Shown here: one piece after another, positions 1-34,452 of the stretch
How the letters are laid out: each line of letters starts with the position of its first letter
Position numbering within the stretch: position 1 is the first letter of the stretch
Origin: an uncultured Clostridium sp.
GTDB lineage: Bacteria; Bacillota; Clostridia; Clostridiales; Clostridiaceae
Reading direction: 5' to 3'
Length of the DNA: 34,452 nucleotides
Assembly (NCBI GenBank): GCA_903789665.1
Contig: CAIFEX010000029.1
Location: forward strand, 1 to 34,452
Translations under genes and position numbers: made by a program
The notes under the pieces: model-generated
What the model was told of the DNA's origin: nothing
Database searches by the model: none
Seen by the model: only the letters and a program-made list of their open reading frames with translations

Positions 1-23
1 TATTTTTTGATATACATTCCTTG

Positions 24-43
24 AGTAATAAAATATTACTTTT
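24..43 (+). terminator. weak AT-rich stem-loop at the window edge
   Basis: AGTAATA and TATTACT form a 7-bp stem with a 3-nt loop, followed by a short T run. It could end a gene lying before the window, but the stem has only one G-C pair, so termination is uncertain. Confidence 0.25.
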
Positions 44-77
44 CATGCGTTTGCCATGCAGCACTAATTGAAATTTA

Positions 78-106
78 TTGATCTTATACAGAATCAGTGA
101 TACAAT
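78..106 (+). promoter_or_regulatory. sigma-A promoter of the rpsF operon
   Basis: TTGATC (78-83) and TACAAT (101-106) are separated by exactly 17 bases. This is a near-consensus housekeeping promoter about 65 bases before the rpsF start, and it would drive rpsF-ssb-rpsR. Confidence 0.7.
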
Positions 107-170
107 AGTAATCTGTAATCCCTGCTGTTAATTTCTACAGCCATTAGTCCAAGGGGAGGAGGTGGAATCA

Positions 171-458
171 ATGAAAAAATACGAAACTATATTTATATTA
201 CATCCGTCTTTAGATGAAGAGGCATTTAAATCAAATGTTGATAAATTTAAGGATGTAATAGAAAAGGGTGGAGGAGTAATAGAAAACGTTGATATCTGGG
301 GCAAGAGAAAACTTGCTTATGAAATAGATAAAATTAACGAAGGATATTATACCTTGATAAATTTCAGTAGCGATTCTAAATTGCCAAAAGAATTGGATAG
401 AATATTTAGAATTACAGACACAGTTATAAGGCACATAATAGTGAAGGATGAAAAATAG
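171..458 (+). CDS. rpsF: 30S ribosomal protein bS6
   Basis: Encodes 95 residues, the usual size for bS6, which binds 16S rRNA together with bS18 in the platform of the small subunit. The protein begins MKKYETIFILHPSLDEE and carries the family segment WGKRKLAYEIDKINEGYY. ATG 171 was chosen because AGGGGAGGAGG at 152-162 sits 8 bases upstream. An in-frame GTG at 162 overlaps that ribosome binding site and is rejected. It is the first gene of the conserved rpsF-ssb-rpsR operon, 12 bases before ssb. Confidence 0.97.
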   Translation: MKKYETIFILHPSLDEEAFKSNVDKFKDVIEKGGGVIENVDIWGKRKLAYEIDKINEGYYTLINFSSDSKLPKELDRIFRITDTVIRHIIVKDEK

Positions 459-470
459 GTGGTGTTTTGA

Positions 471-923
471 TTGAATAAAGTGGTTTTAATTGGAAGATTG
501 ACTAAAGATCCAGAACTTAGATTTACTCCTGGAACGGGTAAAGCGGTTACAACCTTTACTATAGCTGTTGATAGAAGGTTTTCTAGAGATGGACAAAAAG
601 AGGCAGATTTTATTCCGGTTGTTGTATGGGGAAAACAGGCTGAATCTACAGCAAACTATATGAGTAAGGGAAAGCTTATAGGTGTCAGTGGTAGAATCCA
701 GACCAGAAATTATGAAGCTAAAGATGGTACTAGAAGATATGTTACTGAAGTTATTGCAGAGGAAGTTCAATTTCTTGAATGGGGAGATAAAACTGCAAAA
801 AGCTCCTATAGCAATAATAGTAATGAAAATTCAGCGGAAAATTCAAATAAAAACAAAGGTTTTAATGAAGATGTTTATGGAGAGGATATTACACCTGTTG
901 ATGATGGAGATATCCCATTTTAA
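471..923 (+). CDS. ssb: single-stranded DNA-binding protein SSB
   Basis: Encodes 150 residues. Residues 1 to about 105 form the OB fold ([20 protein letters not shown], then WGKQAE and [13 protein letters not shown]). An Asn/Ser-rich flexible linker follows, and the acidic tip DDGDIPF is the SSB tail that recruits replication and repair proteins. The start is TTG 471, five bases after GGTGGTG, and the conserved MNKVV N-terminus supports it. It lies between rpsF and rpsR as in most Firmicutes, where it coats single-stranded DNA at the fork. Confidence 0.97.
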
Positions 924-944
924 AGGTAAGGAGGTGTTCATTTT

Positions 945-1199
945 ATGGCCAATAGGGAAGGCGGAAGAAGAAATTCTGGAAAGATGAGGAGATCCAAAAG
1001 AAAAGTTTGTGCTTTTTGCATGGATAAAGCTGAAACTATAGATTATAAAGATATAAACAAGTTGAGGAAGTATGTTACAGAAAGAGGGAAAATTCTTCCA
1101 AGGAGGATTTCCGGAAACTGTGCAAAACATCAAAGAGAGCTTACTAAAGCTATAAAAAGAGCTAGAAATATAGCATTACTACCATTTACAACGGAATAA
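945..1199 (+). CDS. rpsR: 30S ribosomal protein bS18
   Basis: Encodes 84 residues and is the bS6 partner on the 30S platform. The C-terminal two thirds is typical: [20 protein letters not shown], then [21 protein letters not shown]. The N-terminus is basic, and two cysteines (CAFC) are retained, a zinc-type variant together with the Cys in GNCAKHQ. AAGGAGGTG precedes ATG 945. It is the last gene of the operon; an intrinsic terminator starts 10 bases after the stop. Confidence 0.97.
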
Positions 1200-1208
1200 G
1201 TCTTAGAG

Positions 1209-1237
1209 GTGAGGAATTTTTATTCTTCACTTTTTTT
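1209..1237 (+). terminator. intrinsic terminator of rpsF-ssb-rpsR
   Basis: GTGAGGAAT pairs with ATTCTTCAC (9 bp, one G-T wobble) around a 4-nt T loop, followed directly by seven T. Confidence 0.85.
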
Positions 1238-1285
1238 ATATTGAAAATAATAATTCTTTAAATTGCCATTTTAACTTAATATTAT

Positions 1286-1326
1286 ATTCTAACTTATGTA
1301 TAATATTATTATGAATAAGTTAGAAT
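1286..1326. repeat. 12-bp inverted repeat before the mazG-like gene
   Basis: ATTCTAACTTAT (1286-1297) and ATAAGTTAGAAT (1315-1326) are perfect inverted copies. The 17-base spacer begins GTATAAT, so a possible -10 hexamer (1299-1304) lies in the loop. It could be an operator or an mRNA hairpin. No convincing -35 is present at the right distance. Confidence 0.5.
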
Positions 1327-1403
1327 TATAAAAATAGGATTTTGTTATATGTAAAAGTATATAAAGGATCCAAAATCAAATTGGATGATGGGAGAGGGAG
1401 TAA

Positions 1404-1721
1404 ATGGATAAAGAAAATTTTAACATAATGTATAATGTTAAAATAGTAGAGGGTTTAAAAGCGGATCTTTTGTGTATAATAGGTGATTTTTTTAAATTGC
1501 TTACAAAAGGAAGTAATGTAGCAAAGGAATCTGTGCTGGATTGCATTTCCGGGGCAATAATAATATTGTATTTACTTGCGGAAAGATTGGGATATTCACA
1601 CACGGCAGTAGATGAAACCATGAAAAAAAAATTAAAGATTGGTATAATTGAAGAAGACAAAATAGAACTACAGGGAAAGGATTTAACTAAATTATATAAT
1701 CATCTAAAAGAAAAGGATTAA
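1404..1721 (+). CDS. MazG-like family protein
   Basis: Encodes a small, mostly helical protein of 105 residues (DLLCIIGDFFKLLTKGS, then DCISGAIIILYLLAERLGYS). It resembles the MazG-like proteins clostridia carry between rpsR and yybS. Classical MazG NTP pyrophosphatases have clustered EExxE and ExxD metal-binding motifs; I cannot see a full set, so catalysis is doubtful. A purine-rich GGGAGAGGGAG ribosome binding site precedes ATG 1404. The stop overlaps the first possible start of the next gene, suggesting translational coupling. The family call is from recalled context and sequence style, not an alignment. Confidence 0.7.
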   Translation: MDKENFNIMYNVKIVEGLKADLLCIIGDFFKLLTKGSNVAKESVLDCISGAIIILYLLAERLGYSHTAVDETMKKKLKIGIIEEDKIELQGKDLTKLYNHLKEKD

Positions 1722-1732
1722 TGGAGGTAAAA

Positions 1733-2722
1733 ATGCAAAAAAGTACATATGATACAAAGGCTCTTATTGAAGGTAGTTTGACTACGGCAATTACAGTAGT
1801 TATGATGCTTATAAATGTATATGTACCCGTATTTTCTATATTTGCTAATTTCATTTTGCCAATACCTATAACTCTGCTTTATATTAAGCAGAATTACAAG
1901 GTCACTTTGATTTCTGTTATAGCAAGTGGGATACTGATGTCAATATTTTATAATCCCATATTTGCATTATCTTTGATAATACTGACAGGACTTACAGGAA
2001 TGACTCTTGGGTATTGCATAAAAAATAAAATGAAATTTAGTACTACTATGGTATTTTTGTCCATAGCAATGGCAGTGGGAATAATCTTTTATTTTACTGT
2101 ATATATAATGTTTATAAGCAAAGGAGGAATATATGGATTTGTCAATAAAATAGTAGAGGATTTTAAGCAATCTATGGATTTAAGCAAAAATATGTATGAG
2201 AAGGCCGGTGTATCAAGTAATCAGCTTTCTTCTATGGAAAGTATGCTCAAGATATTTACACCAGAGTATATTATGAAACTTATTCCTGCAGTAATAATAA
2301 TTATGTCATTTACCTTATCTTATTTGAATTATATTATAACCAGATCCATACTTAAAAAATTAAAATATCAGATGAATGAAAGTAAGCCTTTGGGCCAATG
2401 GTATATGAATACCAGAGTGGGAACATTAGTCGGACTGATACTTGTCATCGGCATATTATTTAATAGAAGAAATATGGCGGCAGGACAATATCTGGTTGCC
2501 TCTTCTAAGATCATTTTGGAACTTATTTTTTTTATAGATGGAATAGCATTATTGACATATTATTTATTGAAAAAATTTAAAATATCTAAAAAAATTATTG
2601 CTGTCATTATAATATTAACAGCTTTATCTAGCTTATCATTATTTTATGTTCTAGCAGGATTTATAGATATGATATTTGATTTTAGAAAACTTGACCCTTA
2701 TAGAAAATCAGGAAAAAAATAA
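1733..2722 (+). CDS. YybS/DUF2232-family membrane protein
   Basis: Encodes 329 residues, a very hydrophobic polytopic protein with about eight membrane segments. The first is around residues 10-35 ([20 protein letters not shown]), and the last runs through [20 protein letters not shown] near the C-terminus. It matches the YybS (DUF2232) family that sits next to gdpP and rplI in Firmicutes; its function is unknown. ATG 1733 is preferred because GGAGG at 1723-1727 is five bases upstream. The alternative ATG 1721 overlaps the previous stop and has only a weak site. It is cotranscribed with gdpP, which starts 16 bases later. Confidence 0.85.
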
Positions 2723-2738
2723 CTGGGGGTTTATTTTA

Positions 2739-4727
2739 ATGGATAATAAGTATAATTACTTTACAAGTAATAATAAGGTATATATGATAATAATTGCAGT
2801 ACTTATTTTAATGTTAATATTATATGAAGATAAAAAGATTATAGGTATTATAGCTGTTTGTTTATATATATTTCTTATAATTTACAATATAAAAAATACA
2901 AGATCAAGGAAAAACAAGTGGAAAAAGTTTATAGAGAATTTTTCCTCAAAACTTGATATGGCTACCAGAAGTACTATCGTAAAATTGCCATTTCCTCTTG
3001 TTATAATAAAGATGACCGGTGATGTCCTTTGGTATAATCAAAACTTTTCGCTTATATTGAAGGGTAAAGACATATTGGGCCAGAATATTAAAAATATAGC
3101 TGGAGACTTTAATGTAAAACAAGCTGCAAATGGGAAGGAAAATATATTTAGGTACATAAAAATCAATGATAAACACTATGATATATATTCTAACATAGTG
3201 GCAACTTCTGAAGATTTTAAAGATAGAGTTATGATATTGTATTTTTATGATGTAACGAATTCGTATAATATTATGACTTCTATAAATGCAAATAAAGAGA
3301 CAGTAATGCTTATGGAAGTGGATAATTTTGACGATGTAATAAAAACCATGGAGGAAGATGATAGACCTCTTATAATAGCTGAAATAGAAAGAACCATAAA
3401 TATGTATGCCCAGCGTTTGAAATCCATGGTGAGAAAATATGAGTCGAACAAATATGTATTTTGTGTTCAGAATAAATATATAGAAAATGAAATGAAAAAT
3501 AAATTTGAAATACTTGACAACGTCAGAGAAATAAACATGGGAAATAAACTTTCCGTGACGCTCAGTATTGGTGTTGGAAGAGGTGGAGAGAACCCGCAGG
3601 AAAATGAAAAGTATGCGGTATCAGCTAAAGAGCTGGCACTCGGAAGAGGTGGGGATCAAGCAGTAGTAAAGACTGGGGATAAATTATTATTTTACGGTGG
3701 TAAGACTAAAGAAGTTGAAAAAAGGACTAAAGTGAAAGCTAGGGTAATAGCACAGGCACTTGTAGATATAATAAAAGATAGCAGTAATGTGTTTATAATG
3801 GGTCATGTCAATCCTGACATAGATTGTCTAGGTTCTTCAGTAGGACTTCATAGTGTGATAGCTCAATTGGGTAAGAAATGTTTCATAGTATTGGACAATG
3901 TCAATGAAAGTATAAGGCCTATACTTTGTGAAATAAAAAAAGAAAAAGAGTATCAAGATGTTTTTTTACATAGTCAGAATTGTAAGGATGAGATAAATGG
4001 GAATAGTCTTCTTATAATAGTGGATGTTTACAGTGAAGGATATGTACAAAATATGGATTTAGTAAAAAAATTTAATAGAAAGGCTGTAATTGACCATCAC
4101 AGGAAACCACCGGATTTTATTGAAGATTCTATTTTAAATTATATTGAACCCTATGCTTCCTCTACTTCTGAACTTATTACCGAGATGATACCTTATATGG
4201 TGGAAAACCCTAAAATAAAAACTATAGAAGCAGAAGCCCTACTCGCAGGGATATGTGTTGATACGAAAAATTTTTATTTTAAAACTGGTGTAAGGACTTT
4301 TGAAGCTGCATCCTTTTTAAGAAGATTGGGAGCAGATACTATAGATGTGAAAAAATTTTTTTCAAATGATTTAAGCACTTATCTAAAAAAAGCCGAGATT
4401 ATAAAGTCGGCGAAAATATGTAATAACATTGCCATAGCAGTATGTCCTGAAAAAATGGGAAATATATTGCTAGCTGCCAAAGCGGCAGATGAACTGCTAA
4501 ATATTACTGGTATTCAAGCCTCCTTTGTTTTTGTTAAAATAAGAGATGAAGTTTATATAAGTGGAAGATCCTTGGGCGATATAAATGTACAGCTTATACT
4601 TGAAGCTTTGGGAGGCGGGGGGCATATGACTATGGCTGGGGCAAAGCTAAAAAATGTGACTGTGGATGAGGCACTGGAAAAATTAAAAATTGTTATAAAA
4701 AAATACTTTGAGGAGAGTGAAGATTAA
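2739..4727 (+). CDS. gdpP: cyclic di-AMP phosphodiesterase GdpP (DHH/DHHA1)
   Basis: Encodes 662 residues, typical of GdpP/YybT, which hydrolyses c-di-AMP to pApA at the membrane. Two N-terminal membrane segments (about 14-55) are followed by a PAS-like region ([19 protein letters not shown]) and a degenerate GGDEF region ending [13 protein letters not shown], where the catalytic GGDEF motif is absent as usual for GdpP. The C-terminal DHH domain has NPDID (D360, D362), DHH (452-454) and the DHHA1 motif GGGGHM (His629). ATG 2739 follows CTGGGGG; an upstream in-frame start inside yybS is rejected. rplI begins on the base after the stop. Confidence 0.95.
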
Positions 4728-5171
4728 ATGAAAGTTATATTACTGAAAAATGTAAAATCCTTAGGTAAAAAGGGGGAAGTGGTAAAAACTTCAGATGGAT
4801 ACGCTAGAAATTATTTAATACCTAGAGGATTTGCTGAGGAGGCAAATGATGTAAATCTTCATATATGGAATAATAGAAAAGAAGCAGAAAGAAAACAAAA
4901 AATTTCAGAAATAGAAAAGGCACAGAAGCTTGCAGAAAACTTAAGGGGAAAAGAAATAAAACTTGATGTAAAATCAGGGGAAAATGGAAGACTGTTTGGT
5001 TCGATAACGGGTAAAGATATCTCGGATGAACTCAAAAGGAAATTCAATGTAAATGTAGATAAGAAAAAAATATTGGTAAACAATATAAGACAGCTTGGCA
5101 TATATTATGTCGAGATTAAATTGTATCCTGAAATATCTACCAAAATAAAAGTTGTCATTGATGAAAAGTAA
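4728..5171 (+). CDS. rplI: 50S ribosomal protein bL9
   Basis: Encodes 147 residues, the standard bL9 length. The N-terminal RNA-binding domain shows the signature [21 protein letters not shown] long charged connecting helix (about 50-75) leads to the C-terminal domain ([13 protein letters not shown]). The start is immediately after the gdpP stop, and the ribosome binding site GAGGAGAG lies inside the gdpP end, so translation is coupled. Confidence 0.97.
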
Positions 5172-5183
5172 GGAGGAAAATTT

Positions 5184-7082
5184 GTGAAGCTGCAATTTGT
5201 AGATGGATTAAATAAAAAATCTAATAATTCTGTACCGTTGGATTCTCAAGTAAATGTTTTGAACAATTTATTAAAGAAAATGATGGATAAGGGTACTATA
5301 AAATCTAGAATAACAAAATATAAACTTGAAAACTATGTGAATAGTAAAAATGTATTGGAAAGACTATATGCCTTAAATAAAATAGTGAGCGATGGAAAAG
5401 GCCTGGAAATTATACCTGATGAATCAGAGGCACAGAATGCTTTAGAGAATACTAATAATTGGATTGCAGAAATTTTGGCGGAGAGATATGTTAAAAATAG
5501 TATTGAAAAAGAAGTGGAAAAAAATCTTATAGAACGCCAAGATAAATATATGGATGATATAAGACTTAATATTATAAAAAAGCAAAAGGGCTGTGAAAAT
5601 GCAAAAACTTTAAAAAAATATGCGGAGCTTGAAATAATGGATTCCAAAACTTTCGGGAAAAATATACAGGAACTTTTGAGGCCTGAAAATTTTAAAGAGA
5701 TTGTAGGCCAGGAAAGGGCTATAAAATCGATGATTTCAAAAATTGCATCACCGTATCCGCAGCATATAATTTTATACGGACCTCCAGGAGTGGGTAAAAC
5801 TACAGCTGCCAGAATTGCACTTGAAGAAGCTAAAAAACTTAAATTCACTCCATTTGGCAGTGATGCCAAATTTGTAGAAGTAGATGGAAGCACATTGAGA
5901 TGGGACCCGAGAGAAATTACAGATCCTCTTCTGGGTTCTGTGCATGATCCTATTTATCAGGGAACAAAGAGGGATTTAGCAGAGACTGGAATACCGGAAC
6001 CGAAATTGGGACTTGTTACAGAAGCACATGGAGGAGTACTTTTTATTGATGAGATAGGTGAGCTGGATGAAATGCTTCAGAACAAACTTCTAAAAGTACT
6101 GGAAGATAAAAGAGTTCAGTTTTCATCTTCATATTATGATCCTGATGATGAAAATATCCCGAAATATATAAGATATTTATTTAAAAAAGGGGCTCCGGCA
6201 AATTTTTTACTTATAGGGGCTACTACACGGGATCCAAGTGAAATAAATCCTGCTCTTAGATCCAGGTGTACGGAAGTTTATTTTGAACCGCTTTCTACTA
6301 GAAGTATACAAAAAATAGTGGAAAATGCAGCTGAAAGACTTCATATAGAAATTGAAGATGGAGTATCCCAACTAATAAGTAAATATACTATAGAGGGAAG
6401 AAAAGCCGTTAACATATTATCCGATGCTTATGGGTACGCACTTTATAGCAATAAAATTGACAATTTAGGAGATAGGGTCTATATTTCAGTTAAAGATTTG
6501 CAGAGGATCATATCCATAAGTAGACTTGTACCATTTGAGGAAACTATTCCAAAAAGAAAATATGAAGTAGGACATATTTATGGACTAGGTGTATTGGGCT
6601 ATATTGGCTCTACTGTAGAAATAGAGTCAGTAGTGTTTAAAGCCAAGGAGAGTGGAAAGGGAGTTGTAAGATTCAATGATACGGCAGGCAGCATGGCTAA
6701 AGATTCGGTGTTTAATGCAGCTTCAGTTATAAGAAAGATTACTGATAAAGATATAGGCGATTATGATATCCATGTGAATGTAATAGGAGGAGGGAAAATA
6801 GACGGACCTTCAGCAGGAGCTGCTATTACGGTATGTATAATAAGTGCCCTTTTAAATAAACCTTTAAGACAGGATATAGCTGTAACGGGGGAAATTTCTT
6901 TAAGAGGTAACATTAAACCCGTAGGCGGTATTTTTGAAAAAATTTATGGGGCAAAGAGAAAGGGAATAAAGACCGTGTTGATACCTGAAGAAAATTTAAG
7001 AGATCTATCTAATAGTGTAGAGGATGTTGAAATACGCTCTATATCCAATGTTGAAGAACTTATGGATATGGTCTTTAAGTAG
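5184..7082 (+). CDS. lonC: LonC-type ATP-dependent serine protease
   Basis: Encodes 632 residues. It lacks the large N-terminal substrate domain of LonA and instead has a short coiled, charged N-terminus (about 1-165). The AAA+ module has Walker A GPPGVGKTTA (about 199-208) and Walker B GVLFIDEIGEL (about 284-294). The Lon protease domain has the catalytic Ser543 in GPSAGAA and Lys586 in EKIYGAKRKG, 43 residues apart as in E. coli Lon. GTG 5184 follows AAGGAGG by seven bases. It degrades unfolded or regulatory proteins; the specific substrates are unknown. The rplI-lonC-dnaB order is a clostridial trait. Confidence 0.92.
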   Translation: MKLQFVDGLNKKSNNSVPLDSQVNVLNNLLKKMMDKGTIKSRITKYKLENYVNSKNVLERLYALNKIVSDGKGLEIIPDESEAQNALENTNNWIAEILAERYVKNSIEKEVEKNLIERQDKYMDDIRLNIIKKQKGCENAKTLKKYAELEIMDSKTFGKNIQELLRPENFKEIVGQERAIKSMISKIASPYPQHIILYGPPGVGKTTAARIALEEAKKLKFTPFGSDAKFVEVDGSTLRWDPREITDPLLGSVHDPIYQGTKRDLAETGIPEPKLGLVTEAHGGVLFIDEIGELDEMLQNKLLKVLEDKRVQFSSSYYDPDDENIPKYIRYLFKKGAPANFLLIGATTRDPSEINPALRSRCTEVYFEPLSTRSIQKIVENAAERLHIEIEDGVSQLISKYTIEGRKAVNILSDAYGYALYSNKIDNLGDRVYISVKDLQRIISISRLVPFEETIPKRKYEVGHIYGLGVLGYIGSTVEIESVVFKAKESGKGVVRFNDTAGSMAKDSVFNAASVIRKITDKDIGDYDIHVNVIGGGKIDGPSAGAAITVCIISALLNKPLRQDIAVTGEISLRGNIKPVGGIFEKIYGAKRKGIKTVLIPEENLRDLSNSVEDVEIRSISNVEELMDMVFK

Positions 7083-7140
7083 GTATTATAAATCTTAGTA
7101 AATTTTGTTGACTATTGAAAACCTTAGGAGTGAAGTTCCC

Positions 7141-8475
7141 ATGGATGTACCTTTTAGAAATATACCTCATAATATAGAGGCCGAGCAGAGTATAATTGGT
7201 TCAATGCTTATTGATAAAAACGCTATAGTTGAATCAATGCAGGTTTTAAAAGCTGAAGATTTTTATAAAGATTCTCATAAAGTTATATTTGAATCCATAC
7301 TTGATCTGTACAAGAAAGATGTTGCCGTAGATATTATAACGTTGACTGAGGATTTAAAATCAAAATCCAAACTTGAAGCTGCCGGCGGAGTAACTTATAT
7401 AAGTGAATTGAGCGGCTCTGTCGTGTCTACAGCAAATTTACAATCTTATATAAAAATTATAAAAGATAAATCCACCCTCAGAAAACTTATCAGAGCCTCT
7501 ACAAAAATAATTGAGGAATGCTATAATAATCAAAATGATGTAGAAAAAAACATCGATATGGCTGAAAAGTCCATATTTGATCTATCGAGGGATATGAAAG
7601 CATCAGATTTTGAACCCATGAATGTAGTACTTGAAAGAGGATTTTTGGAAATAGAAAGATTATTTAACAATAAGGGAGAAACTACAGGGATAGCTTCAGG
7701 ATTCAGAGAATTAGATGCAAAGACTTCTGGATTTCAAAAGGGGGATATGGTTTTAGTGGCAGCAAGACCTTCCATGGGTAAAACGACTTTTGCACTTAAT
7801 ATAGCAGAATATGCAGCTTTAAGGGAGGGGAAAAAGGTGGCCGTATTTTCCCTTGAAATGTCAAAGGAACAATTGGCATATAAATTGTTGTGTTCAGAAG
7901 CTCATATAGATATGTTAAAGCTTAGAACCGGAAACCTGGAAGATAAGGACTGGGAAAATATTGCCAGAGCTTCAGGACCATTAGCTGCTTCGAAAATCTT
8001 TATAGATGATACGGCAGGAATATCGATTATGGAAATGAGATCTAAATGCAGAAGGCTCAAAATGGAAGAGGGTATAGATATTATAATCGTGGATTATCTT
8101 CAACTCATGAGCGGAGGAAAAAGTTCGGAAAATAGACAGCAGGAAGTATCGGAGATATCAAGATCCATAAAGGCACTTGCCAAAGAAATGCAGTGCCCTG
8201 TTATTGCCGTATCTCAATTGTCGCGTGCTCCGGAGGCGAGGACAGATCATAGGCCTATGCTTTCCGATTTGAGAGAATCCGGTTCTATAGAACAAGATGC
8301 AGATATAGTTATGTTTTTATATAGAGATGAATACTACAATAAAGAAACGGAGGACAAAAATATAGCAGAATGTATTATTGCCAAACAGAGAAATGGCCCT
8401 ACAGGTACAATAAAACTGGCATGGATGGGTCAATTCAGCAAGTTTGGAAATCTCGATGTGATTCATCAGGAATGA
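7141..8475 (+). CDS. dnaB: replicative DNA helicase DnaB
   Basis: Encodes 444 residues, normal for DnaB, the hexameric 5'-3' helicase of the replisome. The N-terminal domain (PHNIEAEQSIIGSMLIDKNA) is followed by the RecA-like domain with Walker A ARPSMGKTT (Lys214), Walker B IIIVDYLQLMSGG and the DnaB motif SDLRESGSIEQDADIV. ATG 7141 was selected because AGGAG (7126-7130) lies ten bases upstream and MDVPFRNIPHNIEAEQ is the conserved start. In-frame TTG codons at 7105 and 7108 lack a site. No intein is present. Confidence 0.97.
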   Translation: MDVPFRNIPHNIEAEQSIIGSMLIDKNAIVESMQVLKAEDFYKDSHKVIFESILDLYKKDVAVDIITLTEDLKSKSKLEAAGGVTYISELSGSVVSTANLQSYIKIIKDKSTLRKLIRASTKIIEECYNNQNDVEKNIDMAEKSIFDLSRDMKASDFEPMNVVLERGFLEIERLFNNKGETTGIASGFRELDAKTSGFQKGDMVLVAARPSMGKTTFALNIAEYAALREGKKVAVFSLEMSKEQLAYKLLCSEAHIDMLKLRTGNLEDKDWENIARASGPLAASKIFIDDTAGISIMEMRSKCRRLKMEEGIDIIIVDYLQLMSGGKSSENRQQEVSEISRSIKALAKEMQCPVIAVSQLSRAPEARTDHRPMLSDLRESGSIEQDADIVMFLYRDEYYNKETEDKNIAECIIAKQRNGPTGTIKLAWMGQFSKFGNLDVIHQE

Positions 8476-8493
8476 TTTAATAAAACTTATTTG

Positions 8494-8531
8494 ATCAAGT
8501 GAATTTCATCTAGAACTGGAATTCACTTGAT
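8494..8531 (+). terminator. stem-loop after dnaB
   Basis: ATCAAGTGAATT (8494-8505) and AATTCACTTGAT (8520-8531) form a perfect 12-bp stem with a 14-nt loop. Only a short TGTTT follows, so this is a likely but not strong terminator of the dnaB transcript. Confidence 0.6.
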
Positions 8532-8580
8532 TGTTTCAGCAATATTTGTAGAAATAATATTGCAATAAAGTAAATTGTAT

Positions 8581-8609
8581 TTGATTATAGTTGTGATTTG
8601 TATTAAAAT
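8581..8609 (+). promoter_or_regulatory. promoter of tRNA-Thr
   Basis: TTGATT (8581-8586), a 17-base spacer and TAAAAT (8604-8609) end 14 bases before the mature tRNA 5' end, a sensible position for a stand-alone tRNA gene. Confidence 0.6.
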
Positions 8610-8623
8610 AGTATTGTGTTTTT

Positions 8624-8699
<76 letters not shown>

Positions 8700-8750
8700 A
8701 AAGAGGATATATGAAGAATTTGCAGGCATTTTGAAATATTGAAATGCGAA

Positions 8751-8804
8751 AATCACTCACTTGTTTACTACTTAAAGTATGGTAAATGAGTGAGTGATTT
8801 TTTT
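8751..8804 (+). terminator. terminator of the tRNA-Thr unit
   Basis: AATCACTCACT pairs with AGTGAGTGATT (8789-8799), extended by TTTAC/GTAAA after a small internal loop, and ends in a run of seven T. Confidence 0.85.
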
Positions 8805-8893
8805 ACATAAATTTACCTGATTATAAAATATATTCTGATAGATAGGTATATAATTAATTTAAAAGATTTTAATGGGGAGATGATGTTTGCTAT

Positions 8894-9936
8894 ATATACA
8901 AGAAAGGAATAAAAACAATTATTGGGATTACATTTATGTCTTTGATTCTAACTACAGCTTTATCAGGTGGATCAGTTAAAGCAGCTCAAGGGAGGATAAC
9001 CAGAGTAGGTGGTGCTAATAGTATGCAACAGCCGCACAGGTTGCAATGACAAATTGGCCTGATGGGAGTGATGATGTAGTGTTAATATCTGGAGAACAAT
9101 ATGCAGATGCAGTCAGTGCTTCAGCATTAGCCAAGAAATTGGGTGCAGCAATACTTTTGACTACACCTGACACACTGAGCCCAGATGCTAAGAAGGCACT
9201 TGATACATTGAAATCTAAGAACGTATATATTATTGGTGGAATGGCTTCAATTTCTCAAAACATAAGAAATGATCTTAAAGATAATTATACTCTGGCAGAA
9301 TTAGGTGGAACTACAAGATACGAGACAAATGCTAAGGTAGCTGATGAACTGGTTAAATTGGGAGTTGACCCCAGTAATGTAATGGTTGTAGGAGGGGAAG
9401 GGTTCTCGGATGCCATTTCAGTAGCACCAGTAGCAGCTGCGAAAGGACAGATATTGTTACTGGTAAGCAACGACCAGTCTGCAACTCAACCGGTAATTGA
9501 TTTTATAAGAGAAAATAATTCAGATGCAACAATTGTGGGAACTAAGAATGTAATAAATGATTATACTTATGACGCTCTTAGGGGAAATTCAAGGGTAAGT
9601 GGTGGATCAACCAGATTTGATACTAACCTGAAAGTATTGAATTATTTCAAAAATGATTTGAAATCTGATAATAAAATGTATATTGCAAATGCCAGCCCAG
9701 CAAATTCGGATGATATGTTTGCGGATGCACTGGTAGCTTCAGCTGTAGCTGGGAAGTATTCAGCACCACTTGTATTAGTCGATAGTGACAATTCTACAGC
9801 AACTTCCAATGCTATAAAATATATTAAAGATAATGCTACAACAAATACCGATTTACAGCTAATCGGCGGAACAGGTATTGTTTCACAGGATATTGAAGAA
9901 AGAATTAATGATTTATTTATGATATTTTACAAATGA
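8894..9936 (+). pseudogene. cell wall-binding repeat 2 (CWB2) surface protein, frameshifted
   Basis: The intact part (9046-9936) has CWB2 hallmarks: ISGEQYADAVSASALAKKLG, then GGTTRYETNAKVADELVKLG and GGSTRFDTNLKVL, i.e. three repeats that anchor proteins to the cell wall polymer. Its natural N-terminus is upstream in another frame: a signal peptide (KKGIKTIIG, then MSLILTTALSGGSVKAA) followed by RITRVGGAN. At 9020-9021 the Arg codon expected in the repeat motif has only two bases (AG). Skipping to the next frame at 9022 restores YATAAQVAMT, so one base is missing. The signal-peptide frame also has no standard start before ATG 8936: ATA stands at 8894, a suitable distance after GGGGAG. Either two lesions or a sequencing error plus an odd start would explain this. 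No catalytic domain is attached. Confidence 0.85.
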
Positions 9937-10296
9937 TTATATATAAAATATATAGACAAAAATAGGAGAATGACTGCGATTTTATTAGAAATTTGTATAG
10001 GAATTTTAATATAGATAAAGTTCAGAGAAATCATAATCTTGTTGGATAGTATAAGAATAAAGATTATAAATATAACGAATTGATTATTAAAAATTATTAA
10101 TATTATATGTTTTTATGTGTTGGCACTTTTGTTGGCAGAATTATATTTTTCACAGAAATTAGCAGGAATATAATAATTAATATAGAAAATAAAGTATATG
10201 GATATTATTTAATGTAAATTATTCTTGATCAAGTGATTCTTAGCAATGGCAGTGTTCGGGTAAAATTGATGTTCACCGGAGAAAGGAATTATAAAA
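9937..10296. other. intergenic region between the CWB2 gene and the RNase H gene
   Basis: 360 bases, strongly A/T-rich, with no open frame of note and no clear terminator after the CWB2 gene. The only recognisable element is the two-block motif at 10228-10267, which is repeated near 31121. A TGGCAC at about 10120 resembles half of a sigma-54 promoter but lacks a correctly spaced -12 element. Confidence 0.6.
10228..10267 (+). repeat. dispersed leader motif, copy A
   Basis: ATCAAGTGATTCTTAG (10228-10243) is identical to 31121-31136. Ten bases later, GTTCGGGTAAAATT (10254-10267) resembles GTTCAGGTGAAATT at 31137-31150. In both places an AAAGGAAT ribosome-binding-like sequence and an ATG follow. 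Here that ATG is the start of the RNase H gene. Confidence 0.55.
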
Positions 10297-10932
10297 ATGT
10301 CTAAGAAAAAATATTATGCGGTAAAAAAAGGGTACAGTACTGGAATTTTTGAAAATTGGGTTGAGTGCCAGCACAGTATTAACGGATACAGTGATGCTGA
10401 ATACAAGTCATTTGGAAATATAGAAGATGCCAGAGCATATATGGATAATAAAGATATAGGGGATGTACATAAAAACACAGCTATTAAACTTAATACACCA
10501 ATTGCATATATTGATGGAAGTTATTCGGATGCTGTAAAAAGGTATTCCTTTGGATATATTATATTAATGCCCAATGGTGATGAAATTAGGAATTCAGGGT
10601 ATGGTAATGAGGCAGATGCACTGAAGATAAGAAATGTGGCAGGAGAATTGCAGGGTGCCATGCATGTTATTAAGTTTTTAAGTGACAGCGGATATAAAAA
10701 AGCTATAATAAGGCATGATTATCGGGGCATTTCAAAATGGGTTACAGGAGAATGGAAGGCAAAAAATAATACTGTAAAAAAGTATATTGAATTTATGTCG
10801 AGGTATAAAAATAAAATACATATATCTTTTGAAAAAGTGCAGGCTCATTCCGGTGATAAATTTAATGAAGAAGTGGATGCTATTGCTAAAAGTGCATTAA
10901 ATGGCAATCAAAAGATAAAAAAAGCCAAATAG
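10297..10932 (+). CDS. viroplasmin-domain ribonuclease H
   Basis: Encodes 211 residues. The N-terminus (1-50) is the small caulimovirus viroplasmin / RNase H1 hybrid-binding fold: KYYAVKKGYSTGIFENWVEC, then GYSDAEYKSF. The rest is an RNase HI domain that cuts RNA in RNA:DNA hybrids. The expected carboxylates are present: Asp73 in AYIDGS, Glu117 in AGEL, Asp141 in RHDY and Asp194 in EEVDAIAK, plus His184 in the AHSGD loop. GGAGAAAGGAAT precedes the ATG. It appears monocistronic and is preceded by the repeated leader motif. Substrate and gene symbol (rnhA-like) are family inference. Confidence 0.9.
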   Translation: MSKKKYYAVKKGYSTGIFENWVECQHSINGYSDAEYKSFGNIEDARAYMDNKDIGDVHKNTAIKLNTPIAYIDGSYSDAVKRYSFGYIILMPNGDEIRNSGYGNEADALKIRNVAGELQGAMHVIKFLSDSGYKKAIIRHDYRGISKWVTGEWKAKNNTVKKYIEFMSRYKNKIHISFEKVQAHSGDKFNEEVDAIAKSALNGNQKIKKAK

Positions 10933-11000
10933 ATACTTTTTATTGTTTACAAATAGTTTATAATTATGACATTAAGGCGTAACAAATACCATATATAATA

Positions 11001-11219
11001 GAAAGTGTCCTAAGGAAATATCTTAGAGAAAATGAAAATGATGTATTTGAACATAGAAAAGTATTAAGAAATTAATGGTAATTACCAAGAGGTGTCTGCG
11101 GTTGCAGGGCACGGTAAATTTAAGTGCAACCTCCATAAGTCACTATAATATTGTAGTACTTTTCCCTTTAAAGTATACTGTATAAATAAGGCGTTGGTTG
11201 TTTACGACGCCCTATTTTT
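11001..11219 (+). ncRNA. candidate structured RNA ending in an intrinsic terminator
   Basis: This non-coding stretch follows TATAAT (10994-10999). It can form CTAAG/CTTAG (11010-11026), a long-range 10-bp stem GAAAAGTATT (11056-11065) with AGTACTTTTC (11155-11164), and inside that stem GGTTGCA/TGCAACC (11100-11106, 11125-11131). Alternatives are CTGC/GCAG with GTG/CAC (11092-11112) and GAGGT/ACCTC. The palindrome TGGTAATTACCA lies at 11076-11087. The 3' strand of the long stem can alternatively pair with AAAGTATACT at 11170-11179. The segment is locally more G/C-rich than its flanks and ends at a clean terminator. Its size and shape would suit a small RNA such as 6S RNA or a riboswitch leader of the PAP2 gene, but I recognise no family consensus. 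Confidence 0.4.
11190..11219 (+). terminator. intrinsic terminator
   Basis: GGCGTTG (11190-11196) pairs with CGACGCC (11205-11211, one G-T pair), followed by CTATTTTT. It lies 113 bases before the PAP2 gene and closes the candidate RNA. Confidence 0.8.
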
Positions 11220-11332
11220 CTAGTTAAAATCATAAATTATTAAGAGTTTTTAATGTATTATTAATCTTTTAGTAATATTGAGCATATAGAATAAAGTTGG
11301 AATAATAAAAACCAATGTAGAAGGTGGTACTT

Positions 11333-11899
11333 TTGATAAAGAAGTTTGATGATTTTATTTTGGAATTTGTGCAGGATAATATGCGCAGACCAATCATGGA
11401 TAAAATCATGACATTTATTACAGCTTTGGGAAATGGAGGTACACTTTGGATTGCAATAGCTTTGTACTTGATATTTTATAGAGGTTATAAATTAACGGGA
11501 ATTGCGGTGTTGATGACTTTGATTGTAAGTACTATATTTGGAGAAGGAATAGTTAAACATGTAGTTAGAAGGGTAAGACCCTGCAATTGTAAAAATAATG
11601 TTCAACTTTTAATTTCGAAACCCATTTCTTATTCTTTTCCATCAGGCCATACCTTTTCTTCTTTTGCAGTGGCGGGTGTTTTATCGGCTCAGTTCAGTGA
11701 ATATAAAATGATATTTTTATTAATAGCATCTTTAATAGCATTTTCAAGATTGTATCTTTGTGTCCATTATCCTACGGATATAATATCAGGGGCAGTATTT
11801 GGGCTTCTGTGTGCTAAACTGATGATTTTATTTTTTAACTGTGATTATTTCCAAACTAATATGTTAAATATTTTTAACACCAATATAAATCTACATTAA
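11333..11899 (+). CDS. PAP2-family membrane phosphatase
   Basis: Encodes 188 residues, a small polytopic type-2 phosphatidic acid phosphatase. The three active-site motifs are present: KHVVRRVRPC (motif 1), PSGHTFSS (motif 2) and SRLYLCVHYPTD (motif 3, catalytic His). Bacterial proteins of this size usually dephosphorylate undecaprenyl diphosphate (BcrC-like) or lipid phosphates at the outer membrane face; the exact substrate is open. The start is TTG 11333, five bases after AAGGTGG. An in-frame GTG at 11324 overlaps that site. It follows the candidate structured RNA and terminator, and no second gene is joined to it. Confidence 0.88.
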   Translation: MIKKFDDFILEFVQDNMRRPIMDKIMTFITALGNGGTLWIAIALYLIFYRGYKLTGIAVLMTLIVSTIFGEGIVKHVVRRVRPCNCKNNVQLLISKPISYSFPSGHTFSSFAVAGVLSAQFSEYKMIFLLIASLIAFSRLYLCVHYPTDIISGAVFGLLCAKLMILFFNCDYFQTNMLNIFNTNINLH

Positions 11900-11907
11900 T
11901 ATTGGTG
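11878..11907 (+). terminator. stem-loop overlapping the PAP2 stop codon
   Basis: CACCAATAT and ATATTGGTG form a perfect 9-bp stem around a 12-nt loop that includes most of the stop region. No T tract follows, so it may stabilise the mRNA end or attenuate rather than terminate. Confidence 0.35.
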
Positions 11908-11950
11908 GGATATTATAATATCTGTAAGTAAAATTAGTGGAGGTAATCAG

Positions 11951-12865
11951 ATGGAAAAAGCGTCGAAGCAAGTTTCTTTGGTTCAAGATAAGGCAGCTGA
12001 AAATAAAAAAATCATAGATGTTTTAGAGCCTTACCTATATATTATTCCGTGTATAATAATATTTTTAGGATTTACCTATTTCCCGTTTTTTAAAACCATA
12101 TATTTGAGTTTATTTAATACAAATGCCCAGGGAGAACCTAGTTCTTTTGCCGGACTTTCTAATTATGTTGATTTATTTAAGGATCCCTCTTTTATAAATA
12201 GCGTGGTTGTGACTTTTAAATACGTGGTTGTAACTACAATTCCAGCTATACTCATTGGACTTGTACTGGCATTATTATGTAACAATAGGTTGAAATTCAA
12301 GGGAATTTTCAGTACAATGTATGCCCTGCCTATGGCAGTATCTTCTGCCTCCGCTGCAATAATATGGATGCTTTTGTTTAATCCAAGTATAGGTCTTGTA
12401 AATTTTATCTTGAAAAAGAATATAGGATGGCTTACAAGCCCGTTCTGGGGATTTATTGCTGTATCCATAGTGGGCATATGGTTAAATGCATGTATAAATT
12501 TTATTTTTATAATTTCCGGTCTCCAGAATATACCGAAGGAATTAGTAGAAAGTGCATCCATAGACGGCGCAAATTATTTCCAAAAATTAAAGAATGTAAT
12601 ATTGCCATGTCTTTCGCCAACTCTTTTTTTTGTACTCATCATAAACATAATAAATGGATTTCAAACTTTTGGACAGATAAACATAATGACTTTAGGAGGA
12701 CCTGCCGAGGCCACTAATGTAATTGTGTATTCAATTTACAGAAATGCATTTTTTAACAGCAGGTTTGGTGCAGCTAGTGCTGAATCCATAATTTTGTTTT
12801 TATTGATGTTTTTTATAACATTGCTTCAATTTAGATATGAAGATAAAAAAGTCTTCTATAAATAA
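11951..12865 (+). CDS. ugpA: Ugp-type ABC transporter permease (UgpA-like)
   Basis: Encodes 304 residues, one of two membrane subunits of a carbohydrate-uptake-1 (CUT1) importer. About six membrane segments are visible, beginning with YLYIIPCIIIFLGFTYFPFF. The EAA loop that contacts the ATPase is ESASIDGANYFQKLKNVILP. The neighbours (second permease, binding lipoprotein, glycerophosphodiesterase, ATPase) argue for sn-glycerol-3-phosphate or glycerophosphodiester uptake. TGGAGGT precedes ATG 11951. It is the first gene of the operon; TATAAT at about 11914 is a possible -10 but no good -35 accompanies it. Confidence 0.88.
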   Translation: MEKASKQVSLVQDKAAENKKIIDVLEPYLYIIPCIIIFLGFTYFPFFKTIYLSLFNTNAQGEPSSFAGLSNYVDLFKDPSFINSVVVTFKYVVVTTIPAILIGLVLALLCNNRLKFKGIFSTMYALPMAVSSASAAIIWMLLFNPSIGLVNFILKKNIGWLTSPFWGFIAVSIVGIWLNACINFIFIISGLQNIPKELVESASIDGANYFQKLKNVILPCLSPTLFFVLIINIINGFQTFGQINIMTLGGPAEATNVIVYSIYRNAFFNSRFGAASAESIILFLLMFFITLLQFRYEDKKVFYK

Positions 12866-12882
12866 AAAGGGAGTGTCAGAAT

Positions 12883-13704
12883 ATGAAAAAAAACATAGGC
12901 AAAATAATTCTTTATATAGTAAATATAGTGCTGGGAATTATAACTATAGCTCCTATTTTGTATGCCCTTGCTATTAGCTTTATGCCTCCGGATCAGATAT
13001 TTTCGTATCCGCCTAAATTGATACCTAAAGAATTATATTTAAAAAATTATTTAGATGCTTTAAATGCAGCACCTATAATAAAATTTATAATCAATAGTTT
13101 TGTAGTATCTTTAGGAGTTACTGCAGGTGTAATTATAACGTCGTGTTTGGCAGCTTTTTCTTTTTCATTCTTTAATTTCAGGGGGAAAAAAATTCTGTTT
13201 GTAATTGTAATAGCTACTATGATGATACCGGCGGAGTCCATTATGATATCAAATTATTTGACTGTAGGCTCTTTCGGATGGCTGGACAGTTATAAAGCAC
13301 TTGTAATTCCGTATTTAAGTGCTGCAATGGGAGTATTTATGATGAGGCAGTATTATCTCACTCTTCCTAAGGAACTCTATGAGGCTGCTAAGATAGATGG
13401 CTGCAACAGTTTTAAGTTTTTTACCAGAATAGTTTTTCCTATGTCAAGGCCTATTGTAGGTTCTCTTGGTGTATATACCTTCTTGGTTACATGGAATCAG
13501 TATTTATGGCCGCTGCTTGTTACTAGTAAGGACAGCACCAGAACCGTGCAGATAGGAATAAGCATGCTGCAATTTTCCGAAAATCAATCTTTTGGGCTTA
13601 TAATGGCAGGTATTGTAATGGTGCTTTTACCTTCAATTATAATCTTTATATTTGGTCAGAAACAGCTTATAGAAGGTATGACTTCTGGTGCAGTAAAAGG
13701 GTAA
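12883..13704 (+). CDS. ugpE: Ugp-type ABC transporter permease (UgpE-like)
   Basis: Encodes 273 residues, the partner permease of the CUT1 heterodimer. The first membrane segment is IILYIVNIVLGIITIAPILY, and the EAA loop is YEAAKIDGCNSFKFFTRIVF. The C-terminus ends GMTSGAVKG, the EGLTAGAVKG-type tail typical of MalG/UgpE subunits. AAAGGGAG lies eight bases before ATG 12883, and only 17 bases separate it from ugpA. Confidence 0.88.
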   Translation: MKKNIGKIILYIVNIVLGIITIAPILYALAISFMPPDQIFSYPPKLIPKELYLKNYLDALNAAPIIKFIINSFVVSLGVTAGVIITSCLAAFSFSFFNFRGKKILFVIVIATMMIPAESIMISNYLTVGSFGWLDSYKALVIPYLSAAMGVFMMRQYYLTLPKELYEAAKIDGCNSFKFFTRIVFPMSRPIVGSLGVYTFLVTWNQYLWPLLVTSKDSTRTVQIGISMLQFSENQSFGLIMAGIVMVLLPSIIIFIFGQKQLIEGMTSGAVKG

Positions 13705-13751
13705 TTGTAAAATTTATATAAAATAATAATTATAGTTTTGAGAGGAGAAAA

Positions 13752-15107
13752 ATGATGAAAAGAAGATTTATAAGTTTACTTCTGGCTTCACTTATGATAG
13801 GAGGCGTTTTTACCGGGTGTGGAAGCAGCAGTACAAGTCAGTCGTCTGGATCTGGGAAAACCGTACAGATAACATTCTGGCATTCCATGTCGGGTAAAAA
13901 TGGACAGGCGCTTACCAAAATGGTAAATGACTTCAACAGTTCTCATAAGAATATTAAAGTGAATGCACAGTACCAAGGCAAATATGATGATGCTATAAAT
14001 AAACTCAAGAGTGCCGAAAGGGCGAAAAATGGACCTGATGTCATGCAGACCTATGATATAGGTACTAGATTTATGATAGACAGTGGATGGGTAAAACCAA
14101 TGCAGGATTTTATAGACAGTGAGAAATATGATGTGTCAAATTTGGAACCCAATATAGTAGGATATTATACGGTTAACAATAAGTTATATTCCATGCCGTT
14201 TAATTCATCGACACCTATACTTTATTATAATAAAGATGCTTTTAAAGCCGCAGGGTTAAATCCGGATAATCCACCTAAAACATTTTCTGAATTAGAAAGT
14301 GCGGCGGAAAAACTTACTAAGAAAGATGGTTCAGGTAAAGTTACTCAGTATGGTTTTGCAATGGCTATATATGGATGGTTCTTTGAACAATTTATAGTTA
14401 AACAAGGGCAAAATTATGCAAATAACGGCAATGGTAGAGAAAAAGCTCCAACAGCTGTTGAATTCGATAAAAATGGATCAGGTATAAAAGTACTAAATGA
14501 ATGGCAGAAACTAGTTAAATCAGGCAATGCGGCTAATTTTGGAAGAAATGAGGATGATACGGAAAATGCATTTATAGCGGGTAAGACAGCTATGTATATT
14601 GAATCTACAGCAGATCTGTCGGCTGTATTAAATGGTATCGGAGGAAGATTTGAAGTGGGAACTGCAGCCTTGCCTTCCTTTGACGGAGTAAAAGATGGCG
14701 GTGTATCAATTGGAGGGGCTTCATTGTGGGCACTTGACAGTAAAGATACCGCAAAAGAAAAAGCGACCTGGGAATTTATAAAGTATATGGTATCACCGGA
14801 ACAGCAGGCTTACTGGGCTAGTCAGACGGGATATTTCCCTGTCACCAAAAAAGCTTATAGTGTACAGACAATGAAAGATAATTTACAGAAAAAACCTCAG
14901 TTTCAGACAGCAATAGACCAGCTTCATAATTCTCCTAAGACGGCTAGAGGTGCACTTATGTCTGTATTCCCTGAGGCAAGACAGACTGTTGAAACTAATA
15001 TAGAACAGATGCTGCAGGGCAAACAATCTTCGGAACAGGCTGTAAAGAATTCAGCAGATAGTATAAATTCGGCTATAGAAAAATATAATCAAAATAACAA
15101 GAAATAA
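13752..15107 (+). CDS. ugpB: Ugp-type substrate-binding lipoprotein (UgpB-like)
   Basis: Encodes 451 residues. A lipoprotein signal ends in FTGC with the lipidated Cys23, followed by a Ser/Gly/Thr linker. The mature protein is an extracellular solute-binding family 1 protein: ITFWHSMSGKNGQALTKMV, PDVMQTYDIGTRFM, YSMPFNSSTPILYYNKDAF, and the C-terminal WEFIKYMVSPEQQAYWASQT with TGYFPV. These fit the UgpB branch, which binds glycerol-3-phosphate or glycerophosphocholine. Either ATG 13752 or ATG 13755 may start it; GAGGAG is 4 or 7 bases away, so 13755 is slightly better placed. Confidence 0.9.
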   Translation: MMKRRFISLLLASLMIGGVFTGCGSSSTSQSSGSGKTVQITFWHSMSGKNGQALTKMVNDFNSSHKNIKVNAQYQGKYDDAINKLKSAERAKNGPDVMQTYDIGTRFMIDSGWVKPMQDFIDSEKYDVSNLEPNIVGYYTVNNKLYSMPFNSSTPILYYNKDAFKAAGLNPDNPPKTFSELESAAEKLTKKDGSGKVTQYGFAMAIYGWFFEQFIVKQGQNYANNGNGREKAPTAVEFDKNGSGIKVLNEWQKLVKSGNAANFGRNEDDTENAFIAGKTAMYIESTADLSAVLNGIGGRFEVGTAALPSFDGVKDGGVSIGGASLWALDSKDTAKEKATWEFIKYMVSPEQQAYWASQTGYFPVTKKAYSVQTMKDNLQKKPQFQTAIDQLHNSPKTARGALMSVFPEARQTVETNIEQMLQGKQSSEQAVKNSADSINSAIEKYNQNNKK

Positions 15108-15139
15108 TGTGTAAAAATAAAAGGAGAGCACAGTAAAAG

Positions 15140-15862
15140 ATGATTAGAACTTTAAATATTGCTCATAGAGGATTTAGTGGAATGTACCCTGAAAATACTA
15201 TGGAGGCTTTTAAAAAAGCTGTAGAAATAGGATCGGATGGAATAGAGACTGATCTTCACATCACAAAGGACGGCGTCATAGTTATCTGTCATGATGAGAC
15301 TATAGACAGAACTACGGATGGGAGTGGATTTATAAAAGATTATACTTATAGGGAACTTACTGAATTTAATGCGGGTCATGGAGAAAAAATTCCAAGTTTG
15401 GACGAATTGATGGACTATATGAAAGACAAAAATTTACTCTTAAATCTTGAACTTAAAAATGATGTTATTCCCTATGAGAATTTGGAAAGATCCACAATAG
15501 ACAAGATATATGAATATGGTTTGAAAAAAAATGTAATAGTATCATCCTTCAACCATAATTCTATGCAGAAAGTAAAAAAATATGACAGCAGTATAAAAAC
15601 AGGATTATTGTACGGATCTCCTATTCATAATCCAGGGGAGTATGCAAAGAGAATCGGAGCCGATGCGCTCCATCCTCTTTTTTCCCTTGTTATGGATAAA
15701 GCTACCATCAACGACATTAAGAGAAACGGCATACTTATAAACGTCTATACGGTAAATGAAAAAAGTTATATGAAAAAGCTTATAGACTTAGGAGTAGATG
15801 GTATCATAACAAATTATCCCAATTTACTTAAAGATGTAATCGAAAAATTAACTGATAAATGA
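15140..15862 (+). CDS. ugpQ: glycerophosphodiester phosphodiesterase (UgpQ-like)
   Basis: Encodes 240 residues with no signal peptide, so it is cytoplasmic like UgpQ rather than secreted. It hydrolyses glycerophosphodiesters to glycerol-3-phosphate and an alcohol. GDPD signatures are AHRGFSGMYPENTMEAF (catalytic His), GIETDLHITKDG, CHDETIDRTTDG (second catalytic His), LNLELKND (metal-binding Glu) and NVYTVNE near the end. AAGGAG lies 13 bases before ATG 15140, a long spacing. It lies between the binding protein and the ATPase, so imported diesters are probably processed by the same operon. Confidence 0.92.
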   Translation: MIRTLNIAHRGFSGMYPENTMEAFKKAVEIGSDGIETDLHITKDGVIVICHDETIDRTTDGSGFIKDYTYRELTEFNAGHGEKIPSLDELMDYMKDKNLLLNLELKNDVIPYENLERSTIDKIYEYGLKKNVIVSSFNHNSMQKVKKYDSSIKTGLLYGSPIHNPGEYAKRIGADALHPLFSLVMDKATINDIKRNGILINVYTVNEKSYMKKLIDLGVDGIITNYPNLLKDVIEKLTDK

Positions 15863-15889
15863 TATTTAGGAGAAAGGAGTACAGTGAAA

Positions 15890-16993
15890 ATGGCAAATTT
15901 ATCCCTGCGACATGTATATAAAACTTATTCGGGCGGTGTTGATACTATCAAGAATTTTAATTTGGAAATAAAGGATAAGGAGTTTATAGTATTTGTAGGA
16001 CCTTCTGGTTGTGGAAAGTCTACTGTCCTTAGAATGATTGCAGGACTTGAAAATATAACTAGTGGAGAACTTTATGTAGATAATCAACTTGTGAATGAAG
16101 TGACTCCTAAAGATAGGGATATTGCTATGGTTTTTCAAAATTACGCATTGTATCCTCATATGAATGTATATGATAATATGGCATTTGGACTCAAGATGAG
16201 GAAAGTGGAGAAATCTCAAATAGATGAAAAAGTAAAAAATGCGGCCAAAACACTGGATATATATGACTTACTTAAAAGAAAGCCTAAAGAATTGTCGGGA
16301 GGGCAAAGACAGAGGGTGGCTATGGGAAGGGCCATAGTTAGAAATCCCAAGGTATTTTTAATGGATGAGCCTCTGTCAAATCTAGATGCTAAGTTGAGGG
16401 TGCAGATGAGGACGGAAATATCCCAACTTCATAAAAAATTGCAGACTACATTTATATATGTAACCCACGACCAGATGGAGGCAATGACCCTGGGTACAAG
16501 AATTGTGGTTATAAGAGATGGAATTATACAGCAGGTAGATACTCCGCAGGAAATATACAACCATCCCAAGAATGTGTTTGTAGCAGGATTTATTGGAAGT
16601 CCCCAGATGAATTTCATAAATTCCAGGTTAAAATATGCAGGAGGAAGGTTGATTGCTTTGTTTGACGGGGAACAATTGATTTTAAGTGATAATATATCAA
16701 AAGCACTGGAGAAAAAGGGATATGCAGATAAAAATATTATAATTGGAATAAGACCTGAAAACATAAATATACCTGGTAAAAATTCCGGGAATGAACGTCT
16801 GGTTGAATTTAATGTGGATTTAACTGAACTCATGGGTGCGGAAAGCTATATTTACTTGTCTAAAGGTGATTTTAACCTTATATCCAGAATAGAAGGAATA
16901 GTGGATGTCAAGTCAGGAGATAAAATAAAATTGGCTTTGGATTTGAATAAAATTCATGTTTTTGATGCAGATACACAATTGGCAATTTTATAA
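15890..16993 (+). CDS. ugpC: ABC transporter ATPase of the MalK/UgpC type
   Basis: Encodes 367 residues. The nucleotide-binding domain has Walker A GPSGCGKST, the Q-loop in MVFQNYALYPHMNV, signature LSGGQRQRVAMGRA, Walker B VFLMDEPLSNLDAKLR and the switch His in YVTHDQMEA. A C-terminal OB-type regulatory domain (from about 240; IIGIRPENI) is shared with MalK/UgpC. ATG 15890 is preferred because MANLSLRHVYKTY is the family start; an in-frame GTG at 15884 is only four bases from the ribosome binding site. It is the last gene of the operon and is followed by a terminator. These ATPases can serve several CUT1 importers. Confidence 0.92.
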   Translation: MANLSLRHVYKTYSGGVDTIKNFNLEIKDKEFIVFVGPSGCGKSTVLRMIAGLENITSGELYVDNQLVNEVTPKDRDIAMVFQNYALYPHMNVYDNMAFGLKMRKVEKSQIDEKVKNAAKTLDIYDLLKRKPKELSGGQRQRVAMGRAIVRNPKVFLMDEPLSNLDAKLRVQMRTEISQLHKKLQTTFIYVTHDQMEAMTLGTRIVVIRDGIIQQVDTPQEIYNHPKNVFVAGFIGSPQMNFINSRLKYAGGRLIALFDGEQLILSDNISKALEKKGYADKNIIIGIRPENINIPGKNSGNERLVEFNVDLTELMGAESYIYLSKGDFNLISRIEGIVDVKSGDKIKLALDLNKIHVFDADTQLAIL

Positions 16994-17016
16994 CGTATTT
17001 TTTATATTTGATGTAT

Positions 17017-17052
17017 ACCACGGTGATTATTGAGATTTGCCGTGGTTTTTTT
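17017..17052 (+). terminator. terminator of the ugp operon
   Basis: ACCACGG (17017-17023) pairs with CCGTGGT (17040-17046), followed by a run of seven T. Confidence 0.85.
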
Positions 17053-17147
17053 ATTGTTGATGGCTGTAAAAAAATTCATGTAAAGCATTTAATATTGTAG
17101 TAAAATATATTTAGGAGATATTTCATTATATAAATGGGAGGATAATT

Positions 17148-18128
17148 ATGGATAGACCTAGAGTATTTATAGCAAGATCTGTTCCAAAAAAAGTGGAAGA
17201 ATTTATTGCTAAATATTGTGACTATGAGAAATGGAACTTTGAGGAAGATATATCCGAAGAAGAACTTGTCAAAAATCTGAAAGATATGGATGGACTTTTA
17301 ATCTCAGGAACTCAAATCAATGATAGAATTTTGGAACAATCACCTAAACTTAAAGTTGTAAGTGATATTTCTGTAGGTTATGATAATTTTGATTTAAATG
17401 CCATGAGAAAAAGAAAGGTTATAGGGACCAATACTCCTTTTGTCTTGAATGAGACTGTATCAGATCTTGTCATAGCTCTTATTTTGTCTACAGCTAGAAG
17501 AGTTACTGAATTGGATTCCTATGTAAAGGAAGGAAAATGGAATAAAGATATAGGAAGTGAGCTTTTTGGAACGGATGTCAATCATTCTACCCTGGGAATA
17601 ATCGGTATGGGCAGAATAGGTGAATGTGTTGCCAGAAAAGCAAAGTTTGGATTTGATATGGATGTTTTATATTATAACAGAAATAGAAGGCTGGATGTTG
17701 AAGATAAATTGGGGGTTAGGTATGCAGATTTTGACTGTTTGCTTAGGAATTCTGATTTCATTTCTGTAATGGTTCCTTATAATAGAAAGACTTATCATAT
17801 GATTGACTATAGAGAATTTGGAATGATGAAAAGATCTGCCATTTTTATAAACACTTCTCGTGGAAAAACAATTAATGAAAAGGCATTGATAGATGCTTTG
17901 AGCAGCCGGAAGATACTTGCTGCAGGATTGGATGTTTATGATACAGAGCCGATAAATTTTAAAAATCCTCTCTTAAAAATGACTAATGTTATAACTTTGC
18001 CCCACGTTGGCTCTGCTACATCTAAAACTCGTTTTAATATGGCAATGCTTGCTGCAGAGAATTTAGTAAAAGCAGTGCTTGGCAGTACTGTACCCAATGT
18101 GGTACCTGAATTGAAAGATTTAGTATAA
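17148..18128 (+). CDS. D-isomer-specific 2-hydroxyacid dehydrogenase
   Basis: Encodes 326 residues, NAD(P)-dependent, of the glyoxylate/hydroxypyruvate reductase type. The nucleotide motif is GIIGMGRIGECVARKAKFGF. Catalytic residues are Arg238 (NTSRGK), Glu267 (VYDTEP) and His286 (LPHVGSAT), 19 residues apart as usual. The N-terminal substrate domain contains SDISVGYDNFDLNAMRKRKV, which resembles glyoxylate reductases. The physiological 2-keto acid (glyoxylate, hydroxypyruvate or 2-ketogluconate) cannot be fixed from sequence. GGGAGG precedes ATG 17148. It is a single-gene unit between two terminators. Confidence 0.9.
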   Translation: MDRPRVFIARSVPKKVEEFIAKYCDYEKWNFEEDISEEELVKNLKDMDGLLISGTQINDRILEQSPKLKVVSDISVGYDNFDLNAMRKRKVIGTNTPFVLNETVSDLVIALILSTARRVTELDSYVKEGKWNKDIGSELFGTDVNHSTLGIIGMGRIGECVARKAKFGFDMDVLYYNRNRRLDVEDKLGVRYADFDCLLRNSDFISVMVPYNRKTYHMIDYREFGMMKRSAIFINTSRGKTINEKALIDALSSRKILAAGLDVYDTEPINFKNPLLKMTNVITLPHVGSATSKTRFNMAMLAAENLVKAVLGSTVPNVVPELKDLV

Positions 18129-18150
18129 ATTCTGGTAAAATATCAAAAAG

Positions 18151-18181
18151 TGCTTTGAATTGCTTGCGGCAATTCAAAGCA
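18151..18181. terminator. bidirectional terminator
   Basis: TGCTTTGAATTGC (18151-18163) and GCAATTCAAAGCA (18169-18181) form a perfect 13-bp stem with a 5-nt loop. TTTCCTATTT follows on the plus strand, and the flanking AAAAAG gives CTTTTT on the minus strand. It serves the dehydrogenase and the convergent small gene. Confidence 0.8.
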
Positions 18182-18217
18182 TTTCCTATTTAAATGGTAT
18201 AGAAAGAATCACATGGT

Positions 18218-18508
18218 TTAATAGTCCCAATCATCAAAATCAAAGGGGAATATGATTGGAAATATTACTGGACCAAAGCCAGGATAATATGAACGTCTGC
18301 GCCTGCGTCTTCTTCTGCGTCTCTTTTTACCATGGTGTCTATATGCTGAATCGAGCTCGGTGGGATCCTCTGTGCTTTCATCATCATATTGGTCCATCAT
18401 AGATGGAGCATAAGGACAATTGTATAGGGGGCAGTAATAGGGGTAAGTATTTCTAGTGTCATAATCTTCCATAGATTCTTCATTGATGTCTTTATTGTCG
18501 TTGTTCAT
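18218..18508 (-). CDS. small arginine-run protein, probable sporulation/coat protein
   Basis: Encodes 96 residues of low complexity in three parts: an acidic, Tyr/Cys-containing N-terminus (YPYYCPLYNCPYAPSMMDQY), a basic block of two Lys and ten consecutive Arg (about 62-73), and an aromatic hydrophobic tail ending FPFDFDDWDY. The arginines use AGA, CGC, AGG and CGT codons, so selection acts on the protein rather than on a simple DNA repeat. GGAGGT lies seven bases before the ATG. A sequence matching the sigma-K consensus sits upstream. I recognise no named family; a spore coat or DNA/polyanion-binding role is inference. Confidence 0.75.
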   Translation of the reverse strand: MNNDNKDINEESMEDYDTRNTYPYYCPLYNCPYAPSMMDQYDDESTEDPTELDSAYRHHGKKRRRRRRRRRRSYYPGFGPVIFPIIFPFDFDDWDY

Positions 18509-18537
18509 TAAATACCTCCATGAGATTTATTATAATA

Positions 18538-18565
18538 TATACTATGAATACAAAATTGAAATTGT
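18538..18565 (-). promoter_or_regulatory. sigma-K-like promoter of the arginine-run gene
   Basis: On the minus strand AC (18565-18564), a 17-base spacer and CATAGTATA (18546-18538) match the mother-cell sigma-K consensus AC-N16/17-CATANNNTA. The predicted transcript start near 18530 leaves a 20-odd base leader that includes the GGAGGT site. Confidence 0.45.
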
Positions 18566-18680
18566 TAATGAAATTTTGATGTGAAATTACGAATTTTATT
18601 TTAAAATTTGTAAAAAATATTCGTATTTTTTATTGACTGAAATATTTAATTTTGATACCATGTTGAAGGAGGGATGCTAC

Positions 18681-20087
18681 TTGAAAGAAAAATATAATGT
18701 TATAATAATTGGTGCCGGTCCTGCAGGAATATTTACTGCATTGGAAATTACCAAGCTTAACAAAGGTATAAGCGTATTGATAATTGATAAAGGTAGAAAT
18801 ATAGAAGATAGGAAATGCCCTGCAAGAACAACTGGGAAATGTATAAATTGTAATCCCTGTGCTATTACTTCTGGTTGGTCAGGTGCTGGAGCTTTTTCTG
18901 ATGGAAAACTTTCCCTGAGTCCAGAGGTTGGCGGAAGAATTTTAGAATATTTTTCAGAAAATGAATGCAAAAAATTAATAAAATATTGTGATGATATATA
19001 CTTGAAATTTGGAGCTAATAAGACTGTATATGGGTTAAATAGTGAAAAAATAGATAAAATAAAATATGAAGCTAGTAAGTATAATATAAGACTCATAGAA
19101 TGTCCGGTTAGACATTTGGGAACAGAATTGGCCTATGATGTATTGAAAAAGATGTATTATCATCTTTTGGATAATAAAAATATAGAATTTAGTGAACTTA
19201 CCACGGTAAAAGATATATTATCTGATGGCAATAGAGTTATAGGAGTAACTGTTAAAAATAAAAGTGGAGAAAAGAACATCTCGGCAGATTATGTAGTGGC
19301 AGCTCCGGGCAGGGGCGGTGCGGAATGGTTTGCAGGTCAATCTAAAAAATTGAATTTGAAAACTACAAATAATGCCGTAGATATAGGAGTAAGAGTGGAA
19401 GTCCCCAATTCTATAATGGATCATCTGACAAAAGATCTATATGAAGCAAAACTTGTATATTATTCAGATACCTTTGATAATAAGGTTAGAACTTTTTGTA
19501 TGAATCCGGGAGGAGTGGTATCGGAAGAACATTATGACGGCACTATAGCCGTGGTAAATGGGCACAGTTATGAAGAACAAGATCTTAAGACAGAAAATAC
19601 TAATTTTGCCATGCTGGTCTCCACATCTTTTACAGAACCTTTTAATCAGCCCATAACTTATGGCAAGTATATTGCGAAACTTGGGAATATGCTTACAGGT
19701 GGAGGGATAATGGTCCAGAGATTGGGAGATCTACTGAACGGAAGACGAACGGATGATTCAAGACTTAAAAAGTCAACTACCATCCCAACTTTGAAATCTG
19801 CAGTTCCTGGAGATTTAAGTTTTGTTCTTCCTCAGAGATATTTAACTTCTATAGTTGAGGCGTTAAAAGCTTTTAACAATGTTGCACCGGGACTTTACAG
19901 CAAGAACACATTGCTCTATGGTGTAGAAGTGAAATTTTATTCAAGTAAATTTGAAACCAGTAATAAGTTTGAAACTCCTGTAAAAAATTTGTATGCAATA
20001 GGAGATGGCGCCGGAATTACGAGAGGCCTTATGCAGGCTTCGGCAACAGGAGTAGTGGTGGCCAGAGATATAATTGGAAAACAGTAA
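18681..20087 (+). CDS. FAD-dependent dehydrogenase of the COG2509 type
   Basis: Encodes 468 residues. The N-terminal dinucleotide fold is NVIIIGAGPAGIFTALEI. It is followed by a Cys-containing segment (CPARTTGKCINCNPC) and GWSGAGAFSDGKLSLSPEVG, both characteristic of this uncharacterised dehydrogenase family. The C-terminal FAD-closing motif is NLYAIGDGAGITRGLMQASA. TTG 18681 is the start: GAAGGAGGG (18665-18673) is seven bases upstream and the fold begins a few residues later. An in-frame TTG at 18633 lacks a site. Substrate unknown; purA follows 37 bases later and may be cotranscribed. Confidence 0.85.
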   Translation: MKEKYNVIIIGAGPAGIFTALEITKLNKGISVLIIDKGRNIEDRKCPARTTGKCINCNPCAITSGWSGAGAFSDGKLSLSPEVGGRILEYFSENECKKLIKYCDDIYLKFGANKTVYGLNSEKIDKIKYEASKYNIRLIECPVRHLGTELAYDVLKKMYYHLLDNKNIEFSELTTVKDILSDGNRVIGVTVKNKSGEKNISADYVVAAPGRGGAEWFAGQSKKLNLKTTNNAVDIGVRVEVPNSIMDHLTKDLYEAKLVYYSDTFDNKVRTFCMNPGGVVSEEHYDGTIAVVNGHSYEEQDLKTENTNFAMLVSTSFTEPFNQPITYGKYIAKLGNMLTGGGIMVQRLGDLLNGRRTDDSRLKKSTTIPTLKSAVPGDLSFVLPQRYLTSIVEALKAFNNVAPGLYSKNTLLYGVEVKFYSSKFETSNKFETPVKNLYAIGDGAGITRGLMQASATGVVVARDIIGKQ

Positions 20088-20106
20088 TAAATATTAATCT
20101 ATATAA

Positions 20107-21411
<1,305 letters not shown>

Positions 21412-21422
21412 ATAATGAATTC

Positions 21423-21474
21423 ATATCATCTTTAAATGAGTTTTATGATAGGACTTATTTAAAGATGATATTTT
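21423..21474 (+). terminator. terminator after purA
   Basis: ATATCATCTTTAAAT (21423-21437) and ATTTAAAGATGATAT (21457-21471) form a perfect 15-bp stem with a 19-nt loop, followed by TTTTATTCT. Confidence 0.7.
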
Positions 21475-21490
21475 ATTCTATGAAAAGGAT

Positions 21491-21529
21491 AAAAATTATA
21501 TTATAATTATATATTATAATATAATTTTT
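21491..21529. repeat. perfect AT-only palindrome before the thioesterase gene
   Basis: Two 17-base arms (21491-21507 and 21513-21529) are exact inverted copies around TATAT. All bases are A or T except in the flanks. It ends a few bases before the GAAGGGAAGGG ribosome binding site, so it could be an operator, a cruciform site or an mRNA hairpin. TATAAT-like hexamers occur in both arms. Confidence 0.75.
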
Positions 21530-21548
21530 ATTGAAGGGAAGGGAAATA

Positions 21549-22307
21549 ATGAATAGATCTGCAGCTGAAAAAGAATATGAGGTAAATTATTATGAAATAG
21601 ATTATAATGAAAAATTGCTTATAACCGGCCTTGTAAATTATTTTGGAGATATAGCTACCAGACATTTTGAAAATGTGGGAGGTAGTTTGACTTATTCAAA
21701 GGAAAAGGGAATGGCCTGGGTACTGTATAAATGGAACATAGATATAAACCGTTATCCAAAATATGGTCAAAAAATTAAAGTTAGAACTAATGCCTACTCT
21801 TTTAGAAAGTTTTATGGTTACAGAACTTTTGAAGCCTTTGATGAGAAGGATAATATAATAGCAAGAGCCAACTCCATATGGCTTTTAATAGATACTAACA
21901 AGAGGAGAATATTACGCATAGGCGAAGATATGTATAAGATCTTTGGATTGACTAAAAAAGATAATAAACCGTTATTCATTAAAAAGGTGAAATTACCTGA
22001 AAAATTCAGCATAGAAAAAAGTTTTAATGTCAGATACAGTGATATAGATACTAATAGGCATGTGAATAATGTAAAATATATAGATTGGATTTTGGAGACT
22101 ATACCTTTAGATATAATACTAAAATATACTATAAAACATATAAATATAACTTATGAGAAAGAGGCATTATATGGTGAAAAAATAAAAATATTCACTGAAT
22201 TAAAAAAACAAGATGAAGAAGGATACATATCCCTTCATAAGATTGTTGATGAAAAAGGGAAGGAATTGTCTGTAATAGAAGCCATTTGGGGTATTGAAGA
22301 AAAATAA
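21549..22307 (+). CDS. acyl-ACP thioesterase
   Basis: Encodes 252 residues with the double hot-dog fold of bacterial acyl-ACP thioesterases (PF01643), which release fatty acids from acyl carrier protein. The first hot dog contains YEIDYNEKLLITGLVNYFGD and WVLYKWNIDINRYP. The second contains the active-site region RYSDIDTNRHVNNVKYIDWI with the Asn/His pair. ATG 21549 follows GAAGGGAAGGG; a TTG at 21531 upstream lies before that site. The gene is convergent with the next one, 23 bases apart, with no obvious terminator between them. Confidence 0.9.
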   Translation: MNRSAAEKEYEVNYYEIDYNEKLLITGLVNYFGDIATRHFENVGGSLTYSKEKGMAWVLYKWNIDINRYPKYGQKIKVRTNAYSFRKFYGYRTFEAFDEKDNIIARANSIWLLIDTNKRRILRIGEDMYKIFGLTKKDNKPLFIKKVKLPEKFSIEKSFNVRYSDIDTNRHVNNVKYIDWILETIPLDIILKYTIKHINITYEKEALYGEKIKIFTELKKQDEEGYISLHKIVDEKGKELSVIEAIWGIEEK

Positions 22308-22330
22308 AAGGTGAAGGAAATATGGATAAA

Positions 22331-23560
22331 TTATGTTTCAGCAGCACTTTTGCCTGCTGTAAAACCTGAACTCCATGCCCATTGTAGGTTGAAACCGCCG
22401 CAGTCCCCATCTACATCTAATATTTCGCCGGCAAAGTATAAATTTTTAATTTTTTTAGATTCAAGTGTGGTGCAATTTACTTCATGGGTATTTACGCCGC
22501 CACAGGTAACCTGCGAGTTCTCAAAGGAATTGGTGCCATATACTTTAAATTCCCAGGATTTCAATAGATTGTATATATTTTTTTTCTCATTCCAGTTTAG
22601 CTCGCAGCAGGATTTATTAATATTTTCTATTGAAGCTTCTTTTAAAAGTATTGGTATGATTTTTTTATTTATTATTCCTATAAATGAATCATATACACTT
22701 CTATAATAGAAAGTTCCCCAGTGGTTCTCCAAAAGTTCTGGAAGCATTTCCTTTTTGAAGCCTGGAAGCATATCAATTCTAATTTTCACAGATTTTTTCC
22801 TCATTAAACTGCAGGAAGCCATACGACTTACTTCCAATATTGGAAGACCTGATATGCCATAATTTGTAAAAAGAATTTCACCATATTCCCTCTGTTTTGC
22901 TTCATTATCTACGAGTATATCCACATATCCATTGAACTTTACCCCAGATAGAGCCTTTAAATGATTGTATTTTAGCTTTAATTGTACTAAAGCAGGAAGT
23001 GGAGTTACTATACTGTGACCTAATTTCTTGCATATATTAAAACCCGAACCATCAGAGCCAGTGTGAGGAGCAGATTTACCGCCGGTACATAGTATGATTT
23101 TATTACATTTGTAAATTTTATCCTGACAAAAGATCTTAAAATGCTCTCCGTCTCGAATTATGTTATTGGTTTTGGAATTCAAATAAAGTGGTATATTTCT
23201 ATCTTCAATTGCCATTTTTAATATATCCAGTACGGAAGAAGCTTGAAGGGAAAGAGGGTACATTTTTCCATCTTCCAGAGTTATAAGGGGAAGACCTAGG
23301 GAGTTGAAAAATGAAATTGTATCCTTGTTTGAAAATTTATTTAAAATATTTTTAAAAAAATCAGGGTTTTTACTGTGATATTTGTTAAATTTTATATTTC
23401 TATTTGTTATATTGCATCTGCCATTTCCTGTAGATAGAATTTTATTACCCATTCTATTTTTGGATTCTACTATTCCTACATCTTTTCCACAATCTTTTGC
23501 CGTGATTGAAGCCATAAGGCCAGAGGCACCTGCACCGATTACAATTATATCATGAAACAA
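22331..23560 (-). CDS. HI0933/YhiN-family flavoprotein (BaiN-like)
   Basis: Encodes 409 residues. The N-terminal FAD motif is IIVIGAGASGLMASITA. The family block is ESKNRMGNKILSTGNGRCNI, and the C-terminal block is NLYFAGEILDVDGDCGGFNL, leading to the QWAWSSGFTAG end. The family is a large group of flavin oxidoreductases, mostly uncharacterised; a few reduce enoyl or bile-acid-type substrates, so BaiN-like names should be taken lightly. The start is TTG 23560, preceded on the minus strand by AAGGAGGT eight bases away. Confidence 0.88.
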   Translation of the reverse strand: MFHDIIVIGAGASGLMASITAKDCGKDVGIVESKNRMGNKILSTGNGRCNITNRNIKFNKYHSKNPDFFKNILNKFSNKDTISFFNSLGLPLITLEDGKMYPLSLQASSVLDILKMAIEDRNIPLYLNSKTNNIIRDGEHFKIFCQDKIYKCNKIILCTGGKSAPHTGSDGSGFNICKKLGHSIVTPLPALVQLKLKYNHLKALSGVKFNGYVDILVDNEAKQREYGEILFTNYGISGLPILEVSRMASCSLMRKKSVKIRIDMLPGFKKEMLPELLENHWGTFYYRSVYDSFIGIINKKIIPILLKEASIENINKSCCELNWNEKKNIYNLLKSWEFKVYGTNSFENSQVTCGGVNTHEVNCTTLESKKIKNLYFAGEILDVDGDCGGFNLQWAWSSGFTAGKSAAET

Positions 23561-23656
23561 CTTATATTACCTCCTTCTTAATTTCCAGCCTATTTTATAT
23601 TTTAGCTTATTTATAATATTTTTAACATAGTTTAATAATATAAATTGTTAATTATA

Positions 23657-23671
23657 ACTTTAGTTAGGCAA
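23657..23671 (+). repeat. left terminal inverted repeat
   Basis: ACTTTAGTTAGGCAA is the exact complement of the right end at 25098-25112. It defines the left end of the insertion sequence. Confidence 0.9.
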
Positions 23672-23730
23672 TTTTGAAATCCAAATTACCTCATATGGAT
23701 TGAATGCACTTAATAGTATATTTAATCCAT

Positions 23731-23754
23731 ATTGGATAGGAACACTTATCCAAT
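23731..23754. repeat. hairpin inside the insertion sequence
   Basis: ATTGGATA and TATCCAAT form an 8-bp stem with an 8-nt loop just downstream of the transposase stop. TTTTATA follows on the plus strand, so it may block outside transcription entering the antisense side of the element. Confidence 0.4.
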
Positions 23755-23779
23755 TTTATATGACATATTTTAAAAAATC

Positions 23780-24994
23780 TTAAGCGATTTTTAGTTCTAT
23801 TAAAATATCTTCCAAATTCACATTTTGCTTTGATTTTTCATATATAAAGCACACAAATGATTTTATCATCAGGTTGTTTAGATGTTTTTGAACTTTTCCT
23901 ATAGTGTTTAAAGTTTTATGACTAACAGTAATTCTAAATAATTCTAAGAAATTATAGGCTAAGAACACTATAAGAAAATAACGTTCAATAGATACAATGC
24001 TTCTAATTCTATATTTATCAAAGCCTAAATTACCTTTAAAATACTTATATGAAGTCTCTATACTCCATCTATGCAGATAGTATTCAAGTATAGTTTCGCT
24101 GTCTAATGAAATGTCGGTGGACATCAGATATACAGGAGATTCAAATCCATCTTTGCTTACTTCATAGCAAATGAGGACTTTAGCATTAGGAAATTTTGCA
24201 ACATTACCTTCGTAAGTATATATCTTATAGTTCTTACCCTTAACTGTAACGAGGTCCAGGGTATTTGGATCAATATATTTTTCAAACTCGGATAACTGAA
24301 GCGAAATTCCTAATGGAGATATTTTTCTGTTGGATTTAATTGCACCTATTAAGTGATAGCCTTTTAGTAAAGCGGTTTCTATTAAATTATTACTTGTATA
24401 CCATGAATCCATCAGACAATATACCTTTTTGCAATTAGATGGAGATTTAAATGAAATTATAAAATCTTTTGCGATATCGACCTTGGATTTAAAATCTTTT
24501 TTTACCCTGTTACAAAATTCCTCTTTGTAATAGGGCTGGTACTCCAAAGGTATTGATTTATCCGCCGTAACAAAATTTGAAGTAACAACACAGTGGGACC
24601 ACACGTTTTTGCTTTCAGTGTGGGAATAATTATATGACAATCCCTGCATCCTTTTTGCAGATTCCTTGGAATTTACAGTATCATCTATAACTAGAAATCC
24701 TACGGATTCAGGAGCAATGTTATTTTCAAGGAAAAAGTTTAAATAGTTAATTCTATTACGGTTAAGCAAGTTATCGTCCCACCTGGAACTGCTTAAAAAC
24801 TTACAAATACAACTTTTATCCTTCGCAGAATATACATTTTCTGCAATTTCGGATAAAGTTTTAGTGCCAGGTAAATTTATTAGTCCGTTAACTATGGTTG
24901 TTAAATGATTGAATTGTGGCTTAGACATTCCATAATTTACATCATTTAAGTAATTGTAAAGTTCGTTATTAATGGATACAATATTATTTGGCAT
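23780..24994 (-). CDS. DDE transposase
   Basis: Encodes 404 residues and is complete. The RNase H-like catalytic triad is visible: Asp104 in LVIDDTVNSK, Asp196 in CLMDSWYTSN and Glu313 in HRWSIETSYKYFKGNLG. SRWDDNLLNR before the first Asp and the YREK-like WSIETSYKYFK segment place it in the IS4/IS701 superfamily. IS701 members share the DDT motif, but I cannot settle the family without a search. There is no frameshift or internal stop. Confidence 0.9.
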   Translation of the reverse strand: MPNNIVSINNELYNYLNDVNYGMSKPQFNHLTTIVNGLINLPGTKTLSEIAENVYSAKDKSCICKFLSSSRWDDNLLNRNRINYLNFFLENNIAPESVGFLVIDDTVNSKESAKRMQGLSYNYSHTESKNVWSHCVVTSNFVTADKSIPLEYQPYYKEEFCNRVKKDFKSKVDIAKDFIISFKSPSNCKKVYCLMDSWYTSNNLIETALLKGYHLIGAIKSNRKISPLGISLQLSEFEKYIDPNTLDLVTVKGKNYKIYTYEGNVAKFPNAKVLICYEVSKDGFESPVYLMSTDISLDSETILEYYLHRWSIETSYKYFKGNLGFDKYRIRSIVSIERYFLIVFLAYNFLELFRITVSHKTLNTIGKVQKHLNNLMIKSFVCFIYEKSKQNVNLEDILIELKIA

Positions 24995-25097
24995 ACTGAT
25001 TACCTTCCGTGTGTTTTAGTATAAGTTTTTTATATCACGGTTAGGTACAGTGTGCCATATTTAATTTTTACCATTATTACCAATTTGGTTTTTTATT

Positions 25098-25112
25098 TTG
25101 CCTAACTAAAGT
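25098..25112 (-). repeat. right terminal inverted repeat
   Basis: TTGCCTAACTAAAGT is the inverted copy of 23657-23671. It defines the transposase-promoter end of the insertion sequence. Confidence 0.9.
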
Positions 25113-25138
25113 ATATAATTTAAAAACGAGTATGTCAG

Positions 25139-25162
25139 TAACGCCTGAGAAAAAAGGCGTTA
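25139..25162. repeat. short stem-loop beside the insertion sequence
   Basis: TAACGCC and GGCGTTA form a 7-bp stem around TGAGAAAAAA. Only TCTTTA follows, so a terminator role is uncertain. It may be debris of the sequence that received the element. Confidence 0.4.
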
Positions 25163-25229
25163 TCTTTATAAGAATTTTATTCGGAAAGTCCGCCATCATA
25201 CATTATGGATAGCTCACCATAACATAAAT

Positions 25230-25269
25230 AAAAAAGCCTCCCATGATTTTTATTTTATCATAGAAAGCT
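25230..25269 (-). terminator. terminator of the minus-strand lyase gene
   Basis: On the minus strand AGCTTTCTATGAT (25269-25257) pairs with ATCATGGGAGGCT (25247-25235) using three G-T wobbles, followed by a run of T (25235-25230). Confidence 0.75.
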
Positions 25270-25277
25270 TTGTCTCA

Positions 25278-25304
25278 CTACACTGCAAAATGAATTTGCA
25301 GTAG
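25278..25304 (-). repeat. TGCAAA hairpin, copy 1, after the minus-strand lyase
   Basis: On the minus strand CTACTGCAAA pairs with TTTGCAG(TG)TAG. Its core, TGCAAATTCATTTTGCAG, differs by one base from the hairpin downstream of the second lyase at 28864-28881, in the same orientation relative to the gene. Confidence 0.65.
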
Positions 25305-25311
25305 TCTCAAA

Positions 25312-26241
25312 TTATCTACCTTGTCTCATTGCCTCTTCCAACTTTTCCTTACTGCCGTATTTATCCTTTATTACAGAATCGGTTAAAAATTTTTCCTCCA
25401 ATTTTCTATAATTAGGCAGCCCAATCAATTTGTTAAATTCATTAAAGGAAATCATATCTTTTTCAATACCTTTAGTAGTGCCGTCTTCTTTCAACTTTTT
25501 AAATAGACTTTTCAATGCTTTAGATACCGTATAAATACAAGAAAGAGGGAAAATCACCACATCAAATCCCATTTTGTGATATTCTGCTGCTGTCAAAGAT
25601 GGAGTTCTTCCATGTTCAATCACATTAACCAGTTTAGGTGCTTTTATGGATTTTGCTATAAGCTTTAATTCATCAACGGATTGAGGTGCTTCGATAAAAA
25701 TCAAATCTGCACCTGCCTTTGAGTACGCATTTCCTCTTTTTATTGCATCATCAATTCCATTTACAGCTCTGGCATCCGTTCTTGCTACAATAACTAGATC
25801 AGGATCTTCTTTAGCTTTTACTGCTGCTTCAATTTTCTTGCAGTGCTCTTCTATTGATATTACCCTTTTGCCTTCCATGTGGCCGCATCTTTTTGGCCAC
25901 TTCTGATCTTCAAAAAATATTCCTGATACGCCAGCTTGTTCAAATTCTTTAACCGTTCTCATTACACTCAATGCATTTCCATATCCTGTATCACCGTCTA
26001 CAAATAGAGGAATGTCTACCGCATTAGCAATATATTTTGCGTTTTCAGCCATTTCCGTCATTGTAACATAACCAACATCCGGCTGCCCCAATCTACTGGC
26101 GGCAGTTGGATATCCCCCCATTATAATTGCCTCAAATCCGGAATTTTCAGCTATTTTAGCTCCAAGTGCATCATATACACCCGGTATTATCAATATCTGA
26201 TCCTTTCCTATAAGCTGTTTTAATCTAGTTGCCTTTTTCAT
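25312..26241 (-). CDS. PEP mutase/isocitrate lyase superfamily C-C lyase (2,3-dimethylmalate or methylisocitrate lyase-like), copy 1
   Basis: Encodes 309 residues. These Mg-dependent barrel enzymes split 2-hydroxy-dicarboxylates into pyruvate or a related 2-oxo acid plus a second acid. Visible motifs are PGVYDALGAKIAENSGF, the metal-binding VDGDTGYGN (Asp82, Asp84), EDQ, and the lyase loop PKRCGHM (Cys119, His121), which separates lyases from PEP mutases. VARTDA and the C-terminal PLSCIY region also fit. The start was set at ATG 26241, preceded by GGAAGGGAG; a more distal in-frame ATG at 26280 lacks a site. A sigma-54 promoter lies about 85 bases upstream. Members differ in substrate by few residues, so dimethylmalate, methylisocitrate, other alkylmalates or oxaloacetate remain possible. 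Confidence 0.85.
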   Translation of the reverse strand: MKKATRLKQLIGKDQILIIPGVYDALGAKIAENSGFEAIIMGGYPTAASRLGQPDVGYVTMTEMAENAKYIANAVDIPLFVDGDTGYGNALSVMRTVKEFEQAGVSGIFFEDQKWPKRCGHMEGKRVISIEEHCKKIEAAVKAKEDPDLVIVARTDARAVNGIDDAIKRGNAYSKAGADLIFIEAPQSVDELKLIAKSIKAPKLVNVIEHGRTPSLTAAEYHKMGFDVVIFPLSCIYTVSKALKSLFKKLKEDGTTKGIEKDMISFNEFNKLIGLPNYRKLEEKFLTDSVIKDKYGSKEKLEEAMRQGR

Positions 26242-26324
26242 TTTAAAACTCCCTTCCAATTTGATTTTAGATTTTTTCATAAAGCCATTTAACTTTACAA
26301 TATAACTTTCCCCTGTTATACCTT

Positions 26325-26340
26325 AGCAACATCTATACCA
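26325..26340 (-). promoter_or_regulatory. sigma-54 promoter reading toward lyase copy 1
   Basis: The minus strand reads TGGTATAGATGTTGCT: a -24 GG, exactly spaced -12 GC, with TTGCT perfect at -12 (consensus TGGCAC-N5-TTGCW). The predicted start near 26314 leaves a leader of about 70 bases. The sigma-54 activator gene lies in the same cluster. Confidence 0.7.
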
Positions 26341-26420
26341 GGATTTTATCCATTCTGTAATTGTATTTAACATGCACTCTTAGACAATATATTTATGAAG
26401 TTCAGCTATTTGATATTAAT

Positions 26421-26464
26421 TTGTTTCATTTAATTTTAAACAAGTTTAAACATAGATGAAACAA
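26421..26464. promoter_or_regulatory. palindrome, likely binding site of the PrpR-type activator
   Basis: TTGTTTCAT (26421-26429) and ATGAAACAA (26456-26464) are perfect inverted arms. Nested inside on the same centre are TTTAAAC (26435-26441) and GTTTAAA (26444-26450). It lies between the two divergent sigma-54 promoters, about 40-60 bases before the plus-strand one and 80-95 from the minus-strand one, as expected for an upstream activating sequence shared by both. Confidence 0.7.
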
Positions 26465-26502
26465 ATATATGACAAACAACCTATTTCTTGCTTCTGTATT
26501 AT

Positions 26503-26518
26503 TGGCATGAATACTGCT
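26503..26518 (+). promoter_or_regulatory. sigma-54 promoter of the MFS-lyase operon
   Basis: TGGCATGAATACTGCT has TGGCA at -24 and CTGCT at -12 with the exact sigma-54 spacing. The predicted start near 26529 is about 50 bases before the transporter ATG. Confidence 0.75.
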
Positions 26519-26580
26519 ATATAGAAAAGTAAAATATATTTTTGCACAGAATGTATTTTAAAAATGGGGGGTAATTGTAA

Positions 26581-27954
26581 ATGGATAATGTCAATTCTCT
26601 TACAGCAAATAATCATTTTATTTCTGAAAGAATGGATCGTCTGCCGGTATCGAAGATTCATTATAAAATATTATGTTTAACAGGACTGGGGATGTTTTTA
26701 GATAGTTTCGATATATATCTAGCAAGCAGTGTATTGAGTTCTCTGTTAAAAAGTGGTTGGTCGACAATCACCTTAAATGCCACTTTTATTTCAGCATCAT
26801 TTATAGGACTTTTAATAGGAGCTTTACTCACAGGATTTCTTGGGGACAAATACGGCCGTAAATTTGTATATAGACTCGATCTGATGATTTTCGGCGGTGC
26901 ATCTTTAGTTGCAGCAATTTCCCCAAATATGACTTTTCTGATAGCGTGCAGGGGAGTCATAGGGATAGGTCTTGGAGCTGAAATAGTTACGGGGTATGCA
27001 CTTCTTGGCGAATTTGTACCTGCAAAAGTTAGAGGGCGCTGGGTCTCCATGTTGTCCTTGATAACCAACATAGCAGTACCTATTTCTGCATTGTTAGGAC
27101 TTATAATTATACCAACTATAGGTTGGAGATATATGTTCGTATTTGTAGGTGTATTTTCATTGATAGTATGGTATATGAGAAAAATGCTTCCTGAATCACC
27201 AAGATGGTATGAATCAAAAGGAAGATATGAAGATGCAGAAAAGACAGTAGAGATGTTTGAAAAAAGTGTTGAGAAAAGTGAAAATATAAAGCTTTCACCA
27301 ATAGATACATCCAAAGTTCACCAGAACAAAGAAAATGTTATTGCAACCGAGGGAAAATTTTCAGATTTATTCAAAGGCAAAATGTTATCCAGGACAATAG
27401 TAGGATGTATAACTTTAATAACTATAAACACACTTATATACACTTTTATAACTTGGGCTCCTACACTATTTTTAAAAAGCGGCATAAACCTTTCAAAGTC
27501 TCTAGGTTATACTACCATAATGATGATTGGCGCACCTCTTGGTGCAATAATAGGAAGCTTTATCGTAGATAGGTACGGTAGAAAATGGTGCTTGGTTTTA
27601 TCTATGATACTAGCGGGAGTAATAGGCTATGCATATCCTCTCCAAAGAAGTATGTCTATAATACTGATTCTGGGATTTTTATTGACAATACTTATATATA
27701 TACTGGTAACAGTAGGACTTGCTGTGTATGTACCTGAAATGTTCCCGACAAAAATAAGACTGAGAGGCACCGGCCTTGCAAATGCCGCTGGACGACTGGC
27801 TACTATATTCAGTCCCTATGGAGTTGCCTTCTTATTAACTAATTATGGTTCTAGACCTATATTCACATGCCTTGGAATACTTTTGGCACTTACTGCGTTT
27901 ATTATTGCTGTGTTTGGTGTAGAGACAAAACAAAAACCATTAGAAGAAATTTAA
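26581..27954 (+). CDS. MFS transporter, sugar/organic-acid porter type
   Basis: Encodes 457 residues with twelve predicted membrane segments in two halves split by a charged loop (about 210-255). Major facilitator signatures are present: GLLIGALLTGFLGDKYGRKFV between helices 2 and 3, LPESPRWYESKGR at the end of helix 6 (sugar-porter/aromatic-acid-symporter style), and the second-half copy SFIVDRYGRKWC. YVPEMFPTKIRLRGTGL follows helix 10. GGGGGG precedes ATG 26581. It sits between two lyase genes and under a sigma-54 promoter, so the cargo is probably the acid they cleave. Confidence 0.9.
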   Translation: MDNVNSLTANNHFISERMDRLPVSKIHYKILCLTGLGMFLDSFDIYLASSVLSSLLKSGWSTITLNATFISASFIGLLIGALLTGFLGDKYGRKFVYRLDLMIFGGASLVAAISPNMTFLIACRGVIGIGLGAEIVTGYALLGEFVPAKVRGRWVSMLSLITNIAVPISALLGLIIIPTIGWRYMFVFVGVFSLIVWYMRKMLPESPRWYESKGRYEDAEKTVEMFEKSVEKSENIKLSPIDTSKVHQNKENVIATEGKFSDLFKGKMLSRTIVGCITLITINTLIYTFITWAPTLFLKSGINLSKSLGYTTIMMIGAPLGAIIGSFIVDRYGRKWCLVLSMILAGVIGYAYPLQRSMSIILILGFLLTILIYILVTVGLAVYVPEMFPTKIRLRGTGLANAAGRLATIFSPYGVAFLLTNYGSRPIFTCLGILLALTAFIIAVFGVETKQKPLEEI

Positions 27955-27981
27955 AATTTTATTTTTTAGGAGGATGTAATT

Positions 27982-28848
27982 ATGAGTAGAGGAAAAATAA
28001 TAAAAGATTTTATAAAAAGAGGAGAATTACTAGTTTCACCAGGGGCATTTAACAGCATTTCTGCAAAGATAGTAGAACAAAGCGGTTTTGATTCTGTATA
28101 TATGACGGGTTATGGTGCAGCGGCCAATCTTTTAGGCTCACCGGATATAGGATTACTGTCGGCGTCTGAAATGATAAAACATCTGTCATATATGAGTGAG
28201 TCTGTAGATATACCTATAATTGCAGATGCAGATACTGGATACGGCAATGTCCTAAACATGTATAGAACTGTTAGGGAATATGAAAAAGCTGGAGCTGCTG
28301 CCATACAGATAGAAGATCAATGCTGGCCTAAAAGATGTGGACATATGGATGGGAAACAAGTCATATCTGCCGAGGAAATGGCTGCAAAAATCAGAGCAGC
28401 AGTAGATGCAAGACAAGATGAGGATACAGTTATCATAGCGAGAACTGACGCACTAGCTCCTATAGGATTTGACGAGGCAATAAGAAGGGGAAATTTATAC
28501 AAGGAAGCAGGAGCAGATGTAATATTTGTAGAGGCACCGCCTGATATAGACAAATTAAAACAGATACCTAAATTAGTAAAGGCGCCAATACTTGCCAATA
28601 TGATAGAAGGTGGAAAAACTCCTGTACTTTCGGCCGAAGAACTTCAAAATTTAGGATTTGCAATAGCTATATATCCTCTTTCCACTTTATACGTTATGAC
28701 AAAAGCTGTTAAGGATCTACTATATGAGCTCAAAAATACGGGCACCACTCAAGGAAAAATAGGGAACATGATAGATTTTCCAGAATTTAATGAGATTGTT
28801 CAATTAAGTAAAATTCGGAAAACCGAACAAAAATACAATAATATTTAA
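27982..28848 (+). CDS. PEP mutase/isocitrate lyase superfamily C-C lyase, copy 2
   Basis: Encodes 288 residues, paralogous to the minus-strand lyase along its length: SPGAFNSISAKIVEQSGF, ADADTGYGN (Asp82, Asp84), EDQCWPKRCGHM with the lyase Cys119 and His121, and IARTDA. Both copies keep the catalytic loop, so neither looks dead. Differences at substrate-contact positions (MTGYGAAANLLGSPDIG here against MGGYPTAASRLGQPDVG in copy 1) suggest different substrate preference. AGGAGG precedes ATG 27982, 27 bases after the transporter, so the two form an operon. Confidence 0.85.
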   Translation: MSRGKIIKDFIKRGELLVSPGAFNSISAKIVEQSGFDSVYMTGYGAAANLLGSPDIGLLSASEMIKHLSYMSESVDIPIIADADTGYGNVLNMYRTVREYEKAGAAAIQIEDQCWPKRCGHMDGKQVISAEEMAAKIRAAVDARQDEDTVIIARTDALAPIGFDEAIRRGNLYKEAGADVIFVEAPPDIDKLKQIPKLVKAPILANMIEGGKTPVLSAEELQNLGFAIAIYPLSTLYVMTKAVKDLLYELKNTGTTQGKIGNMIDFPEFNEIVQLSKIRKTEQKYNNI

Positions 28849-28856
28849 AAAACAGG

Positions 28857-28887
28857 GGGCTGTTGCAAATTTATTTTGCAGAAGCCC
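28857..28887 (+). repeat. TGCAAA hairpin, copy 2, after the plus-strand lyase
   Basis: GGGCT/AGCCC and TGCAAA/TTTGCA form a two-part stem with a small internal loop. It lies between the convergent lyase and activator genes and probably ends transcription, although no long T run follows on the plus strand. The core nearly matches 25278-25304. Confidence 0.6.
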
Positions 28888-28908
28888 ACTCTCTTATGTT
28901 CTCATTGT

Positions 28909-30786
28909 TTATGATATTCCATAATTTTTAATTTTACGCCATAATGTTGTTCTACTCATGCCAAGTCTTTTGGCAGTTTTCTCTCTGTTGCCGTTGAATT
29001 CAGAAAGGGCTTTTAAAATACGTTCAATTTCCAGCCTCTTATTTTGTGATATTTGTGTTTCATTTTTTTTGTATACTTTATTCACTAATTCCTCTGCGTC
29101 AAAACAATTCTTGTTTTCACTTCCAATAAAAATGGATATTCTTTTAAGAATGTTCTTTAATTCTCTTACATTTCCCCAAAAATCGTAAGAAGTAAGTAAT
29201 CTAAAAATTTCTTCCCATTTATTCTGGTATTTTTCATATAATCCGCTGAATTCATAAGATATAAGTTCTCTGGAAATTTCAGGTATATCTTGTCTTCTGT
29301 CTCTAAGTGGAGGTATATCGAGTTCAAGAACATTCAATCTATAATAGAGATCTTCCCTGAATCTCTTATTTAATACTTCTTCCCATAGGTTTTTGTTAGT
29401 AGCACTGATTATCCTCACATTTATGGGAATTATCTTGTCACTTCCAATTCTCATGACTTCTTTCTCCTGCAAAACCCTTAAAAATCTTGATTGAAGACTT
29501 TTGGGCATTTCAGCTATTTCGTCTAAAAAAATAGTTCCATTGTGTGCCAGCTCAAATAGGCCAATTTTACCCCCTTTTTTTGCTCCTGTGAAAGCTCCTT
29601 CTTCATATCCAAACAATTCTGATTCCAAAAGATTTTCAGGCAGTGCTGCACAATTCACAGCAACAAATGCTTCATTTTTCCGTTTGCTTTCATTGTGAAT
29701 ACTATTGGCGAACAGCTCTTTTCCAGTTCCAGATTCACCCGTAATTAAAACTGTAAAATCACTTCTGGCATATTTTTCAGCTAGAGTTATACAGTCTTTT
29801 ATAGCCCTAGATTTGCCTTTTATATCGTTAAAGGTATATTTAGCTACAAGACCCCTTGTGTAAATTTCTCTTCTGACTTTACGTTCTGAATTCTGTATGG
29901 ATTTTATATCCTGGAATGAAGCAACAGCTCCTTTAAACTGTCCGCCTATCATCAGAGGAACCCTGTTTGTTAAAATTGTCTGATTGTTTACTTTTTGTAT
30001 CTGATTTATTTCTTCCTTTTTTGTAATTATTATTTTATCAAGTCTTGTATTTTCTATAGTCTTATTAACAGGTTTCCCTATTACATTTTTTCTGTTTATT
30101 CTCATAATCTTTTCGGCCATAGGATTATACACCTGTATGATATTATTCTCATCTGTTGCCATAATTCCACAATATGCATAATCCAAAATAGCATTCAACT
30201 GGCTATTTCTATATTTCTGCTTTCCTATGGATTCCTGTAATTGTACAGCCTGGCCTATAGAACTTATTATACTGTCTTTAGAATAAATAAAAATGGAATT
30301 CATGCCAATTTCATCACAGGCATCACATACCATACTTGAACCTATTACGTTATTAATTCCTGATTTTTTTAAAACATGAATTATATTTTTAAGCTGGTTA
30401 TAATTATTAAAGCATTTTGAAATTATATTAATATTAAATATATTTTTATATGAATTAAAGTCAATTATAGGGTTTTTATATGTCAATATAGCTACATTAT
30501 TTGAATTTTTCTTTGCTGTGACAAGATTTTCCATTATACTGAAACCTGAAATTTTTATATCAACAATAGGTGCATCCGGAATATTGTGCTTTAATATTTC
30601 CAGGTTACTACTTCCACCCACAAATACATCAACTTTATCCTCCTTCCACAGTTTTTTAGCAATATTTACAGTATCTTTAAATTTTGAATTTATCACATAT
30701 ATCTTTTTTAACATTTCTCCATCAATATTTGAATATATAGATTTAGTAAGTCTATCATAACTCATAACTGCAATTCTGGGTTTCAT
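28909..30786 (-). CDS. PrpR-type sigma-54-dependent transcriptional activator
   Basis: Encodes 625 residues. Residues 1-190 form a PrpR-N/propionate-activator-type sensor ([24 protein letters not shown]). A PAS domain follows at about 195-300 ([20 protein letters not shown]). The AAA+ domain has Walker A GESGTGKE (350-357), the sigma-54-contacting GAFTGA loop (397-402) and Walker B IFLDEI (419-424). A Fis-type helix-turn-helix closes the protein ([19 protein letters not shown]). ATG 30786 follows AAAGGATG; an upstream in-frame ATG at 30816 lacks a site. It is convergent with lyase copy 2 and is very probably the activator of both sigma-54 promoters at 26325-26518. The ligand is probably a 2-hydroxy-dicarboxylate such as methylcitrate-like acids. 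Confidence 0.93.
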
Positions 30787-30790
30787 AAAA

Positions 30791-30973
30791 TCATCCTTTG
30801 TTAAATATAATATCAATAATAAGGGAAAAAACTGTTTTTTCCGTTTCTCTGTATATCAGATTTTTCTTGTCCAAAATACATCCCTTTATAACCTTTACCG
30901 CATTAGCCACATAAAAATCGTTTTCATAAACACACGATATTTCTTCATCTCTTGCAGATGCTGTGCTTGCCAT
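30791..30973 (-). CDS. possible small protein upstream of the activator
   Basis: A 60-residue open frame beginning [20 protein letters not shown] and ending just four bases before the activator ATG, with the activator ribosome binding site inside its end, as in a coupled operon. Its own ribosome binding site is poor (GGAG twelve bases away), and I recognise no family. A GGAAAAAA/TTTTTTCC hairpin (30824-30842) lies within it. It could equally be leader sequence. Confidence 0.3.
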
Positions 30974-31120
30974 ACAATTATAAAGCTCCGATTGTATTTG
31001 AAGAATATTATTTTATGTCTTAACTTTTATTTAATAGTCAGTCTTTTATTTAATTATACTTCATAAATATGGACTTAAATAATAATTTTAGTATTTTCTT
31101 TTATGTTATTTTTAACAATT

Positions 31121-31150
31121 ATCAAGTGATTCTTAGGTTCAGGTGAAATT
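31121..31150 (+). repeat. dispersed leader motif, copy B
   Basis: ATCAAGTGATTCTTAG is identical to 10228-10243. GTTCAGGTGAAATT follows directly, where copy A has GTTCGGGTAAAATT after ten extra bases. AAAGGAAT and ATG 31171 come next, mirroring copy A. Confidence 0.55.
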
Positions 31151-31236
31151 AGTGTAAAGGAATATACTAAATGGAAAAGTATTTTAAAATATCAAGTGAG
31201 GAACAAACGTTTGTATAAGGTTAAATTTTTGAGGGG

Positions 31237-31321
31237 ATAATATATGATATAATAAAATAAATAGCAGGGCGGTTGATTGATTTGGCAAATAAAAAGATAA
31301 AATGCACTTTAATTGTACATT
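31237..31321 (+). repeat. direct repeat 1 flanking the Rpn remnant
   Basis: About 85 bases closely similar to 31683-31763: both run from ATAATATATGA through ATAATAAAATAAATAG, GGTTGATTGAT and ACTTTAATTGTACATT. The last part is an imperfect AATGCAC/GTACATT inverted repeat. Confidence 0.8.
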
Positions 31322-31352
31322 ATGCACTGTAAATTGTGCATTGAATAAGGAC

Positions 31353-31643
31353 ATGGGAATGCTGAAGATAAGTGAGAGCAACATGGAGTTTTTAATGGAT
31401 ATGGTGAAGAAGTTTGAACTTGATAAGAAGCTCAGAGAAGAGGGCAAGACGGAAGGTATAGTAGATGGCTTGCTTCAAAGCCTGGAAAAGTTACTTTACA
31501 TCAAGTTTTCCGATACTTCCTGTATGGACAATATAAGAAAGATAGAGGACGAAAATACTTTGAGCTCCATTTTTGAGGATACCGCCAGGAGCAGTTCCAT
31601 TGGAGAGTTTAAAGAAAAGCTGAAGCAGAGAAAATTGAATTGA
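31353..31643 (+). pseudogene. Rpn-family nuclease/transposase, C-terminal remnant
   Basis: 96 residues remain, matching only the C-terminal tail of Rpn (PD-(D/E)XK recombination-promoting nuclease) proteins: LREEGKTEGIVDGLLQSLEK, then SSIFEDTARSSSIGEFKEKL. The nuclease domain, normally about 200 residues with the catalytic D/E/QxK residues, is missing. The upstream sequence is instead a non-coding repeat of TTTAATTGTACAT type. ATG 31353 has no good ribosome binding site. Direct repeats on both sides suggest the domain was lost by recombination. Family assignment from the tail is fairly secure; activity is not expected. Confidence 0.7.
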
Positions 31644-31654
31644 TATATATGGTT

Positions 31655-31684
31655 GATTTCCGGATGAAATCCGGAAATCTTTAT
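31655..31684 (+). terminator. terminator after the Rpn remnant
   Basis: GATTTCCGGAT (31655-31665) and ATCCGGAAATC (31669-31679) form a perfect 11-bp stem with a 3-nt loop, followed by TTTAT. Confidence 0.7.
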
Positions 31685-31763
31685 AATATATGACATAATA
31701 AAATAAATAGTAGGTTGATTGATCTGTCAGATGAAAAAATAAAATGTACTTTAATTGTACATT
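31683..31763 (+). repeat. direct repeat 2 flanking the Rpn remnant
   Basis: The second copy of 31237-31321, with a 3-base deletion and several substitutions. It ends with the perfect inverted repeat AATGTAC/GTACATT around TTTAATT. Confidence 0.8.
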
Positions 31764-31856
31764 CCATAAGTTTAGCTTTATCTTCTGAAAAATTAACCGT
31801 TTTAGATATTTCCTGTGCTTCATAAACAAGTATGTTAACTTGTGATAAATCCCCAG

Positions 31857-32876
31857 TTAAATTTTGCTCAAGTTTATCTGTTCGAAAAATTTGGGATGAA
31901 TTATTATTTCAGTGATTTTATTGATAAATTTGGAAGAAAGCAGGATTACAATAAGCAGTGAAAGTATGATAATTGATATTTCACTTACAAAGGAATTTAT
32001 ATAATCAAAAAAGTTGTATTTAACCAGTGTTTTAATAATGAAGCCGTGAAATCCATATACGGTTATGGTTCTGGATCCTAATTTTGTAAAAAGCAAATTT
32101 TTATCTGGAATTAAAATTAAAATAATGATAGATATAATTACAGCTATAATATATGTAGATATACGCACTATATATTCAGGACAATTCGGACTGTCTAGCT
32201 GTGAATAGGAATAACTGCCGTAAAACCACCTATAATCGATTTTATCATTTAACAGATGTATCAGCAGGAAGAGAATTAATAAACCTAGAACAGCATATTT
32301 TTTTCCAATATATTTTCTTACAGTATCTATATAATGTTCTTTGCAGAAGTATCCCATTAAAAAATATGGGAAAAAAGTTATAGTCCTCGACAAGCTCAAA
32401 TAGTATCCAATATTATTATCATATCCGCTTAATATGGAAATAGCAAAGGTTATTATAATTGAGTACTTTATTTTGGAGAAATAAGGCAATATGAGATTCC
32501 ATATGACAAGTGAAAGAAGATACCAGGTAATCCAGTATGGATTGACAAAAGTAATTTTAAAATTTTGCTCTTTAAGTACATAGATATTGAATAGACAATA
32601 CAATAATTGAAAAATAATGTAATACATAAGAATACTTGTGATTTTTGAAAAAAATTTTTTGTCACTGCCCATATTCTTTGAAAAATAGCCTGAAATAAAA
32701 ACAAATAAAGGCATATGAAAAGAATATATAAAATTATATATTAATTTTATATTGGGGTATGAACCAATTAACGGCTCAATAGTATGCCCAACTACTACCA
32801 AGGTGATTAAAAGAAATTTTAAATTATCAAAATAACAGCTTCTGCATTTTGATGAATTTATATTAAGCTCCTCCAT
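31857..32876 (-). CDS. membrane acyltransferase 3 family protein
   Basis: Encodes 339 residues, about ten membrane segments, of the acyltransferase-3 type (OafA/WecH and fucose 4-O-acetylase group) that transfer acetyl or succinyl groups to sugars of the cell surface. The family start is FDNLKFLLITLVVVGHTIEP with the conserved His, followed by FIYSFHMPLFVFISGYFSKN, whose FHMPLF segment is characteristic. No extra periplasmic SGNH domain is attached. TGGAG lies about seven bases before the ATG. Acceptor unknown; no glycan gene cluster is adjacent. Confidence 0.85.
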   Translation of the reverse strand: MEELNINSSKCRSCYFDNLKFLLITLVVVGHTIEPLIGSYPNIKLIYNFIYSFHMPLFVFISGYFSKNMGSDKKFFSKITSILMYYIIFQLLYCLFNIYVLKEQNFKITFVNPYWITWYLLSLVIWNLILPYFSKIKYSIIITFAISILSGYDNNIGYYLSLSRTITFFPYFLMGYFCKEHYIDTVRKYIGKKYAVLGLLILFLLIHLLNDKIDYRWFYGSYSYSQLDSPNCPEYIVRISTYIIAVIISIIILILIPDKNLLFTKLGSRTITVYGFHGFIIKTLVKYNFFDYINSFVSEISIIILSLLIVILLSSKFINKITEIIIHPKFFEQINLSKI

Positions 32877-33317
32877 AAATAAACTCCATTTCTACAAACT
32901 TTATTTATTTACTATACAGCTCCATTGTTACAATAAGGTGTTATATTGATTAATTAAGTTTAAATATTGTAAAGAAATCTTTAAGGGGAGAACTTAAAGA
33001 AAGACAAAAAAAATAGATGCACTTGAGGAATCAGTTGATATGCCAAAAAAACTGCTGTGATAATGCTGAAATGTTCTTCAGTAATATTCTGTTTTGAATA
33101 ATTGTTATTTTATTAAAGCATAGTTGAAATATTCCGATAAATATAATGATAATTAGGAAATAATATTTAAAATGTAGGTGCTGCAATGATAGACTATAAA
33201 ATCACTGCACTTGGAAATTGGCATTAGGTTTATTTATGGAGTATTACTTAGTGATCTTACTGAAGTTAGGCATTGCAAATTTTATATTAATATAAAAAAT
33301 TCGAGGGAGAGAATTAA
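32877..33317. other. 441-base region without a convincing gene
   Basis: AT-rich and without open frames of normal length. On the plus strand around 33010-33060 a short frame reads IDALEESVDMPKKLL before a stop; it looks like a fragment of a coding sequence, possibly a sporulation protein N-terminus, but is too short to assign. GAGGGAGAG at the end is the ribosome binding site of the next gene. Confidence 0.5.
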
Positions 33318-34170
33318 ATGTTTAGCAGCCGTTTGTTTAAGAAAAGGAATGTAATAATTTTAGCAATTTCAATTGTTGTAGCTGTAGCTTGTTCCGGTTT
33401 CTATTACTTTGACAGAGTAAAATCCTATTATGATTTAATATCATCTGGGGACAAAGCAGCAGCTTCAGATAATTTTGACAGGGCGATAAATTTGTATACT
33501 CAGGCTGAAACTTACAGGAAAAATTCTAAAATTGATGGAAAAATAAAGCTTGCAGGCATTCTTAAAAGTTCGAAGGCTAGTTACGATAAGGCAGTGAAGG
33601 AAATGAAAGACAAAAATTACCTTGGTGCAGTTGATATGTTTAAAAAAATGGACAACCATGATACTAAAAGGTATAAAGCTTCTAAAAATAATATTGAGCA
33701 GTGCAGGAACCTTTATGTATCAGATAATCTGTCAAAAGCAAGAGCAAGCTTTAAAAATAATGATTTTGATAATGCCGATAAATACCTTGCCAATGTGTTC
33801 AAGCTAGATGCTGACAATAAAGATGCAAAGAGTATTAAAAGTGATATAGCAAAAGCTGTACAGGAGCACAAAGAGGAAACTGCAAAGGTTTCAGCTGCAC
33901 AGGCAAATTCTATACCTAAAAATGAGGATGATAATTATACTCCACAAATGGCAATTAAACTGGCTATGGAAAAAGATGAACTTAAAAATTCTCCAGATCT
34001 TTTGACTTATTGTAATAATATTCCTGAATATGATTCAAATGGGAAAAAATATTTTCATGTTTTTTTTTAAAAGCAAAGAATTAGTTGATGATGGAGGAAG
34101 TGGAACTATAGATAATTTGATTACTGCACCAGGACTCGTAATCGGGGAAATATACTATGTTCTTTGTTGA
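33318..34170 (+). pseudogene. TPR-like membrane-anchored protein, frameshifted at a T9 run
   Basis: The open frame as read runs 33318-34070 (250 residues). It has a basic N-terminus and a membrane anchor (NVIILAISIVVAVACSGFYY), then repeated helical units with TPR character: AAASDNFDRAINLYTQAE, KNYLGAVDMFKKMD and NNDFDNADKYLANVFKLD. It stops right after a run of nine T (34060-34068). Removing one T continues as FFKSKELVDDGGSGTIDNLI to a stop at 34168-34170, and this continuation resembles the conserved C-terminal domain of such proteins (YY.V...SK.LV.DGG.GT). A slipped homopolymer is therefore likely. GAGGGAGAG precedes ATG 33318. Function unknown; extracellular, membrane-tethered. Confidence 0.75.
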
Positions 34171-34452
34171 ACAACGTGAGTGAGGCAAATTGCCAGGTGG
34201 ACATGCAACCCTCGGGTGTCATGAACAAATTGTGAACAGATGCTCCAAACACTCACCTGCTTTTCGAGCCAAACCATGATCCCATATACCCTTGGTATCA
34301 CAGCAGTTATCGGGGATTAATCTGGACTGAAAATAGCCAGGTTACCACAAATATTGTGAATAAAGTGTAAATGGTTGGACAAGCAAAACAAGCATTCGGC
34401 TGTTTTTCAAGCCAAACTGTGAACTGCGGTATCCCTTATATAACGGCATTTC
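34171..34452. other. higher-GC repetitive tail of the window
   Basis: About half G+C in its first 60 bases, unlike the rest of the window. Two diverged repeat units are visible: CTTTTCGAGCCAAACCATGA near 34260 and GTTTTTCAAGCCAAACTGTGA near 34404, each preceded by an ACAAAT-TTGTGAA segment (34224 and 34349). No open frame on either strand looks coding. It may be the edge of a repeat element or RNA that continues beyond the window. Confidence 0.5.

Follow-up and report, generated by a model that had tools for sequence, protein, structure and literature searches.

We found a four-gene locus that probably forms a PrpR/σ54 module importing a 2-alkylmalate, of the 2,3-dimethylmalate or citramalate type, and cleaving it to pyruvate and a short acid. 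It lies in a window of 34,452 nucleotides, by which we mean the whole stretch of DNA analyzed. The gene content, active-site residues, clade tests, and promoter elements that recur were all computed, as was the lack of any PrpD or citrate-synthase-family gene, and the parts of the locus belong to known kinds.

Gene content of the locus

All four reading frames are present and open (Table 1). Both lyases match the Pfam family PEP_mutase (5.5e-52 and 5.8e-50), carry a PKRCGH loop that can be read directly from the translations, and share 50% identity. The regulator combines the Pfam domains PrpR_N, PAS, Sigma54_activat, and HTH_8 with a GAFTGA motif in the translation, the make-up of a PrpR-type σ54 activator (PrpR_N, AAA+ with GAFTGA, and Fis HTH). 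The first-pass annotation had described two intact PEP-mutase-superfamily lyases with a KRCGH loop, an MFS transporter, and a PrpR-N/PAS/AAA+/Fis activator, and Pfam domains and translations agree with it. It had also placed the start of the regulator at 30786, where there is indeed an ATG, the listed open reading frame opening at a TTG at 30816. However, it spoke of a five-gene layout, and four genes are present. The longest LyaA reading frame reaches a first ATG at 26280 (322 aa), but because the ATG at 26241 is preceded by AAGGGAG, a strong Shine-Dalgarno sequence read from the DNA, LyaA probably starts there.

Table 1. Coding sequences and predicted regulatory sites of the locus (positions in the window).
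Feature	Position	Strand	Remarks
LyaA, PEP-mutase/ICL superfamily lyase	25312..26241	-	309 aa from likely start
Weak σ54 promoter-like site CTGGTATAGATGTTGCT	26325..26341	-	2 mismatches; directed towards LyaA
Candidate activator site 1, TGTTTCATTTAATTTTAAACA	26422..26442	.	sequence and half-site position
Candidate activator site 2, AGTTTAAACATAGATGAAACA	26443..26463	.	sequence and half-site position; half-sites enriched across 10 regions
σ54 -24/-12 site TTGGCATGAATACTGCT	26502..26518	+	1 mismatch to Clostridiales consensus
MFS transporter	26581..27954	+	457 aa; Pfam MFS_1/Sugar_tr
LyaB, PEP-mutase/ICL superfamily lyase	27982..28848	+	288 aa
PrpR-type σ54 activator	28909..30786	-	625 aa; PrpR_N, PAS, AAA+, Fis HTH

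The locus had been called a stand-alone module with no methylcitrate gene nearby. Both statements hold: no such gene occurs among the neighbors scanned, and a profile search of the whole genome, which is 99.99% complete, returned no match to Citrate_synt or MmgE_PrpD. Our scan of the window revealed neither a hydratase nor a mutase.

Promoter and candidate activator sites

The σ54 site in front of the transporter gene lies 38 bp after two abutting 21-bp candidate activator sites. An abutting 21-bp pair, at the same spacing from the promoter, is also found at 6409-6450 of locus L003, which we take to be from C. luticellarii. Only one further σ54 site with a single mismatch exists in the window, at 7873 within an open reading frame. 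Since the whole window contains 10 sites with at most two mismatches, the promoter-like site facing LyaA is weak on its own.

We scanned 12 regions, a set from which L073 (PrpR and lyase) was left out, and in 10 of them a σ54 site with at most two mismatches faces the lyase/transporter operon. Counting against our reading, two regions have no site: L006 7700-8210, which overlaps a lyase coding sequence, and L007 6600-6760. In the ten regions with a site we counted 22 GTTTCA/TGAAAC half-sites where 2.6 were expected, a number reached in none of 500 shuffles, the motif and the regions having been picked after looking at the data. This count leaves out the two regions lacking a site, uses slightly different bounds for L007, L065, L066, and L069 than the 12-region scan, and includes L098, whose regulator resembles the AAA+ part of PrpR and is not counted as PrpR in the tally of 84 loci given below. 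The clostridial motif TGT-N10..12-ACA was set aside in favor of GTTTCA because nothing corresponding to its two matches in the window turned up in the four further regions compared.

Additional regulon members were sought in the same genome with the exact pattern TGTTTCA-N4..26-TGAAACA. It occurs in two places, between ctpA- and ftsX-like open reading frames and beside a galactarate-dehydratase-like one (names by reading), and neither fits clearly. Degenerate sites would escape this search, because the half-sites in the window lie farther apart than it permits.

Related loci in other genomes

Among 84 loci encoding related lyases, 22 adjoin PrpR, LeuCD-like hydratases, or transporters. Counted over all 84, PrpR is present in 10, LeuC and LeuD in 10, TRAP parts in 9, and at least two lyases in 7. 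At 62 loci we found no context gene of the kinds sought, which counts against our reading. In other genomes the transporters differ and LeuCD-like genes are added. In L096, the lyase (52% identical) is accompanied by PrpR, a MatC/CitMHS-type carrier, LeuCD-like genes, and PrpF. The lyase of L097 (49% identical to LyaB) neighbors a B12-binding mutase, a PrpF-family protein, LeuCD, and Mo-hydroxylase subunits, presumably the gene make-up of nicotinate fermentation. Its LeuC and LeuD, however, pass as isopropylmalate dehydratase (717 against a model cut-off of 611, and 263 against 246), its PrpF protein stays below the thresholds of both its models, and NCBIfam gives no match to its putative enamidase at 1e-15, so this assignment derives from gene company alone.

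In C. luticellarii the module consists of MFS, LyaB, and PrpR (83%, 88%, and 79% identity, respectively), and LyaA is absent from the genome that we take to be of this species. The link between such lyases and PrpR/σ54 recurs in other genomes, but conservation of the exact layout is not supported. The missing LyaA counts against our reading and raises the question if MFS-LyaB-PrpR is the real module and LyaA a later neighbor with an unrelated substrate, perhaps of TRAP-linked origin and brought in by mobile DNA. The weak LyaA promoter-like site and an IS701-family transposase 318 bp from LyaA, which likewise speaks against our reading, would fit this explanation. So would the phylogenetic tree, where the LyaA group of 21 rows includes six TRAP-linked lyases besides six LyaA-type enzymes from Fermentithermobacillaceae-like loci. 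On the other hand, five loci (L006, L007, L065, L066, and L069, all of one lineage) keep a divergent pair of a LyaA-group and another lyase beside PrpR and LeuCD-like genes, the second L006 lyase lying outside the tree, so that the pairing itself recurs. We regard a late arrival of LyaA as unlikely, though with an appreciable chance of being correct.

Residues and phylogenetic placement of the lyases

In both proteins, the catalytic set D58, D85, D87, E115, K121-R-C-G-H125, R158, E188, and N210 (PrpB numbering) is kept, giving them the metal-binding and catalytic residues and the gating-loop Cys of ICL/PEP-mutase superfamily lyases. This Cys is described as the catalytic acid in PMC7609661. 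Among solved structures, the closest to both lyases is 1zlp, ahead of methylisocitrate lyase (MICL). 1zlp is the petal death protein of carnation, a 2-alkylmalate lyase, so that the nearest characterized relative is of the kind proposed here. Both lyases replace MICL residues just as the petal death protein does (G119W, R126M, T212I, and R241Y).

The name PrpR suggests a different function, namely that LyaA and LyaB are divergent MICLs in a methylcitrate route of non-homologous enzymes, a Re-type citrate synthase and aconitase. Such a synthase could in principle make methylcitrate, which weighs against our reading; a route through AcnD is likewise conceivable. HMGL-like, aconitase-family, and IDH-like open reading frames are adjacent in the genome (names by reading, except aconitase). 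Moreover, prpB is the top NCBIfam model of both lyases and propionate_PrpR (TIGR02329) the best model of the regulator. However, the lyases score 308.5 and 307.2 bits against a curated cut-off of 354.4 (TIGR02317), and the regulator 453.4 bits against 499.2, below a PrpR in the strict sense. R126, T212, F214, and R241, which play a role in MICL, are replaced by M, I, H or G, and Y. PrpD is missing from the genome, and its two other PrpR_N regulators adjoin sugar-acid or alcohol-dehydrogenase-type open reading frames, with no prp gene recognized nearby (frames of at least 180 aa, by reading).

A clade with the MICL references, of which only three were used, is rejected by the AU test for LyaA (p 0.0013) as well as LyaB (p 0.009). 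This tree has 65 rows, 22 having been removed and two references newly included. The first tree lacks rows for 13 of the 84 loci, where a longer overlapping open reading frame was picked, as happened with the second L006 lyase; it gave LONG BRANCH warnings for 4iqd, DMML, and LyaA. LyaA is placed only broadly, which counts against our reading. A local duplication of one lyase was also considered and rejected (clade of LyaA, LyaB, L003, L004, and L005: AU p 0.012; pair 50% identical). By score, residues, and clade tests neither is a methylisocitrate lyase, and the data support a closer relationship to alkylmalate lyases; we consider the methylcitrate route improbable.

Other substrates have to be weighed as well. 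Relatives of the lyases include the petal death protein, fungal oxaloacetate acetylhydrolase (OAH), and an oxaloacetate decarboxylase, suggesting that oxaloacetate could be turned into oxalate and acetate, or into pyruvate. Ser at the P236 position is an OAH marker; it is present in OAH 3lye (by reading), but Pro takes its place in both window lyases, as in DMML. A branched acid is suggested by the importer of this locus and by the LeuCD genes that accompany some relatives, and oxaloacetate is a quite improbable substrate. Phosphonate enzymes are extremely unlikely: CPEP phosphonomutase ranks second among the NCBIfam models for each lyase, but its scores (283/289 bits vs. 420) and those of PEP mutase (147/129 vs. 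320) and phosphonopyruvate hydrolase (136/135 vs. 374) lie far under the cut-offs, the lyase KRCGH loop is retained, and no phosphonate name appears among the matches listed (best 25 of 45 for the transporter, best 25 of 35 for the regulator).

The two lyases had been thought to differ near the substrate loop and to handle two substrates or stereoisomers. Their gating loops are nearly identical (DQKWPKRCGHMEGK vs. DQCWPKRCGHMDGK); instead, the alignment places differences at the positions equivalent to PrpB Y43, S45, H113, and F214. Judging from their sequences LyaA and LyaB are old, separate paralogs. Because of this and of the differing pocket positions, different substrates or isomers are plausible, although the loop is not the basis for it.

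Proposed mechanism

From these data we infer the substrate, its transport, the ligand, its binding, and the division of labor. A small carboxylate would bind the PrpR_N domain of the regulator, which would then occupy the two abutting sites between lyaA and the MFS gene and fire the σ54 promoter of MFS-lyaB, and perhaps also the weaker one directed leftward at lyaA. The MFS carrier would import a 2-alkylmalate, either as such or as an acid easily turned into it, and the lyases, presumably Mg-dependent, would cut the C2-C3 bond, so that 2,3-dimethylmalate would yield pyruvate and propionate, and citramalate pyruvate and acetate. Each of LyaA and LyaB probably takes different alkylmalates or stereo- or regio-isomers. 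The aconitase-family genes of this genome are found only in a leu-type operon and beside the IDH-like one. With no dedicated LeuCD-like hydratase found, a point against our reading, the unsaturated-acid route suggested for other genomes is missing here.

A very improbable extension would explain why the lyases are paired: the pathway might start from an unsymmetric dialkylmaleate, such as the ethylmethylmaleate released from decaying chlorophyll or haem. The hydroxyl may then land on either carbon, hence one lyase for each regio-isomer, giving pyruvate and butyrate, or 2-oxobutyrate and propionate. That modules repeatedly combine an A-type with a second-type lyase, and that the pockets differ, is compatible with it. 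If true, the PrpR/σ54 modules that include LeuCD-like hydratases would represent an unrecognized route by which tetrapyrrole-derived acids are used anaerobically, and the window would harbor its hydratase-less form.

Comparison with known systems

Among the open-license papers listed for dimethylmalate/alkylmalate lyases, for PrpR with σ54, and for related enzymes, we saw no such module described. A study of clostridial σ54 regulons (PMC6615313) covers PrpR_N activators and the TTGGCATNNNNNTTGCT promoter; the commonest activator motif there is TGT-N10..12-ACA, whereas the half-site here is GTTTCA/TGAAAC. The word lyase is absent from its main text, and its Table 1 contains no target of such kind. 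The part of PMC6925170 available mentions dmdA only in a gene list.

The window resembles the prp operon in the superfamily and catalytic residues of PrpB and in its PrpR-type activator. It differs in that the lyases score under the model cut-off, replace the MICL residues, and form a separate clade, and in the lack of a citrate-synthase-family or PrpD gene.

2,3-Dimethylmalate lyase acts in the nicotinate fermentation of Eubacterium barkeri. LyaB has Tyr/Thr at positions 43/45, as do the L097 lyase and fungal DMML; the likeness is to these two, the E. barkeri sequence lying outside the comparison. Unlike in that fermentation, the lyase here stands with an importer and PrpR, and its genome has no match to PrpF (PF04303), to which the methylitaconate isomerase of the pathway belongs.

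PEP-mutase-family genes often carry the annotation methylisocitrate lyase or phosphonomutase, and PrpR_N activators that of a propionate regulator; our results suggest that none of these names fits the locus. It offers a testable regulon, with a σ54 site and GTTTCA half-sites, and a short list of substrates. If confirmed, alkylmalates would join the substrates usable by such clostridia, and the propionate released could feed clostridial acid metabolism. The petal death protein shares with the window lyases the W-P-K-[RK]-C-G-H-M loop and the Tyr at the R241 position. It has Ser at the P236 position, as OAH does, where both window lyases have Pro, and it is a plant protein with no known operon or activator.

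Organization of the Locus

From left to right, the locus comprises the lyase gene LyaA, a divergent region of 339 bp, the MFS transporter gene with the second lyase gene LyaB, and a convergent gene for a PrpR-type activator. The first-pass annotation had described a five-gene layout, but four genes are present; both lyases, the transporter and the activator are intact, and its domain calls for the encoded proteins were correct. The start of LyaA is probably at 26241. The IS701-family transposase adjoins LyaA, the lyase not found in C. luticellarii. The neighboring acyltransferase shows no sign of membership in the locus.

Features of the lyase locus and its surroundings
Feature	Position	Strand	Remarks
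IS701-family transposase	23780-24994	minus	182 bits (cut-off 150); between lyase locus and HI0933-like flavoprotein gene
LyaA	25312-26241	minus	lyase
Sigma-54 site	26502-26518		match to TTGGCATNNNNNTTGCT with 1 mismatch
MFS transporter	26581-27954	plus
LyaB	27982-28848	plus	lyase
PrpR-type activator	28909-30786	minus
Acyltransferase_3 membrane protein	31857-32876	minus	neighbor of the lyase locus

Promoter and Activator Sites

Compared with the Clostridiales σ54 consensus TTGGCATNNNNNTTGCT quoted in PMC6615313, the window holds only one more site with a single mismatch, at 7873, and any such site occurred in 26 of 200 mononucleotide shuffles. A looser pattern gave 11 matches against 5.84 expected, the sole exact one at 26503. 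Upstream of the σ54 site lies a pair of abutting 21-bp elements, separated from it by 38 bp in the window and in C. luticellarii alike; a leftward σ54-like site for LyaA is weak. Sites with up to two mismatches, oriented toward the lyase/transporter operon, were found in 10 of the 12 regions scanned, the two without being L006 7700-8210 and L007 6600-6760. In these ten regions the half-site GTTTCA/TGAAAC is the commonest hexamer and the sole one found in all ten (22 occurrences against 2.6 in shuffles, with 0/500 shuffles reaching 22), an optimistic figure because five regions had been viewed before the motif was picked, and the set of regions was itself selected by hand. None of the regulons given in Table 1 of PMC6615313 contains such a lyase.

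The Host Genome

In the host genome (3.03 Mb, completeness score 99.99%), of which the window is contig C29, a search with LyaB as query matched LyaA and LyaB alone at E up to 1e-5. The profiles Citrate_synt, MmgE_PrpD and PrpF had no matches there; as controls, they matched in 13/14, 7/14 and 2/14 genomes, respectively. Aconitase-family ORFs belong to a leu-type operon or adjoin an IDH-like ORF (operon names by reading). PrpR_N occurs at three places including this locus; since the other two adjoin sugar-acid and alcohol-dehydrogenase-type ORFs (by reading), a PrpR_N activator here need not mean propionate. Elsewhere in this genome (contig C18, locus L102, 4331-4365), a TGTTTCA...TGAAACA site between galactarate-dehydratase-like and oxidoreductase-like ORFs may be a site for another PrpR-type activator.

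Distribution and Genomic Context

The lyase is patchily distributed, being found in 3 of 13 genomes of the genus (E up to 1e-20) and 5 of 391 in a class sample (E up to 1e-60), own genome counted in both. C. luticellarii keeps the MFS transporter (83%), LyaB (88%) and PrpR (79%), and rhamnose-type genes (by reading) occupy the place expected for LyaA; the genome taken as this species, G007, gave a single lyase match. In a second genus member (L091), PrpR is divergent from a single lyase, with a different MFS carrier.

We examined by tblastn the context of 84 loci, namely the best 80 of 149 relatives from one genome scan plus 4 more. PrpR was found in 10, LeuC and LeuD in 10, TRAP parts in 9, SSS carriers in 7 and PrpF in 2; seven loci had at least two lyases. 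At least one sought feature occurred in 22 loci and none in 62; because many contigs are short, the numbers of loci with a feature are lower bounds. All seven multi-lyase loci have LeuC, LeuD and SSS, and six have PrpR. The fullest version seen, in a Thermoanaerobacteraceae MAG (L004, 4216-14205), has PrpR and an SSS carrier in one run of genes with three lyases and two LeuCD-like pairs (the second by reading). In five Fermentithermobacillaceae-like loci (L006, L007, L065, L066, L069), two divergent lyases are found together with PrpR, LeuCD-like genes and an SSS carrier; in most of these loci a small ORF of 86-98 aa precedes the carrier. Cyanobacterial relatives (L020, L030-L035, L037-L039, L041, L048, others; 46-49% to LyaB) had none of the sought context genes in this tblastn search.

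Locus L096 combines a lyase with PrpR and a carrier of MatC/CitMHS type; a large subunit of the aconitase family is present there alongside a LeuD-like small one, as are PrpF and a PrpD-family gene. In L097, the lyase is accompanied by LeuCD and molybdenum-hydroxylase subunits; a B12-binding mutase and one protein each of the PrpF family and the GlmL type are also encoded there. Nicotinate fermentation ends in 2,3-dimethylmalate lyase (DMML), and, judged by gene company, the L097 set would fit this pathway. Against this reading, LeuC and LeuD score over isopropylmalate dehydratase cut-offs, the PrpF protein is over no model cut-off, and the putative enamidase had no match at 1e-15.

Origin of the Lyase Pair

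A local duplication was ruled out (AU p 0.012). LyaA falls into a 21-row group (99/90) whose members include six TRAP-linked enzymes along with those of LyaA type from the Fermentithermobacillaceae-like loci. LyaB shares a clade (100/98) with C. luticellarii, L004 and L005. Tree groups and loci together indicate that the window shares with one further lineage the combination of an A-type and one other lyase in a PrpR module.

Proposed Function and Lyase Class

On the observed genes, residues, clades and promoter elements, we propose that an acid would be imported and cleaved between C2 and C3 by Mg-dependent LyaA and LyaB, with the Cys probably serving as acid, as PMC7609661 describes for the superfamily; PrpR_N of the activator may bind a ligand. 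From context, the leading candidate substrates are 2,3-dimethylmalate and citramalate, the former taken singly being less likely than not.

In the alignment, the metal ligands and R158, E188 and N210 (PrpB numbering) are conserved in both lyases, as is the KRCGH loop that contains the catalytic Cys; both proteins have lost the methylisocitrate lyase residues R126, T212, F214 and R241. Both score under the prpB cut-off, and a common clade with three methylisocitrate lyase references was rejected in the tree test. The two lyases had been said to differ near the substrate loop; their gating loops are nearly the same, and the divergence lies instead in the pocket, at the positions of Y43, S45, H113 and F214, which are I, G, F and H in LyaA and Y, T, Q and G in LyaB, respectively.

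The best solved match of both is the petal death protein, with which they share W119, M126, I212 and Y241. At the four divergent positions, the L097 lyase has the same residues as LyaB throughout, and fungal DMML has them at the first two.
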